From contig LDXJ01000040.1 of NCBI GenBank assembly GCA_001029295.1, positions 1-58,258 of the forward strand: 58,258 bases of DNA, read 5' to 3'. The DNA comes from Peptococcaceae bacterium CEB3 (GTDB taxonomy: Bacteria > Bacillota > Desulfitobacteriia > Desulfitobacteriales > Desulfitobacteriaceae). The notes beneath the pieces are model-generated. The model ran no database searches. It was given only the letters and a program-made list of their open reading frames with translations, and was not told the DNA's origin. A program made the position numbers and the translations under genes. This document shows, in pieces, positions 1-58,258 of this stretch. Within the stretch, counting starts at the first letter, position 1. Every line of letters begins with the position of its first letter.

Positions 1-543
1 ATCGAGCAGGCAATACTTTTACTTGTACAACCTTTTTCAGCCATTCTAGATTTACTTCGTACCATTCCCGGGCTCGATTCCAATCCGATGACTGCGATTG
101 CCATTCTCTCTGAGATTGGTCCGGACATGTCCGTGTTTCCGTCATCTAAGAATCTTGTTTCCTGGGCTGGATGCTGTCCACGCAATGATCAGAGTGGAGG
201 AAAAGTAAAATCCACCCGTATATCTCGTGCCGGCTGTTATTTGAAACCTCTTCTTGTTCAGGTTGCAAATGCACTTCTCAAGTCTAAGAAACACCCTGAA
301 TTCAAAGAGAAGTATCACAGAATCAAGACCCGCCGGGGTCACAAAAAGGCTATCATCGCTGTCTGCAAGATGCTCTTGACCGCTATCTGGAATATCTTGC
401 ATAAGCAGGAGCCATATACCCCCGAAGGCTTTCTGGAGCACCGCCCTGTCAATGAATCTAAGGTTCTGACAAAGGCGCAGGCTCTGGAACTTCTCAGGAA
501 AAGAGGTTACACAATAACAGACGAATCTCCCGTAATCGCTTAA
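1..543 (+). CDS. IS110-family transposase, 3' part (cut by window edge)
   Basis: The reading frame is open from the first base and ends at 543, so this is the C-terminal ~180 residues of a longer protein. It matches the C-terminal (Transposase_20) half of IS110-type DEDD transposases: a helix-hairpin-helix-like stretch reading TIPGLDSNP, then GPDMSVFPSSKNLVSWAGCC, a basic region with a YLKPLLVQ motif, and HKKAIIAVCKMLLTAIW. In this family the C-terminal serine-containing domain helps recombine the circular intermediate. Just downstream at 571-591 there is a small inverted repeat (CCATTC/GAATGG) that may lie near the element end. Whether the element is intact cannot be judged from this window. 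Confidence 0.88.
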   Translation: MEQAILLLVQPFSAILDLLRTIPGLDSNPMTAIAILSEIGPDMSVFPSSKNLVSWAGCCPRNDQSGGKVKSTRISRAGCYLKPLLVQVANALLKSKKHPEFKEKYHRIKTRRGHKKAIIAVCKMLLTAIWNILHKQEPYTPEGFLEHRPVNESKVLTKAQALELLRKRGYTITDESPVIA

Positions 544-721
544 TCTGAAAACTCCCAATGTTATTTTTTCCCATTCGCAAAATGTGAATGGTTTGTTTGC
601 TGTGCGCTTTTTACTCCCTAGCCACTACCTCTTTGTTTCAAACTTTTATTCTCCAACTCCATGCGACGCGGCGGTCGTTATATTAGGGTTCCGGGGTTTT
701 CTGGCGCATGCCGGAAAAGTA

Positions 722-1735
722 TCAGAGATTGTAGGAAGCTGTCTTATACAGTTTAAGATTGGCCGGGTCCGTGAACCAGGCTGCCGTTTCTTCTAATCCC
801 CGTCTCAGCCCTTCCCGGCCGGCATAGCGGGGTTCCCAACCCAAGAGCCGCTTGGCCTTGGCGTTGTCCGCCCAGAGGCGGTTCACTTCGCTCAGGGTGG
901 GGCGCAATCTTTGGGCGTCGGTGGTGATTTCGATCTCCCGCTTCATGATTTGGGCGATGAGCGCGGCCGTTTCACCGATGCTGATCTCGAAATTGCTGCC
1001 CAGGTTGATCACTTCTCCCACAGTTTCTCCGTGTTCCAAGGCGGCGATAAAGCCCCGGGCGGTATCTGTGACAAAATTGAAGTCCCGGGTGGGCTGAAGG
1101 GCGCCCAGCCGAAGTATCTTTGCTCCGGAGGCGATCTGAGTGATGATGGTGGGAATCACGGCTCGGTTGGACTGCCTGGGGCCGTAGGTATTAAAAGGCC
1201 GGACGATAACCACGGGTGTGCCAAACGAGCGGTAAAAGGAAAGAGCGAGTTGATCCGCCCCTATTTTCGTCGCGGAGTAGGGAGATTGTGCCTGCAAGGG
1301 ATGTTCCTCCGTGATCGGAACAAAACGCGCGGTGCCGTAAACCTCACTCGTCGAAGTGTGCACGATCCGGGCCACACCCAAGTCGCGCGCCGCCTGCAGG
1401 ATATTGAGCGTCCCCTTAATATTCGTGTCCACATACGTATCAGGCGAATGGTAGGAATAGGGAATGGCGATGAGCGCCGCCAGATGCAGGACCGCGTCGC
1501 AGCCCTTGAGAGCCTGTTTAACTCCGTGAGGATCGCGGATGTCCCCAGCGAACACCTCCAGATTGGCCCGGATATCCGGAGGAGAGTGATCAAGCCAGCC
1601 CCAGGAGTTAAAAGAATTATAGAGGATGAAGGCTCTGACGTTGTAGCCCCGGCGCACCAACTCCTCGGTCAGGTGCGAACCGATGAAACCCTCGGCGCCC
1701 GTGACCAACAGGCGCCGACTTCGAAAATCACTCAA
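722..1735 (-). CDS. legB: LegB-type NAD-dependent sugar 4,6-dehydratase
   Basis: Extended short-chain dehydrogenase of about 337 residues. The NAD-binding motif GAEGFIGSHL is near the N-terminus. It is followed by the stretch NSFNSWGWLDHSP, which is characteristic of the LegB/PtmB-group nucleotide-GlcNAc 4,6-dehydratases. The catalytic region reads STSEVYG and SPYSATKIGAD (YxxxK). In the known legionaminic acid pathway LegB makes the 4-keto-6-deoxy sugar nucleotide. The frame stays open up to 1939. I prefer the TTG at 1735 because an AAAGGGAAG ribosome site precedes it and the family motif starts directly afterwards; the ATG at 1801 is the alternative. It is transcribed divergently from flagellin. 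The rest of the pathway lies about 11 kb away on the other strand, and an aminotransferase (LegC) is missing beside it. Confidence 0.85.
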   Translation of the reverse strand: MSDFRSRRLLVTGAEGFIGSHLTEELVRRGYNVRAFILYNSFNSWGWLDHSPPDIRANLEVFAGDIRDPHGVKQALKGCDAVLHLAALIAIPYSYHSPDTYVDTNIKGTLNILQAARDLGVARIVHTSTSEVYGTARFVPITEEHPLQAQSPYSATKIGADQLALSFYRSFGTPVVIVRPFNTYGPRQSNRAVIPTIITQIASGAKILRLGALQPTRDFNFVTDTARGFIAALEHGETVGEVINLGSNFEISIGETAALIAQIMKREIEITTDAQRLRPTLSEVNRLWADNAKAKRLLGWEPRYAGREGLRRGLEETAAWFTDPANLKLYKTASYNL

Positions 1736-1860
1736 AGAGATCTTCCCTTTCTTCAATGTATTGATGGGCCGTACACCGCGTATTGACCGAAGGCAAGCCA
1801 TTGAATATGTTTCCACAGAAAACGGCAAATCCCTGCTCCGAGTTTCTTCAAATTTTGGCT

Positions 1861-1887
1861 TAAGTCTTGGCCGAAACTCGTCGATAA
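1861..1887 (+). promoter_or_regulatory. Sigma-28 (SigD/FliA) type promoter of flagellin
   Basis: TAAG at 1861-1864, a 15-base spacer and GTCGATAA at 1880-1887 match the flagellar sigma-28 consensus (TAAA, N15, GCCGATAA) well. It lies about 95 bases upstream of the flagellin start and points toward it, inside the upstream part of the legB reading frame. This predicts a leader of roughly 85-90 bases. Confidence 0.75.
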
Positions 1888-1903
1888 GAAGAGTAGAATC
1901 AAA

Positions 1904-1940
1904 GATGTTAACAATTTCGCCCGGGTAATTGTTAACCATC
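1904..1940 (+). promoter_or_regulatory. Hairpin in the flagellin 5' leader
   Basis: TTAACAATT at 1908-1916 pairs perfectly with AATTGTTAA at 1927-1935 around the loop TCGCCCGGGT. The stem can extend outward (GATG with CCATC, one bulge). It lies between the sigma-28 promoter and the AAGGAGG ribosome site at about 1965-1972, so it would be in the flagellin mRNA leader. It may stabilise the message or bind a regulator. It could equally be an operator palindrome for the divergent legB/flagellin pair. Confidence 0.55.
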
Positions 1941-1981
1941 TCTTGTTCAGAAAACGTTAAAGACGAAGGAGGAAAAAATCA

Positions 1982-2839
1982 ATGAGTTTTTCGATCAATA
2001 CCAATGTTACGGCTCTGAATGTTCTTTTTAACTTACAGAACAACCAGACCAAGATGTCGAACGTCTCCAATCAACTGTCGTCAGGCTACAAAATTAACAG
2101 TGCCGCCGATGACGCGGCCGGGTTGGCCATCGCCAACAAAATGAGCAACCAGGTGACGGGCTTAAATCAAGCCGGACAGAACGCGCAGGACGGACTGTCC
2201 ATGCTGCAGACCATGGAGGGTGGCATCAGCAGCATTCAGAGCATGCTGGGCCGGATGCGCCAGCTGGCTGTAGAATCCTCGAACGGAACGGAGACAGGTT
2301 CGGATCGCACCCAGATCGTGACAGAGCTCCAGCAGCTGCGCTCGGAAATCAGCCGTACCGCAACCACAACCCAATTCAATACACAGACTCTATTGACCGG
2401 TTTGGGCAACAGTTCCGGCAAGATACAGTTCCAGGTCGGTGCCAACAAAGGCCAACGCATCACCTTGATGGCCGCAAATGCTGACCTCCGGGCCACGGCT
2501 CTCGGTTTGACGGCGTCAGGTGTGAGTAAACTGGCGGCGCCCGGACTCTCGGGAATTGGTCAGGCAAGCAAATTGATAGGAGTTTTAGACACAGCCCTGT
2601 CCCAGGTGTCACAGTTCCGCGCCAACGTCGGCGCCGTGGAAGACCGCCTGAACTTCGCCGTGACCAACCTGGGCACAGAAAGCAACAACCTGTCCACAGC
2701 TCAATCCCGCATCATGGACACCAACATGGCCTCAGCCATGACCAACTTCAGCAAATCCCAGATTCTCGTGAACGCCGGTATTTCCATGTTAGCCCAGGCC
2801 AACCAGATGCCCGGCATGGTCTTGAAGCTCCTCGGTTAA
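1982..2839 (+). CDS. hag: Flagellin, short form
   Basis: 285-residue flagellin, the filament subunit exported by the flagellar type III apparatus. The N-terminal D0/D1 helices carry the typical INTNVTALNV start, the SSGYKINSAADDAAGLAIAN motif and DGLSMLQTMEGG. The C-terminal half has the usual DTALSQVSQFRANVGAVEDR and MLAQANQMPGMVLKLLG. There is little between them, so the exposed D2/D3 domains are essentially absent, as in minimal flagellins. The start is set by AAGGAGGAAAAAATCAATG. A sigma-28 promoter precedes the gene and a hairpin terminator follows at 3045-3076, so it is probably transcribed alone at high level. The Maf and nonulosonate genes nearby suggest the filament is O-glycosylated on Ser/Thr. 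Confidence 0.97.
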   Translation: MSFSINTNVTALNVLFNLQNNQTKMSNVSNQLSSGYKINSAADDAAGLAIANKMSNQVTGLNQAGQNAQDGLSMLQTMEGGISSIQSMLGRMRQLAVESSNGTETGSDRTQIVTELQQLRSEISRTATTTQFNTQTLLTGLGNSSGKIQFQVGANKGQRITLMAANADLRATALGLTASGVSKLAAPGLSGIGQASKLIGVLDTALSQVSQFRANVGAVEDRLNFAVTNLGTESNNLSTAQSRIMDTNMASAMTNFSKSQILVNAGISMLAQANQMPGMVLKLLG

Positions 2840-3304
2840 TAGTTCGATACGGTTGTAAATACCTGCGACAGGTGGCCGCGGACATACAGCGGGCCTGCTG
2901 AGACTGAGCGAGAGCGCGGATAGCGAGCGAGAACCGCAGATGCTCGCGTTACTCGGACAGAGAGGCGGAAATTCAGGCACCCGGCAGGATTAATGGCGCC
3001 GAACAGGAATGCGTACGACGCACGCTTGCAAGCACAGAGTGGGACTAAAAGAGGCTGCTCCGGCAACCTCTTTTAGGATACCGCCTGAGACTTAAGCCCG
3101 GGCACAGGGACTGTCAAATGAAAGACTGCCTTGGCGGGAGACGGAAAACCCGCGCGCGGGATATTACGTCCCGCGTACGCGAAAGAACCGTCCGCCGGGG
3201 GCGCGGTTTCACGGGGTGACAGTGACCTTACGGCCCGTACGGGCGGGAAGAACCGGTGCCTGGGTGTGGAGCGCCGAGCGGCACCGGAAGAAGGGGGCGG
3301 GAAG
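2840..3304. other. Intergenic region between flagellin and fliD
   Basis: No gene is supported here. The region contains a strong hairpin terminator at 3045-3076, an inverted repeat at about 3153-3173 (CGCGGGA, loop TATTACG, TCCCGCG), and the self-complementary GCCCGTACGGGC near 3232-3243. Short open frames on both strands have no recognisable content. I found no convincing promoter for fliD. Confidence 0.4.
3045..3076 (+). terminator. Flagellin terminator
   Basis: CTAAAAGAGG at 3045-3054 is a perfect 10-base complement of CCTCTTTTAG at 3067-3076, with a 12-base loop. The 3' arm supplies the TTTT run. It lies about 200 bases after the flagellin stop. Confidence 0.7.
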
Positions 3305-5059
3305 ATGTCTTCATCGGTACTGAATCTGGGAGGTATGCAATCCGTCTCCACGATGACCGGGACGATCGACTACTCTCAGATCATAGAACAATTGACCCAG
3401 GCCAACCGGGCTCCGGGTGACGCCTTAAATTCGACGATTCAGAACGAGCAACTCAAGCAAAATGACTGGAGCAACGTGGCCAAGTTGGCAACGGCTGTGC
3501 AGAATGATTTAGTGACTCTGGCCTCGGCCAAAACCTTTAGTTCTTTTACTACGACGATCGGCGGCACGGACAGTTCGGCCGTCTCGGCCAGCGCCTCCGG
3601 CGGGGCAACGGCCGGCGCTTACGCGATCAACGTAACCCAACAAGGAAGCAAAGCCAGCCTCACCAGCGGCTCGGAGATCGGGAAGGCGGCCGCCCTTACG
3701 GATACGGTGAACTCCAACGAGTTTTCCCAGCCGATTTCTTTGGGAACCATTTCGGCGACCATTGGCGGCACGACCGTCTCACATACCGTAACCGGCAGCG
3801 ACTCGATCGATTCTATCCTGACCGCCCTGTTTGGGGCTAACGGCTCCCAGGTCAGCTGGAGTATGAACAATAACCAACTCAGCATCAGTAACAATACGGC
3901 GCAGAATATCACGTTCGGCACCGCCGGGGACGCCAGCAACCTCTTTCAGGTTCTGGGCCTCACCGGCCAAGCATTGGCGGGGACGGGCGGATCGGTAAAA
4001 AGTTCGCTCGTGGGGCATGCCCAACTTAACTCATATTTGGCTTCCGCCAATTTCGCCTCGAGCCTGAGTCCCACCACTTCCGGAGACCTGCAGCTCAACG
4101 GAGTGGACGTCAAGTACAATACCAGTACAGATACCTTTCAGTCTCTGATCAATTCGATCAATTCTTCGACCGCGGGGGTCACGGCAAGCTACGATCCGCT
4201 TCAGGACAAGATGATCCTGACCTCGAATACCTCCCAGCCGGTTTCGGTCACAGATGTCAGCGGCAACCTGGGCCAAGTGCTCGGTCTTACCTCGGGAGTG
4301 GCGGGCGCCGGGAAGCCGTGGATTTACCAAATCAACAACGGACCCGCGCAAACCAGCGCCTCGGCGACGGTGGCCTCGGCCATACCGGGAGTGAGTTTCA
4401 CCATGAACCAAACCGGGTCGGCTACCTTGACGGTGGCTCAGGACACGAGTGCGCTGACCAAGGCCGTCAACGCGTTTGTGGGGGATTTTAACACCCTATA
4501 CGGTCAACTGAACACTTACACCGGTAAAGGCGGGGACCTCCAGGGGGATGTGGCCATCGCCCAACTGGGTTTTCAATATATGAACGACGTGCTGAATACC
4601 CTGCCGGGCATGACTCAGTTTGCCCAGCAATCGGTGTGGGGCATCGGCGTCAACAACGGAGCCATCGGCTCCGCTCCCGGAACCACGAATTCTCTGCAGG
4701 TGGACAGCGGCGCTTTGACTACCGCCTTCGCCAATGACCCCTCGGAGGTTCAATCTCTCCTCACCGGGATGGCCACCCGGTTGAACACAGATCTGACCAA
4801 CCTTACCGGGCAGTTTAACGCCTTGACGCCCAATAGCCTCTACAGTCAGAACATTTCGGGGATAGCGCAGAACATGGAAAATATGTATGCCGATAACATC
4901 AAAAACACGGAGCAGCAACAGCAGCAGATCTATGACCAGGCCGCGGCCCAGGCCCAGCAGATGCAGACCGAGTTTAATCAGTTGCAACAGTTCCAGCAGC
5001 AGATGGCTGCCCAGCAGAACGCTCTGGCGGCTATGCTCGGTTCCCTGAAGGGGTACTAG
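3305..5059 (+). CDS. fliD: Flagellar hook-associated protein 2 (filament cap)
   Basis: 584-residue FliD. It forms the cap at the filament tip under which exported flagellin folds. The N-terminal FliD_N region carries TGTIDYSQIIEQLTQANRAP, and the middle has repeated beta-rich segments with GGATAGAYAINVTQQ. The C-terminal FliD_C region has VNAFVGDFNTLYGQLN and LTTAFANDPSEVQSLLTG. The final ~70 residues are unusually glutamine-rich (for example a QQQQQ run and repeated AQQMQ/FQQQM), where most FliD proteins have a shorter coiled coil. The ATG at 3305 follows AAGGGGGCGGGAAG; an upstream in-frame start at 3131 would add a basic leader without homology. It heads the cluster fliD-maf-fliS. Confidence 0.92.
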   Translation: MSSSVLNLGGMQSVSTMTGTIDYSQIIEQLTQANRAPGDALNSTIQNEQLKQNDWSNVAKLATAVQNDLVTLASAKTFSSFTTTIGGTDSSAVSASASGGATAGAYAINVTQQGSKASLTSGSEIGKAAALTDTVNSNEFSQPISLGTISATIGGTTVSHTVTGSDSIDSILTALFGANGSQVSWSMNNNQLSISNNTAQNITFGTAGDASNLFQVLGLTGQALAGTGGSVKSSLVGHAQLNSYLASANFASSLSPTTSGDLQLNGVDVKYNTSTDTFQSLINSINSSTAGVTASYDPLQDKMILTSNTSQPVSVTDVSGNLGQVLGLTSGVAGAGKPWIYQINNGPAQTSASATVASAIPGVSFTMNQTGSATLTVAQDTSALTKAVNAFVGDFNTLYGQLNTYTGKGGDLQGDVAIAQLGFQYMNDVLNTLPGMTQFAQQSVWGIGVNNGAIGSAPGTTNSLQVDSGALTTAFANDPSEVQSLLTGMATRLNTDLTNLTGQFNALTPNSLYSQNISGIAQNMENMYADNIKNTEQQQQQIYDQAAAQAQQMQTEFNQLQQFQQQMAAQQNALAAMLGSLKGY

Positions 5060-5221
5060 TCGCTTCCCCGGAGGGGTACTATTCGCGGGGGCGGCCCCCG
5101 TGGCAGGCTCCTCGGGGCCGGGGCCGAGACGGTGGCTTTTCACTGTTTGGGGGGTGCCCTGCATACCTCCTTAATAACGCCGTGGGAGCATGAAGAAAAA
5201 GCCCAAAGGGGTAGATGAAAG

Positions 5222-7192
5222 TTGGATTTTCTGGCAGTCAATCTCGAAGTTTTGGAGCAACGCTTTCCCAAGGCAGCCGATCTCATTCGGCAAGCGGGAG
5301 AGTCCAAAGAACGCCGGGCCGAAATCAGCCGTCAGGGGGCGACTGTTTACCAAGCTCTGCGGAACGGGTGCTGGGTGAATATAACGAGCGGCTATAACCC
5401 CCGGGCAGAAGCGGACCGGCAGACGGAGGGGCTGTCTTTGGCGGAGGCCAAGCTGGTCTTTGTCGTCGGTGAAGCGGGGTTCTACCATTTGGAGAGTATT
5501 CTGGAGGCCCTGCCCTCCGACGACATGGGGGAGCGGAGGCTCTTGTTGTTTTCGCAGCACCCGGAATATCTGCGCCTGGTTTTGGCCACGAGGGATGTGC
5601 GGACTCTCTTGGCGGATGAGCGCTTTTACCTCTTCCTGGATTCAACCTGGGATACTTTAAAGGCTGCGCTCCAGCAGGTGATCGGGGCGGATATCTATGA
5701 CATACCCACCTTCACCTGGTTCGTGCACCCGGTGGAGGAAGAGCTTCAAGGGGACTTCTGCCGAGATTTCCGGAGTTTCTTGCGCCTGGCCTATACAACG
5801 GCTCTGTTGGATCACCATACCACGGGGGCCTTTGAACAATGGTGGCTGCACAATTTTGTCTGCAACATTCCTTATCTGATGCAGGCGGTTTCGCTCGCTG
5901 AGCTGGCGGAAACCTGGCGGGGGCGGCCGGTCATCATCGTCGGGGCGGGGCCGTCCCTGAACAAGAATATTGAACAGTTGGCCGAAGCCAAAGGCCGGGC
6001 CCTCATCCTCTGTGTGGACACGGCTTACCGATCACTCGCCCAAAGGGGCATCGTGCCCGATCTTCTGGTAACTCTGGATGGGAGTCCGATGAACGCGGAA
6101 CACATGCGGGGGACGGATTATAAAGAGGTTCCTCTTCTGCTGGACGTATCGAGTCATCGGGAGATCCTGAGAAGGCACGGCTGCAGCAGTGCGAAAGTGG
6201 TTTTATCGGCGTCCGGCTATCATCTCGCTTGGTGGCAGAGGATCCTCGGGGGTGAAGACGGTTATACCTCCCTGGCGACCGGGGGATCGGTAGCGACGGC
6301 GGCCTTCAGTTTTGCCAGGCATATCGGCGCGGATCCGGTGATTCTCGTGGGGGTGGATTTATCCTATCCGAACGGGGCTTGCTATGCCCGAGGGACTTTG
6401 CACGCGGAGAGAACCCTGGAGGAGGTCCGGAGCGAACGGTCGCTCTATCCCGTCCCGGACATCGAGGGAAACACGGTGATGACGACGGCGGATTACCGTT
6501 ACTACCTGCGCTGGCTGCACGCCAACGCGGCTTTGCAAGAGCGCAGATATATCAACGCTACGGAAGGGGGCGCGGTCCGGGAAGGATTTGAGATCAAGAC
6601 CTTGCGTGCCGTTTTGGATGACGACTGCCGGGTCTGGCAGCCTGTGGCGGTGTGGAAGAACAGACTCAGACCCGGGCGGGTCGCCGCCCCGCAAATGGCT
6701 AAAGTCGAGAGGAACCTGCGCCGTTCTTACCGGGAAATGAAGACTGCCCTGCGTTTGTGGAACGCTTTGGCCGCGGCCGCTAAGAAGTATCTGCGGCAAC
6801 TGGAAGAGGAGGATTATTCCCAAACCGACGCCTTCTTAACCTATCTCAGCCGGGCACAGTTGAAATTGAACGATCTCAGCTTGGCGATGAGCTTCTTGGA
6901 TGCCCATTCGTACAAAGCGGTTTATACGGACATAAAAATGGCGGACTCCATCCGGCAGGAGAGAGAGAAACATAGCGACGGGGAAAAACTAAAGCTCTCG
7001 GCCAGGCAGACTTATAATCTAATCCTCAACCTGCGCGATCTGGCCCGCGATTCGCTGCCGATGCACCGGGATGCCTTAGCAAGTATGGAAAGCGTTCTGA
7101 AGGAGATGACTAATGGTGAGTGCCCCCAATCCTTACAAACAAGCCAGCGTGAATACGGCGACCCCCGAACGCCTCTTGGTCATGCTCTATGA
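5222..7192 (+). CDS. Maf motility accessory factor, putative flagellin nonulosonate transferase
   Basis: 656-residue protein of the Maf/DUF115 (MAF_flag10) family. These proteins transfer pseudaminic, legionaminic or sialic acid from the CMP-sugar onto flagellin Ser/Thr before export. The Rossmann-like core is visible at about residues 235-300: RPVIIVGAGPSLNKNIEQL, ALILCVDTAYRSL and IVPDLLVTLDGSP, followed by TGGSVATAAFSFARHIGADP and ILVGVDLSYP. The C-terminal ~180 residues are helical. The likely start is TTG at 5222, 10 bases after AAAGGGG. The 3' end overlaps fliS by 80 bases in another frame, which implies tight coupling. Sitting between fliD and fliS and near neuABCD supports a flagellin-glycosylation role. 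Confidence 0.88.
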   Translation: MDFLAVNLEVLEQRFPKAADLIRQAGESKERRAEISRQGATVYQALRNGCWVNITSGYNPRAEADRQTEGLSLAEAKLVFVVGEAGFYHLESILEALPSDDMGERRLLLFSQHPEYLRLVLATRDVRTLLADERFYLFLDSTWDTLKAALQQVIGADIYDIPTFTWFVHPVEEELQGDFCRDFRSFLRLAYTTALLDHHTTGAFEQWWLHNFVCNIPYLMQAVSLAELAETWRGRPVIIVGAGPSLNKNIEQLAEAKGRALILCVDTAYRSLAQRGIVPDLLVTLDGSPMNAEHMRGTDYKEVPLLLDVSSHREILRRHGCSSAKVVLSASGYHLAWWQRILGGEDGYTSLATGGSVATAAFSFARHIGADPVILVGVDLSYPNGACYARGTLHAERTLEEVRSERSLYPVPDIEGNTVMTTADYRYYLRWLHANAALQERRYINATEGGAVREGFEIKTLRAVLDDDCRVWQPVAVWKNRLRPGRVAAPQMAKVERNLRRSYREMKTALRLWNALAAAAKKYLRQLEEEDYSQTDAFLTYLSRAQLKLNDLSLAMSFLDAHSYKAVYTDIKMADSIRQEREKHSDGEKLKLSARQTYNLILNLRDLARDSLPMHRDALASMESVLKEMTNGECPQSLQTSQREYGDPRTPLGHAL

Positions 7193-7511
7193 CGGGCTGC
7201 TCCGCTTCATGAATGAAGCCGGTCTGGCCCTTAAGGATCGGCAGCTCGAACAAGCCCACAGAGCGCTGATTCGGGCCCAAGAGATTGTCTTGGAGCTGCG
7301 GTCCACTCTCAAAATGGAAGTCGCGCCCGAACTGGCGGACTCCCTGCGGAGCCTTTACACTTTCTTCTATGAAAAACTGATCGAGGCTAATCGGACCAAG
7401 ACCCTTGAACCTCTCACGGAGATCACCGGTATGGTTACCGAGTTGCGCAATTCATTTCAGCAAGCGGAACAACAAGTGCTGGCGGCGAAGGAGGGGCGGG
7501 AATGCGTTTGA
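7113..7511 (+). CDS. fliS: Flagellin export chaperone FliS
   Basis: 132-residue FliS, a helical cytoplasmic chaperone that binds the C-terminal D0 helix of flagellin and prevents early polymerisation. Family features are NPYKQASVNTATPERLLVML near the N-terminus, the conserved LYDGLLRFM, and the C-terminal helix pattern ELRNSFQQAEQQVLA. The ATG has the ribosome site AAGGAGATGACTA upstream. It starts 80 bases before the end of the Maf gene and overlaps the next gene by 10 bases, so the genes are probably translationally coupled. In some Maf systems FliS-bound flagellin is thought to be the form that gets modified, which fits this overlap (inference). Confidence 0.93.
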   Translation: MVSAPNPYKQASVNTATPERLLVMLYDGLLRFMNEAGLALKDRQLEQAHRALIRAQEIVLELRSTLKMEVAPELADSLRSLYTFFYEKLIEANRTKTLEPLTEITGMVTELRNSFQQAEQQVLAAKEGRECV

Positions 7512-8098
7512 TCGTTGACGGACAAGTGCATTATGCTTTGGCGGAAAGCGAGGAGCTGCAACAGGAATTAGCCTTGTTGCAGAAAAATGAGCGTTATGTC
7601 CAAAGCGTCTCCTGCGAGGGCCGGGAAATCAATTTGGGCGACCTCCTGACCGGTGAATTAAGGCCCTCCGCGGACACTCCGGTAGAGATCGTCACCTGCA
7701 GCCTGGATCAACTGTTGGAAAACACGCTGGACTCAGTCCATGAATACCTGCCGCGCCTCTATTCCGCCTGGAAGCAGACCGTAGATTGGTGGCGGACGGG
7801 TGAACGGGAAGCGGGTGCCAAGAGATTTGCCGAAACCGTCCAAGGCCTGCAATGGAATCTCTCCGTCTTGGCCAATCTCAGTGCCCTGGGCCCCGCCGAC
7901 TCCGACGTGGCCGACATAAACACGGTAGGGCAGGGGGTTGTCAAGCCTCTTCTCATCTCTTGGGAAAACGGAGATTTCATACGGTTGGCCGACATCTTGG
8001 AATATGAAGCAATGCCCTGGCTGGAACGCTGGTTTGCCTTTGTCGTCCTCTTTCGGCGGCAGATGCGGCTGGAGCAGGTCAAGAGCATTTTAAATTAG
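7502..8098 (+). CDS. Unknown protein of the flagellar cluster
   Basis: 198 residues, not recognised. The first ~60 residues read like a small beta-rich domain (RLIVDGQVHYALAESEELQQ, then VQSVSCEGREINLGDLLTGE). The rest is predicted helical, with amphipathic stretches such as LDQLLENTLDSVHEYLPRLY and a tryptophan-rich KQTVDWWRTGE. There is no signal peptide or membrane segment. It overlaps fliS by 10 bases and precedes the flgN-like gene, so it is co-expressed with export chaperones. A role as an accessory chaperone or flagellin/Maf partner is possible but only inferred from context. Confidence 0.6.
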   Translation: MRLIVDGQVHYALAESEELQQELALLQKNERYVQSVSCEGREINLGDLLTGELRPSADTPVEIVTCSLDQLLENTLDSVHEYLPRLYSAWKQTVDWWRTGEREAGAKRFAETVQGLQWNLSVLANLSALGPADSDVADINTVGQGVVKPLLISWENGDFIRLADILEYEAMPWLERWFAFVVLFRRQMRLEQVKSILN

Positions 8099-8167
8099 GC
8101 CTGGGAGATGTCCCCCGGGTCCCCGCCCTTAAGGGCGAAAATTGCGGCAGGGAGAGGGAATGACGCG

Positions 8168-8671
8168 GTGAAGGAAGAGAGCGAAATGCTATCCGCCGCG
8201 GTGGGATGCACAGAAGAGATTCTCACCGTGCTTCAGAAGTTGCGGGAAATCTCGGGGGCTCAGCAGAGGTTTTTGACGGAAGGCTCCCGGAGTCGAGGCC
8301 CCGAGGGTGTGCCAGGGAGTGAGCCCGGGGATTTTGCCGCACTTATAGGTGAACGGGAGGACCTTCTCAATCGTCTGCGGCTGAAAGAGGGGACGCTCCG
8401 GCGGATGCTCAAGCTCGCGCCGGAATTAAACGCGAGGGCGGAAATTCAGCGGGGCAGGGGGAAGGTCGAAGAAGAGTTCGGGAGGGTGATCCAGAGCGGC
8501 CATTATGTGATCGAGGCCCTGGCCTTAAGGCAAGAGAGAATGGCGGTCAAGCTGCTGGAAAAGATAAGAGTGAAAAAGACGCTCCAAAGCTATCGACAGA
8601 CACAAAAGGCCAACGATTTAGTCAGCCGTATTTTTGGCAATGACCTTCACCACGTTGATGCCGCACGCTAA
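8168..8671 (+). CDS. FlgN-like export chaperone (candidate)
   Basis: About 167 residues, almost entirely helical. It begins KEESEMLSAAVGCTEEI and has LIGEREDLLNRLRLKEGTL in the middle, a pattern like the FlgN/FliT chaperones of hook-filament junction proteins. The tail KTLQSYRQTQKANDLVSRIF resembles the end of FlgN-family proteins. The frame opens at an ATG at 8108, but the GTG at 8168 is preferred because GGGAGAGGG precedes it at good spacing and the proline-rich first 20 residues are atypical. Position just before flgK and flgL, its expected clients, supports the call. Sequence similarity alone is weak. Confidence 0.6.
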   Translation: MKEESEMLSAAVGCTEEILTVLQKLREISGAQQRFLTEGSRSRGPEGVPGSEPGDFAALIGEREDLLNRLRLKEGTLRRMLKLAPELNARAEIQRGRGKVEEEFGRVIQSGHYVIEALALRQERMAVKLLEKIRVKKTLQSYRQTQKANDLVSRIFGNDLHHVDAAR

Positions 8672-8738
8672 TGAGAAGGCCCGGTCAAGAAAGAAGAAAT
8701 CTCGGCTGACGCCGGTTAACTATAGAAGGAAATACGGG

Positions 8739-8821
8739 GAGATGCCGCGGGTGCCGGAACGCTGTGGATGGCAGAACGCTGTGGATGGCGGAACGCCGCG
8801 GGTGCCGGGATGCCGTGGATC
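8739..8821 (+). repeat. 17-base tandem repeat upstream of flgK
   Basis: About five imperfect units of 17 bases, for example GCAGAACGCTGTGGATG at 8771-8787, with neighbours at 8754-8770, 8788-8804 and 8805-8821. They fill the gap between the flgN-like gene and the flgK ribosome site. Units differ at 2-6 positions and there are no unique spacers, so this is a minisatellite and not a CRISPR. Confidence 0.7.
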
Positions 8822-8847
8822 CTAACCCCGTTTGAGGAGGATGGGCT

Positions 8848-10773
8848 ATGCCTTCGACGTTTTTCGGCCTGCAAATTGCCGCCAATGCCCTGGCGGCCCA
8901 ACAGGCCGCGGTGGATGTCACCGGACACAACATCGCAAATGCCTCAAATGCCAGCTATACCCGGGAAGTGCCCAACTTTGTGGCGGCCACTCCCTATACC
9001 TTTCCGTCCGCCGGCCACTACCTCACCTTGGGCGAGGGGGTTAACATCGGTTCCGTGACCCGGGCCAGAGACGCCTTTGTCGACGCCCAATACCGCAACC
9101 AGAATTCTCTGCTTTCCTATTGGACCCAACAGCAGGACGGACTGAACAAGATCCAGGGCATCGTAAACGAGCCCTCCGACAGCAGTCTCGCCAGCACCCT
9201 CAACACTTTCTGGTCCGACTGGTCCACCCTGGCGAACAATGCCCAGAACAGCGCGGCCAGGACGACTGTTCAACAACAATCCGTCACTTTGGCGGAAATG
9301 TTCAACCAAATGAGTACCCAGATCTCGACTCTGCAGACGAGCTATGAGTCGGCGGTCAGCACGGGAGTATCCCAGGTCAATTCCATCGCCGAGCAGATCA
9401 GCCAGCTGAATATCCAGATCAACAAAGCAGAGGCCGGCGGCAGCAATCCCAATGACCTTTTGGATCGGCGCGATGCCTTGGTCGACCAACTCTCACAATA
9501 TTACCAGGTGAGCGTGGTTCAAACCAAGCAGGGCGCGGTCAGCAACTATGAAGTCAAAATCGGGGGCCAGGATCTGGTTAACGGGGCCAATTACAACACT
9601 TTGGCTTTCAATCCCGCGGCCAACGTCGACGTCAGCTGGAGCGGGGGGAAGCCGGTGTTGGCTCAGGATGTAACTTGGGCCACGGTCACGACTCCCAGCG
9701 GTCCCGCGCAGCCGAGCGTGAACGCGGCCGTCGGCTCGGGAGACGGATCGGGCGGTGACACCGGCAGCATCAAGGGAAATCTGGATAATTTGACTAAGCT
9801 GGCGGGACTGCAGAAGAAATACGACGACATGGCTCAGGGGATTGCCGACGCGGTCAACCAAGTGCAAAACCAGGGAATTGACATGTACGGCCAGGCAGGC
9901 GGCAGCGGGCAATCGTTCTTTACCTATAATATATCCGCCTCTTCTCAATACGCCTCCCAGGGGGCGGCGGCCAGCCTGCAGGTCAATGGCAGCATTCTTC
10001 ATGACCCGAACAAGATCGCGGCCGCAGACCCCGCGGGCGGGGAGATAACCGCCGGAACGGCTTCCCTGCAAGTGGGCACAACCACCTATTCCGTCAACGT
10101 CACGGCAGGGGAGACTTTGGCTTCCGTCCTGAACGCGCTGCAAAAACAGATTCCCGGGGCGTTTAAGTATACGATTTCGGGCAATCAGGTTAAGATTGAC
10201 AATACGACGAACACAACCACGCCGCCTTCCCCTCAAAGCATTTCCTTCAGCACGACGGACACCAGCAATCTCTGGCAGATCGCCGGCCTGGAACCCGCTC
10301 CTCCCGCTCCTCCTGCTCCCTCCGTGGCCCCGGGGGGGTTTGCGACCGGAACGATCACGGTACCCTCATCAGACATCCAGTCCAACGGGGCCAATGCCCA
10401 AAGTATCGCCGATCTGCAAAACGGCTGGTCGCCGCTTCAGTTTGCCGGAACTCCGTCCCAGCCGGTGCTCCCCGCCGGAGCCGGGAATTTGAGTAACCCT
10501 GTGTTTACGGCGGTTTCCGTCTCCGACTATTACGGGGCCTTGATCTCGGGGATTGGCGTGGACGGGCAGCAAGCCAACAATATGCAGGCCAACCAACAGA
10601 CCCTCGTGGACAGCCTCTCCAACCAGCGGCAGTCCGTCTCCGGGGTCTCCCTCGATCAGGAAATGACGAACATGATCACTTATCAGAAAAGCTACACCGC
10701 CGCGGCCAGGGTCGTGACCATGATGGACGACATGCTCAACACCCTTGTCACCGGGATGGGCATCACTCGCTAA
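8848..10773 (+). CDS. flgK: Flagellar hook-associated protein 1
   Basis: 641-residue FlgK, the hook-filament junction protein. The N-terminus has the rod/hook-family motif FFGLQIAANALAAQQAAVDV followed by GHNIANASNASYTRE. The D1 coiled region includes NEPSDSSLASTLNTFWSDW, and the C-terminus has the conserved SGVSLDQEMTNMITYQKSYT with the final helix AARVVTMMDDMLNTLV. It is about 100 residues longer than many FlgK proteins. The extra length lies in the middle domain, which includes a proline-rich linker near residues 480-495 (PAPPAPPAPS). The ATG follows GAGGAGG at 8833-8839. It is followed after 15 bases by flgL. Confidence 0.96.
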   Translation: MPSTFFGLQIAANALAAQQAAVDVTGHNIANASNASYTREVPNFVAATPYTFPSAGHYLTLGEGVNIGSVTRARDAFVDAQYRNQNSLLSYWTQQQDGLNKIQGIVNEPSDSSLASTLNTFWSDWSTLANNAQNSAARTTVQQQSVTLAEMFNQMSTQISTLQTSYESAVSTGVSQVNSIAEQISQLNIQINKAEAGGSNPNDLLDRRDALVDQLSQYYQVSVVQTKQGAVSNYEVKIGGQDLVNGANYNTLAFNPAANVDVSWSGGKPVLAQDVTWATVTTPSGPAQPSVNAAVGSGDGSGGDTGSIKGNLDNLTKLAGLQKKYDDMAQGIADAVNQVQNQGIDMYGQAGGSGQSFFTYNISASSQYASQGAAASLQVNGSILHDPNKIAAADPAGGEITAGTASLQVGTTTYSVNVTAGETLASVLNALQKQIPGAFKYTISGNQVKIDNTTNTTTPPSPQSISFSTTDTSNLWQIAGLEPAPPAPPAPSVAPGGFATGTITVPSSDIQSNGANAQSIADLQNGWSPLQFAGTPSQPVLPAGAGNLSNPVFTAVSVSDYYGALISGIGVDGQQANNMQANQQTLVDSLSNQRQSVSGVSLDQEMTNMITYQKSYTAAARVVTMMDDMLNTLVTGMGITR

Positions 10774-10788
10774 GAGAGGAGGGTTTTC

Positions 10789-11661
10789 ATGCGCATAACC
10801 AACATCATGATGGGTCAAAACCTTCTCAGCAACCTGGAAGCTGTACAGACCACCATCCAGAAGTACCAGAATCAGCTGGCTTCGGGCAAGAAAATCAACC
10901 AGCCTGCCGACGATCCGGTGGGCACCCAGCTCACCCTCGGGCTCAAGGGGGCCTTGAGTGACAACTCACAATGGCAGGGGAACGCCTCCCAGGGACTTTC
11001 CGTTCTGCAGACCACGAATGCCACCCTGCAAAATATGATGGGGATGCTGCAACGGGCCAGGACTTTGGCCGTGGAAGTGAACAACGGCACCTTTACTCCG
11101 GCAGACAGAGCGACGACGGCCGACGAAGTCCAGCAGATCCAGCAGGAAGTGGGCTCCCTGGCCAATACCCAGGTCGGGGACATGTACATCTTTTCCGGAA
11201 CCTCCAGTTCCCAACCTTGGCAGGGTGCGGCAAATTGGACCGGAAACGCGGGACTGGTCAATATAGCGGTGGGCAAAGGCGAACAGATTCCGATCAACGC
11301 GGATTTCACCGGTTTATTTCAAGGGACGGGCAGCATTTTCAATGTCCTGTCCGGCTTTGTCAGCGACCTGAAGAGCAACAACCTGAGCGGCCTGCAGAAC
11401 GATCTGCAGAATATAGACAACCAAGTGCAGAGTTTTACGGCCAAAGAAGCGGAACTCGGGGCCTTGACCGACAGGGTGCAAACGGTTCAGAACAACTTGC
11501 AGCAAAGCTCCACCAATCTAAACCAGAACCTTTCCACTGTGCAGGACGCGGATGTGGCCACCGTGATCACCCATCTGACCAACGCCCAGAACGTCTACCA
11601 GGCGGCTCTCTCCGTCGGCGCACGCTACATTCAGCCTTCCCTGGCCGACTACATGAAATAA
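10789..11661 (+). CDS. flgL: Flagellar hook-associated protein 3
   Basis: 290-residue FlgL, the second junction protein between hook and filament, related to flagellin. The N-terminal helix reads NLLSNLEAVQTTIQKYQNQL, then SGKKINQPADDPVGTQLTL, the usual FlgL variant of the flagellin motif. The C-terminus has TVQDADVATVITHLTNAQNV and YQAALSVGARYIQPSLADYM. The start is fixed by GAGAGGAGGGTTTTCATG. It directly follows flgK in the same operon. A short gap then leads to flaG. Confidence 0.95.
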   Translation: MRITNIMMGQNLLSNLEAVQTTIQKYQNQLASGKKINQPADDPVGTQLTLGLKGALSDNSQWQGNASQGLSVLQTTNATLQNMMGMLQRARTLAVEVNNGTFTPADRATTADEVQQIQQEVGSLANTQVGDMYIFSGTSSSQPWQGAANWTGNAGLVNIAVGKGEQIPINADFTGLFQGTGSIFNVLSGFVSDLKSNNLSGLQNDLQNIDNQVQSFTAKEAELGALTDRVQTVQNNLQQSSTNLNQNLSTVQDADVATVITHLTNAQNVYQAALSVGARYIQPSLADYMK

Positions 11662-11770
11662 GGAGACAGGGCAGGTTTGTGCTTCCTTCAGCCCCGAACC
11701 CAGAGTACGGGGAACCACCCCACTTGTGGAAGCGGGAGCCTCACGATTGGATCAAAAGGAGTGGATGCCG

Positions 11771-12205
11771 ATGTCGATTGACAGCTTGCCGCCGGTTCAA
11801 TCCCCCCAGCAGCAACTTCTGCAGCAACAGGAGCAGGGGCAGGTCTTTCCCTTGGCCAATCCCGCCAGTGAGGAGGCCAAAGTTCTCTCACCGGAGAAAC
11901 GCGTACCGGTGACAGGCCGCAAAGGCAAGGGAGCCAAGGCTGACCATGACCGGGCCAAAACGCAACTCTCGCGCCAGGAGGCGGAAAAACTGGCCCAAAA
12001 GCTGAACCAGATCATGGGCCTGATCGAGAAGCGCCTGCTGTTTAAAGTGAGCGAGGAGAAAGACAGCGCTTTGGATGATATTCAGGTCAAGGTCATCGAT
12101 CAAAAGACGGGCAAAGTATTGGCGATCATCCCGCCCAAAAACCTGCAGGAGTTGTTGGGCAACGTCAAAGATGCCGTAGGTATCCTGTTCGACGCCTGGG
12201 CATAG
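11771..12205 (+). CDS. flaG: FlaG-family flagellar protein
   Basis: About 144 residues. The C-terminal half matches the FlaG domain: a helix SRQEAEKLAQKLNQIMGLIE, then LLFKVSEEKDSALDDIQVKV and IDQKTGKVLAIIPPKNLQEL. FlaG proteins influence filament length and often sit near fliD. The N-terminal ~70 residues are glutamine- and lysine-rich and not conserved. There are two candidate starts: ATG 11765 and ATG 11771. The latter lies about 9 bases after AAAGGAG and is preferred. It is the last gene of the flagellar block and is followed by a terminator. Confidence 0.85.
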   Translation: MSIDSLPPVQSPQQQLLQQQEQGQVFPLANPASEEAKVLSPEKRVPVTGRKGKGAKADHDRAKTQLSRQEAEKLAQKLNQIMGLIEKRLLFKVSEEKDSALDDIQVKVIDQKTGKVLAIIPPKNLQELLGNVKDAVGILFDAWA

Positions 12206-12564
12206 CAGATGACGTCGGCGAAGCTGTTCGCCCGCTATCAAGCCTGCTGAGAAACTGGCAGGTATTCGGCCTCTCTGTACGGCCGAAGGCCATCCGCCGG
12301 GAACTGCGATACAGAAGAGGCGGCGGACCGGCCGCAAATACTTCCGGTACTAAAGCGGAAAAACGGGCCGACTCAGGGCAAGACGGCTCGTTTGTTTGTT
12401 CTTGTGCGTTGCGAAGGAATTCAGTCCCTTTCAAGTTCAGCCGTCCCTCGGCATCCGCGCCATCATGTCCCTCGTGTGGTGTTTCCTATGAGGCTATGTT
12501 GCTTCCGACGGGTGCTATGTACTATGATGAAGAGAAATACAGGCAGGGGGCAGAGAAAGGAACA
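12206..12564 (+). other. Gap between flaG and neuC, with terminator and promoter
   Basis: This 359-base gap contains a terminator (12363-12404) and, further on, a plausible sigma-A promoter. TTGCTT at 12499-12504, an 18-base spacer and TATGAT at 12523-12528 would start transcription about 30 bases before the neuC GTG. No gene is supported in it. Confidence 0.5.
12363..12404 (+). terminator. Terminator of the flgK-flgL-flaG unit
   Basis: AACGGGCCG at 12363-12371 pairs with CGGCTCGTT at 12385-12393 (one G-U), loop of 13 bases, preceded by a run of A and followed by the T-rich TGTTTGTTCTT. This is a typical intrinsic terminator. Confidence 0.72.
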
Positions 12565-13911
12565 GTGAATGACCGGGTGAGAAAGATTTGCGTGGTGACA
12601 GGTTCTCGGGCCGAGTACGGCCTATTGTATCCGCTCCTGCGGGAAATTCAGGCGGATCCGGACTTAGAGCTTCTGCTTTTGGTGACGGGAACGCATCTCT
12701 CACCGGAATTCGGCCTCACTTACCGAGAGATTGAGCGGGACGGTTTCACCATTGCGGACAAGGTGGAGATGCTCCTGTCAGCCGATACACCTACCGCTAT
12801 TGCCAAGTCGGTGGGGCTGGCGACGATTGGACTGGCCGAGAGCTATGCCCGCCTCCAACCGGACATTGTCGTGATCCTCGGAGACCGCTATGAGATATTG
12901 GCCGCGGCTCAGGCGGCTCTCTTCGCCCGCATTCCTCTCGCCCACCTGCACGGGGGGGAACGGACGGAGGGAGCGATGGATGAGGCGATTCGCCACGCGG
13001 TCACCAAAATGGCCCACCTGCACTTCGTGGCGGCCGAGCCCTACCGCCGGAGGGTGATTCAGTTGGGAGAGGACCCGGCGCGGGTATTCAATGTCGGAGC
13101 CGTGGGTTCGGACAATATCCGGCGGCAGCGGCTTCGAAGCCGGGAGAGCCTGGAGCGGGAACTCGAGTTTCCCCTGGGTAAGGTCAACTTCCTGGTGACC
13201 TACCATCCTGTGACTCTGGGGCGGACCGATTCGGCCTCTGCTATGGGGGAGCTTCTGGCTGCCCTTGATCATTTTCCGGAAGCCCAGATCATCTTTACGA
13301 AGCCGAATTCGGATACGGACGGGCGCGTCATCGGCCGGATGATGGAAAGCTACGCGGCCCGGCAGCCGGAGAGGGCCAAGGTCTTCGTCTCCCTGGGACA
13401 GGTGCGCTATTTCAGCGCCGTCAGTCAATGCGCGGTCGTCATCGGGAATTCTTCCAGCGGGCTGACCGAAGTGCCCGCCTTGGGCAGACCTGCCGTCAAC
13501 CTGGGGGAGCGGCAGAAGGGGCGGCTCCGACCGGCCTCGGTGATCGACTGTGCCGAGCGGGAGGAGGACATCGTTCGGGCCATCACGGAGGCTTTGTCCC
13601 CCGAATTTCAGGCTCGGGCGCGGGAAATCGCGCGGGAGGGAGCGCAGGAGGTGACGCGGGAGAGGGTGCAAGAGATGACCCAGGGGATAACCGGAGGGGC
13701 GACGCGGGATATAACGCAGGATTCAACGCGGGATATAAGGCGGGAGGGAGAGGAAGGCCCTGTCGATCCAGATGTGGGGCCGGAAAAACAGCGCCCGGTT
13801 GCGCGCAGGATCAAGGAGATTCTCAAAGAGGTTAACATTGAGGGCCTGCGCATGAAAAGTTTTTTCGACCTCCCGGCGCCAAAGGGGAAAGAAGGGCAAA
13901 AAAATGTCTGA
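12565..13911 (+). CDS. neuC: UDP-sugar 2-epimerase, hydrolysing (NeuC/LegG type)
   Basis: About 448 residues. The enzyme removes UDP while epimerising C2 of UDP-GlcNAc (or, in legionaminate synthesis, UDP-diacetylbacillosamine). Motifs: VVTGSRAEYGLLYPLL at the N-terminus, VVILGDRYEILAAAQAA, IPLAHLHGGERTEGAMDEAI and VVIGNSSSGLTEVPALG. The GTG at 12565 follows AGAAAGGA and lies downstream of a sigma-A-like promoter; longer in-frame starts add unconserved sequence. The family is usually about 380 residues. The excess is near the C-terminus, at about residues 350-410, where a degenerate short repeat encodes Thr/Arg/Asp/Gly-rich sequence. The stop overlaps neuB by 8 bases. Confidence 0.87.
   Translation: MNDRVRKICVVTGSRAEYGLLYPLLREIQADPDLELLLLVTGTHLSPEFGLTYREIERDGFTIADKVEMLLSADTPTAIAKSVGLATIGLAESYARLQPDIVVILGDRYEILAAAQAALFARIPLAHLHGGERTEGAMDEAIRHAVTKMAHLHFVAAEPYRRRVIQLGEDPARVFNVGAVGSDNIRRQRLRSRESLERELEFPLGKVNFLVTYHPVTLGRTDSASAMGELLAALDHFPEAQIIFTKPNSDTDGRVIGRMMESYAARQPERAKVFVSLGQVRYFSAVSQCAVVIGNSSSGLTEVPALGRPAVNLGERQKGRLRPASVIDCAEREEDIVRAITEALSPEFQARAREIAREGAQEVTRERVQEMTQGITGGATRDITQDSTRDIRREGEEGPVDPDVGPEKQRPVARRIKEILKEVNIEGLRMKSFFDLPAPKGKEGQKNV
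13610..13755 (+). repeat. Degenerate 12-base repeats inside neuC
   Basis: The neuC 3' region contains variants of ACGCGGGATATA (for example at about 13710, 13722 and 13734) and related GCGCGGGAG units. It encodes a hydrophilic Arg/Thr/Asp/Glu/Gly-rich insert near the C-terminus. The insert is in frame and absent from the normal enzyme length, so it looks like a minisatellite tolerated within a coding region. Confidence 0.55.
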
Positions 13912-15169
13912 CCGGCATGTTAGGATTATAGCGGAGGCCGGCGTCAACCACAACGGGAGCACGGAACTGGCTCTGCGGCTGGTCGAAGCGGCGGCCCGGG
14001 CGGGCGCCGATATAGTGAAGTTTCAAACCTTTAAGGCTGAGAGCCTGGCCACCCCGGCGGCGCCGAAGGCTGCTTATCAGGTGAGGGCCCGGGATTTATC
14101 CGAGCCGTCCGATCCTGGCGCAGTGCGGAATCCGTCTGAATCACTCAATCCCGCCGCAGGGTTAAATCCGCTCGCGGCAAAGAAGGCATTCGCCGGCGGA
14201 GGGGCGCTCCGGCCGCAGCCGAACGGTGCCGAGAGCGAGAGCCAACTAACCATGCTCAAGCGGCTGGAACTGACAGGGGAGCAGCACCGGAGCATCCTCG
14301 AGCATTGCCGGAAAATGGGGATTGAGTTCCTCTCCACCCCTTTTGAAGAAGAGAGCCTCCGCTATTTGGTCCACGAGCTGGGTGTCCGGCAGATCAAGAT
14401 TTCTTCCGGCGACTTGACCAACGGCCCCCTCCTCCTGGCGGCGGCCCGGACCGGCAGGCCCGTCATCCTCTCGACCGGGATGGGCACGCTGGGGGAGGTC
14501 GAGGCAGCCCTGGGGGTCCTGGCTTACGGCTATCTGGGACAGGCTGAGCCGGCCGGACTCTCCGGGGGGCGTGTGGGGGAGGTTTTTCAGGAAGCCTTCT
14601 CCTCGTCGGCCGGTCAGAAGGCCCTGCGGGACCGAGTGACCCTCCTCCACTGCACGACGGAATATCCGGCTCCCTATGACGAAGTAAACCTTAAGGCCAT
14701 GCGGACCATGAAAGAGGCCTTCGGTTTACCCGTCGGGCTCTCGGATCATACGGCGGGAATCGCGGCCGCGCTGGGAGCGGTTGCCCTGGGGGCGGTCGTC
14801 ATCGAAAAGCATTTTACCTTGGACCGTGCCCTTCCGGGTCCGGATCACAAAGCCTCTTTGGAGCCGCGGGAGCTTCAGGCCCTGGCAGAAGGCATCCGGG
14901 CCTTGGAGGAAGCGCTCGGTTCAGCTGGGAAAGCTCCCTCAGCCTCGGAACTGAAGAACCGCCCGGCGGCGCGGAAATCCCTGGTGGCCTTGCGCCGGAT
15001 TGAGGTAGGAGAAGTCTTTACCCCGGAAAATCTCGGGACCAAGCGTCCGGGGGGGGGAATGTCCCCCATGGAGTACTGGGGGGTGTTGGGGAAGGTCGCT
15101 CCGCGGAGCTTTGAGGAAAACGAGCAAGTCGTACTGGCCCTCATTGAACGAGTTTGCTTCCAACCTTAG
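13904..15169 (+). CDS. neuB: Nonulosonic acid synthase (NeuB/LegI type)
   Basis: 421-residue TIM-barrel synthase that condenses phosphoenolpyruvate with a 6-carbon N-acyl sugar to give sialic or legionaminic acid. Visible motifs: IIAEAGVNHNGSTELALRLV, DIVKFQTFKAESLAT, FLSTPFEEESLRYL, KISSGDLTNGPLL, STGMGTLGEVEAAL, LHCTTEYPAPYDEVNLKAM, GLSDHTAG and EKHFTLDRALPGPDHKAS. The C-terminal SAF/antifreeze-like domain starts near RKSLVALRRIEVGE. The protein is about 70 residues longer than typical NeuB. There is an Ala/Pro/Asn-rich insert at about residues 65-105 and another loop after YGYLGQ. It overlaps neuC by 8 bases. Confidence 0.94.
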   Translation: MSDRHVRIIAEAGVNHNGSTELALRLVEAAARAGADIVKFQTFKAESLATPAAPKAAYQVRARDLSEPSDPGAVRNPSESLNPAAGLNPLAAKKAFAGGGALRPQPNGAESESQLTMLKRLELTGEQHRSILEHCRKMGIEFLSTPFEEESLRYLVHELGVRQIKISSGDLTNGPLLLAAARTGRPVILSTGMGTLGEVEAALGVLAYGYLGQAEPAGLSGGRVGEVFQEAFSSSAGQKALRDRVTLLHCTTEYPAPYDEVNLKAMRTMKEAFGLPVGLSDHTAGIAAALGAVALGAVVIEKHFTLDRALPGPDHKASLEPRELQALAEGIRALEEALGSAGKAPSASELKNRPAARKSLVALRRIEVGEVFTPENLGTKRPGGGMSPMEYWGVLGKVAPRSFEENEQVVLALIERVCFQP

Positions 15170-15210
15170 AGGTCAGAGTCTTCCGCAGAGCGTTGATAAA
15201 GGGGTTATAT

Positions 15211-15885
15211 ATGGACAAGAAAGCGCTAATTATCATCGGGGCAGGGGGACACGCCAAGGTCCTCTTGGACATCCTCCTGGCGCAGAAGGCAGACATCCTC
15301 GGCCTGACCGATGCGGACACTGCATCCCCGGGCGTCGGCAGGCACGTTTTAGGCGTGCCGGTGTTGGGAGGGGACAGTCAGGTTCCGGAGCATTCCCCTG
15401 AGGATATTCGACTGGTCAATGCCCTCGGATCCGTCGGCAGAATCGGCAAACGGCGCGAGATCTTCCAACACTTCAAAGCTTTGGGCTATTCGTTTGCCTC
15501 TGTATTCCATCCTGCAGCCATCATTTCCCGGCTGACTGAACTGGGCGAGGGGGTTCAGCTGATGGCTGGGGTAGTGGTTCAAGCGGGCGTGGTCCTGGGG
15601 GACAACGTCCTGGTCAACACCCGGGCGTCAGTGGACCACGACTGCAGGATCGGCGCCCATGCCCATCTGGCGCCGGGAGCTATACTCTCCGGCGGGGTCA
15701 CCTTGGGCGAGGGGGTTCATGTCGGTACGGGAGCCGTCATCATTCAGGGGATCACCGTCGGGGAAGGCTCTGTCATCGGGGCCGGGGCGGTGGTCATCCG
15801 CGACGTGCCTTCCGGGGTAACGGTTGCGGGAAATCCCGCGAGGGTCAGTAACGCCGTACAGGGGTGTAGGACAGGGAATTCTTAG
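15211..15885 (+). CDS. neuD: NeuD/LegH-family sugar O/N-acetyltransferase
   Basis: About 224 residues. The N-terminal Rossmann-like PglD_N domain begins ALIIIGAGGHAKVLLDILLA. The C-terminal left-handed beta-helix of hexapeptide repeats includes ARASVDHDCRIGAHAHLAPG-type turns and ends with AGAVVIRDVPSGVTVAGNPA, the acetyl-CoA binding end of this family. It probably acetylates the nonulosonate precursor. The ATG at 15211 follows AAAGGGG; the upstream in-frame ATG at 15154 overlaps neuB and is less likely. The operon is interrupted after it by two unrelated genes before neuA. Confidence 0.85.
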   Translation: MDKKALIIIGAGGHAKVLLDILLAQKADILGLTDADTASPGVGRHVLGVPVLGGDSQVPEHSPEDIRLVNALGSVGRIGKRREIFQHFKALGYSFASVFHPAAIISRLTELGEGVQLMAGVVVQAGVVLGDNVLVNTRASVDHDCRIGAHAHLAPGAILSGGVTLGEGVHVGTGAVIIQGITVGEGSVIGAGAVVIRDVPSGVTVAGNPARVSNAVQGCRTGNS

Positions 15886-15977
15886 AACTTGGGCAGGACT
15901 AAGGGGAATTTCAAGAACTAATGGGGAGTTGCGACGTGCAGAGAGGAAAATAGAAGGTCAATACCAGGAACAGGTGT

Positions 15978-16006
15978 TTGCATTTATTCCCTTAAAAAGG
16001 TATACT
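15978..16006 (+). promoter_or_regulatory. Sigma-A type promoter of the HD/YwgA pair
   Basis: TTGCAT at 15978-15983, exactly 17 bases, then TATACT at 16001-16006, about 20 bases before the GTG start of the HD gene. The -10 is close to consensus and the -35 is weak. It suggests the inserted pair is transcribed on its own. The bases just upstream (15886-15925) contain two imperfect copies of a GGGAATTnnnAGAAC motif. Confidence 0.6.
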
Positions 16007-16026
16007 TTTAGGAAGAAGGTGCGGGA

Positions 16027-17337
16027 GTGCTTGTTTATGAAATTCGTGACCCCGTACACGGATTTATCCAGATCAACGAATGGGAACGGCAAATTATCAA
16101 TGACCCTGTTTTCCAGCGCTTAAGGAGGATTCGCCAGTTGGCGTGGACTGACATGGTGTACCCCGGAGCATGTCACAATCGGTTCGAACATTCTCTTGGC
16201 GTAATGCACGTTGCCACTAAGATGTTTGACAGCATCACAAGAAAAGAGGGAGAGTATCTTAAGGATGAATTGAATTTCTCAGAGCATGGTCTGGATAGAG
16301 ATCGCACTTTGCTACGTTTGGCCTGTTTGTTGCACGACGTTGGACATTCCCCCTTTTCACATGCTGGGGAAGGCTTGCTGTTAACCAATCCCGACACGGG
16401 AAAGTCTTACAAGCATGAGCACTATTCTGCAGCGGCTGTCAGATATTTACTTAAAGATTCGATCGAAAATAACCCATTGAATGAGAATTACCACATTACG
16501 GCGGAGGAAGTTGCGCAATTTCTGGAGGGCAGCACTGCCAGGTTTGGTCGAAGTTTGTTATGGCGTGACTTATTGTCCAGCCAACTGGATGCTGATCGTG
16601 CGGATTATTTATTACGCGATTCCTATCACTGCGGGGTTACATACGGTCATTATGATATAAACCGTCTTCTCTCAACTGTGACAATTGGCTTATCTGACAC
16701 AGGAAGCCCGATACTGTCCGTTGAAGAGGGTGGTATACATGTTGCAGAAGCCCTGATCCTTGCTCGCTACCAGATGTTTACCCAGGTATACTTTCAGCAT
16801 ACCCGAAGAGCCTACGATCACCACATCGCGGATGTCCTCAAGATTTTGTTAGAAAAAGAGCAGGAACACGACCCGGAAATAACGATTAAAGGGAAATTCC
16901 CGCCACCAACGAGTACGGAGAACACCCTGAAATACTTGCATTGGGATGATTGGAAAGTCTACGGTTTACTGTCCGACGGACAGGCCGGCGAGCCGGGTGA
17001 GCTTATCAAACGACGTAACCACTACCGTTGCATTCACCAAACTCACGAAGTGCCTACGAAAAGAGATATGGATTTTATCGATCTCTTAGGGACAGAGTTA
17101 GACCGGCAAGGAATTCCCGGCTTCATGGATAACGCGACCAGTTCGTGGTACAAGACAGGAAAGGAGGATATTTTGATTCGCACAAACAACGGCGTTTCCA
17201 GGAAAACTGTACCATTATCATCATTGTCTAGTTTAATCCAAGGGCTTAAGCCGGTTATGCAACAAAGGATTTATGTTCCCCAGGCGTATAAGCGGGAGGC
17301 GAAGTTGATTAAGGCAAGTGTGAAAGGAGAATGCTAA
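16027..17337 (+). CDS. HD-domain phosphohydrolase (YwfO/dGTPase-like)
   Basis: 436-residue HD-superfamily metal phosphohydrolase. The N-terminal DPVHGFIQINEWE and RLRRIRQLAWTDMVYPGACH, the HNRFEHSLGVMHVA motif (metal-ligand His55) and LLHDVGHSPFSHAGE (His103-Asp104) are typical of the YwfO and dNTP triphosphohydrolase branch, as is QLDADRADYLLRDSYHCG. It probably hydrolyses nucleotide phosphates in the cytoplasm; the exact substrate cannot be read. It starts at GTG 16027 with GGAAGAAGG upstream, and its stop overlaps the next ATG (TAATG). Composition is more AT-rich than the surrounding neu genes, consistent with insertion into the operon. In Bacillus subtilis ywfO and ywgA are also neighbours. 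Confidence 0.85.
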   Translation: MLVYEIRDPVHGFIQINEWERQIINDPVFQRLRRIRQLAWTDMVYPGACHNRFEHSLGVMHVATKMFDSITRKEGEYLKDELNFSEHGLDRDRTLLRLACLLHDVGHSPFSHAGEGLLLTNPDTGKSYKHEHYSAAAVRYLLKDSIENNPLNENYHITAEEVAQFLEGSTARFGRSLLWRDLLSSQLDADRADYLLRDSYHCGVTYGHYDINRLLSTVTIGLSDTGSPILSVEEGGIHVAEALILARYQMFTQVYFQHTRRAYDHHIADVLKILLEKEQEHDPEITIKGKFPPPTSTENTLKYLHWDDWKVYGLLSDGQAGEPGELIKRRNHYRCIHQTHEVPTKRDMDFIDLLGTELDRQGIPGFMDNATSSWYKTGKEDILIRTNNGVSRKTVPLSSLSSLIQGLKPVMQQRIYVPQAYKREAKLIKASVKGEC

Positions 17338-17882
17338 TGCCTTTTACAACGAATGTTCCGTGGCAAAAATACGGTATTATTGTAGAATTGGCGCGGAGAC
17401 TTGAAACTGTTTCCCCCCAATTTGGCAAGACAGCTTTGCAAAAGATGGTCTATTTACTGACAACCATTTACCATGTGCCCTGTCATTACGAGCACACCAT
17501 ATACACTTACGGGCCGTACTCTGCCGAACTGGCTGAAGACGTAGAATTCGTGGCGGCTATGGGTGGGGTTCGGCTTACGGAAGGAAATAAAGGGGGCTAC
17601 AAAATCTCCCCAGCCGAACACGCGGACTGGATCGCCGATAAAGCCAAAGATGTCCTAGAGAAGTATAGGGGGGAGTTCGCCGCTCTGGTAGCAGACTTTG
17701 GCAGCTTCAATGCGAGAGAACTGGAGTTGCGTTCTACCCTCATCTTCCTAAACAAACATGATCAAACGAACACGAGTAATTTGGCTAAAGAACTCACGGA
17801 GTTGAAACCCTATTTCACTACGAATGAAGTGTCAGCAGTGATCGATGACTTGGCTGAAAAGCGTTTCTTGACTCTCGAGTAG
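17337..17882 (+). CDS. YwgA-like / Panacea-like helical protein
   Basis: 181 residues. Residues 25-60 read GKTALQKMVYLLTTIYHVPC and then YTYGPYSAELAEDVEFVAAM, a pattern shared by YwgA proteins and by the Panacea (SocA/DUF4065) antitoxin-like family. A GGYKIS strand follows, and the C-terminus (about residues 120-181) looks like a winged-helix region (TSNLAKELTELKPYFTTNEV). No catalytic residues are evident. The ATG at 17337 is best placed after AAGGAGA; the ATG at 17331 is in frame two codons earlier. Coupling to the HD hydrolase gene suggests that the two proteins act together, perhaps as regulator and enzyme (inference). Confidence 0.7.
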   Translation: MPFTTNVPWQKYGIIVELARRLETVSPQFGKTALQKMVYLLTTIYHVPCHYEHTIYTYGPYSAELAEDVEFVAAMGGVRLTEGNKGGYKISPAEHADWIADKAKDVLEKYRGEFAALVADFGSFNARELELRSTLIFLNKHDQTNTSNLAKELTELKPYFTTNEVSAVIDDLAEKRFLTLE

Positions 17883-17947
17883 GTGGATGTCCGGAGGACG
17901 ACGCCCTGGGATGCCGGGATTTGGCAGAGAAAGGAGGAGGGAAGTTC

Positions 17948-18712
17948 ATGGCCCAAACGCGCATCTTGGGCATCATCCCTGCCCGCGGCGGCTCCAAGGG
18001 TATTCCACGCAAAAATATCCGGCTTCTCGGCGGGAAGCCGCTCTTGGCCTGGACCATCGAAGCGGCCCTGGCCGCCAAATGCCTCGACCGGCTCATCCTC
18101 ACCACGGAGGATGAAGAGATTGCCAAGGTTGGGCGGAAGTACGGCTGCGAAGTTCCCTTTTTGCGGCCGGCGGAATTGGCCCTGGATACGACGCCCGGCA
18201 TCGAGCCGGTGCTTCATGCCATCCGGTGGCTGGCGGAGCGCGAGAGTTACCACCCGGATTATGTCCTTTTGCTCCAGCCCACCTCACCCTTCCGCCGGGC
18301 GGAGCAGATCCGGGAGTGTGTGGCAAGGATGCTGTGCGCGAAGTCCGGGCCTCTGATTCCTACCCGGCCCCAGACTCCGCCTTGCGACGCTTTAGTCGGT
18401 GTCACCGAACCCGGCCAGCCACCTGAGTGGATGTTCCGGGCCGGTGAGGAGGGTTTCCTGCGCCCGCTTCTGCCGGCGGAGGGGGCGGCTCGCCGCCAGG
18501 AGCTGCCGGCGACCTGGGTTCTGAACGGTGCCCTTTACCTCATTCGGACGGAGGTCCTGCTCCGGGAGCACACGTTCATGCCGGAAAGGGTCGAAGGCTT
18601 TCCCATGGACCGGACAAGCTCCCTCGACCTGGATACTCCCTGGGACTGGCAAATGGCGGAGTACTGCCTAAAGGCGCAGATCTTTCCAGAAACTTTGCCA
18701 AAAATAAGGTAA
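17948..18712 (+). CDS. neuA: CMP-nonulosonate cytidylyltransferase (NeuA/LegF type)
   Basis: About 254 residues. It activates sialic/legionaminic acid with CTP to CMP-sugar, the donor for Maf. Motifs: ILGIIPARGGSKGIPRKNIR at the N-terminus (the CTP-binding signature), LILTTEDEEIAKVGRKYG, LLLQPTSPFRRAEQIREC, a WVLNGALYLI strand and a metal-binding SLDLDTPWDWQMAEY near the end. The start at ATG 17948 follows AAAGGAGG. The gene is separated from neuD by the HD/YwgA-like pair. After it comes a 200-base gap with a sigma-H-like promoter for the next operon. Confidence 0.92.
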   Translation: MAQTRILGIIPARGGSKGIPRKNIRLLGGKPLLAWTIEAALAAKCLDRLILTTEDEEIAKVGRKYGCEVPFLRPAELALDTTPGIEPVLHAIRWLAERESYHPDYVLLLQPTSPFRRAEQIRECVARMLCAKSGPLIPTRPQTPPCDALVGVTEPGQPPEWMFRAGEEGFLRPLLPAEGAARRQELPATWVLNGALYLIRTEVLLREHTFMPERVEGFPMDRTSSLDLDTPWDWQMAEYCLKAQIFPETLPKIR

Positions 18713-18718
18713 ATTTGT

Positions 18719-18783
18719 GACGTCTGAAGAAGGGTTTCGGGTGAAGGTGTAGAATAGTATCCTTTGTAGGAACGAGGTCCTAG
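18719..18783 (+). promoter_or_regulatory. Sigma-H-like promoter element, copy 1 (upstream of wzz)
   Basis: AGGGTTT at 18731-18737 and GAAT at 18752-18755 are 21 bases apart. This is the spacing and content of sigma-H promoters such as Bacillus subtilis spoVG. Downstream GTAGGAACGAGGTCC is shared with copy 2 (near 28.4 kb) and partly with copy 3 (near 52.0 kb). It lies about 160 bases before wzz. Confidence 0.55.
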
Positions 18784-18913
18784 GACAATAACCGCGAAGA
18801 TGTTTGCCCAACTGGGACATATCGCCTTCCCCACACGGGAAAGACCCGGGAGGCCATAAATCATACTAAATCGCTTGAAATCACGCAAGATTAAGCGACT
18901 CAAAGGAGGACCT

Positions 18914-19621
18914 ATGGAAGACGAAGAGGAACTCGATCTGCGCGGCTACTGGGAGGTACTGCGCAAGCACTGGCTGATTGTCGTCGCGATACCCGTCATC
19001 GCGGCTTTGACGAGCGGAATCGTTAGTTTTTTTGTCCTCAAGCCGGTCTATGAATCGGTGACTACCCTCATCGTGGGGCAGAAAGCGGGGACGGACACGG
19101 CTCAGCAGGCCGGGAAACTGCTGGACTATAATGTCTTGCTGGCAGACCAGCAGCTGGCCAAGACCTATGCCACCATCGCCAAGAGCCGCACGGTGGAAGA
19201 GAATGTGATTAAGACGCTCGCCTTGCCCAACACGTTTAGCACTTTGAATTCAAGTATTACGGTGGACACCGTGCCCAATACCGAGGTTCTGGAGATCAAG
19301 GTGGACAACACGAATCCCGCCTTGGCGGCTCAAATAGCCAACACGACGGCCGAGGAGTTTTCTAAAGCGGTCATTACGATCAAGAAAGTGGACAGCGTCA
19401 GTGTGGTGGACAAAGCTGTGGCCCCGCGTCACCCCATCAAGCCCAAGAAGAGCCTGAATGTCCTGATCGCCTTTGTGGTCGGGCTGATGGTGGCGGTCGG
19501 TCTCGCTTTCCTCATTGAATACCTCGACAACACGATTAAGACCTCCGACGATGTCGGCAAAATTCTTGGCCTTCCCGTTCTGGGCGTGATTCCGGACTTT
19601 AAGCTGGAGGAACGGGAGTAG
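18914..19621 (+). CDS. Wzz/YveK-type chain-length determinant and kinase modulator
   Basis: 235 residues. A short cytoplasmic N-terminus (DLRGYWEVLRKHW) leads to a first membrane segment at about residues 20-42. An extracytoplasmic helical region follows, then a second membrane segment near residues 180-205 preceded by the proline-rich AVAPRHPIKPKKSLN motif typical of Wzz. The C-terminal tail KTSDDVGKILGLPVLGVIPD is the segment that activates partner tyrosine kinases in Firmicutes (CapA/YveK type). The ATG at 18914 follows AAAGGAGGACCT. It heads the polysaccharide region with the kinase gene next. Confidence 0.9.
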   Translation: MEDEEELDLRGYWEVLRKHWLIVVAIPVIAALTSGIVSFFVLKPVYESVTTLIVGQKAGTDTAQQAGKLLDYNVLLADQQLAKTYATIAKSRTVEENVIKTLALPNTFSTLNSSITVDTVPNTEVLEIKVDNTNPALAAQIANTTAEEFSKAVITIKKVDSVSVVDKAVAPRHPIKPKKSLNVLIAFVVGLMVAVGLAFLIEYLDNTIKTSDDVGKILGLPVLGVIPDFKLEERE

Positions 19622-19778
19622 GCAGAGAGTCTGAGGAGAACATTTAAACCAAGAACCCAGAAAGCCGATGACCAACCATGGGGCATGGAACTGGAGCTAC
19701 GAATTTACGCCGCTGCACCGGACCCGGGCAGCAGCGGTTACAAAGGGCGGGAGAAAATCCGCCTGACGGGAAAGGGAG

Positions 19779-20522
19779 ATGGGGTTGTCCAATTTAATCA
19801 CCGCAAGAAAGCCGAAATCTCCGATTTCGGAAGCATACCGCACCTTGAGAACGAATGTGCAGTTTACGGCAGTAGACGGCGAAGTAAAAAAGATTTTGGT
19901 GACCAGCGCCGGCCCGGGAGAGGGAAAATCCGCCACGGTGGCTAATCTGGCGGTCAGCCTGGCCGAGGCCGGCAAACACGTGCTCATTATTGACGCAGAC
20001 CTGCGCAATCCTACTCAGCACAAGCTGTTTGGTCTGAGCAACCTGGAAGGATTGTCCACAGCCCTGGTTCAGGAGAGGGCGCTCCGGGATCTGATTCGTG
20101 AAACGAAGTTTACTGGTTTGGCCGTGCTTTCTTCGGGCCCGATTCCGCCCAATCCGGCGGAACTGTTGAACTCGAAGCGCATGAAGCGCTTCCTGGAAGA
20201 GGCGACCGGAGAATTCGACACCATTCTCATTGACAGCCCGCCCACCATTGCCGTGGCGGACGCTTCTATCCTGGCCCAAAGTGTCGACGGTGTGATCCTG
20301 GTTTTGGCCTCGGGGGAGGTGAACCGTGACTATGCTTTGAGGGCCAAAGAACAGTTGGAGAAGGTGGGCGCCAAACTGCTGGGTGTGGTTTTAAATAAAG
20401 TCGAGATGAAGACCCGGGAGCACTATTACTACTATTATTACGGGCATGAGCACAAAAAGCGGAGACACCGCAGAGAGGGTAACCTGCCGGGCCCAGTTGA
20501 CAAATCCGGTCTCGGATTTTAG
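19779..20522 (+). CDS. Bacterial tyrosine kinase CpsD/YwqD type
   Basis: 247-residue BY-kinase. Walker A GPGEGKS at residues 45-51, Walker A' IDADLRNP at 71-78 and Walker B ILIDSPP at 149-155. The C-terminal tyrosine cluster (six Tyr in a row at 216-221) is the autophosphorylation site. In Firmicutes it works with the Wzz-like membrane protein just upstream to control polysaccharide assembly. The PHP-type phosphatase that would reverse it is encoded at 25800-26594. The tail after the Tyr cluster is basic (HKKRRHRRE). Confidence 0.93.
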   Translation: MGLSNLITARKPKSPISEAYRTLRTNVQFTAVDGEVKKILVTSAGPGEGKSATVANLAVSLAEAGKHVLIIDADLRNPTQHKLFGLSNLEGLSTALVQERALRDLIRETKFTGLAVLSSGPIPPNPAELLNSKRMKRFLEEATGEFDTILIDSPPTIAVADASILAQSVDGVILVLASGEVNRDYALRAKEQLEKVGAKLLGVVLNKVEMKTREHYYYYYYGHEHKKRRHRREGNLPGPVDKSGLGF

Positions 20523-20655
20523 TTCACGGCGGGTCTGTTAAAGAGAAAAAGGACAAAGGGAGGGGAGGAAGACTAAGCACGGGTTTGGTCTTGTCAAGGG
20601 TAGCTCTTAAGGGAGGATGAAAGCGACAAGCAGCAAAGTAGGAGGATGATTGATT

Positions 20656-23367
20656 ATGAAAAAAGGAAAATGGTTAACCCGGCTCTTAACGATTGCGGTG
20701 GCCTGTTCCTTAACCGCCCTGCAGCCTTTGGTTGCCGTGGCGGATACGGGGAGCGCCTCCGCGCCGGTGGCGACGGCCACCCCGACAGCGACGGTGAGCG
20801 CTCCCAGCACGAGCCTGCGCTTGGCCGGTGTGGACCGCTATCAAACGGCGGCTAAGATCGCGGACACCGGGTGGAAGACAACCTCGGACTACGCCATTGT
20901 GGCGGCGGGGATGGATCAAAACTTGGTCGACGCGCTCACGGCGGCCCCCTTAGCCAAAGCGCTCAACGCCCCGATTCTTCTTACCCAGGGGGACAGCCTC
21001 AACTCTTACACCCAGGCGGAGCTCAAACGCCTGCAGGTGAAGACCGTCTATGTCACCAGCGGCTCCGGGGTCATCCAAAAGGCGGTGACGGATCAGATCA
21101 AGGCCATGGGCATCACGGTGACATCTCTGGGCGGAACGGATCGTTTCGCCACAGCTGTCAATATCGCCCAAACCCTGGGATCCCTGGAGAAGGTCAGCCA
21201 GGCCGTGGTCGCAACAGCCTACAGTAACGCGGATGCCCTCTCGGTCGCCTCGATCGCGGCGGCGCAGGGGATGCCAATCCTGCTCACGAATGTCAACAGC
21301 CTGCCGGCTGTCACGGCTTCTTATCTCGGCAACCTGAAGCCCAACCTCAAAAGCACTTATGTCATCGGCGGAACCGGAGCTGTAAGCTCAGCGGTCAAAG
21401 CTTTACTGCCTAACGCGGAGAGGATCGGAGGGGTTGACCGTTTTGACACCAACCGTTTGGTCATCAAAGCTTTCGCTCCGGAACTCAATTATGGTACAGT
21501 CTATGTGGCCAACGGGGAAGACGCCCATCTCGTGGACGCGCTGATGGCCGCGCCCATGGCGGCCCTCACCGGTTCACCCGTCGTCCTGAGCGATGCCCAA
21601 CTTCCGGCCGCGACACTCGCTTTTGTCAAAGCGTCCCTTCTCCCCCGCAGCGTAGTGGCCCTGGGCGGGAAGAGTGTCATTGCGGACTCCGCTCTCAGCG
21701 CCCTGACCTCGGCGACAGCGTATACGACCGCGGGAGCCACGGAGGGTTCGAGCGATCCGGCAAACAAGCGCAGCTTGAGTGACAGTGTGCTCATCAGCGC
21801 GGACAATGTCACACTCGAGAATGCCGTCGCCCCTTATAGTATTTATGTATCCGGCAATAACGCCACCCTGAACAACGTTCAGGTCACGGGAACGGTATTC
21901 CTCGATCCCGGAGCCGACGGGGCGGCCACCCTAAACAATGTCAAGGCCGCCGGAATCGTCGTCCTCTCGGGAGGAACCAACAGCATCCACTTGAACAACG
22001 TTACGGCAGATACTTTAACGCTGGACAGTTCAAGCAATGTCCACATCCAGACCTCAGGCAGCACGTCCCTGGCGACTACCTACGTGTCCACTCCCGGTAT
22101 CCTGGACGCCTCCTCCGGCACCTTCGGTCCTGTGATTGTGGTGCGGCCGCTGGTACCGGGCGGAACAGTCGAGCTTCGCGGCACCTTTACCCAGCCGGTG
22201 ATTGTGGAAGGAGCCGCCAACATCGTGGCGGCGCCGGGAGCGAGCATCGCCCTCCTCACTATCGCCCCGCTCGCAGCCGGAGCCCAGGTGGGCCTGTCCG
22301 GAAACTTTGCGGCGGTCAAGGTGACATCCCCGGCCAATGTGGCCCTGGCGGCCGGCTCAGTGGTCAGCAGCATGATCACCGCGGCCCAAGCCAATATCCA
22401 GATCCCGCCCACAGCCAGCATCGCCAGCCTGGTTGATCAAGGCAGTACCGGCACTCTGGTCAGCGGCGGCGGAACCGTGAACGGTCAAGCTACCTCTACA
22501 ACTCCGAGCGCGCCGCCCTCAGGCGGCACCACACCTCCGGTCACACCTCCGGCAGGCGGAGGTGGTAGCATCGGCGGGGGTGGCGGTGGAGTAACCCCCC
22601 CTTCCGTTACCATTTCTTCGTTCAGCGTTACCTCCGGAACAGGTTCCGTGGGCACGGGGACCGTTACCGGCGGGACTTCCGGTACGGTCGATCTTAGCAG
22701 TTATCCAAATACCACCATGGTTACGGGTCTGGCACTCAACGCTCCCGCGGGATGCACTCTGACGATTACTCAGATTAACTCGCCGAAGACCGGGACGGTC
22801 ACTCTGTCCAAATCCCTCTCCTCCGTTAGTTCTATTACGGTTTCCGAGCTTCTGGGCGGTCTGATCAGCGGCGGCGATGTCAGTCTGGGCAGTATGAGAG
22901 GAGTGTTCGGCTCGCAAGTGAGCTTTACCGGTACCCTCGCCTGTTCGGGTTACACTTCTTCCTCGGTGACTCTGACCATGGAGTTAGGATCAACCTCAGG
23001 CATTATCAACAACAACTATGCCACGATGTCCGTGAGCGGCAACACCATCACAGCCACAATCAAACCTGGTATGGGCACCACGCGCTTGAGCAGCATGGGC
23101 TTATACAGTCTTCTCTACATGGCCGGACAGGTCCCAAGCTGGGTGACGACAGATAGCAGTGATTGGACCAGCAGCACTCACGGGGGAGCCCCCTCGGGAT
23201 CAACGGGCAGACAAGCGATCGAAAACGCCATCGTAAACTTGATTACCCCCAGTGCCCCCGGTACCACTTGGAGTACTGCGACCCTCAGTCAGCTGGCTGG
23301 GAAATCAATTTACTTTAAAAAGATTGGCGATGCCACCACGGTATACACTCTGACCATCATCAACTAG
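20656..23367 (+). CDS. Large secreted protein with cell-wall-binding type 2 repeats
   Basis: About 903 residues. The signal peptide runs from MKKGKWLTRLLTIAVACSLT and is probably cut after AVA near residue 30. Three cell_wall_binding_2 (CWB2) repeats follow at about residues 50-340, each beginning with a variant of RLAGVDRYQTAAKIA (LGGTDRFATAVNIA, IGGVDRFDTNRLVI). In Clostridia three tandem CWB2 repeats bind anionic wall polymer. Next is a region of repeating ATLNNVQVTGTVFL-like units (probable beta-solenoid, about 370-600), a Pro/Gly/Thr linker near 615-650, and a C-terminal beta-rich domain. It could be a surface-layer or structural protein linked to the polysaccharide. AGGAGG at 20640-20645 sets the ATG at 20656. 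A strong terminator follows. Confidence 0.85.
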   Translation: MKKGKWLTRLLTIAVACSLTALQPLVAVADTGSASAPVATATPTATVSAPSTSLRLAGVDRYQTAAKIADTGWKTTSDYAIVAAGMDQNLVDALTAAPLAKALNAPILLTQGDSLNSYTQAELKRLQVKTVYVTSGSGVIQKAVTDQIKAMGITVTSLGGTDRFATAVNIAQTLGSLEKVSQAVVATAYSNADALSVASIAAAQGMPILLTNVNSLPAVTASYLGNLKPNLKSTYVIGGTGAVSSAVKALLPNAERIGGVDRFDTNRLVIKAFAPELNYGTVYVANGEDAHLVDALMAAPMAALTGSPVVLSDAQLPAATLAFVKASLLPRSVVALGGKSVIADSALSALTSATAYTTAGATEGSSDPANKRSLSDSVLISADNVTLENAVAPYSIYVSGNNATLNNVQVTGTVFLDPGADGAATLNNVKAAGIVVLSGGTNSIHLNNVTADTLTLDSSSNVHIQTSGSTSLATTYVSTPGILDASSGTFGPVIVVRPLVPGGTVELRGTFTQPVIVEGAANIVAAPGASIALLTIAPLAAGAQVGLSGNFAAVKVTSPANVALAAGSVVSSMITAAQANIQIPPTASIASLVDQGSTGTLVSGGGTVNGQATSTTPSAPPSGGTTPPVTPPAGGGGSIGGGGGGVTPPSVTISSFSVTSGTGSVGTGTVTGGTSGTVDLSSYPNTTMVTGLALNAPAGCTLTITQINSPKTGTVTLSKSLSSVSSITVSELLGGLISGGDVSLGSMRGVFGSQVSFTGTLACSGYTSSSVTLTMELGSTSGIINNNYATMSVSGNTITATIKPGMGTTRLSSMGLYSLLYMAGQVPSWVTTDSSDWTSSTHGGAPSGSTGRQAIENAIVNLITPSAPGTTWSTATLSQLAGKSIYFKKIGDATTVYTLTIIN

Positions 23368-23477
23368 ATGGCAAGCAGGCATTAGGGTGCGGAGCCCATT
23401 GCGTAATGCCCAGTGGCCCATGGATAAGGAAAACCGCGGCGCTACAGCAAGTGGCTATGTATTCCAGACCAAAACTC

Positions 23478-23512
23478 ACTCTCTCGCCGCACAACGCGGC
23501 GAGAGAGTTTTT
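23478..23512 (+). terminator. Terminator after the cell-wall-binding protein gene
   Basis: ACTCTCTCGCCGC at 23478-23490 pairs perfectly over 13 bases with GCGGCGAGAGAGT at 23496-23508, loop ACAAC, followed by TTTT. It marks the end of the wzz-cpsD-CWB2 unit. Confidence 0.9.
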
Positions 23513-23648
23513 AGGATCGGCACAAGAGCACCGGCAACAACGTGACGCAATTGCCGTAAAATGGTACAATAAGGATGTCGATGAGAGAAGAGATGGGGTG
23601 GAGGGATGAAACTGTCCTCCGGTTGGATCATATCGAAAGGAATGAGGT

Positions 23649-24611
23649 ATGATGGCAGAAAAAAAGCTGGTGCGCTTTGACTGGGCCATGAAGTACATCC
23701 TGCGTAATAAGGCCAATTTTGATGTGCTGGAAGCGTTTATCTCCAACTTGCTCAAAGAAACAATCACTGTCGACAATATTTTAGAAAGCGAAAGCAACCG
23801 GGAAGCCGAAAATCGCAAATTTAACCGGGTTGACTTGAAATGCCGGGATTCCCAAGGCAGACAAATCATCATTGAAATACAAAATCAACGTGAGGCGGAC
23901 TACCTGCAACGTTTGCTTTGGGGTACGTCGAGAGCCGTCGTCGAGGGCCTAGAGCTGGGGAAAGGCTACAGCGAAGTTGTGAAGGTCATTTCCATCAGTA
24001 TCCTGTATCACACGATGCGAGTGGATGAAAAAGAAAATACAGACTTCATCTATTATGGCCAGGGGACACACCTCCTCAATGAGAAGAACCATGAGCGGTC
24101 CGGGGGAATGTCCCCATTAAATGGCACAACCGAGCTGATCGGATTGCATACAAAAAAACCGCTCATCCTTCACGAATCTAAGGCCAAACAGGAAAGGACG
24201 GCGGTTGTTACCAGCAAGAACGTCTTCCCGGAGTATTACCTGATATATGTAGAAAAGTTTGAAGATATGATCCGGGAGGACATAGATGAATGGGTGTATT
24301 TCTTCAAGCATGGGGCTATACGTGAGGATTTCAAATCACCGGGAATCCTGCTGGCGGCCAAGAAGCTGGATTATCTCATGATGAGCGAGGAAGAACGACG
24401 GGGATATGACGACTATCTGGCCTACCTGGGACAGGAGTTGGGAATCATAGAGACGGCAAAAGAGGAAGGCAGAGAAGAAGGCGAACTAAAAGGAAGAATG
24501 GAAGCAGCCCGAAATGCTCTGAAAAAGGGGCTGTCAGTGGAAGACATTGCTGAGATTTCCGGGCTGCCTCCGGCAACTGTGCAGAAACTCAAAGCAGAAA
24601 GGTCAAGCTGA
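23649..24611 (+). CDS. Rpn-family recombination-promoting nuclease (PDDEXK_2)
   Basis: 320 residues. N-terminal VRFDWAMKYILRNKANFDVL is the hallmark of Rpn/YhgA-type PD-(D/E)xK nucleases. Their catalytic core is visible as FNRVDLKCRDSQGRQIIIEI with the following QNQ. The C-terminus is charged and helical (EEGREEGELKGRMEAARNAL) and ends with a short helix-turn-helix-like segment GLSVEDIAEISGLPPATVQK. These genes are mobile and often occur in many copies; they can cause RecA-independent gene transfer. ATG 23649 or 23652 may be the start. The gene lies between two parts of the polysaccharide locus, next to a duplicated cpsB segment. Confidence 0.88.
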   Translation: MMAEKKLVRFDWAMKYILRNKANFDVLEAFISNLLKETITVDNILESESNREAENRKFNRVDLKCRDSQGRQIIIEIQNQREADYLQRLLWGTSRAVVEGLELGKGYSEVVKVISISILYHTMRVDEKENTDFIYYGQGTHLLNEKNHERSGGMSPLNGTTELIGLHTKKPLILHESKAKQERTAVVTSKNVFPEYYLIYVEKFEDMIREDIDEWVYFFKHGAIREDFKSPGILLAAKKLDYLMMSEEERRGYDDYLAYLGQELGIIETAKEEGREEGELKGRMEAARNALKKGLSVEDIAEISGLPPATVQKLKAERSS

Positions 24612-24631
24612 AGGCCGATTCAATACCCGAA

Positions 24632-24797
24632 CAGGCCGGGGAGTGAAGGGAAGTATTCCGATGATTGATTTTCACTGTCATCTCCTGCCCGGTGTGGATG
24701 ACGGGGCGGAAAGCCTGGCAGAGGGTCTGGCCATCGCCAGGCAGCTCTATGAAGCGGGTTTTACGACGGTCGTGGCCACCCCGCACGTCCTGGAGGG
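24632..24797 (+). repeat. 166-base direct repeat, copy 1 (5' end of cpsB)
   Basis: This segment matches 25771-25936 over 166 bases with about three mismatches. It contains the cpsB ribosome region, the start codon at 24661 and the first ~45 codons. The repeats bracket a 973-base segment with a toxin-antitoxin-like pair. Confidence 0.9.
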
Positions 24798-24807
24798 TAT
24801 TACTTAG
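24661..24807 (+). pseudogene. cpsB 5' fragment (truncated duplicate)
   Basis: The frame encodes the PHP-domain start MIDFHCHLLPGVDDGAESLA and runs to HVLEG, identical in protein to the intact cpsB at 25800. It is then cut by foreign sequence and stops three codons later. Only 48 residues remain, so the protein cannot be active. It shows that the downstream element separated the original promoter-proximal copy from the functional gene. Confidence 0.88.
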
Positions 24808-24821
24808 CCTGATTGGAGTCG

Positions 24822-24850
24822 TTGTCGTTTTTGCGATTTTGGGTTATAAT
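24822..24850 (+). promoter_or_regulatory. Sigma-A promoter of the toxin-antitoxin-like pair
   Basis: TTGTCG at 24822-24827, exactly 17 bases, then a consensus TATAAT at 24845-24850. It lies about 20 bases before the antitoxin start, with AGGAGG at 24857-24862 between. Confidence 0.75.
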
Positions 24851-24870
24851 AATTCCAGGAGGTGTCAAAA

Positions 24871-25419
24871 ATGTCAACGCGATTTTCTGCTCCACAATCT
24901 GAAGGCAGGACGAAATCTCCTCGCGGCAGAAAAGGGGGCGGCGGCAGCGCGAGAAGAGCGGTAAGGCTTGCTGGGGCAAGTGATGTTGCCAAGGCCAAAC
25001 TCCTTAGGGAAATGAAAAAGTCTATTAGGACCGGAAACCATGAGATGTTCAAGAGAGATTTGGAGGCGGTCGTGACCATCATTTCAAAAGAAGCCGGAAT
25101 ATCGGAAACCCAACTTACGGATCTAAAACGTGCTCTCAACTCAATAGAATTTGAACACGATAAGGAAGGGACTAAGACGCTTCTAAGCACCGGGGACGTT
25201 GCCAAGAAGCTGGGAGTTTCCAATCAAGCAGTCATAAACTGGATAGAAAACGGGAAAATGAAGGCGTTTCGGTCTCCGGGCGGTCATTACAGGATACCGG
25301 CAGGCCAATTTAGAACGACTGAAGAGGAAGATTCTATGACAGAGGCTATCTTTGAACGGTTATGGGCTAAACGCCAAGGAATGCCTGCTATAAGTCAAGA
25401 CGATCTCGGAGACCTATAG
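24871..25419 (+). CDS. Helix-turn-helix antitoxin-like protein (MerR/excisionase type)
   Basis: About 182 residues. The C-terminal half has an excisionase/MerR-type winged helix: LLSTGDVAKKLGVSNQAVIN followed by WIENGKMKAFRSPGGHYRIP. The N-terminal part is basic and helical. Downstream, only 2 bases after the stop, lies a broken PIN-domain gene, so the two form a VapB-like/VapC-like pair in which the DNA-binding protein is the antitoxin and autorepressor (inferred from context). The start is ATG 24871, 8 bases after AGGAGG. A near-consensus promoter precedes it. The pair sits inside a duplicated cpsB segment. Confidence 0.75.
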   Translation: MSTRFSAPQSEGRTKSPRGRKGGGGSARRAVRLAGASDVAKAKLLREMKKSIRTGNHEMFKRDLEAVVTIISKEAGISETQLTDLKRALNSIEFEHDKEGTKTLLSTGDVAKKLGVSNQAVINWIENGKMKAFRSPGGHYRIPAGQFRTTEEEDSMTEAIFERLWAKRQGMPAISQDDLGDL

Positions 25420-25421
25420 AC

Positions 25422-25696
25422 ATGGACAGAGTGCTTCTTGATACCACTGTTTTGTGCGCCGCCATGATCACACGGGGGGTAAATTACAAGCTAATTCAAT
25501 TGGCCAGGAGTTCGGAATTATTTGAACCTATTATTACAGAGGTCGTGGTATGTGAATTTATTGAGAATTGCCGCAAAGGTATGAATGGCCTGATCTAACC
25601 AGGAACACTGATGATTTTCCTAAGAGGCTTGAAAATATAGAAATTATTCGACCGACTACTTATTATGACTTTCTAAATCCTTTCTTACGGCACTAG
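25422..25696 (+). pseudogene. PIN-domain toxin, frameshifted and truncated
   Basis: The frame from ATG 25422 encodes a PIN start (MDRVLLDTTVLCAAMI, first acidic residue Asp7) and EPIITEVVVCEFIENC, then stops at 25598. The adjacent frame continues in register with TDDFPKRLENIEIIRPTTYY and ends at 25696. A single frameshift near 25580-25598 explains this. The C-terminal catalytic part of a PIN domain is also missing. PIN proteins of this kind are RNases paired with a DNA-binding antitoxin, here the gene just upstream. As it stands the toxin should be inactive. Confidence 0.7.
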
Positions 25697-25770
25697 TACT
25701 TAAGATTTAAGAGATTAAGACGAAGGGAGACCGTTGTGCCTGCAACGGTAATCCCAACACGGAGCGAGAG

Positions 25771-25936
25771 CAGGCCGGGGAGTGAAGGGAAGTATTCCGA
25801 TGATTGATTTTCACTGTCATCTTCTGCCCGGTGTCGATGACGGAGCGGAAAGCCTGGCAGAGGGTCTGGCCATCGCCAGGCAGCTCTATGAAGCGGGTTT
25901 TACGACGGTCGTGGCCACCCCGCACGTCCTGGAGGG
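25771..25936 (+). repeat. 166-base direct repeat, copy 2 (start of intact cpsB)
   Basis: Second copy of the repeat at 24632-24797, about 98% identical. Here it continues into the complete cpsB gene. The offset between copies is 1139 bases. Confidence 0.9.
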
Positions 25937-26594
25937 ACGGGTCATGCTGACTCCTGCGGACATCGAACAGAGGGTGGGGGAGCTCAACCGGGCCCTGAAG
26001 GACGCAGGGATCGCTCTCAACGTTCACCCGGGAGCGGAGAACCACATCTTTCCGGCCATGGCCGGCTATCTGCAAGAGGGCAGGCTCCTCAGCGCCGGCG
26101 GGAAGGGCAAGTATCTCCTGCTGGAGCTCCCGGCCTGGGAGATACCGCCCTATACGGAGCAGGTCTTCTTCGAACTGAAACTGGCGGGAGTCACCCCGGT
26201 CCTGGCTCATCCGGAACGCTATCCGGCGCTCTGGGAGGCTCCGGGGCGCTTGGGGCAATGGTTAAAGCTCGGGGTCCTCCTGCAAATCGACCTGCGTAGC
26301 CTCAGCGGCCACTACGGCCGCCTGGCCAAAGAATGGGCGCAGGAACTCGCGCGCAGCGGCTTCGTGCATGCTATCGGCAGCGACGCCCACAGCCCCTCAC
26401 ATCGGCAGAACCCGTACCGGGATGAATTGGACAAGCTGCAAAGCCTGGCGGGGGACGCGCGTTTCCGGGCCATGACAGAGGATAATCCCCGCCGAATCCT
26501 GCTGGGGGAGGACTTGCCTTCGCCGGCGGAGGACATCTTAAGGGAGGATTCGCCCAGGACCCGGAGAAAGTCTTGGTTCCGGCGGCTGCACTAG
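25800..26594 (+). CDS. PHP-type protein-tyrosine phosphatase CpsB/YwqE
   Basis: 264 residues. The PHP-domain metal motif DFHCHLLPGVDDGA starts at residue 3. Further conserved pieces are TTVVATPHVLEG, NVHPGAENHIF, TPVLAHPERYPAL and HAIGSDAHSPSHR, which supply the histidines and aspartate for the metal cluster. The enzyme dephosphorylates the CpsD-type kinase and so modulates polysaccharide export. The ATG at 25800 follows GGGAGTGAAGGGAAG. The first 45 codons are duplicated upstream as a fragment. A basic C-terminal tail ends RTRRKSWFRRLH. Confidence 0.92.
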   Translation: MIDFHCHLLPGVDDGAESLAEGLAIARQLYEAGFTTVVATPHVLEGRVMLTPADIEQRVGELNRALKDAGIALNVHPGAENHIFPAMAGYLQEGRLLSAGGKGKYLLLELPAWEIPPYTEQVFFELKLAGVTPVLAHPERYPALWEAPGRLGQWLKLGVLLQIDLRSLSGHYGRLAKEWAQELARSGFVHAIGSDAHSPSHRQNPYRDELDKLQSLAGDARFRAMTEDNPRRILLGEDLPSPAEDILREDSPRTRRKSWFRRLH

Positions 26595-26793
26595 AACCTC
26601 CGTTGAAATTCCTAAAAAATTCGCGGGATAAATTGCCGAACCCGGTCAAGCCTGGGAACACAATGTGGACGAATGAGTATACTATAATCAGAACGGGAGT
26701 TCCCGATGAACAAGCCCAGGGACGGGCCCCTCTCCCTATGGCGGGAGACATCCCGTTCAAAGACCCGGGGAGGATGGAAAGGAGGTTCCCAGC

Positions 26794-27018
26794 ATGCCAG
26801 TGACAGCCAATGCCAAAGGAACGGTCGTGGTGGTCACCTATCAGATCGGGGTCAACAGCAGCGGCGGCCCGATCCTGCGCCAGCGGAGCATTCCCAACGT
26901 CAAAAGCACGGCCACGGATCAAGACGTCTACGACGTGATCCAAGCCATCTACGGCCTGCAAGAGCACTCAGTCATCAGCGTCCGGCGTGACAACCGGATC
27001 GAATTGTCCCAAGCCTAA
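26794..27018 (+). CDS. DUF1659-family small protein
   Basis: 74 residues resembling the DUF1659 family: VVVVTYQIGVNSSGGPILRQ, then a segment ending DQDVYDVIQAIYGLQEHSVI and a short basic end. The function is unknown. In Firmicutes it is regularly followed by a DUF2922 gene, as here (52 bases downstream). It is predicted to be small, soluble and beta-strand rich. The start follows AAAGGAGGTTCCCAGC. About 110 bases upstream there is a TATAAT (26683-26688), but no clear -35 could be found. Confidence 0.75.
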   Translation: MPVTANAKGTVVVVTYQIGVNSSGGPILRQRSIPNVKSTATDQDVYDVIQAIYGLQEHSVISVRRDNRIELSQA

Positions 27019-27070
27019 GCGAGGTCGGGGGAACCCGGCCAGCCCGGAGACGAGCGAGGAGGAATGAGCG

Positions 27071-27310
27071 ATGCCCATCACCACGCGTAAAATTCTGCGC
27101 ATGACTTTTAATACCGCGGCGGGAAAAGCCGTGACTTTGACCCTCCCCGATCCGAAAGCTGACCTGACCGCCGCCCAGATTGAAACGGTCATGGACCAGA
27201 TCATCAGCAAAAACCTGTTTACCGGCACGGGAGGGGACTATCTTTCCAAACAGGATATAAAAATCGTCGACACCTCCACCAATGATTTGTACGACCCGCC
27301 GGCCGCCTAA
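27071..27310 (+). CDS. DUF2922-family small protein
   Basis: 79 residues. The pattern ILRMTFNTAAGKAVTLTLPD, then KADLTAAQIETVMDQIISKN and a final KQDIKIVDTSTNDLYD is typical of DUF2922. Function unknown. It always seems to travel with DUF1659, and the two together with YvrJ make a compact cassette. The ribosome site GAGGAGG precedes the ATG at 27071. Confidence 0.8.
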   Translation: MPITTRKILRMTFNTAAGKAVTLTLPDPKADLTAAQIETVMDQIISKNLFTGTGGDYLSKQDIKIVDTSTNDLYDPPAA

Positions 27311-27535
27311 AGTCTAAGGCGGAGGGCCCGGATAGCGGTCGCCAAGGACTTCGCCGAGCAAGAACAGATGAGAGCCGGATAGGACGCGGGCGGCGGTCGG
27401 GAGCGGAAAGCTCCGGCCGGCCGCCCCTTTGTCTCGGTCCACTGCCAAACCTGGGACAACGAGCATAGAATATTCGGGAGGGGCTCGCGCCCGACCGTCC
27501 AACCTTTTGGCCAGCGCAAGACGGGAGGAAGAAAC

Positions 27536-27700
27536 ATGGTGGATCTGCTGAACCTGGTGGGGAATTTCGGTTTTCCGATTGCGCTCAGCGCCTACCTTCT
27601 GGTGCGCATCGAGCGCAGGCTGACGGAGCTTTCCACAAGTATCACGGAACTGGCCAAAGCGATCGCCGTCCTGGAAGTGAGGGGTAGGGAGAAGGTCTGA
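27536..27700 (+). CDS. yvrJ: YvrJ-family small membrane protein
   Basis: 54 residues. The first 24 (MVDLLNLVGNFGFPIALSAY and LLVR) form one predicted membrane segment. The rest is an amphipathic helix RIERRLTELSTSITELAKAI. This is the layout of YvrJ proteins, of unknown role, whose single membrane span plus coiled tail resembles small holins. The ATG at 27536 follows GGGAGGAAG. Its position directly before an amidase gene fits a holin-like helper for wall-enzyme release, which is inference only. Confidence 0.8.
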   Translation: MVDLLNLVGNFGFPIALSAYLLVRIERRLTELSTSITELAKAIAVLEVRGREKV

Positions 27701-27797
27701 GCCCACGCCCCGCTAAACCCACTCTTGGCCGAACGCGGACAAAACGTTCGGTCTCCTCTGTTATCCCGTTAGAGCATGAGATAAAGGAGGAGAAGCA

Positions 27798-28253
27798 ATG
27801 GATTGGCAAAAAATCGTCATTCATCATTCCGCCAGCCCGACCGTCGTCAGGCGCCAAGGCCGCGCCGTTCCCGTCAACGCCGCCGTGATTCGGGAGTGGC
27901 ATCTGGCGAAAGGCTGGAGTGATATCGGCTACCACTTTGTCATTCTGCCCGACGGAACCTGCGAGAAAGGCAGGCCCCTGAACAGGCCGGGCGCGCACTG
28001 CCGTGCCTCTCAGCGCAACCTCTTGGGCATAGGAGTCTGCCTGGTGGGAGACTTCAGCAAGGAGGAGGTGCCGGATGCCCAGCTGCGGGGCCTCCTGGAG
28101 AAGGCTGAGACTCTCCTGCAAGCCTATCACCTGACCCTCGATGCCGTGGAACTGCACAGGGAGGTGCCCGGAGCGGTCACGGAGTGCCCGGGACGCTATT
28201 TCCCCGCGGATCTCCTGTTCGACGGATTGAGGGAGAGCCTGGGTGAGCCCTGA
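27798..28253 (+). CDS. N-acetylmuramoyl-L-alanine amidase (Amidase_2)
   Basis: 151 residues with a complete Amidase_2/PGRP-type fold. The zinc-ligand start IVIHHSASP, WHLAKGWSDIGYHFVILPDG, CRASQRNLLGIGVCLVGDFS and LHREVPGAVTECPGRYFPA (second His and Cys ligands) are all present. It cleaves the amide bond between MurNAc and L-Ala in peptidoglycan. There is no signal peptide, so export would need a holin, autolysis or another route; the adjacent YvrJ protein is a candidate partner. The start follows AAAGGAGGAGAAGC. A strong terminator ends the unit. Confidence 0.92.
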   Translation: MDWQKIVIHHSASPTVVRRQGRAVPVNAAVIREWHLAKGWSDIGYHFVILPDGTCEKGRPLNRPGAHCRASQRNLLGIGVCLVGDFSKEEVPDAQLRGLLEKAETLLQAYHLTLDAVELHREVPGAVTECPGRYFPADLLFDGLRESLGEP

Positions 28254-28306
28254 GGAGCAGAAGAGCGCAGGCGCGAACCCCGTCGAGACGGATGCCGCCG
28301 GAGCGG

Positions 28307-28336
28307 CCCCCCGGGTGAAACCCGGGGGGATCTTTT
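28307..28336 (+). terminator. Terminator after the amidase gene
   Basis: CCCCCCGGGT at 28307-28316 and ACCCGGGGGG at 28320-28329 pair perfectly over 10 bases around a GAA loop, followed by ATCTTTTCC. Confidence 0.85.
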
Positions 28337-28382
28337 CCGCCAAAAAAAGATTAAGATTCTCTAAAAAAATAGGTAAATTTTA

Positions 28383-28456
28383 TAACTTGGAGGAAGGATT
28401 TTCCCCAGAGGTGGCGAATAGTACTACTCAGTAGGAACAAAGTCCCGGAAAAGTCC
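28383..28456 (+). promoter_or_regulatory. Sigma-H-like promoter element, copy 2 (long leader of the polysaccharide operon)
   Basis: AGGATTT at 28395-28401 and GAAT at 28416-28419, again 21 bases apart. The flanks ACTTGGAGGAAGGATTTTCC and, downstream, GTAGGAACAAAGTCC are shared with copies near 52.0 kb and 18.7 kb. A transcript from here would have a leader of about 830 bases before galE. Confidence 0.6.
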
Positions 28457-28524
28457 CTGGGACTGACAGGGCGTGAAGTTCCCTGCAGAACGGTGAGGCG
28501 AAATATCGAAAGATGGCGAAATTT

Positions 28525-28628
28525 AAGTAGACGTGAAATCCAAGGAGGCGTAGAAGTCTAAGCAGACGCGGAGGTCTAAGCAGGCGCAGAAGCCTAAGCA
28601 GATGCAGAAATCTAGGTAGACGTAGATG
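28525..28628 (+). repeat. 18-base tandem repeat in the operon leader
   Basis: Six imperfect units with consensus AAGCAGACGCAGAAGTCT. The clearest are at 28542-28559, 28560-28577, 28578-28595 and 28596-28613. The units differ mostly by transitions. There are no spacers and no coding frame with meaning. Confidence 0.75.
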
Positions 28629-28707
28629 AAGCAGGATAGTAGTAGATGTTTCTCAAGACGGTTTTGCCTAATGGCGGCCTGAAAGGGGCGTCAGGGGTAA
28701 CTCAGAG

Positions 28708-28743
28708 AAAGCAGTATCCTGCGGTGAAGGAGACTGCTTTTTT
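28708..28743 (+). terminator. Leader terminator upstream of galE
   Basis: AAAGCAGT at 28708-28715 pairs with ACTGCTTT at 28733-28740; inside, TCCT pairs with AGGA around GCGGTGA. The 3' side ends in TTTTTT. It lies between the sigma-H-like element and galE, so it may act as an attenuator. Confidence 0.7.
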
Positions 28744-28937
28744 CCTTGGAGACATCGCCCATTTTTGTTGTGGGACTTGGTGATGAGGAAAGCCTCGTTT
28801 CACCCGGCCCGGGGCACAGAGTTTTAGGCGCAAAATTTGCTCGGCCTTATGCCAACCGTGTCGATGAAAAACAACCCACTACTTAAAAAATACGCGGAGT
28901 TCACTCCCTTTGAGGGGGTTAAAGGTGAGGATCTCTA

Positions 28938-29029
28938 GGAATCGCCAGACAGACCCTGCGGGAACCGCCGGACAGACGTTGCGGGAATCGCTGGACGGAT
29001 CCTCCGGGAATCACGGGCCGGACGCTTAA
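28938..29029 (+). repeat. 23-base tandem repeat upstream of galE
   Basis: Four units of 23 bases: 28938-28960, 28961-28983, 28984-29006 and 29007-29029. Each begins GGAATCGCC or a close variant and contains GGACAGAC-like sequence. Similarity is about 70-80% between neighbours. Confidence 0.75.
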
Positions 29030-29261
29030 CAGACGCTTAATAGATCCCTGAAGGGAAAAGAGGGAGTGTAGCCGATTCAGTTTTTTGTCCGAACTCCCTG
29101 CTAAGATAGAAATGGCGAGAGGGAAGTGCCGGGGATTGGGGGGTGATGGCCTGCCAACCCGTCCATTATCCCTTAGAGACATCCATACAGAAAGCTCACG
29201 TTTGCACAGGTTGTTAGGACAGGTAGATAGACAGAAGAGCGTCGGGAGGTGTGAGGTAAGA

Positions 29262-30224
29262 GTGAGGATCCTGGTAACCGGGGGAGCGGGGTTTATCGGC
29301 TCTCACGTCGTGGACAGGCTGGTCGCGGCAGACCACCACGTGGCGGTGATCGACAACTTATCAAGCGGGCTGAAAGAACATATCAACGGTAAAGCGGTTT
29401 TTTATCGCTGCGATATCGGTGACACGGAGCGGCTGGAGAGAATTTTCGCCGCTGAGCGGCCGGATTATGTTATTCATCACGCCGCTCAAATCAGTGTGCA
29501 AAACTCGCTGAGCGATCCCTTGCAAGACGCGCGTGTCAATATCATGGGGACTTTGAACCTCTTAAACTGCTGCCGGGACTTCGGCGTTCGAAAAATTATC
29601 TACGCCTCCTCAGCCGCGGTGTATGGTAATCCAGAGTATCTGCCCCTGGATGAGAAGCATAGCCTAAACCCGCTTTCCCCTTATGGCGTCTCCAAGCACA
29701 CGCCTGAGCATTACATCCAGATGTATGCCGGCGCTTACGGGCTGAATTACACGGTCCTAAGGTATGCCAACGCTTACGGTCCCCGGCAGGATGCCCTGGG
29801 GGAAGGCGGGGTGGTCTCGATCTTCATCGACCGCTTGCTCCAGGAGAACCCTGTCGTCATCTACGGCGACGGGGAGCAGACCCGGGATTTCGTCTACGTG
29901 GAGGATCTGGCCGAAGCCAACTTAATGGCCCTGGAGCGTGGAGACTACGGGATTTACAACATAGGCACCTCGGTGCGCACCTCGGTCAACTCCCTGTTGG
30001 AGGCCATCAATGAAATCAATGGCTCCCATGCCAGGCCGGTGCACAAGCCGGCGCGGCCGGGGGATATCCGGCACAGCTATATGTGCGGTGAGAAGGCCCG
30101 CCTCGAGTTGGGGTGGGGGCCGAAGTTCAGCCTCTACGAGGGGCTGGAGCTGACCCTCAAGTATTACTTGAATCTGTATACCGGGAAAGGAGGAATGGAG
30201 GGTGCTGGGTCAGAGGCGTTTTAA
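29262..30224 (+). CDS. NAD-dependent UDP-glucose/GlcNAc 4-epimerase (GalE-like)
   Basis: 320 residues. The N-terminus reads [20 protein letters not shown] (NAD-binding GxxGxxG), then VIDNLSSGLKEHI, the catalytic ASSAAVYGNPEYLPLDE and SPYGVSKHTPEHY (YxxxK), and RYANAYGPRQDALGEGGV. It converts between glucose- and galactose-type UDP-sugars for the polysaccharide; whether it prefers GlcNAc cannot be decided. The GTG at 29262, with GAGGT upstream, fits the family N-terminus exactly. The frame is open further upstream to 29085 without homology. It is the first gene of the main assembly operon. Confidence 0.88.
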   Translation: MRILVTGGAGFIGSHVVDRLVAADHHVAVIDNLSSGLKEHINGKAVFYRCDIGDTERLERIFAAERPDYVIHHAAQISVQNSLSDPLQDARVNIMGTLNLLNCCRDFGVRKIIYASSAAVYGNPEYLPLDEKHSLNPLSPYGVSKHTPEHYIQMYAGAYGLNYTVLRYANAYGPRQDALGEGGVVSIFIDRLLQENPVVIYGDGEQTRDFVYVEDLAEANLMALERGDYGIYNIGTSVRTSVNSLLEAINEINGSHARPVHKPARPGDIRHSYMCGEKARLELGWGPKFSLYEGLELTLKYYLNLYTGKGGMEGAGSEAF

Positions 30225-30282
30225 GGATAAAGCCAAGAGGTGCCGTTGGCTGCACGGGGCGTCTGATGGTCCGGGGCAGGGT

Positions 30283-30334
30283 TTATAAGAAGAGTAGTGC
30301 TTATAACAAGATAGTGATTATAGGAAGAGTAGGG
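30283..30334 (+). repeat. 17-18-base tandem repeat between galE and the next gene
   Basis: Three units: TTATAAGAAGAGTAGTGC at 30283-30300, TTATAACAAGATAGTGA at 30301-30317 and TTATAGGAAGAGTAGGG at 30318-30334. They sit directly upstream of the GGAGGA ribosome site of the next gene. Confidence 0.65.
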
Positions 30335-30351
30335 CACTGGAGGAATGATAG

Positions 30352-31224
30352 TTGGGTGGGTACAGAGCATCTTTTAGGCATCTGGGCCTGATGGTGTCGG
30401 ACTTGGCGCTGATCAATCTATCATATCTGTTCACTTTCACGCTCAGGCTGGGGAGGGACATTCCCTGGAGCAACCTCCATGATTTCGTGCGGGTGGCGCC
30501 TTGGCTCTCCGTCATGGCCGCACTGGTATTTTATTTATTCGGACTGTACAGTGACTGGATTGATAGGAACCCCGCGCAGATTATTTACGCAATCGCCTTT
30601 TCTCTTATTCTTTTGAATCTATTGGCTATGGGCCTTATTTATCTCACGCAGAGCTTTGCTGTTCCCCGGTCTGTCTCCCTGCTGACACCACTCGTAGAGA
30701 TGCTGGTTCTCACTCTCACTCGGTTGAGCATTTGGTCTCTGTACCGAAGACACTTCTTCACCCGGAGAGTGTTGGTCGTGGGCGAGGACGCGGAGGAATC
30801 CAAGGCGGTCGCCAAGAAGTTTCTGAGCTATGCAAACGGCCGTTTTTCCCTGGTCGGCCTGGCTCATGGTTTGGGGGACAAGGAAATCGAGGACATCGAA
30901 GCCGAGATCGGGCAACTGGGCGGGGATGTAGACATAGTGGCCGTCAGCTCGGGCATCGCGGCGCAGGGAAGGCTTGTGGACTACTGTATCCGGGAACGCA
31001 AGGAAATGCTGATCGTCCCCGACGTTCTGGCTGTTCTGCTGCAGAGCTCGGACGCCCGGTTTATGGACGATAAGTGGGTCGCGGTAAGCGCAGATGGCGG
31101 GTCACTCTCTCAGGGATCTACCGGACTTATTCCGAATGATAGGGTGATGGCAAGCACTAATCCTTGGGAAATAGCAACGATTTGGGGAAGGGGGTTTTGG
31201 TATGATTCCGTTAGCAAGGCCTGA
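30352..31224 (+). CDS. N-terminal half of a polyprenyl-phosphate sugar phosphotransferase, catalytic domain absent
   Basis: 290 residues. Four to five predicted membrane helices lie at about residues 10-115 (LGLMVSDLALINLSYLFTFT, WLSVMAALVFYLFGLYSDW, LILLNLLAMGLIYL). A Rossmann-like CoA_binding_3 domain follows (RRVLVVGEDAEESKAVAKKF). This is the layout of WbaP/EpsL-type initiating transferases, but the C-terminal catalytic bac_transf domain is missing. The protein ends in ATIWGRGFWYDSVSKA inside the start of the next gene (23-base overlap). The start is TTG 30352 with GGAGG upstream. A stand-alone catalytic domain is encoded at 34315. It may be a decayed enzyme or a regulatory or scaffold remnant. 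Confidence 0.75.
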   Translation: MGGYRASFRHLGLMVSDLALINLSYLFTFTLRLGRDIPWSNLHDFVRVAPWLSVMAALVFYLFGLYSDWIDRNPAQIIYAIAFSLILLNLLAMGLIYLTQSFAVPRSVSLLTPLVEMLVLTLTRLSIWSLYRRHFFTRRVLVVGEDAEESKAVAKKFLSYANGRFSLVGLAHGLGDKEIEDIEAEIGQLGGDVDIVAVSSGIAAQGRLVDYCIRERKEMLIVPDVLAVLLQSSDARFMDDKWVAVSADGGSLSQGSTGLIPNDRVMASTNPWEIATIWGRGFWYDSVSKA

Positions 31225-32359
31225 TATAACGGAAAGAGAGAAGCAAGCTGTTGCGGAGGTGCTGGATTCCGGTCTCCTGGCGCTGGGACCGAAACTCAAA
31301 GCGTTCGAGCAGAACATTGCGGCCTATGTGGGAACGAGGTATGCCGTGGCCTGCAATAGCGGAACGAGCGCTTTACACATGCTGATCCGGGCTTTGGGCA
31401 TTAAGGAAGGCGACGAAGTCATTACCACACCTTTTAGTTTTGTGGCCTCAAGCAACTGCATGCTCTATGAAGGCGCCAAGCCTGTCTTTGTCGATATTGA
31501 TGAGAAGACATATAACATGGATATCTCTCAAATTGAAGCGAAAATCACGGACCGAACGAAAGCCCTTCTTCCCGTTCACGTCTTCGGCCAACCGGTGAAC
31601 ATGGATGAAGTGAGACGAATCGCTCTTAAGTACGGTCTGGCCGTCATCGAAGACTCTTGTGAAGCCATCGGCTCAGAGTGGAAGGGTAGAAAGGCCGGTT
31701 CCATGTCGGACGCGGGGGTTCTCGCCTTCTACCCCAATAAACAAATAACGACCGGTGAGGGTGGAATCGTTGTTACGAACAGTGAAGACATTGCTAAACT
31801 GTGTTACAGCCTTCGCAATCAAGGGCGCGGCATAGATACCGAGTGGCTCCACCACATTCGCTTGGGCTACAACTACCGGATGAGTGACATCAGTGCAGCT
31901 TTGGGAATAGCCCAGCTTGAGCGCATTGAAGAGATCATTGCCCGGCGGCAGCAGGTCGCGGAGCTGTACATCGACAAGCTGAAAGATGTGGAAGGAATTA
32001 TTCTCCCCACTCTCGACGAAAACGTGAAAATGAGCTGGTTTGTTTTCGTGGTTCGTTTTGAGCCCTGGATCGACAGGGGCCTTGTGCTCGAAATGCTTTT
32101 GGATAGGGGAGTCGCCTGCCGGCCCTATTTCACGGCCATTCATCTGCAACCCTTGTATACAGAAATGTTCGGTTACAAGGAAGGAGATTTTCCGGTGACT
32201 GAACGCGTGGCAAGCGGGACTTTGGCGATTCCCTTCTTTAATAAGATTACCGAGGAGCAGGTCGATACGGTGGTGACCGAGATTAAACGGGCCGTCCGCT
32301 ATGCCGCAATCGCCGATCCCGAGGCCCGGTTTAAGAAGTTGTGGGAAGACGTGGGTTAG
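31202..32359 (+). CDS. DegT/DnrJ/EryC1-family sugar aminotransferase (PglE-like)
   Basis: 385 residues. PLP enzyme that aminates a 4-keto sugar nucleotide. N-terminal IPLARPDITEREKQAVAEVL, CNSGTSALHMLIRALGI, TTPFSFVASSNCMLYEGAKP, VIEDSCEAIGSEWKGRKAG and the PLP-lysine motif FYPNKQITTGEGG (Lys180). Near the end, RPYFTAIHLQPLYTEMFGYK is typical of this family. With the adjacent PglF-like dehydratase and the PglD-like acetyltransferase it forms a probable UDP-N,N'-diacetylbacillosamine route. It is also the only aminotransferase in the window that could serve nonulosonate synthesis. It overlaps the previous gene by 23 bases. Confidence 0.88.
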   Translation: MIPLARPDITEREKQAVAEVLDSGLLALGPKLKAFEQNIAAYVGTRYAVACNSGTSALHMLIRALGIKEGDEVITTPFSFVASSNCMLYEGAKPVFVDIDEKTYNMDISQIEAKITDRTKALLPVHVFGQPVNMDEVRRIALKYGLAVIEDSCEAIGSEWKGRKAGSMSDAGVLAFYPNKQITTGEGGIVVTNSEDIAKLCYSLRNQGRGIDTEWLHHIRLGYNYRMSDISAALGIAQLERIEEIIARRQQVAELYIDKLKDVEGIILPTLDENVKMSWFVFVVRFEPWIDRGLVLEMLLDRGVACRPYFTAIHLQPLYTEMFGYKEGDFPVTERVASGTLAIPFFNKITEEQVDTVVTEIKRAVRYAAIADPEARFKKLWEDVG

Positions 32360-32395
32360 TCGCGCCTCATACATTTGATAAGGGAGCCTTGCCAG

Positions 32396-34252
32396 ATGAG
32401 AATTACGGGCAGAACGGTTATGATGCTGCTTGTGGACGCTTTGCTCATCAACCTCGCGCATTTCGCCAGCTATTTCCTGCGCTTTGAGGGAGCGGTTCCA
32501 CCTGAATACAGAACCACATATCTCATTACGACCTTCGTCAGCACTCTTATTTATCTTGTCTCTTTCGCAGTGTTTGGTCTTTATAACAGGCTTTGGAAGT
32601 ACGCCGGCACAGGGGAGCTGCTATCCGTGGTCTTTGCGGTTACGGTCGGCACGGCAGGTACAGTCGCGGTCATTTACTTTACGGCCCCCATGCGGTTTGC
32701 CAACACGGTCGCCGCCTTGCTCTGGTTCATGGTCCTGGGTTTAGTGGGCGGTTCCCGCATGCTGGGACGGGTCGTTCAGGAAGCGGGTCTCTTGGCGGGG
32801 ACACCGGAGAATCAAAAAAGAATACTGATAGCGGGCGCGGGGGACGCCGGGGTAACGATCGTGCGGGAGCTCAAGAACAGAAACTACAGAGAAGGCCGCC
32901 CCGTTGGTTTCGTCGACGACGCTCCGCAGAAACAGCGTATGCACATTATCGGGGTGAAGGTGCTGGGAACTCTCAGCGACATTCCTCGGCTCGTCAAACA
33001 CCATAACATCGATGAGATCATCATCGCCATGCCCTCGGCTGCGAGCGGCGTCATCCGGGGGGTCGTCGAGCGCTGCAGGAACACCCAGGCGCAAGTGAAG
33101 ATCATTCCCGGAATGTACGACATCCTGAACGGTCCCGCGGACATCCGAGCGATCAGGCCGGTCCAGGTGGAAGACTTGCTGGGAAGGGCTCCGGTAAAGC
33201 TCGATTTGGAAAAGCTGGCCGGTTACCTGGCGGGAGAAGCCGTCATGGTTACCGGCGGCGGGGGTTCGATCGGTTCCGAGATCTGCCGTCAGGTTGCCAA
33301 GCTGAACCCTGAAAGTTTGATCGTCGTGGGACGCGGCGAAAATAGCGTATTTGAGATTGAGCAGCAACTAAAAGGTGATTTTCCCGGGCTCCATGTCTTC
33401 ACGGAGATCTTGGACATCAAAGATGCCGAAAAGGTGAGATTGGTCTTTCAGCGTTACAAACCGGGGGTGGTGTTTCACGCGGCCGCCCACAAGCACGTCC
33501 CTCTGATGGAGCACAATCCGGAAGAAGCACTGAAGAACAATGTTCTGGGCACGAGTATTTTGGCCGAGGCCGCGGACGTGGCGGGGGTCAAGACCTTCGT
33601 TCTCATCTCGACGGACAAGGCGGTGAACCCTAAGAGTGTCATGGGTGCCTCCAAACGGGTGGCTGAGATGATCATTCAAGACATGGATAGGATTTCCTCC
33701 ACCCGCTTTGTCGCGGTTCGCTTTGGCAATGTTCTGGGCAGCCGGGGCAGCGTCATCCCCACCTTCAAAAAGCAAATTGAGAAGGGCGGGCCTGTGACCA
33801 TCACCCATCCTGACATGACACGGTATTTTATGACCATACCGGAGGCGGCGCAGCTCGTGCTCCAAGCCGGCGCCATGGCCGAAGGCGGAGAGATATTCAT
33901 CCTGGACATGGGGAGTCCTGTGAAAATCCTCGATTTGGCCAAAGAGCTGATTCGCTTGTCGGGGTTTGAGCCTGAAGTGGACATCCCCATAGCCGTGACG
34001 GGAATCCGGCCCGGAGAAAAGCTGGCGGAAGAGCTTCTGACCCAGGCGGAGGGGACGAGATCCACAACCCATGAGCGCATTTTTGTCGCAAAGCCTGTCG
34101 CCATTGACAGCTGGCAGCTTAAGAAACTCTTGACGACGATTGAGACCCGGGGGAGCTATCTGACGCGCGGTGAGGTGACGACCCTCCTGGGGGCGGTCAT
34201 ACCGTCCATGACAGAGCGGAAGGCGGAGGTGGTCAATCTGCTGACAGGTTGA
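32396..34252 (+). CDS. Membrane-bound UDP-GlcNAc 4,6-dehydratase (PglF/CapD family)
   Basis: 618 residues. Four N-terminal membrane helices (for example LLVDALLINLAHFASYFL and LIYLVSFAVFGLYNRLW) lead to a first Rossmann domain (RILIAGAGDAGVTIVRELKN) and a second, catalytic SDR domain. That domain has VMVTGGGGSIGSEICRQ, HAAAHKHVPLMEHNPEEAL and STDKAVNPKSVMGASKR. The methionine in SVMGASKR in place of the usual tyrosine is typical of PglF/FlaA1-type dehydratases. The enzyme makes UDP-4-keto-6-deoxy-GlcNAc (or the inverted form) at the membrane. The ATG at 32396 has AAGGGAG at good distance. It lies between the aminotransferase and the initiating transferase. Confidence 0.92.
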   Translation: MRITGRTVMMLLVDALLINLAHFASYFLRFEGAVPPEYRTTYLITTFVSTLIYLVSFAVFGLYNRLWKYAGTGELLSVVFAVTVGTAGTVAVIYFTAPMRFANTVAALLWFMVLGLVGGSRMLGRVVQEAGLLAGTPENQKRILIAGAGDAGVTIVRELKNRNYREGRPVGFVDDAPQKQRMHIIGVKVLGTLSDIPRLVKHHNIDEIIIAMPSAASGVIRGVVERCRNTQAQVKIIPGMYDILNGPADIRAIRPVQVEDLLGRAPVKLDLEKLAGYLAGEAVMVTGGGGSIGSEICRQVAKLNPESLIVVGRGENSVFEIEQQLKGDFPGLHVFTEILDIKDAEKVRLVFQRYKPGVVFHAAAHKHVPLMEHNPEEALKNNVLGTSILAEAADVAGVKTFVLISTDKAVNPKSVMGASKRVAEMIIQDMDRISSTRFVAVRFGNVLGSRGSVIPTFKKQIEKGGPVTITHPDMTRYFMTIPEAAQLVLQAGAMAEGGEIFILDMGSPVKILDLAKELIRLSGFEPEVDIPIAVTGIRPGEKLAEELLTQAEGTRSTTHERIFVAKPVAIDSWQLKKLLTTIETRGSYLTRGEVTTLLGAVIPSMTERKAEVVNLLTG

Positions 34253-34314
34253 AAAGCTCATGATTTCCGGCCGGTATTAAAGAACCTTAGAAGTGTTAAG
34301 GGTGGGAATAGAGC

Positions 34315-34935
34315 ATGGTACCATATCTCAAGATCAAGCGGGTTTTGGATATCTTCTTCGCACTTGTCCTTTTGACCGTAACATCTCTTATTATGCTGGC
34401 CGCGGCCGTCGCCATCAAATTAGAATCTGAGGGGCCGGTGCTCTTTAAGCAGCGGCGGCCCGGAAGAAACGGAGTCATCTTCACGATCTACAAATTTCGC
34501 ACGATGCGGGTTGAGACAGAGAAAGACGGAGAGCCCCTCTCGGACATGGAACGGATGACCCGGGTCGGCGGTATTGTGCGCAAGCTCAGTGTCGATGAAC
34601 TGCCACAGCTTTTCAACATCCTTAAAGGGGAAATGAGCTTCATCGGACCGCGCCCTTTGCTCGTGCAATACCTGGCGCATTACACACCACAGCAGATGCG
34701 CCGGCACGAGGTGACCCCGGGGATATCGGGATGGGCTCAGGTCAACGGGCGCAACGGGGTGGATTGGGAGACGCGGTTCGAGTATGACCTTTGGTACGTG
34801 GAGCATGTTTCGTTCAGAGTGGATTTGATGGTTTTCCTAAGAACTCTGGCGATTGTGCTTATGCGGCGGGGGGTTAATCAGGCGGAGGGTGTGACGATGG
34901 AAGAGTTTGCGGTGGCCGAAGAAAGAAACGTTTAG
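34315..34935 (+). CDS. Small initiating phosphoglycosyl transferase (PglC-like bac_transf)
   Basis: 206 residues, the minimal monotopic catalytic unit. A re-entrant helix at about residues 8-35 (VLDIFFALVLLTVTSLIMLA) is followed by GPVLFKQRRPGRNG, IYKFRTM, the catalytic Asp-Glu pair in VDELPQLFNILKGEMSFIGP and GPRPLLVQYLAHY. It transfers a sugar-1-phosphate, here probably diacetylbacillosamine, from UDP-sugar to undecaprenyl phosphate and so starts repeat-unit assembly. The size fits PglC and not WbaP, whose membrane half is encoded separately at 30352. It starts at ATG 34315, about 60 bases after the dehydratase gene. Confidence 0.92.
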   Translation: MVPYLKIKRVLDIFFALVLLTVTSLIMLAAAVAIKLESEGPVLFKQRRPGRNGVIFTIYKFRTMRVETEKDGEPLSDMERMTRVGGIVRKLSVDELPQLFNILKGEMSFIGPRPLLVQYLAHYTPQQMRRHEVTPGISGWAQVNGRNGVDWETRFEYDLWYVEHVSFRVDLMVFLRTLAIVLMRRGVNQAEGVTMEEFAVAEERNV

Positions 34936-34995
34936 GGTTTAGGATCCGTCTGCGGCTGATGCGACCGGTTATTTTGAATCCCAGAGGTGGCTTAA

Positions 34996-35679
34996 GTGAA
35001 TACAAAAAAAATAGCTATAGTCGGGGCCGGTGGTTTTGGCAGAGAAGTTCTCTGGCTGATTAGGGAATGCAATGACTATGCCACTGAGAAAACTGGGAAG
35101 CCGCTGTATACGGTGGTCGGATTCATAACAAATGAGGCCGGAGATAAAGGCCATCTGCTCTGCGACGAACCTGTCCTTGGCTCCTATGACTGGTTTTCTG
35201 CACACAGAGATACCTATGCGTTGTGCGCCGTAGGAAACCCTAGGACAAGGTTTTCCGTCGTACGGCACTTGTCGGACGTCGGGGTGAGATTTGCGAGTGT
35301 GATACACCCTTCGGCGAGAGTTTCGCGCTACGTGGAGATAGGCGAAGGATCGGTGGTATGTGCCGGGGCGATTCTTACCACTCAGGTTAAAGTGGGAAAG
35401 CACGTCCACATCAACCTCAATAGTACGATAGGGCATGACGTCGTTATTGGGGATTACTCGACCATTGCTCCGGGGGTCAATATCAGCGGCAATGTGCTCA
35501 TAGGACCCGGATGTGATCTTGGAACCAACTGTGCCATTATCCAGGGCCTAAGGATCGGCAGCGGCGTTACCGTAGGGGCGGGAGCCGTGGTACACAGGGA
35601 TGTTGATGCAAATACCGTCAGCGTGGGGGTCCCCGCGAAGGCAATCAAGACCTTGGCCAAGTTCGAAATGCCGGATTAG
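34996..35679 (+). CDS. PglD/NeuD-family sugar acetyltransferase
   Basis: 227 residues. N-terminal KIAIVGAGGFGREVLWLI (PglD_N-type Rossmann), then a left-handed beta-helix of hexapeptide repeats from SVIHPSARVSRYVEIGEGSV to GAGAVVHRDVDANTVSVGVP. The His in NSTIGHDVVIGDYS matches the catalytic histidine region of PglD. It would N-acetylate UDP-4-amino-sugar, completing diacetylbacillosamine synthesis. The start is GTG 34996. Codon use begins to shift to AT-richer downstream of this gene. It is a paralogue of the NeuD-like protein at 15211, and the two may have partly overlapping roles. Confidence 0.85.
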   Translation: MNTKKIAIVGAGGFGREVLWLIRECNDYATEKTGKPLYTVVGFITNEAGDKGHLLCDEPVLGSYDWFSAHRDTYALCAVGNPRTRFSVVRHLSDVGVRFASVIHPSARVSRYVEIGEGSVVCAGAILTTQVKVGKHVHINLNSTIGHDVVIGDYSTIAPGVNISGNVLIGPGCDLGTNCAIIQGLRIGSGVTVGAGAVVHRDVDANTVSVGVPAKAIKTLAKFEMPD

Positions 35680-35747
35680 CTTCCGTGTTCAGAGACCTGA
35701 TGATAGAGTGTCAACTTCCCAATCTTATACTAGCGCTGGAGACGAAG

Positions 35748-36884
35748 ATGAGCAAAATCTTGCAGGTATGTGCTATCGATTTGTCGGTTGATGTACTGCT
35801 TAAACCTTTGGTTCAGGCCCTTATGGGGCAGGGTCACGTGGTCCATTGTGCCTGCAGTAACACCGGCAGATTTGATAGCTTAATGGAACAAGGACTATGT
35901 ATGATTGACATCCCGATCGAAAGAAAAATAAGCCCCCTATCGAATCAAAAATCCTTGGTCGCACTCTTCAAACTCATGAAAACTGAGAAATATGACGTTG
36001 TCCACGTCCACACACCTGTAGCGGCAGTACTGGGAAGAATCGCCGCGAGACTAGCGGGGGTTAAGACAATAGTTTATACGGCTCATGGCTTCTACTTTCA
36101 CGAGGAAATGCCAAAATGGGAGTATGCTTTTTTCTACGGGCTAGAAAAATTCCTGGCGGTATATTTTACAGACTGGATTTTCCTGCAGAGTAAGGAAGAT
36201 TGCGATCTGTGTATAAGGGATAGGTTTAAAAATCCAGGTAGAGTTGTTCACATTGGAAACGGTGTGGACGTAGACGGGAAGTTTAACCCCATACGGCTAA
36301 GCCCAGTAGCGAGTGCCAGACTGCGGAATACTCTAGGGATATCCGCAGAGGACGTTGTATTTACGTTTATAGGAAGGTTAGTGAGGGAAAAAGGGATTTT
36401 CGAACTCTTGGGGGCGTTTCAAACGTTGGCAAGGAAAGAAACTAAAATTAAGTTGTTATTAATAGGTGACTTATTAGATTCTGATAGGGGCACAGAGGCC
36501 TACATGCAGATTCAAGAGGCAAATAATGATCCAAACATTGTAATTACCGGGTTTAGAAGGGATATTCCGGAGCTGTTAGCAATGACTGACGTGTTTATTC
36601 TGCCCTCATATCGCGAAGGGTTACCCCGCTCAATCATTGAGGCTATGGCTATGGCTATACCCATTATAGCAACAAACATTCGCGGCTGTCGGGAAGAGGT
36701 TTTTGACGGTAAGAACGGGTTCTTGGTTAATAAGGAAGATAGCGAGGACCTTTGTGCAAAAATGGAATATCTCTTGCATAATGCAGACAAGAGGAAAGAG
36801 TTTGGGGAGCACAGCAGGGTCTTAGCCGAGCGACTGTTTAAGGAAGAAAACGTTATACGAAAGCAGCTCAGTGTCCTTAGATAA
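35748..36884 (+). CDS. GT4-family glycosyltransferase
   Basis: 378 residues. GT-B fold transferase. The N-terminal half has KILQVCAIDLSVDVLLKPLV, YDVVHVHTPVAAVLGRIAAR and VYTAHGFYFHEEMPKWEY (Glyco_transf_4 subfamily acting on undecaprenyl-linked sugars). The C-terminal half has FIGRLVREKGIFELLGAF and the E(x7)E motif in FILPSYREGLPRSIIEAMAM. It adds a sugar to the lipid-linked repeat; donor unknown. The ATG at 35748 has GGAG upstream. The frame opens further upstream at a TTG (35685), which is less likely. It is the first gene of the clearly AT-richer cassette. Confidence 0.9.
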   Translation: MSKILQVCAIDLSVDVLLKPLVQALMGQGHVVHCACSNTGRFDSLMEQGLCMIDIPIERKISPLSNQKSLVALFKLMKTEKYDVVHVHTPVAAVLGRIAARLAGVKTIVYTAHGFYFHEEMPKWEYAFFYGLEKFLAVYFTDWIFLQSKEDCDLCIRDRFKNPGRVVHIGNGVDVDGKFNPIRLSPVASARLRNTLGISAEDVVFTFIGRLVREKGIFELLGAFQTLARKETKIKLLLIGDLLDSDRGTEAYMQIQEANNDPNIVITGFRRDIPELLAMTDVFILPSYREGLPRSIIEAMAMAIPIIATNIRGCREEVFDGKNGFLVNKEDSEDLCAKMEYLLHNADKRKEFGEHSRVLAERLFKEENVIRKQLSVLR

Positions 36885-36916
36885 CAGGCAAGCGAGCTTG
36901 AAGCAGGGAGGAAGTT

Positions 36917-37924
36917 ATGAAAATACTCGTTACAGGGGCAGCAGGATTCATAGGCTACCATTTGAGTAAGAGACTGCTCGAACGTGGGGACCAGGTCCTT
37001 GGAGTGGACAACTTAAACGACTATTATGATGTGAGGTTGAAGGAAAATCGGTTAGGCCAGTTAATCGGGAATTCCAACTTTACTTTTCTGAAGCAGGATA
37101 TCGCTCGTAGGGAAGAAGTGGCGATGCTGTTCAGAGAACTCACACCGGAAATTGTCGTTAACCTGGCTGCCCAAGCGGGTGTGAGGTACTCGTTAATAAA
37201 CCCGCATGCATACGTGGATACCAATTTGGTCGGGTTTGTTAACATTCTTGAAGGCTGTCGCAACAATAATGTGAAGCACCTGGTTTTCGCTTCATCGAGT
37301 TCTGTTTACGGTGCCAACACGAACATGCCTTTTTCTGTCCATCACAATGTAGATCATCCAGTAAGTCTGTACGCGGCATCTAAAAAGGCCAGCGAACTCA
37401 TAGCTCACACGTATAGCCATCTATATGGACTGCCTGTAACAGGTCTGCGCTTTTTTACTGTCTATGGCCCGTGGGGAAGACCGGATATGGCACTGTTTCT
37501 GTTTACCAAGGCAATTCTTGAAGACAGACCCATAGATGTGTTTAACTATGGTAAAATGAAGAGAGACTTCACCTACATTGACGATATAGTGGAGGGGCTG
37601 GTTCGGGTTATAGACAAACGGCCGGAGCCTAATCCGGAGTGGTCGGGGGACACCCCAGATCCAGGGACCAGCTATGCACCGTACAAAATTTACAACATAG
37701 GCAACAATCAGCCGGTCGAGCTCATGCACTATGTTGAGGTTCTTGAGGATTGCTTGGGCAAGAAAGCGAGGAAGAATATGCTACCCCTCCAAGCGGGAGA
37801 TGTTCCCGCAACTTTTGCGGATGTGGAGGACCTGGTGCGGGATGTTGGTTTCAAGCCTAATACACCCGTAGAAGAGGGAATTAAAAACTTCGTCCAGTGG
37901 TACCGCTCATACTATGCACAGTGA
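36917..37924 (+). CDS. UDP-glucuronate 4-epimerase type SDR (CapI-like)
   Basis: 335 residues. [19 protein letters not shown] (NAD motif), [18 protein letters not shown] (signature of GalA-producing epimerases), [59 protein letters not shown] (YxxxK) and [19 protein letters not shown] are all typical of UDP-GlcA 4-epimerases, which supply UDP-galacturonate. It would give an acidic sugar to the polysaccharide. It starts after GGGAGGAAGTTATG. No UDP-glucose 6-dehydrogenase is present in the window, so UDP-GlcA must come from elsewhere. Confidence 0.9.
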
Positions 37925-37945
37925 GCTATCGATGGGGGTAATGAC

Positions 37946-39016
37946 GTGAGGGGCCTGGTACTTACTCGCTACGGCGTTTTGGGAGCAAGTAGTCGATATC
38001 GCTCATTACAGTACATTCCAAGCTTGATTGAGCACGGATTTGAATTTGATGTCGCTCCTCTGTTAGATGACGACTATCTCCAACGGACATATTTGGGGAA
38101 AAGAATCACATACTCCAGCGTTTTAGGCAGTTATCTCAGGCGGTTTGGCCGATTACTAGCATCTAAGCAATATGACTTCATTTGGCTTGAAAAGGAATTT
38201 TTCCCATGGCTGCCATTTTCGGTCGCGTCGCTGGCGTTGCGAGGTAAAGTGCCTTACGTTGTCGATTACGATGATGCTTTGTTTCACCAATATGACCGAA
38301 ATCCTTCCCTGTTGATTCGAGCACTGTATGGAAAGAACATCGACAAGGTCATGAAGCATTCTGCTTTAGTAATTGCAGGGAATGCGTACCTGGCGCAACA
38401 CGCGCGCGGTGCCGGGGCCAAACGAATAGAGGTTATTCCAACGGTTATTGACATCAAGAGATATCCTCCCTACGAGAGGAAGAAGAATCACATCCTGAAA
38501 ATAGGATGGATTGGCTCTCCTTCTACGACTAAGTATTTACACCTGATTGACTCAGCCCTTACGGCGGTATGCAGGGATTATGGCGCGACAGTGGCACTCA
38601 TTGGAGCTAGGGAGATAGATTCGATCAACTTTCCCGTGGAGTACATACCATGGAGTTATGAGACAGAAGTGCAATCGCTGCAGGGGTTGGACATCGGAGT
38701 TATGCCCTTACCGGATCTGGACTGGGAAAGAGGAAAGTGCGGCCTAAAGATTATTCAATATATGGGGTGTTCTTTACCAGTAGTAGCATCACCCGTTGGG
38801 GTAAATAGCGAAATTGTGGAACATGGCGTCAATGGGTACTTAGCTACAAATAAGGAGGAGTGGTATCGATATTTATCTCGGCTGTTGGCCGATTCCGAGC
38901 TGAGATCGAGAATGGGCAGGGCCGGAAGGGCAAAGGTCGACCAAAGTTACTCGTTGCATGTCATGGCGCCAAAAATAACTGAGTTGGTTAAGCAGGTAGT
39001 GATGAGAGCAGGATGA
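37946..39016 (+). CDS. GT4-type glycosyltransferase
   Basis: 356 residues. The GT-B C-terminal half is clear: KIGWIGSPSTTKYLHLID, LQGLDIGVMPLPDLDWERGK and KIIQYMGCSLPVVASPVGVN, matching the Glycos_transf_1 region with its donor-binding acidic motif replaced by GKCGLKIIQYM, as in many capsule enzymes. The N-terminal part (TRYGVLGASSRYRSLQYIPS) is seen in glycosyltransferases of surface-polysaccharide clusters. Acceptor and donor unknown. The GTG start at 37946 is 22 bases after the epimerase stop. A GC-rich hairpin follows the gene. Confidence 0.85.
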   Translation: MRGLVLTRYGVLGASSRYRSLQYIPSLIEHGFEFDVAPLLDDDYLQRTYLGKRITYSSVLGSYLRRFGRLLASKQYDFIWLEKEFFPWLPFSVASLALRGKVPYVVDYDDALFHQYDRNPSLLIRALYGKNIDKVMKHSALVIAGNAYLAQHARGAGAKRIEVIPTVIDIKRYPPYERKKNHILKIGWIGSPSTTKYLHLIDSALTAVCRDYGATVALIGAREIDSINFPVEYIPWSYETEVQSLQGLDIGVMPLPDLDWERGKCGLKIIQYMGCSLPVVASPVGVNSEIVEHGVNGYLATNKEEWYRYLSRLLADSELRSRMGRAGRAKVDQSYSLHVMAPKITELVKQVVMRAG

Positions 39017-39027
39017 CGGTGTGAAGT

Positions 39028-39065
39028 CCGCGCCGCCGATACTGGCAAAGTACTCGGCGGTGCGG
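39028..39065 (+). other. GC-rich hairpin between glycosyltransferase genes
   Basis: CCGCGCCGCCGA at 39028-39039 pairs with TCGGCGGTGCGG at 39054-39065 (one G-U). Inside, ACT pairs with AGT around GGCAA. No T run follows, so it is not a classical terminator. It may be an RNA-processing or stability element. It is notable because the genes on both sides are AT-rich. Confidence 0.6.
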
Positions 39066-39145
39066 GCACTCGGAATAGCACGGACCCCAGGGGTACGAAC
39101 TTATAGTGATGAGAAATGCTAAATAGGCGGGGTGCAATGTCATAA

Positions 39146-39979
39146 ATGAATAATGTTGCTGCCGGAATTGTTCTGTATAACCCAGACAGGAACCAATTAA
39201 GAGAAAATATTAATGCGATTCTTCCACAAGTAGACCTTTTACTATTGGTCGACAATAACTCGCATAATTATGAAGAGATTCTACCTGATTATACTGGACT
39301 TAACAATGTATACTTGAAACGGAACCCCCAAAATATGGGAATAGCCGCCGCGCTAAACCAAATCGTTGAGTTCTGCAGAGCACGAGGCTATAGATGGGTG
39401 CTAACATTGGACCAAGACTCGGTGTGTTCTCCAGATCTAATAGAGACTTACAGTAAGTACTGGGATGACAATAAAATCGGCATTATAACGCCAAGGATTA
39501 TCGATCAGAATTACTTAGAAGATCTCCAAGCTACAGCAAAGCGTGCCTGCGAGTACGTACAAAGATGTATTACCTCCGGTTCCCTAATCAATATACAGTT
39601 GTGCCGCCAAATCGGGGGTTTCGACGAGAAAATGTTTATTGATTTGGTTGATTTCGAGTACTGTGCAAGGTTACAAGAAGCGGGTTATCAAATTTTGCTG
39701 GCCAATGATGTTGTTATCTTTCATCGCCTTGGCAATCTAAAAGTATATAATTTCCTGGGCAAAAAAATCAGAGTCTCTAACCATTCGCCGATCAGGAAAT
39801 ATTACTACGTTAAGAACTACCTTTACTACCGTAGAAGGCATAATGGGAATGTTGGTTGGATGGAAGTTTGCTTGGGAATTTTAAAGACTATAGGCAAGGT
39901 CGTAATTTTCGAGGCCGACAAACGAGGGAAATTAAGAGCAATATTTATGGGAATAAAGGATGGGCTTGAGGCAAAATGA
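39146..39979 (+). CDS. GT2-family glycosyltransferase (rhamnosyltransferase-like)
   Basis: 277 residues, GT-A fold. It has AAGIVLYNPDRNQLRENINA, LLLVDNNSHNYEEIL, NPQNMGIAAALNQIVEFCRA, VLTLDQDSVCSPDLI (the metal-binding DxD-type region) and IGGFDEKMFIDLVDFEYCAR with the ED-like acceptor motif. This subgroup often transfers rhamnose, which fits the rml genes at the end of the locus (inference). It lies 130 bases after the previous gene and overlaps wzy by 4 bases (ATGA). Confidence 0.88.
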   Translation: MNNVAAGIVLYNPDRNQLRENINAILPQVDLLLLVDNNSHNYEEILPDYTGLNNVYLKRNPQNMGIAAALNQIVEFCRARGYRWVLTLDQDSVCSPDLIETYSKYWDDNKIGIITPRIIDQNYLEDLQATAKRACEYVQRCITSGSLINIQLCRQIGGFDEKMFIDLVDFEYCARLQEAGYQILLANDVVIFHRLGNLKVYNFLGKKIRVSNHSPIRKYYYVKNYLYYRRRHNGNVGWMEVCLGILKTIGKVVIFEADKRGKLRAIFMGIKDGLEAK

Positions 39980-41310
39980 TTACGTTTGCAATTTGCTTGA
40001 TTTTAGGAATAATGATTCTGTCATTTATAGTGTCGAAAGACGTAATCTCACCTAGCGTCATAATGTGTATTCCATGGGCCGCATCTATGCTACCTTTACT
40101 CAACAGTAATTATTTTCTCGACATGAATAGTTGGGTATATCTATATTTTGTGCTTGGCATTATTATCTTTCAAATTGGCTTCAGATTTGGAGGCGGTAAG
40201 GTCTCACCCAAAAGGTGTGAATTCAGTCACCGGAGACTGCCAAAAATTAATAAAGGAAGGATTAAGGCAGTTATAGTTTTCGAGGCCTTGGCATTGTCGT
40301 TGGATATAAAGCAAGTATTGGCGTATATAAAAGGTAATTTCTTCAAGAACTATTTTCTCACTCTTAAGATCGGCCAAGTAAACGGAGTACTTCATACAGG
40401 CCTTTTTTATGTATATTTAACGCCCTTCGTCATTTCTTTTACGTTACTTATAATGCTCACTTACTTAGAATCGAGTAAAGAAAAACCGATGCCTAAAGGT
40501 CTATTGATCATACAAATAGTGCTTGGATACGCCAGCGCGGTTCTAACATTAGGCAGAACTGCCGTTTTACTATTAACGGTAGCCCTGGTTACGGAATACA
40601 TTATATACCGCAATGTTAGAAACAGGAAAATAATGCTGTACGGCTTGTTCTTTGCGATACTCGGTGTAATTATCTTTTCAGCATATTCTGTGGAAAAGTA
40701 TGCCTATGTGGAACAGAATGCTTCTTTATACCAAATATCTACTAGTACGCTCAGGGTTTACCTGTCGGGCGGATTAGTTGCATTCCAGAGTTGGATCACG
40801 GACAATGGCGGACGACAGTTACTGTATGGGCAAAATACTTTTAGGTTTATATTCGCTGTATTGAGCAAAGCTTTAGGATATGACGTAGTGGCACGACCCT
40901 TAGTTAATCCTTTTACGCAAATATCTGGTGAAAGAACCTCAAATGTGTATACTATTTATTACTACTACGTCCGAGATTTTGGTTTGGTTTATGGTATCAT
41001 TGTGCAATATTTTATTGGCATCCTACATGGCTATCTATATAAGAAAGCTGCTACGAAATCGCCTCTAGCAGTGTACTTCTTTTCCCTATCAATGTTCCCG
41101 CTTCTCATGCAGTTTTTTCAAGACCAATACTTTTCCTTAACATCCACGTGGTTACAGTATGCTCTTTGGGGAATTATCTTCTATAAATCCAGGTTATTTA
41201 TACGCGCCCAGTCAAAGACTGAAAGTAACGCTTGTGAATATGAGAGACCAAATGAAGTTACTTCCGTTTCCGTTCCCTTTAACGAAAACGAACAAGTCCC
41301 GGCCCCCTAG
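39976..41310 (+). CDS. Polysaccharide repeat-unit polymerase (Wzy-like)
   Basis: 444 residues with about ten to twelve hydrophobic segments, for example FAICLILGIMILSFIVS at the N-terminus, VLGYASAVLTLGRTAVLLLT near the middle and LVYGIIVQYFIGILHGYLYK near the end. A large loop follows YAYVEQNASLYQISTSTLRV, as in O-antigen ligase/polymerase proteins. Sequence identity in this family is low, so the call rests on topology, length and position between a glycosyltransferase gene and wzx. The soluble C-terminal tail is not conserved. It is strongly AT-rich. Confidence 0.75.
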   Translation: MITFAICLILGIMILSFIVSKDVISPSVIMCIPWAASMLPLLNSNYFLDMNSWVYLYFVLGIIIFQIGFRFGGGKVSPKRCEFSHRRLPKINKGRIKAVIVFEALALSLDIKQVLAYIKGNFFKNYFLTLKIGQVNGVLHTGLFYVYLTPFVISFTLLIMLTYLESSKEKPMPKGLLIIQIVLGYASAVLTLGRTAVLLLTVALVTEYIIYRNVRNRKIMLYGLFFAILGVIIFSAYSVEKYAYVEQNASLYQISTSTLRVYLSGGLVAFQSWITDNGGRQLLYGQNTFRFIFAVLSKALGYDVVARPLVNPFTQISGERTSNVYTIYYYYVRDFGLVYGIIVQYFIGILHGYLYKKAATKSPLAVYFFSLSMFPLLMQFFQDQYFSLTSTWLQYALWGIIFYKSRLFIRAQSKTESNACEYERPNEVTSVSVPFNENEQVPAP

Positions 41311-41366
41311 GTCCCAGAACGGCTGAGGTCGTCAGTGATGCGCAGATTTAATCTTAGGAGAAATCA

Positions 41367-43523
41367 ATGAGTCTAAAAAGGGACATAGCAAGGGTATTCA
41401 GTTCCAATGTCATTGCTTTGTTGGTAGGAATCATCACGGGTTTCCTCGTTCCCGCCTTTCTACCTCTGGACCAGTATGCGTACCTGAAGACTTTTACACT
41501 ATACATTGGCTACGTTGGGATTCTGCATTTTGGCTTTATTGATGGCCTGTATATCAAATACGGCGGTAAAAGGGAAGAAGAACTAGATAAGAGCATCCTC
41601 AAGGGAGAACATAGGTTTCTGCTTTTTCTTCAGTTGGCTGTGACCATGGTATTTTTAGCTTTAGGAATAGCTTTCAAAGATGGCATTTTAATTGCTTTCT
41701 CGCTGGCGATTATCCCCACAAACATGAGAACCCTTTTTCAATTTCTATTTCAGGCTTTAGGACAGTTTGGGCTATATTCGAAGATAGCGCTTCTTACGCC
41801 CAACTTGCTTCTTCTGACGAACCTATTCCTGATATACGTCTTAAGGATTAATAATTTCTGGCCCTTTGTCTTTGGATCCTTGGGCGTATACTATATAGTC
41901 TTTATCGGTTTAGAGATTATGTTTCTGCGCAGGGTAAGGGGGTGTAAACCTCTTAACGATAATAAAGAACTAATCAACAATTTCAGAGTGGGCATTTTTG
42001 TGATGACTGGGAACTTATCCGCACTTCTTTTTTACTCCATGGATCGCTGGTTTGTAAAACTGCTGTTTTCCATAAGTAGCTTCGCATATTACTCATTTGC
42101 TATTTCGATGATGTCGATTGTAAATGTCTTAATAAGTTCCATCACAATGACATTTTACCCCTATCTCGTTCGCAATCAGGAAGAGGATCTGCTTAAGAAA
42201 ATAAAGACTGGTTTACTAGTCATAGGGACGGTTGCCAGCGGAGCCTACTTTGTCTTCGCTTTTATTGTAAGGGTGTTCATGAAGAAGTATATCCCGTCGC
42301 TAGACATCATATCCATCCTGTTCGCGGAATGTCCGGCTGTTATCGTAATTAACGCTTTATACGTAAATCTCTATAAAGCTCGAAAAAGGGAGCGGCAGTA
42401 TTTTTTCACAGTATTTAGGATGCTCGCAGTTACACTGGTATTGAACGCTGTTTCTGTCCTGCTCTACAAGCGGCCACAAAGCATCGCCTTAGCCACAACC
42501 CTCTCCTTCTATGTGTGGTATGTATTCTCCAGCAGGCATTTCGACGCACTGAAGATTCGCGCGAAGGAACTCATTTATCTGTTGTCATACCTGACCCTAT
42601 TTTTTATCAGCGCTATCCTCCTCAGTTGGTGGCAAGGGCTTATAGCGTACCCCCTTTCAATAGTGGGGTTGAATCTGTTGTTCTACTATAGCGAAATGAA
42701 GGAATGGGTCAGGGAGAACCTGAAAGGTGTTGGTATAATGAGGCGTCTGCGGAGGCCCCTGAGACTCTCTGGAGGGCGAGTCCGCGTCGACCTGCGGATC
42801 GTCGGGGTGACCCTCTTCCTGGCTTTGGTGGTGGTTGTCGCGATGTATTTGCGGACGAATCACTGGGTCAACGCGCGCCCGGGTAATCCCGTTGTGGTCA
42901 AAGAAACGCAACCCAATCAACCGACTGTAACCGAAGCTCCCCAGAGGAAACACGGGACAGAGGCTCGTGACCTGCGCTCTAACACCGCTAATACCAAGAT
43001 CGTCACCGTCGGAGATTCCTTCACCTATGGCAACCCATTCGGCCCTCAGGAGTCCTGGCCCAAATGGGTCGCTAACCTGCTTGGGGTTGATGTCGTCAAT
43101 AATGCAAGAATCGGCCAGACTTCGCGGGATGTCCTCACTCATTTCGACCGGGATGTCTTAGCTTACAACCCCGGCCGAGTCGTCATCTTCGTCGGAGACG
43201 GGGACGCAATCAAGAGGGTGAGTGAGGCGGACTACCAAAACGATATTAAGGCCATGGTCGAGAAGGCGTGGGCGAGTAATATTACCCCGATCTTGGCCCT
43301 GCCCGTTCCTTATAGGGGGCTCTCTCAGCCCATAGGGGCCATGCGCAGCTGGCTCACGGCCTACGCTAAAGAGCAGAAGATCCGGACTCTGGATTTTGCT
43401 TCTGTTTTATTTGACAGCCAAGGTAACTACCTTCCTGGCATGTCGAACGACGGGAAATACCCCTCGCTTCAAGGCTACAGAGCGATGGGGGACTATGCGG
43501 TCCAAGTCTTAGAGAAGGGGTGA
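41367..43523 (+). CDS. Wzx flippase fused to a membrane-anchored SGNH hydrolase
   Basis: 718 residues in one frame. Residues 1-457 are a 12-14 span polysaccharide flippase (MATE/Wzx type: LKRDIARVFSSNVIALLVGI, DRWFVKLLFSISSFAYYSFA). Residues 458-718 form a different protein: a basic start MRRLRRPLRLSGGRVRVD, one membrane span (IVGVTLFLALVVVVAMYL), a linker, and an SGNH/GDSL domain with VTVGDSFTYGNPFGPQES (nucleophile Ser in GDSF), VVIFVGDGDAI and a C-terminal block ending [20 protein letters not shown]. Base composition jumps from AT-rich to GC-rich at about 42,690. The ATG at 42738 has AAAGGTG upstream and may still serve as a start for the esterase alone. The SGNH half would deacylate or acylate the exported glycan. 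Confidence 0.85.
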   Translation: MSLKRDIARVFSSNVIALLVGIITGFLVPAFLPLDQYAYLKTFTLYIGYVGILHFGFIDGLYIKYGGKREEELDKSILKGEHRFLLFLQLAVTMVFLALGIAFKDGILIAFSLAIIPTNMRTLFQFLFQALGQFGLYSKIALLTPNLLLLTNLFLIYVLRINNFWPFVFGSLGVYYIVFIGLEIMFLRRVRGCKPLNDNKELINNFRVGIFVMTGNLSALLFYSMDRWFVKLLFSISSFAYYSFAISMMSIVNVLISSITMTFYPYLVRNQEEDLLKKIKTGLLVIGTVASGAYFVFAFIVRVFMKKYIPSLDIISILFAECPAVIVINALYVNLYKARKRERQYFFTVFRMLAVTLVLNAVSVLLYKRPQSIALATTLSFYVWYVFSSRHFDALKIRAKELIYLLSYLTLFFISAILLSWWQGLIAYPLSIVGLNLLFYYSEMKEWVRENLKGVGIMRRLRRPLRLSGGRVRVDLRIVGVTLFLALVVVVAMYLRTNHWVNARPGNPVVVKETQPNQPTVTEAPQRKHGTEARDLRSNTANTKIVTVGDSFTYGNPFGPQESWPKWVANLLGVDVVNNARIGQTSRDVLTHFDRDVLAYNPGRVVIFVGDGDAIKRVSEADYQNDIKAMVEKAWASNITPILALPVPYRGLSQPIGAMRSWLTAYAKEQKIRTLDFASVLFDSQGNYLPGMSNDGKYPSLQGYRAMGDYAVQVLEKG

Positions 43524-44380
43524 AAAGAGACGTGAAAGTCATGGTCACGGGTGCGAACGGCCAGTTGGGCAGGGAAATCGCAAGACAGTTTCAGGGAAGG
43601 TATGGACTCTTCCTGCACGACCTGCCCGGCCTGGATATTACCGACTACCCGTCGGTCGAAAGCCGGATCACGGAGATTAACCCGGCGGTGGTGATCAACG
43701 CGGCCGCTTACACGAATGTGGAGAAGGCGGAGGAAGACGAGCCGGCGGCTTTTCAGGTGAATGCCATGGGGGCGCAAAACTTAGCCATCGCCTGCAAACG
43801 AACCGGGGCCAAATTCGTCCAGATCAGCACGGATTACATCTTCGACGGCACCAAAAACACTCCCTACGCCGAGTTCGATTTCCCTCACCCGCTTTCGGTC
43901 TACGGTCAAAGTAAGCTCTGGGGTGAGAAGCTGGTGGAGGAAGCGGGCGGGGACTATTTTATCCTGCGCACCTCCTGGCTCTACGGGGACGGTCCGAATT
44001 TTGTCAAGACGATGCTGAAACTTGCCGGTGAGCGGGATAAGCTCAGCGTCGTGGCCGACCAGTACGGCACGCCGACTTATACCAAGGATTTGGTCTGGGT
44101 CATCGAAAAACTGATGCACACGGAGTTCTATGGTGTCTATCACGCGTCCAATAACGGGAGCTGCAGCTGGTATGAGTTTGCCTTAAAGATCTTCGAACTC
44201 GCGGGTCAAGAGGTGATCGTCGAGCCTGTAAATAGTGATGAATACCCGACGAAGGCCCGGCGCCCCAGGTACTCGGTCATGGAAAACAAAATCCTCAAGT
44301 TAAGGGGGCTTGACCTGAAGCGGCCCTGGGAAGAGGCCTTGCGGGACTATCTCACGAACGACCTCGGGTTGGCTCACTGA
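43520..44380 (+). CDS. rmlD: dTDP-4-dehydrorhamnose reductase
   Basis: 286 residues. [18 protein letters not shown] (NADPH-binding), [60 protein letters not shown] and [17 protein letters not shown] (YxxxK) are classical for RmlD. It reduces dTDP-4-keto-L-rhamnose to dTDP-L-rhamnose. The start may be GTG 43520, overlapping the stop of the preceding gene by 4 bases, or GTG 43532. Together with rmlB, rmlA and rmlC it gives the complete rhamnose nucleotide route. Confidence 0.93.
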
Positions 44381-44402
44381 AAACAGGGGAGGGGGCAAGA
44401 AT

Positions 44403-45470
44403 TTGAAAACGCATCTCGTAACCGGAGGAGCGGGTTTCATCGGGAGCAACTTCATCCGGCACGTGATTTCCCAAGGGGATGTGGGCCTGGTCAATCTGGA
44501 CAAGCTCACCTATGCCGGCAACCTCGACTCTCTGGCGGACATTTCCGGGCATCCGAACTACACTTTCTGCCAAGGGGATATAGGAGATAGGGCCTTGGTG
44601 ACGAGTCTTCTCAGGAAATACCAAGTGGAGGTGGTCGTCAACTTCGCGGCCGAATCCCATGTCGACCGTTCGATCGACGGACCGGCGGACTTCATCCAGA
44701 CCAATATCGTCGGGACTTTTGAGCTCTTGGAGGCGGTGCGGGCTTACTGGAGTGAGAACAAAGAAGAGCTTGAGGGTCGTTTCCGCTTTCTCCACGTCTC
44801 CACTGATGAAGTCTACGGATCCTTGAGAAGCGAGGGGTATTTCAGGGAGGAGAGCGCTTATGCCCCCAACTCACCCTATTCGGCTTCCAAGGCAGCCTCC
44901 GATCACTTGGTCCGCGCTTATTATCACACTTATGGAGTGCCGACCCTCACCACCAACTGCTCCAACAACTACGGGCCCTATCAGTTTCCGGAAAAGCTCA
45001 TCCCGCTCATGATTCTCAACGCGCTTGATCATAAGCCCTTACCGGTCTATGGTGATGGTCAAAATATCCGCGACTGGCTCTATGTCCTCGATCACTGCCG
45101 GGCCATTCAGACCGTCGTCGAGCGGGGAGTACCGGGTGAGACTTATAATGTCGGCGGGAATAATGAAAAGAGTAACTTGGCAGTAGTCAACACCCTGTGT
45201 GATTTGTTGGACGAGTTGGCACCCAGGGCTGATGGAGCGAGCTACCGGGGGCAAATCGCCTTTGTCAAAGACCGGCCCGGCCATGACCGGCGCTATGCGA
45301 TCGATTCCGCGAAACTGCAAACGGCTTTGGCCTGGAAACCCCGGGAGACCTTTAGTACCGGACTTAAAAAAACAGTTCAGTGGTACTTGGCCAACCGGGA
45401 GTGGTGCCAAAGGGTGGCCGACGGCAGTTATCGGCGGGAGCGGCTGGGACTTCTGGAGCTTGCGCGGTAG
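44403..45470 (+). CDS. rmlB: dTDP-glucose 4,6-dehydratase
   Basis: 355 residues. [83 protein letters not shown] (YxxxK) and [20 protein letters not shown] are diagnostic for RmlB. It makes dTDP-4-keto-6-deoxyglucose. The start is TTG 44403 with GGGGAGGGGG upstream. Remarkably, the last 35 bases of the gene are the first part of a 75-base tandem repeat that continues for about 600 bases downstream, so its tail codons are part of the repeat. Confidence 0.94.
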
Positions 45471-46063
45471 GGTTATGTTGACGCTGGAGCCGAGCGGGCC
45501 TGAATTTGGAGGGAGCGGCTGGGACTTCTGGAGCTTGCGCGGTAGGGTTATGTTGACGCCGGAGCCGAGCGGGCCTGAATTTGGAGGGAACGGCTGGGAC
45601 TTCCGGAGCATCTGCGTTAGCGTTATGTCGACGCTGGAGCTGACTGAGCTTGAACGGGCGGGAACGGTTGGGATTTCTGGAGCTTGTGCGTTAGTATTTA
45701 TGTCGAAGCTTGAGCTAAGCGTGCTTGAGTTGGCGGGAACGGTTGGGACCTCCGGAGCTTGTGCGTTAGAGTTACATCGACGCAGGGGCCGAGCGGGCCT
45801 GAATTGGCGGAAACGGTTGGGATTTCTGGAGCTTGTGCGTTGGGGTTATGTCGACGTCGCACCGTACCGGGTCTGAACCAGCGGAACGGTTGGGACTTCC
45901 GGAGCCTGTGCGTTAGCGTTGTGTCGATGCCGGAGCTGACCGAGTCTGAATGGGCTGGAACGGTTGGGACTTCAGGAGCTTGTGCGTCAGTGTTTATGTC
46001 GACGCCGGACCCGACCGCGTCTAAGCGGGCGGAACGGTCGGGACTTCGGGAGCCTGTCCGTCA
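45436..46063 (+). repeat. 75-base minisatellite starting inside the rmlB 3' end
   Basis: Eight full units plus a partial ninth. Units start at 45436, 45511, 45586, 45660, 45735, 45809, 45882, 45956 and 46030 (periods 73-75). Units 1 and 2 differ at one or two positions, while later ones drift to about 65-75% similarity. Each carries GGGACTTCTGGAGCTTG-like and GTTATGTCGACGC-like segments. Unit 1 includes the rmlB stop codon. The repeat fills the whole rmlB-rmlA gap. A long open frame through it only reflects the unit being a multiple of three. Confidence 0.92.
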
Positions 46064-46094
46064 ACCAGGGAGGAGATAGGGGTATGATAAAACC

Positions 46095-46982
46095 ATGATT
46101 AAAAAAGGAATCATTCTCGCCGGAGGATCCGGCACCCGGCTCTACCCGCTCACGACCGCGGTTAGTAAGCAGCTGATGCCGGTCTACAACAAGCCGATGA
46201 TCTATTACCCGCTCAGCACTTTAATGCTCGCCGGGATTAAAGAAATACTCATCATCACCACGCCCCAGGACCGACCCCTCTTTCAAGGGGTGCTGGGAGA
46301 CGGGAGCCAATGGGGACTCCGCCTGGAATATGCCGTTCAGCCCACTCCGGGAGGGCTGGCCCAAGCTTTTCTCATCGGCCGGGATTTCATCGCCGCCGAC
46401 GGCTGTGCCCTCGTTTTGGGGGATAATATCTTCTATGGCCACGACCTCACCGGGAGCCTCGCCCGGGCCGCCAAGGAGGATAGCGGAGCGATCGTCTTTG
46501 CGTACTGGGTCAAAGATCCCGAGCGCTACGGCGTGGTGGAGTTTGACCAACGCGGACAGGCCGTGAGCATGGAGGAAAAGCCCAGCCGGCCGAAGTCCAA
46601 CTACGCAGTAACCGGCCTCTATTTCTACGACAACCAAGTCGTGGACATCGCCTCGAGCCTCCGTCCCTCCGCTCGCGGGGAACTGGAGATTACCGACGTG
46701 AACAAAGTCTATCTGGAGCGTCGCCAATTGAGAGTGGAGAAATTGGGCCGCGGTTATGCCTGGCTCGACACCGGTACCCATGAGTCCCTCCTCCAAGCCG
46801 CGAATTTCATCCAGACGGTGGAGGAGCGGCAGGGGTTAATGGTGGCCTGTCCGGAGGAAATCGCTTACCGCATGGGCTATATCGACGCCGGAGAGGTGCT
46901 CCGCCTGGCGGATCCGCTCAGCAAGAACGGCTACGGGCTCTACCTGCGTAACCTGGTGAGGGAGGGTGTTAGTCAGTTGTAA
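46095..46982 (+). CDS. rmlA: Glucose-1-phosphate thymidylyltransferase
   Basis: 295 residues. [20 protein letters not shown] (nucleotide-binding signature), [82 protein letters not shown] and [13 protein letters not shown] are diagnostic for RmlA. It makes dTDP-glucose from glucose-1-phosphate and dTTP and is usually feedback-inhibited by dTDP-rhamnose. The gene is isolated from rmlB by the 75-base repeat and from rmlC by a 31-base repeat. The ribosome site is weak: GGGAGGAG lies about 20 bases upstream. Confidence 0.95.
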
Positions 46983-47280
46983 ACTGGTGAGGAAGCATGC
47001 TTGTCAATCGTAATCTGGTAAGGGAGGGTCCGTGTCAATCGCGACTTCGGAGGGGACAGGGAAGTTTAAAAGTGATGCCATGAACCAACATGTCGTGTCC
47101 AGCGCATTGTTTTTAGCCTAGATATAGTTGAGAAATTTCGCTTTGACCAGACCCTGACCCTGGGTAAGGAAAGGTGCTAGTCAATGGCATCCTGATAAGG
47201 GAAGGTGTTTGTCAATCGCATCCCGATAAGGGAAGGTGTTTGTCAATCGCAACTTGGTGAAGGGAGGTGTTTGTCAATGA
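46953..47280 (+). repeat. 31-base repeat carrying a ribosome-site motif, between rmlA and rmlC
   Basis: Units start at about 46953, 46984 and 47015, then after about 115 unrelated bases again at 47160, 47191, 47222 and 47254. The core is GATAAGGGAAGGTGTTTGTC with AATCGCA. Each has an AGGGAGG-like stretch, and the last unit is the true ribosome site of rmlC (AGGGAGG at 47261-47267). The first unit overlaps the rmlA 3' end. Confidence 0.85.
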
Positions 47281-47846
47281 ACGTGATAAAAACGCACTTG
47301 CCCGGGGTCCTCATTATTGAGCCGGACATCTTCGGGGATAAGCGGGGCTTTTTTATGGAGACTTGGAATAGGGTGCGCTATGGGGACAAGGGTCTCACGG
47401 TCAACTTCGTCCAGGACAACCTTTCTTTTTCCCAAAAAGGAGTGCTCCGGGGCCTTCACTTCCAGTACCCAAATCCGCAAGGAAAACTGGTCTACGTCCT
47501 GCAAGGGGAAGTCTTTGACGTGGCGGTGGACATCCGGCTCGGTTCCCCGACCTTCGGCTGCTGGCAGGGAGTGACCCTCTCGGGTGAGAACAAGAGGCAA
47601 TTCTACATACCGGAAGGGTTTGCCCATGGCTTTTGCGTAACCAGTGATACGGCTCTCTTCGCCTATAAGTGCACGGAGGTTTACACTCCGAAAGCCGAGC
47701 ACGGGCTCCTCTGGAATGACCCGGATCTCGGCATTGACTGGCCGGTGGCTGAGCCGTTATTATCTGAGAAGGACAAGGTCTATCCCAGACTGCGTGATTT
47801 GGGGGCTAGGGTTTTGCCTAGGTACGCAAAGTCCGGTTCGGAGTAG
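47277..47846 (+). CDS. rmlC: dTDP-4-dehydrorhamnose 3,5-epimerase
   Basis: 189 residues, cupin fold. LPGVLIIEPDIFGDKRGFFM, TVNFVQDNLSFSQKGVLRGL with HFQYP, KLVYVLQGEVFDVAVDIRLG, FYIPEGFAHGFCV and LLWNDPDLGIDWPV are diagnostic. The active-site His in RGLHFQ and the Tyr/Asp near FAYKCTEVY are present. The ATG at 47277 follows AGGGAGG. Longer in-frame starts lie in the tandem repeat and add only repeat-derived residues. It is the last gene of the rhamnose set; no clear terminator was found after it. Confidence 0.95.
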   Translation: MNVIKTHLPGVLIIEPDIFGDKRGFFMETWNRVRYGDKGLTVNFVQDNLSFSQKGVLRGLHFQYPNPQGKLVYVLQGEVFDVAVDIRLGSPTFGCWQGVTLSGENKRQFYIPEGFAHGFCVTSDTALFAYKCTEVYTPKAEHGLLWNDPDLGIDWPVAEPLLSEKDKVYPRLRDLGARVLPRYAKSGSE

Positions 47847-47937
47847 GAAGTATGGCCCAGTTGGAGCGTTGGCAAGGCTTTGCCAAAGGCGGGGGAGTCG
47901 AGGAGCAAGATAAAGTCTGCAGGGTGGGGGGTCAGGA

Positions 47938-48885
47938 ATGAGCAAATTTACCACAAATGAACGCTGCTTTGTACGGAATCAAGAATGCGGGCGGGTATTT
48001 TCGGGATCTAAACTTTGCTTCATCGCATGCCCGGCATCGGAAGAAATAAGTCTTGAATTAAGCGTTATTAAAGAGAAACTTAGAAAGTATAAAATTGAAC
48101 CGTACGTTGCTGTCGAAGAACGGGAATTAGGAAAGGACATTTTTTGCGAGAAGATATGTGGGAAGATTATCGAGGCCAAATTCTGTGTGGTGATACTAAA
48201 CCACGTTAAGAACGAAAATGGAACTTTAGTTCCAAATTCAAATGTCTATTATGAATATGGTCTAATGACAGGGCTACACAAAAAGATAATACCAATTCAA
48301 AAAGAAGGACAAAAACTTGCATTTAATATTCAAAGTTTCGAGTCAATAATTTATAAGCCGAATACTCTGACGGAAGAGATTGATAACGCTATTATGAAAA
48401 CAATTCTGAATACGGAGGAAAGGGAGATTTCTGATAGAAAGGGAATGAATCCGTCGTGGCTAGCTGGTTTAAATGGCTATATTGAGATAGATAGGTTTGG
48501 TGATCGGGATTTTAGGGACCTGGTATTTCAATGCAAGGATACCCATATGAGGGCTTTTCAAAATCCCTTAGAAGGAACAATAGCTGTAATTGGGCCATTT
48601 GAAGCCCTTAGCTTTCCAGCGATTGCAACAGAATTTAAGGTTATATTTAACCGCCTACAGCAGTTGCGAGCGGGTTTACAATTACAGATTCAGGAGCTAG
48701 AAGTTCAGAAGGAAGTTGACGGATTAGCAAGAGCCAGATTTAGGAATGGGTTTGTAACACTTCAGCATCAGGTTGAGATGCTAGAAAAGGTGAAATACGT
48801 TTTGGTCGACAACCCTGGAATTAGCGTTGATGAGGTTTTGTTAGAAATAAAAAATATACCCTACTTAGAGGTATGGACAGCATAA
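47938..48885 (+). CDS. TIR/deoxyribosyltransferase-like nucleotide-binding protein, candidate defence effector
   Basis: 315 residues. Residues 25-135 look like the TIR-like / nucleoside 2-deoxyribosyltransferase-like fold: KLCFIACPASEEISLELSVI, then YVAVEERELGKDIFCEKI, AKFCVVILNHV, and NSNVYYEYGLMTGLHKKIIP with Glu106 in the position of the catalytic glutamate of that superfamily. The C-terminal ~180 residues are mostly helical (EFKVIFNRLQQLRAGLQLQI) and not recognised. The gene is AT-rich, unlike rmlC before it. It starts at ATG 47938 after GGGTGGGGGG. Just after the stop is a copy of the palindromic repeat. NAD or nucleotide cleavage is inferred from the fold only. Confidence 0.65.
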   Translation: MSKFTTNERCFVRNQECGRVFSGSKLCFIACPASEEISLELSVIKEKLRKYKIEPYVAVEERELGKDIFCEKICGKIIEAKFCVVILNHVKNENGTLVPNSNVYYEYGLMTGLHKKIIPIQKEGQKLAFNIQSFESIIYKPNTLTEEIDNAIMKTILNTEEREISDRKGMNPSWLAGLNGYIEIDRFGDRDFRDLVFQCKDTHMRAFQNPLEGTIAVIGPFEALSFPAIATEFKVIFNRLQQLRAGLQLQIQELEVQKEVDGLARARFRNGFVTLQHQVEMLEKVKYVLVDNPGISVDEVLLEIKNIPYLEVWTA

Positions 48886-48915
48886 TGCTCGACTAGAATT
48901 CCCCCGGAATTGTGG
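48886..48915 (+). repeat. Palindromic repeat, partial copy D
   Basis: Begins TGCTCGACTAGAATTCC directly at the stop codon of the preceding gene and continues CCCGGAATTGTGG. It matches the start of the ~80-base element whose fuller copies are at 49953, 50212 and 55401. Confidence 0.6.
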
Positions 48916-48988
48916 GACGCCTGAAACTCGGCTCGGGAGGCGAAGCAGTCAAAGAAAGCCCCCCTCCCTTGCACCGAAAGGATAAAAG

Positions 48989-49534
48989 ATGTTCATTTTT
49001 GGTCACGTGGGTTTTACGACCTTAGCCGCGAGAGGTGTGGAAAAGGTAACAGGGGAAAAGAGGATGGATTACAGGCTGGTGGTCGTCGGTTCCATTCTGC
49101 CCGATCTAATTGACAAACCCATCGGGAGGGTGTTGTTTGAGAGCAAATTTGATAGCGGCAGGGTGTATGCCCATACGTTACTTTTTGTGCTACTTCTCAC
49201 CGGGATCGGGCTATACAGACTCTGGAGGTATGACAAAATTGGCGCTCTGATCTTGGCGGGAGGGAGTGCCTTGCATGAGGTGTTCGACCGCATGTGGATG
49301 TTTCCGAAGATCTGGTTTTGGCCGCTCATAAGCCCACAGCTCGGCCGAGCGGCAAACGGAGCTGTTCCCGCGGCGAGGATGGCCTGGGTGTATTCTGAAT
49401 TTCAGGGTCTCATGACGGATCCCTATATTTACGTCTCCGAAATCATGGGGTTTCTCATCACAGTTTACTTTGTCGTCAGACTTTACCGGCGGCATGGGTT
49501 TTCGGTATTCTTTAGAACGGGAAAAATGATGTAG
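48989..49534 (+). CDS. Membrane-bound metal-dependent hydrolase-like protein (YdjM/DUF457 type)
   Basis: 181 residues. N-terminal FGHVGFTTLAARGVEKVTG followed by LVVVGSILPDLIDKPIGRVL is the typical start of the YdjM/LexA-regulated membrane hydrolase family (His, Asp pair). YAHTLLFVLLLTGIGLYRLW supplies another His, and GGSALHEVFDRMW a further one. Three to four membrane segments are predicted. Function unknown; related proteins are thought to act on lipids or cell-wall precursors. It starts after GAAAGGATAAAAGATG. It has no evident link to its neighbours. Confidence 0.75.
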   Translation: MFIFGHVGFTTLAARGVEKVTGEKRMDYRLVVVGSILPDLIDKPIGRVLFESKFDSGRVYAHTLLFVLLLTGIGLYRLWRYDKIGALILAGGSALHEVFDRMWMFPKIWFWPLISPQLGRAANGAVPAARMAWVYSEFQGLMTDPYIYVSEIMGFLITVYFVVRLYRRHGFSVFFRTGKMM

Positions 49535-49580
49535 GAAGAATTTCTTCACTCCGGATAGAGGGGAAGACGGGACAGTAGAT

Positions 49581-49778
49581 ATGGCCCGGATAGACCAACG
49601 TGTCCAAGCGAAAAGGCGGGTGATTATTAAGAAGTTGCTGAAGAAAGATGGCTACCACCCAGACAAGAGGGAGAAAACGGTCCTGGCGGCTATGGAACAA
49701 GCGGGGTTCATGTGTTTAAACGAAACGGAAATGGATAAGTGGGTCGAAAGGTGGGGTTTCTATGGGATCCAGAGATGA
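49581..49778 (+). CDS. Small basic hypothetical protein
   Basis: 65 residues, highly charged (RVQAKRRVIIKKLLKKDGYH, then KREKTVLAAMEQAGF). Not recognised. No membrane segment. It follows the membrane hydrolase gene after 46 bases. The nearest purine-rich stretch (GAGGGGAAG) is rather far from the ATG, so translation is uncertain. It could be a small regulator or a chance frame. Confidence 0.35.
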   Translation: MARIDQRVQAKRRVIIKKLLKKDGYHPDKREKTVLAAMEQAGFMCLNETEMDKWVERWGFYGIQR

Positions 49779-49952
49779 CACGCGCCACGTGCCCCCCAAA
49801 ACTGGGGAGAAGGGTCAACTATCAAGGGAGGGCTCCTTCGCTGAATCTAAAGAACCGGACGAACCTGAGAAACCATGTTATTCCACGGCTATCTTCATGA
49901 GACTTGGTATCAACAAGTCTTTAAAATTGACTGGGTCGCAAACAATAGCGGT

Positions 49953-50034
49953 GTGCTCGGCCACAATTTCTCCTAGCCAGTCGAAATTGTGCCGGGGTCG
50001 TACCCTCACACAATGGGGAACAATTGTGACAATT
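49953..50034 (+). repeat. Palindromic repeat, copy A
   Basis: TGCTCGGCCACAATTTC and, after 12 bases, GAAATTGTGCCGGGG form a 9-10 base stem, followed by a conserved tail with CTCACACAATGGGGAACAAT and GTGACAATT. It aligns over about 80 bases with copy C at 55401. Confidence 0.75.
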
Positions 50035-50211
50035 AGCGGATTTGGCTTCGCCGGACGCAGCATCGGAAAGTGCACAATGGAAGGTTACACTCAATTCAGA
50101 TGGAAATCCTTCCAACGAGTAGTCGAAAGAAAGGCATCAACAGCGCGGGATGGAGGGAACTTATGCGCAAAAATCGCCTAGATGCCCGTATCGTCGGATT
50201 GACCTTTTCAT

Positions 50212-50287
50212 TGCTCGACCCCAATTCCTCCGTCTCGCCAGAATTGTGCATGGGTCTGACCGCGTCACAAAGGGAAACGACTCCGAC
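50212..50287 (+). repeat. Palindromic repeat, copy B
   Basis: TGCTCGACCCCAATTCCTCC, then CAGAATTGTGCATGGGTCTGACC and GTCACAAAGGGAAACGACTC. It is the same element as copies A and C, with an arm shortened by substitutions. Confidence 0.75.
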
Positions 50288-50423
50288 TGCTCGGTAGGTA
50301 TGTTTCTTCCTACTCGGCGGAACGGTTTCCGATAGTCGCCGTTCTGCGTACGTTCCTTCACCCTCTATTTTCCTGGCAGCTTCGCCAATTGTCCACGGTG
50401 ATCTGATTCGGACACCTGAGGAG

Positions 50424-50840
50424 GTGCTTAACATATTCACACAAAGGACCTGGTTGCTCGTCGCGGTATTCTGGTGTGCTGTGATCTTTGCATTCACGGC
50501 GCTCCCCATTTTCACAGGGAAGAATACAGGCATCGTGCTAGAGCATCTTACCCATGTGCCGCTGAAAGACTTAAAGCCTCTGAATTTCCTGGTCCGTAAG
50601 ACGGCCCACGTAGTCGTTTATGCGGTGTTAGCGTTACTCTTGTTCTACGCTATGGGGCACCATGCCGTCCTTTCTTATGGACTGACAACGGTGTATGCGG
50701 CTTCCGACGAGTTCCATCAAATCTTTGTGCCGGGTCGAACTCCTGCGGTGCAGGATGTCATGCTGGATTCAGCTGCTGCGTTGATTGTGATTCTTGTGTT
50801 GACGCGGATTAGGAAGCAGCATCGGTTTGGACGGAGGTGA
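50424..50840 (+). CDS. VanZ-like membrane protein
   Basis: 138 residues. It has the VanZ-like pattern: a first span (WLLVAVFWCAVIFAFTALPI), then LNFLVRKTAHVVVYAVLALL with the conserved RKxxHxxxY, and YAASDEFHQIFVPGRTPAVQ with DxxxD/EFHQ. Three to four membrane helices. Family members are linked to teicoplanin resistance, phosphate metabolism or unknown membrane roles. The start is taken as GTG 50424; its GAGGAG lies very close, so a nearby downstream start is possible. Confidence 0.85.
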   Translation: MLNIFTQRTWLLVAVFWCAVIFAFTALPIFTGKNTGIVLEHLTHVPLKDLKPLNFLVRKTAHVVVYAVLALLLFYAMGHHAVLSYGLTTVYAASDEFHQIFVPGRTPAVQDVMLDSAAALIVILVLTRIRKQHRFGRR

Positions 50841-50984
50841 GGATTATGCCGTGGAAAGCCTGAAAGGGAGCGTTTGTACAAAAGCCCAGTCGTCAGGAAG
50901 TCATGATTATGCAGGTCGTCGTGCGGGTTGCCGCTCTGGTTATTGTTTTCTCTGTGCTGCGTTCCTAAGGACCACGGAGAATGG

Positions 50985-51806
50985 GTGCAAAAGACAATGA
51001 AAACGACAACGAAAAAGAAACTTCTGGCAGTGACAAGTGTCATCGTTGTGGCGCTAGCCGTTGTGGGCCTCTGGGGATACAGCACGTTTTTTCGGGTTAA
51101 TCCCAAAGTGAAGCAACAGCTCTATCACCAGTTCGGAGCGAACTTCTTCAACACGTTTCCGGATAGCGGCGTTGGGAAGAATGCGACTGCTGCTGGCGGC
51201 ATGACCCGGCAGGGAACTGGGGTGGCCGGCCAGGGAGCAGGGGTGAAGCCGGGCGGCGTGGCAGGATCCGGAGCCGGCGCGGGTTCCGGAGCAGCTGGGT
51301 CCACCGTGCCTTTCGACCAGTCTCGGGGCTCAGGCGGGGGCTTATCAGCGAGCGCCGGTTCGGGGAGCAATGACCCCAGCGGTGGCGTACCGGGAGGTAC
51401 GTCCGGGGGGAGTGTGCCGGGAAGTCCCGCTTCATCAGCGGGAAGTGGAGCCTCGTCGCTCACGGAGGCCGAGGTCGTCGGGCAGTATCTGCCGGAAATC
51501 CGCTCCTTGCAAAGCGTGGCCCTCAGCCGCCTGGATACGTTGTACGCGGCGGCTGTTCAAGAGTACCGCCAGGACAAGGCAACAGGGCGGGTCAACCGCG
51601 CGGCCTTGGCCCAGAAATATATCCAGGCGGGAAACCTTTTGGAGTCTAACGTGGATAGCCGGTTCTACAGCATCATGGGTTCCCTGCAGTCCGAACTGGT
51701 CTCCGATGGTCTGCCGACGGATGAAGTGGGGGTGATTAAGAGCCAGTATGAAGCGGCCAAAGCGGCCAGGCGCTCGGCGATTTTGGGGAAGGCGTTGAGG
51801 AGGTAG
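50985..51806 (+). CDS. Membrane-anchored protein with Gly-rich spacer and helical C-terminal domain
   Basis: About 273 residues. An N-terminal basic segment and one membrane span (LLAVTSVIVVALAVVGLWGY) are followed by a long Gly/Ser/Ala-rich linker at about residues 55-165, rich in GTGVAGQGAGVKPG-like repeats. The C-terminal ~100 residues are helical (YLPEIRSLQSVALSRLDTLY, then QSELVSDGLPTDEVGVIKSQ). Family not recognised. It would be anchored with its helical domain outside the cell. The GTG at 50985 has GGAGAAT upstream; ATG 50997 is the alternative. A short remnant of a similar Gly-rich segment occurs at 53333-53390. Confidence 0.65.
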   Translation: MQKTMKTTTKKKLLAVTSVIVVALAVVGLWGYSTFFRVNPKVKQQLYHQFGANFFNTFPDSGVGKNATAAGGMTRQGTGVAGQGAGVKPGGVAGSGAGAGSGAAGSTVPFDQSRGSGGGLSASAGSGSNDPSGGVPGGTSGGSVPGSPASSAGSGASSLTEAEVVGQYLPEIRSLQSVALSRLDTLYAAAVQEYRQDKATGRVNRAALAQKYIQAGNLLESNVDSRFYSIMGSLQSELVSDGLPTDEVGVIKSQYEAAKAARRSAILGKALRR

Positions 51807-51947
51807 ATTGCCCGGAGGATGGTAGTTGCCCCAATGGAGTACCCAGTTTCATGTCCCCCTGTCTGGTAATATAAGGACAAACGCACCTAGATGCTCTTCA
51901 CGGCCGCCTATTCGACATATTCGACACAATAAGGAAAATGTTTCTGA

Positions 51948-52012
51948 CTTGGAGGAAGGATTTTCCCCATGAGTGACGAATAGCCCTATTCAGGGGGAAT
52001 AAAGTCCTAAAA
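51948..52012 (+). promoter_or_regulatory. Sigma-H-like promoter element, copy 3
   Basis: AGGATTT at 51957-51963 and GAAT at 51978-51981, 21 bases apart, within ACTTGGAGGAAGGATTTTCC and a downstream AATAAAGTCC shared with copy 2. It lies just upstream of a nucleotidyltransferase pseudogene. Confidence 0.6.
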
Positions 52013-52192
52013 AGGAAGAAAGGTGTTAAGTGACTGGAGAGCATCTCCTATCAGCGCTTACGAAATTAATCGAAACAGAAAGTAAGAAGACGAGGAGATC
52101 GCAAGTCATTCATTACACGAGCGCTGGGAGAAGCGAAACTGGAGGCTGCGGTGCCGGAAAGGGGTGGCGATTTAAAAGGAGTAACACTAGAA

Positions 52193-52991
52193 TCATTATC
52201 GATAAGGCGGCCAAGGTATTGTCAGATGTTCGGGGAGTCAAGGCGATTGTGCTCGGCGGCTCCCGTGAGCGAGGGACGCATTCGCCCGACTCGGACGTCG
52301 ACATCGGGATCTATTACGATGCCACCGCCCTTGACTTTGCCGCATTACAAAAGGCCGCCCGGACTGTCGACGACGGGTACCGGGAAGACCTGATCGCGGT
52401 GGTCGGGTAGCGGGGACGCTGGGTTAACGGCGGTGGATGGCTGACGGTAAACGGGAGTCCCGTGGATTTCCTGCTGCGCGATATTGCGAAGGTGGAAAAG
52501 GCGGTAGCGGAATGCCGGGCCGGGGTTGTGACTCCGCATTACCAGACGGGCCATCTGCACGCTTATACAATGCGATGTACATGGAGGAGCTTGCGATATG
52601 CAAAGTGCTTTTGGACGAAGACGGAAGCGTATCGGACCTGAAGCGGGTTGCCGAACACTATCCGCCGAAGCTCAAAACCTCCATGATCTCCTTTTTCTCC
52701 TTTGAAGCCGGCTTTTCGCTTATGTTAGCCAGAAAGAACGCGGGTAAAGACGATGTCTATTATGTGGTCGCTCATATCGTACGTTCGGTATCCGCTCAAC
52801 CAGGTGTCGTTTGCTGCTAATGACAAATATTGCTTGAACGAGAAAAAGGCGGTTAATATGATTGACAGTTTTGTAGTCCAGCGGATTACAAAAGCAAGGT
52901 CGATTTGATCTTCACCGCCGCGGGAGCGGATATGGTGGAAGCCTGTATGCACCTCAAACGCTTGACGGAGGAAGTAAAAGCGTTATTGTGA
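52193..52991 (+). pseudogene. Nucleotidyltransferase-domain protein, multiply broken
   Basis: Homologous segments can be followed across frames. IIIDKAAKVLSDVRGVKAIV leads to the catalytic motif LGGSRERGTHSPDSDVDIGI (GS and DxD), then an in-frame stop at 52408-52410 followed by more of the same frame (SPVDFLLRDIAKVEKAVAE). A shift leads to NAMYMEELAICKVLLDEDGS and KLKTSMISFFSFEAGFSLML, and another to AANDKYCLNEKKAVN. A last piece is KVDLIFTAAGADMVEACMHL. At least one nonsense and three frame changes are needed, so it is dead. Intact relatives are polymerase-beta-type nucleotidyltransferases with a helical C-terminal domain. The region from 52030 to 52193 is open in frame but unrecognised. Confidence 0.75.
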
Positions 52992-53526
52992 CGGCGACGC
53001 GACGGAGGAGCACATCAGCAATCATTATGAGCTCGATAAGGCTATACCTGCAGTCGGTGCTTGAGGACAAGATCAAACATCGACAACATCGACAGGAAGG
53101 AGCCGAACGATTGGAGCAATGATGGGCAAGAGCAACTTTTTCTCGCTTCCTGACACGGTGTGCAACGGCAAGGGGTTTGACGAACAGAATTTTGCAAACT
53201 CTGAAAATGCTGTAGAGGGTAGGAGTGGATATTCGACCGCTCCCCAATGAGCAAGGCTTTTCCAGCGGTACTCTTCGGCGGAAGATGCTTCATTGGCGGA
53301 TAGCGGAGGGGGAAGAATCCCAGCGATTCAGGAGGCGTGGCCGGCCAAGGAACCGGGGTGAGCGGTCGGGAGCAGGGGCGAAGCCTAAAGCCTGTGTGGG
53401 TCTACAACCACTTGGATTCACCGGATCTATCTCGCCTTCCAACCCGTAGAAGGTATTTTGGGAAAATGTAGAACCTTATGAGAGGGAAACATCTGACAAC
53501 TCACTTGATGGAAATGAGGGACCTAA
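52992..53526 (+). other. Degenerate stretch before the TIR/DUF4071 unit
   Basis: No gene supported. At 53333-53390 the sequence GGCGTGGCCGGCCAAGGAAC and its continuation match the Gly-rich linker of the gene at 50985 and look like a remnant of a paralogue. The rest has no recognisable coding content. Confidence 0.4.
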
Positions 53527-54777
53527 ATGAATGCTGCTGCCAAGGTTTGCTTTGTCATAATGGGCTTTGGGAAGAAGCAAGACTACGGTTCAAATAGGAC
53601 GTTAGATTTAGATCAGACATATAAAAATATAATCAAGCCCGCGGTAGAGCAGTCAAGTTTAAGATGTATTAGGGCAGATGAAATTATGGATTCTGGAATA
53701 ATTGACAAAAGTATGTATGCGCTAATAATGAAGGCAGATCTTGTAATCGCAGATATTTCTACATATAATCCAAACGTATTATATGAACTTGGAGTACGTC
53801 ATGCCGTAAGGCCATTCTCAACTATCATACTGAAAGAAAAAGGATGTGATTTTCCGTTTGATTTAAACCACAATAGAATCTTTACCTATACACATCTCGG
53901 AGAAGATATCGGTGCAGATGAGGCGAATAGGTGTCAAACTGAATTAAGACTATTAATTAATGAAATTATATTGGCACAAAACGTCGATAGTCCGCTATAC
54001 GAATACTTAAAGAAAACAACTCCCCCCTCACTAAATGAGGACGAATATACTCAAGTTTTGGATGAGTTGGCAGAGAAGGAAAACACTGTTTTTGCTTTTG
54101 TTGAAAAGGCAAAAGAATTTATGAAGAATAGTAGTTTGGAAAAGAACTTATTTGAGGAAGCAGCTGCAATGTGGTCCAAAGTCGAGCAGTTGGTTCCAAC
54201 AGAAAAATACTTTACACAACAAAGGGCACTATGTACTTACAAATCTAAGCAACCATCTATTCATTCGGCCTTGTGTGATGCATTGGTAATAATAGATAGA
54301 CTAAATCCGAGGGACAGCCATGACACCGAAACGTTAGGAATAGCGGGAGCGATTTGCAGAAGGTTGTTTGAAGAATCGGAAGATGCGGTTTACCTGGATA
54401 GGGCTATTGAGCACTATGGTAGGGGATATAACCTAAATAATGATTATTATACTGGGGAAAACTATGCATTTTGCTTAGATCTTAGACGGAATTCAGTTGA
54501 AGATAGCGAGGAAAAGATATATTTAAAACTCAGGGCTAAAAAGGCAAGGCAGAAAATAATAGGCTTTCTTGAAATAGTGACTAGAGATTCTGATTTTGAA
54601 AAACGGGAAGACAAAGAGTGGGTTTTTGCATCAATTTCAACTTGCTATTACGCGTTAAATGACGATGTCAAAGGACATTATTACGAAGATAAGTTTAAAA
54701 ATGAATTCACATCTCCATGGGAAGAGGAAACTTTTAATGATAGCAAAGGAAAGATATTATCTCTAAGAGACAGCTAA
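53527..54777 (+). CDS. DUF4071-like protein: deoxyribosyltransferase/TIR-like domain plus TPR-like helices
   Basis: 416 residues. The N-terminal domain (1-130) starts VCFVIMGFGKKQDYGSNRTL, continues IRADEIMDSGIIDKSMYALI, then DLVIADISTYNPNVLYELGV with Glu87 in the catalytic-glutamate position of the nucleoside deoxyribosyltransferase/TIR-like superfamily. Residues 165-410 are helical, with tetratricopeptide-like pairs (EEAAAMWSKVEQLVPTEKYF, AICRRLFEESEDAVYLDRAI, WVFASISTCYYALNDDVKGH). This layout matches bacterial DUF4071 (TRAF-binding) proteins, related to the central region of animal ASK kinases. It is followed after 21 bases by a TIR gene. It is AT-rich (ATA, AGA codons). A sensor/scaffold or effector role in immunity is inferred. 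Confidence 0.7.
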   Translation: MNAAAKVCFVIMGFGKKQDYGSNRTLDLDQTYKNIIKPAVEQSSLRCIRADEIMDSGIIDKSMYALIMKADLVIADISTYNPNVLYELGVRHAVRPFSTIILKEKGCDFPFDLNHNRIFTYTHLGEDIGADEANRCQTELRLLINEIILAQNVDSPLYEYLKKTTPPSLNEDEYTQVLDELAEKENTVFAFVEKAKEFMKNSSLEKNLFEEAAAMWSKVEQLVPTEKYFTQQRALCTYKSKQPSIHSALCDALVIIDRLNPRDSHDTETLGIAGAICRRLFEESEDAVYLDRAIEHYGRGYNLNNDYYTGENYAFCLDLRRNSVEDSEEKIYLKLRAKKARQKIIGFLEIVTRDSDFEKREDKEWVFASISTCYYALNDDVKGHYYEDKFKNEFTSPWEEETFNDSKGKILSLRDS

Positions 54778-54798
54778 AGCTTACGGGGAGGAAATTTT

Positions 54799-55389
54799 GT
54801 GGGAAGAAAATGCTTTATATCATTTAAAACGGAAGACGAATCCTACAAGAAATGTATCCAGGATAATTTAAACATTAATATGATTGACAAATCTCTTAAT
54901 GAAGCTATCGAATCAGAAGATGAAGACTATATTATGCGAAAAATAAGAGAAGATTATTTATGCGATTCCACAGTGACCATACATTTAATAGGGACAAGAG
55001 GTTCGGAAGATCTTGGTTTAGAAGAACAGATATTTGTAAAGAGGGAACTGCAAGCCTCTCTTTACAACGGTAAGGGGAATACTCGCAATGGAATCTTAGG
55101 TGTAGTTTTGCCAGGTATGATTACTTCGGTTTTTAGGGGATCTTATACCTGTAAGAAGTGCGGAGAAACCCACAACTGGGTAAATGTCAATGATTCTACA
55201 ACCATTAAAGAGTTTAGTATTAATTACTATCTGCCTGGAAACGACAAATGCTATTATGGAGAAGAAGATAGATATTGCGTCATTGTAGGGTGGGACGATT
55301 TTTGTGCTAACCCTGAAATTTATATTGAAAAAGCATTTAAAAAACGAATGTCTAAAATTAGTGAAAAGGTAATCGTGTACCCTAAATAG
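54799..55389 (+). CDS. TIR (DUF1863/ThsB-like) protein with a four-cysteine insert
   Basis: 196 residues. RKCFISFKTEDESYKKCIQD, then SEDEDYIMRKIREDYLCDST, VTIHLIGTRGSEDLGLEEQI and RNGILGVVLPGM follow the pattern of DUF1863 TIR-like proteins such as ThsB of Thoeris, which make cyclic ADP-ribose-type signals. Glu76 or Glu83 could be the catalytic Glu. The C-terminal part has CKKC at 118-121 and two more cysteines (151, 160) that could form a zinc site, which I do not expect in ordinary ThsB. The GTG start has GGGGAGG upstream. It is tightly linked to the DUF4071-like gene and followed 11 bases later by palindromic repeat C. Confidence 0.72.
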   Translation: MGRKCFISFKTEDESYKKCIQDNLNINMIDKSLNEAIESEDEDYIMRKIREDYLCDSTVTIHLIGTRGSEDLGLEEQIFVKRELQASLYNGKGNTRNGILGVVLPGMITSVFRGSYTCKKCGETHNWVNVNDSTTIKEFSINYYLPGNDKCYYGEEDRYCVIVGWDDFCANPEIYIEKAFKKRMSKISEKVIVYPK

Positions 55390-55400
55390 GATAATCCTGG

Positions 55401-55480
55401 TGCTCGACCACAATTCCTCCGTCCCGTCGGAATTGTGCCGGGGTCTGACCTCAACACAACGGAGAACGATTCTGACAATT
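55401..55480 (+). repeat. Palindromic repeat, copy C
   Basis: CACAATTCC pairs perfectly with GGAATTGTG (loop TCCGTCCCGTC). The tail CCGGGGTCTGACCTCAACAC and ACGATTCTGACAATT is shared with copies A and B. It sits directly after the TIR gene stop. Confidence 0.8.
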
Positions 55481-55580
55481 CAATGCTCGAAATCTGATCA
55501 GCAACAAATCGGTGCTCAGCCCCGAGGTTTCCCTCCCGGTCAACCGTGGGTTGGGGACTGTCCCCTTCAAGGTTTGGCAC

Positions 55581-55910
55581 AATACCAAAATCGTTACCGC
55601 CGGAGACTCCTTCACCTATGGTAACCCTTTCGGCCCACAAGAGTCCTGGCCCAAATGGGTCGCCAATCGGCTTGAGATTGACGTCGTCAACAACGCCAGA
55701 GTCAGCCGCACCTCGCGGGATGTCCTCACTCATTTCGACGGGGATATCTTGGCTTACAACCGGGTCATCATCTTTGCCGGAGACGGGGACGCAATTAAGA
55801 GGGTGAGTGAGACAGACTACCGGAACGATATTGAGGCTATGGTCGAAAAGGCGTGGGCGAATAACATCACCCCGATCTTGACTGTAAGAGTTGAGGGCAA
55901 GACAACTTAA
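55581..55910 (+). pseudogene. Truncated copy of the SGNH hydrolase domain
   Basis: Bases 55581-55890 are closely similar to 42990-43303 of the wzx-SGNH gene. The protein has IVTAGDSFTYGNPFGPQESW and EAMVEKAWANNITPILT, but the N-terminal membrane anchor and the C-terminal third are missing, and a small deletion removes two residues (near AYNRVIIF). The frame is open from 55512 but the upstream part is unrelated. It is a non-functional partial duplicate, placed between two candidate defence genes. Just upstream is GGGGACTGTCCCC, a small palindrome. Confidence 0.85.
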
Positions 55911-55960
55911 ACCTAACTGGAAACTGTGGGCCGCTCCTTACTCACAACTGGGAGATTGCT

Positions 55961-55976
55961 CTCTCCATCTGGAGAG
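55961..55976. promoter_or_regulatory. Small palindrome upstream of the ATPase gene
   Basis: CTCTCCA and TGGAGAG pair perfectly around a 2-base centre (TC). It is about 120 bases before the ATPase start in otherwise non-coding sequence and could be an operator. No promoter was clearly identified next to it. Confidence 0.3.
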
Positions 55977-56093
55977 CTCCCCTGCATTAACTACCCGTGT
56001 AGTCTTCCCTAAAGATTATTCCATCTTATCTAGGCTCGATTTATTGTATTTGTTTCTTGGTCCTTTCAAACTTCGACTGAGGAGAGACATAAT

Positions 56094-57158
56094 ATGCTAA
56101 AAGATTTGTACGTGATGAAGATTGACGCAAAACAAGAGTTAGATAATATGAATGATGCGGAGGAAATAGATCGATTCAAAAGGTTAATAATGATTCCAGA
56201 TGGTGTAAATATCGATAGTCTGCTCGATGGTGAGCGGTACTATTTAACGGGTGAGAAAGGTGCCGGAAAAACCGCGATGCTTATTTATACCGCTCTTAAA
56301 GCTGAGGAGCTTTTTGACGCGGAGCGTTGCTTTATAATTTTCAAGGAATTTTCGCAAGAAGAACGCCTAGATTATACCGGGCTAGCACACGTGACCCGTT
56401 ATAATCAAGAGGAAATGGATCCTTATGTGGATTACGAATTTGTTTGGTGGTGGGTTTTCCATAATGCCATAGTCGAGACCGTACTAAATTCGGAAAAGGA
56501 GATATTCCTACCAAACGAATCTCTAGACACCTACCTTGCATCGGTAAAAGCGGTTACTTCAAATCCCAGAGGTGATAACAGGAGGATGCCTGTAATTACT
56601 AAGGACGGTTATATTGAAGCGGCAGTATGTGTCCAAATAAGAGGTATAGAGATTAAGTTGAACGGAAAAGTAAATTTCGAAAGAAACCCAGAAGATAAAC
56701 AGAAAGTGCGTTTCTCGACACACGTTAATGAATTGAATCGGCTCTTCACAAATCTTGGGGCGGGAGACAGTCAACTTTACATGGTCGTTGACGAAATGAA
56801 CCTCTCATCGAAGAACACCGAGGAGTTTGAAAGAGATGTCATTATGATTAGGGATTTGGTAATAGCTATTGAACGCTTTAATGCTCTTAGCAAGAGCTCC
56901 CACGGAAACGTGCGGGTAATTGGGTCGATTAGAAACGAAGTTATTAACTCCGTAAAAGCGAAAGGAAAGGAAATCAATAAGTCCGTAGAGTCGTACGGCA
57001 TTCCCATTGACTGGACACAATATTCCGAAGAGAATCTCCGTCACCCTCTGATAAAACTATTAATGATTTCAGTGCAGAAACCCCCTGATTTTTTAGTCCA
57101 AAGGCAGGAATTCGCCCCTGGTATGCCGAATTGGTACAGTATGACGGAGATATTCTGA
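56094..57158 (+). CDS. P-loop ATPase (Sll1717-like), possibly truncated
   Basis: 354 residues. Walker A LTGEKGAGKTAML at about residues 51-63 and Walker B LYMVVDE at 228-234. Between them are conserved aromatic stretches (YEFVWWWVFHNAIVE), and downstream RVIGSIRNEVINSV may be a sensor arginine. The pattern fits the Sll1717-type P-loop ATPases often found in mobile and defence islands. Relatives are usually longer, and the stop lies about 40 bases before an IS1182-type transposase, so the C-terminus may have been cut by that insertion. The ATG at 56094 follows GAGGAGAG. The gene is AT-rich. Role unknown. Confidence 0.65.
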   Translation: MLKDLYVMKIDAKQELDNMNDAEEIDRFKRLIMIPDGVNIDSLLDGERYYLTGEKGAGKTAMLIYTALKAEELFDAERCFIIFKEFSQEERLDYTGLAHVTRYNQEEMDPYVDYEFVWWWVFHNAIVETVLNSEKEIFLPNESLDTYLASVKAVTSNPRGDNRRMPVITKDGYIEAAVCVQIRGIEIKLNGKVNFERNPEDKQKVRFSTHVNELNRLFTNLGAGDSQLYMVVDEMNLSSKNTEEFERDVIMIRDLVIAIERFNALSKSSHGNVRVIGSIRNEVINSVKAKGKEINKSVESYGIPIDWTQYSEENLRHPLIKLLMISVQKPPDFLVQRQEFAPGMPNWYSMTEIF

Positions 57159-57198
57159 GGTATCAGAATATAACTTGCACATATGGTTATTTGAGGTG

Positions 57199-58258
57199 AT
57201 GTTTGCCGTGTTTAGAGAGAATACGTTACATAGACAAGAGAAATTGTTTAATAATTTAAGTGGAATGGACCCTCGCTATAAAAAGAGACTGGAAGAGAGT
57301 TGGGCCGGACTGTTTTATAAGCATGTTTTTTGTCAGATTGACGAGAGGTTGTTTTCTCCTCTTTATTCGAGTGATAATGGACGTCCCAATTTTCCTATCA
57401 ACATCTTGGTTGCGCTCGAAATCATCAAGCATTTGAAGAACTTTACGGATGAAGTGCTTTTTGAAGCGTTTGCCTACGACTTTCAAATTTCCTACGCCTT
57501 GGGCCTACGTAATATCGGCGAACGTTATTTTGCACGTAGAACCTTCTATGATTTTCGGGCCAGACTGTATCAATACACCTTGGAACACCCCAAGGAAGGA
57601 AGTGTGATCTTTCAACAGTTTGAAACACTCGTTCAACACTTCATTGAAGTCGCTCAACTGGATACCGAGGAACAGAGAATGGATTCAACTCAGATTATGT
57701 CGAACATCAAGCGGGCTGGGCGACTCGCCTTGGCTTATGATGTTTTGCTTCAAGGAATCAAGGCATGTCCCTTGGAAATCCTTAGTTCTGAGTTTAAAGA
57801 GGTCTTAGATCCACATTACAAGACGAATCTTCTCTATAAATTGAAAGATACCGAAGCCTCGTCACGCCTGGAAAAACTCTTGAATTTAGGCGGTGAATTG
57901 AGCCAACTTGTAAAAGACAACTTGGAATTACAAGGGCGTCTAGAAATTCAAGTACTCGTTCGCTTTATAAAGGAACAAACGGTTCATGATGACGAACGTA
58001 ACGTGTGGCTCACTAAAGAAAATAAAAGATATCACCGCAAGTTCCCTTCAATCCGCTTTCGACGCAGAGGCAACGTATCGGAAAAAGGCGGGCAAGAGTC
58101 ACGTTGGCTTTGTGGTTAATCTCACCGAGACCTGCGCTGATAATAATCCTGTTCAAATTGTGACAGATTACCAAGTGGAGCCCAATAGCACAAGTGATGT
58201 TAAAATGGCCGGTGAGAGTCTCGAAAAACTCCAAGGAACAATTCCAATGAAGGATCTT
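57199..58258 (+). mobile_element. IS1182-family transposase, frameshifted, cut by window edge
   Basis: The frame from ATG 57199 encodes the IS1182-type N-terminal DUF772 region (FSPLYSSDNGRPNFPINILV and LRNIGERYFARRTFYDFRAR) and continues to 58119. Near 58020-58035 the conserved sequence jumps frame: the proper continuation is SLQSAFDAEATYRKKAGKSH and VNLTETCADNNPVQIVTDY, part of the DDE domain, in another frame that stays open to the window end. One extra A in the AAATAAAAGAT stretch explains this. It is either a disabled copy, a sequencing error or a slip site. It lies directly after the ATPase gene. Confidence 0.85.

Follow-up and report, generated by a model that had tools for sequence, protein, structure and literature searches.

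A rare in-frame fusion of a Wzx-type flippase and a degenerate SGNH-fold domain beside the rml genes of Peptococcaceae bacterium CEB3

Organization of the fused frame and its locus

Peptococcaceae bacterium CEB3 is a sulfate-reducing bacterium, and the window considered here is the whole analysed stretch of its DNA, 58,258 nucleotides of contig LDXJ01000040.1. An open reading frame of 718 codons extends through positions 41367-43523 from ATG to TGA without an internal stop, with AGGAG located 6 bases upstream of the start codon. A preliminary description of this DNA presented it as one frame joining a flippase to an SGNH protein; this was borne out, and both the coordinates and the domain limits were right. 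The features of the locus are as follows:

39146..41310, + strand: AT-rich genes preceding the fusion, for a rhamnosyltransferase-like GT2 and a Wzy-like repeat-unit polymerase
41367..43523, + strand: fused open reading frame (718 aa), Wzx-type flippase, linker, membrane anchor and SGNH-fold domain
41367..42707, + strand: Wzx-type (MOP fold) flippase, complete, residues 1 to about 447; homolog in genome G339, Foldseek match to MurJ (6nc9)
42708..42782, + strand: junction linker, about residues 448-472; contains ATG 42738 and out-of-frame stops at 42721, 42736 and 42739
42783..42872, + strand: SGNH membrane anchor helix, residues 473-502; helical in the AlphaFold2 model, aligning with the N-terminal helix of free-standing homologs
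42987..43520, + strand: SGNH-fold domain (residues 541-718) with Ser551 retained and with Gly612 and Tyr698 at the Asn and His positions, respectively; nearest structure 4rsh
43520..44380, + strand: rmlD (TIGR01214), directly downstream of the fusion, its earliest possible start overlapping the fusion's stop codon
44403-45470, + strand: rmlB, dTDP-rhamnose gene
46095-46982, + strand: rmlA, dTDP-rhamnose gene
47205-47846, + strand: rmlC, dTDP-rhamnose gene

As judged from homologous sequences, two whole genes are joined here in frame, with about 25 residues between the natural end of Wzx and the anchor helix. They were recognized as complete because the nearest Wzx found terminates at the beginning of the join and the SGNH genes most similar to the second part are free-standing; in relatives, both parts were found as separate genes, the Wzx in G339 and the SGNH protein in Acididesulfobacillus acetoxydans. 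An AlphaFold2 model of the fused protein comprises the flippase helices, the anchor helix and an SGNH domain with a pLDDT of about 97, separated from the anchor by a low-confidence linker (residues 503-540, pLDDT 30-39); with a pTM of 0.45, the placement of the flippase relative to the SGNH domain is not reliable.

A search for the flippase part in 398 genomes drawn from the phylum returned matches in eight, the window's own genome included, and the nearest was the free-standing, 448-residue protein of G339, 58% identical over residues 1-448, which terminates at the point where the join starts. Identity to it drops somewhat toward the C-terminus, from 0.60 (residues 1-363) to 0.48 (364-445). 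Pfam gave no match for the flippase part by itself at E 0.1, and the G339 relative matched PF01943 (Polysacc_synt) weakly, with 23.5 bits under a cutoff of 28.2. With a model of middling confidence as the query, Foldseek aligned the flippase part to MurJ 6nc9 (E 5.2e-6, TM 0.64 of target, rmsd 7.4). The neighboring Wzy-like, glycosyltransferase and rml genes suggest that the flippase half would transport a lipid-linked glycan.

The G + C content of the frame is 0.42 over 41367-42734 and 0.564 over 42735-43523, and that of the flippase part resembles the AT-rich glycan genes upstream. The preliminary description had placed a composition break at about 42,690-42,740. For total GC this agrees with the best change point at 42740 (2-log-unit range, 42418-42754), but the break is soft; GC at third codon positions changes at 42456 (42384-42501), inside the flippase, and its rise thus precedes the junction by about 280 bases. 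A sharp break as proof of crossover was consequently rejected. The related proposal, that the join marks the crossover of a cassette exchange, was retained in part: the genes are joined, the SGNH gene goes with the rml side and the flippase has the composition of the upstream glycan genes, but a crossover exactly at the junction was not upheld. Cassette exchange is a plausible origin of the join. A glycan cassette shared with G339 was also considered; the Wzy and GT2 genes beside the G339 Wzx are not counterparts of those in the window, and block transfer was rejected for that pair.

Other genes lie near the rml cluster. VanZ-like genes occur near rml genes in the window (50424-50840, about 7 kb downstream of the fusion) and in locus L036 (5065-5523), and in A. 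acetoxydans a VanZ gene overlaps the end of a free SGNH gene. Downstream of the window's rml cluster, AT-rich genes at 53527-55389 and 47938-48885 resemble TIR-type defence proteins, the candidates being a TPR-S protein with a TIR-like N-terminus and a ThsB-like TIR protein (Thoeris), together with a weak CAP12/Pycsar TIR match.

The SGNH-fold domain and its relatives

Pfam assigned the fused frame to GDSL lipase families only, with the best stretch at residues 548-706, and the PF13472 match of 72.9 bits against a cutoff of 32.9 places the domain in the SGNH superfamily. The nearest solved structure is 4rsh from Desulfitobacterium hafniense (50% identity, Foldseek TM-score 0.97 over target), and TesA was among the SGNH-fold matches. 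The nearest proteins in sequence are the products of free-standing genes of A. acetoxydans, 57-60% identical and each with one N-terminal helix; copy A begins with MRRK just before the anchor helix, and copy B has MRKK at the same position inside a longer possible frame.

The active site was compared across 44 family rows and 12 canonical paralogs, obtained from the fetched loci after removal of duplicates (59 of 76 matches kept, three of them fragments); further family members found in a survey of 82 genomes of the class stand outside this alignment. The catalytic Ser of block I (GDS), Ser551 in the window protein, is Ser in 44/44 family rows, and the catalytic Asp, also present in the window protein, is kept in 36/44. 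The Gly of block II (Gly583) is Gly in only 4 of the 44. At the Asn position of block III (GxND), represented by Gly612, Gly is found in every family row versus Asn in 12/12 canonical paralogs, and at the His position of block V (DxxH), represented by Tyr698, Tyr is likewise invariant versus His in 12/12. Each of the substitutions Asn82Ala and His216Ala is reported to abolish the activity of an SGNH lipase of Streptomyces rimosus (PMC10779480). The absence of Asn and His throughout the aligned family makes it doubtful that the domain is the acyl-modifying enzyme first suggested, and the simplest reading of the alignment is that this degenerate family does not act as an ordinary hydrolase. The conserved Ser and the largely conserved Asp leave room for unusual catalysis as a possibility. 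Although structure 4rsh is titled a putative lipolytic protein, its catalytic Asn and His positions are likewise occupied by Gly and Tyr. Given that Asn and His are lost in every aligned row, automatically assigned labels like lipase or acylhydrolase may be mistaken for these genes and for 4rsh.

In a tree built from 56 rows (the 59 without the three fragments), the SGNH domains of the window genome, of a Desulfosporosinus metagenome-assembled genome (MAG_BO167, here G036) and of the two A. acetoxydans copies formed a clade (100/100), within which the window genome grouped with A. acetoxydans (99/89) and G036 fell outside. RmlD is 82% identical between the window genome and A. acetoxydans as compared with 57-60% for SGNH, and the SGNH genes of these two organisms may therefore not be simple orthologs. 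The fusion adjoins rmlD in both the window and G036. In A. acetoxydans, one VanZ gene separates SGNH copy A from rmlD, and copy B lies about 12 kb further off. Since the SGNH gene of this clade is found beside rmlD (G036) or one VanZ gene away from it (A. acetoxydans), it appears to go with the rml side of the locus. When four rml-type SGNH sequences were used to scan contigs by exact peptide patterns, 34 loci were returned, of which 31 were short partial matches and were set aside, and three were close, two in A. acetoxydans and one in MAG_BO167. Elsewhere, at 25 of 29 loci (counted by eye), the SGNH gene is free and transcribed divergently from a YlbF-type gene (PF06133 for the one tested); the window genome has kept the YlbF gene without an SGNH neighbor, and in A. 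acetoxydans the YlbF gene is far from the SGNH copies.

Apart from the fused copy, no full SGNH gene of the family was found in the window genome; of the 44 columns conserved in the other rows, the fused copy agrees at 43. Fragments of such genes occur in the window (55578-55898) and on other contigs of the genome (C12:12533-12844, C60:8833-9084 and C60:10651-10954), with DNA 85-92% identical to the fused copy, and in A. acetoxydans a stretch of about 13 kb contains two full copies and two partial ones. Over the stretches that three fragments cover, the conserved columns were matched in 17/19 vs 19/19, 24/30 vs 29/30 and 13/14 vs 14/14 for fragment and fused copy, respectively. The fragments are thus just slightly worse than the fused copy, which weakens the claim that they have decayed, and residue conservation is at most a weak sign of a special constraint on the fused copy. 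A short repeat with a palindrome (CACAATTCC...GGAATTGTG) was observed in the window at 49953-50034, 50212-50287 and 55395-55585; it matched 17 places in the window genome, counting the query copy, three in A. acetoxydans and one in G036. The longer of its copies adjoin SGNH fragments without a gap, as though the repeat had moved or broken them.

Occurrence of flippase-SGNH fusions

A second flippase-SGNH frame was identified in G036, a MAG estimated to be 92% complete with 6% contamination. It encodes 797 amino acids within an rml locus, with a MurJ domain (PF03023, 50-492) followed by a GDSL domain (626-785), and its MurJ part is 81% identical to a free-standing, 556-residue MurJ in a genome of the same GTDB genus (G014). 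The modeled protein has the same order of domains as the window protein, with a poor flippase part, and its SGNH domain keeps 44 of 45 conserved columns; G036 also has an ordinary free SGNH gene of another type. Used as a query, its MurJ part did not match the Wzx of the window and found in the window genome just a separate MurJ gene, which indicates that the flippase partners belong to different families. Where the free gene begins with MRRK, the G036 frame reads SRRRK, and between the end of MurJ and the anchor helix no in-frame ATG, GTG or TTG was found when the codons were read by eye; going upstream, the first in-frame start codon is a GTG within MurJ itself. Lacking a start codon at its native beginning, this SGNH domain would hardly be made except as part of the fusion, and the existence of such joined proteins is unlikely to reflect one sequencing error, a conclusion to be taken with some care since G036 is a MAG.

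A match to the SGNH domain at 1e-20 was obtained in 68 of the 82 genomes of the class, canonical paralogs included, and flippase-fused frames, selected by length and then by content, in two. A fused flippase and SGNH protein is thus rare, and one finding that would have counted against the original proposal, a widely conserved fusion of uniform composition, does not apply, the two cases also having different flippases. The same count led to rejection of the fusion as a general feature and implies that any benefit of it cannot be general. Three other long frames were different fusions. In G044:C10 (L069 3134-4645), a frame of 504 amino acids fuses the degenerate SGNH family to a zinc-ribbon/DUF4190 protein, and the domain is thus attached to more than one kind of partner; those in G064:C176 (L164 1168-2388) and G019:C18 (L163 1711-2799) were rejected as canonical SGNH proteins, with GxND and DxxH kept and with long C-terminal extensions of other, non-flippase sequence, the G019 frame being covered up to the end of the fetched stretch, past which it runs. 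In a wider draw of 299 genomes from the phylum, which did not contain G036 and in which 69 had a match at 1e-15, the longest frame besides that of the window had 326 codons, too short for a whole flippase and SGNH domain. A flippase-SGNH fusion was not mentioned in the titles and abstract openings searched, a body of text that leaves subscription journals mostly outside and does not establish absence from print.

The joining of two flippase families to a single SGNH clade is most simply read, from the tree and the sequences, as the result of two separate fusion events; a single old fusion, followed by exchange of the flippase and by splitting in A. acetoxydans, is possible. That the second fusion involves a different flippase may mean that joining the parts is useful, and the two cases together point to this SGNH clade as a directly testable partner of flippases.

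Proposed function and comparison with known systems

Proteins found fused in nature often act together, and the handover of a flipped unit from the flippase to the next enzyme is poorly known. We propose, with about even confidence, that the frame encodes one polytopic protein in which an outward-flipping Wzx is followed by an extra helix and by an SGNH domain that holds the glycan on the outer face, that the tether is favored and that the join arose twice. The Wzx-type flippase would carry outward a repeat unit that is linked to undecaprenyl and probably contains rhamnose. For the MOP flippases TacF and MurJ, 14 helices are reported (PMC13385700), and an even number of helices in the flippase half would leave its C-terminus inside, from which one extra membrane helix would carry the SGNH-fold domain to the outer face of the membrane. 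There, rather than acting as an ordinary hydrolase, the domain would bind or hold the freshly flipped lipid-linked glycan and pass it to the polymerase. Tethering would be favored in that both partners act on the same substrate, which would also explain why the join arose twice. Its origin may have been the landing of a flippase from a variable glycan cassette directly upstream of SGNH-rmlD, followed by loss of the stop codon between the adjacent genes. Extending this proposal, it is tentatively suggested that the degenerate, membrane-anchored SGNH family as a whole acts, without catalysis, as a receptor of lipid-linked glycans on the outer face and has twice been fused to the flippase, Wzx or MurJ in type, of a rhamnose-glycan locus. 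If true, the fusion would represent a covalent flippase-receptor unit coupling flipping to polymerization or to quality control.

Other explanations, which are not exclusive of one another and whose probabilities overlap, were weighed against this proposal. Recombination in a variable glycan locus could have produced the join as a harmless side effect, with the domains working as if separate and the tether without function. Its restriction to two of 82 genomes and the abundance of duplicated SGNH fragments and repeats in the region, indicative of frequent rearrangement, are consistent with such an accident; however, in two genomes a member of one SGNH clade next to rmlD is fused to a flippase, each time of a different family and with the conserved SGNH columns retained, which argues against an accident, and we consider this explanation possible, if rather doubtful. 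It is somewhat less probable that the window genome makes the flippase and the SGNH protein separately, the latter from ATG 42738, and that the wzx stop was lost very recently through a single-base change or is missing because of an assembly error. This ATG and the possible ribosome site noted for it in the preliminary description are indeed present, with AGGTG 8 bases upstream, which makes separate products possible in this genome; frame +1 has stops at 42721, 42736 (overlapping the ATG as TAATG) and 42739, such that a one-base insertion or deletion would split the frame into two genes, and the natural Wzx end lies just upstream. Against this, there is no single-base run longer than 3 within 42689-42736, the same frame holds 10 stops in the 96 codons examined and a well-placed stop is therefore not rare, and an independent genome, G036, is fused at the same place without a start codon at the native SGNH start.

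A still less probable reading gives the SGNH domain esterase or O-acyltransferase activity, with which it would trim or decorate the glycan after flipping, much like the AT3-SGNH proteins. The SGNH fold, the Ser kept in all 44 family rows and the location of both parts in a sugar locus would fit with such an enzyme, but Asn and His are absent from every one of these rows, replacement of either by Ala inactivates the S. rimosus lipase as reported, no acyltransferase partner domain was found in the frame by Pfam, and the triad of the SGNH domain of OafB is reported to be essential (PMC9833829). The proposal of a tethered flippase and glycan-holding domain remains the preferred one.

Among known systems, the AT3-SGNH proteins (OafB, OafA and OatA) resemble the fusion in that a polytopic membrane protein involved in surface-glycan modification extends through a further helix into a C-terminal SGNH domain on the outside, as described in PMC9833829, where the eleventh helix of OafB is said to carry its SGNH domain to the outer face. 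Unlike these proteins, the membrane part of the fusion is a MOP-type flippase, its frame giving no match to the AT3 domain PF01757 at E 0.01, and its SGNH domain lacks the catalytic His and Asn; of the Ser-Asp-His triad, Ser and Asp are present and His is replaced by Tyr. In the YbbAP-TesA system, a membrane transporter is likewise described as making hydrophobic substrates available to a hydrolase partner across the membrane (PMC12646458), but these are separate proteins in a complex, the transporter is of the ABC type, for which no match was found in the fused frame, and TesA is catalytically active. Structure 4rsh shares with the window SGNH domain both active-site replacements, Gly for Asn and Tyr for His, and differs from the fusion in that the crystallized sequence is a 179-residue SGNH domain alone, without a flippase. 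The SGNH genes divergent from YlbF in Desulfosporosinus and its relatives encode members of the same family, with one N-terminal anchor helix and the same degenerate active site, but as separate genes. A published precedent for the pairing of a MOP flippase with a lipid-active domain is provided by VanZ, which is reported to be linked or fused with MviN/MATE flippases (PMC12419801), the fused domain in the window being SGNH-like and not VanZ. Compared with these systems, the frame in the window is a rare domain fusion, a new architecture made of known parts, and its design is repeated in a related genome.
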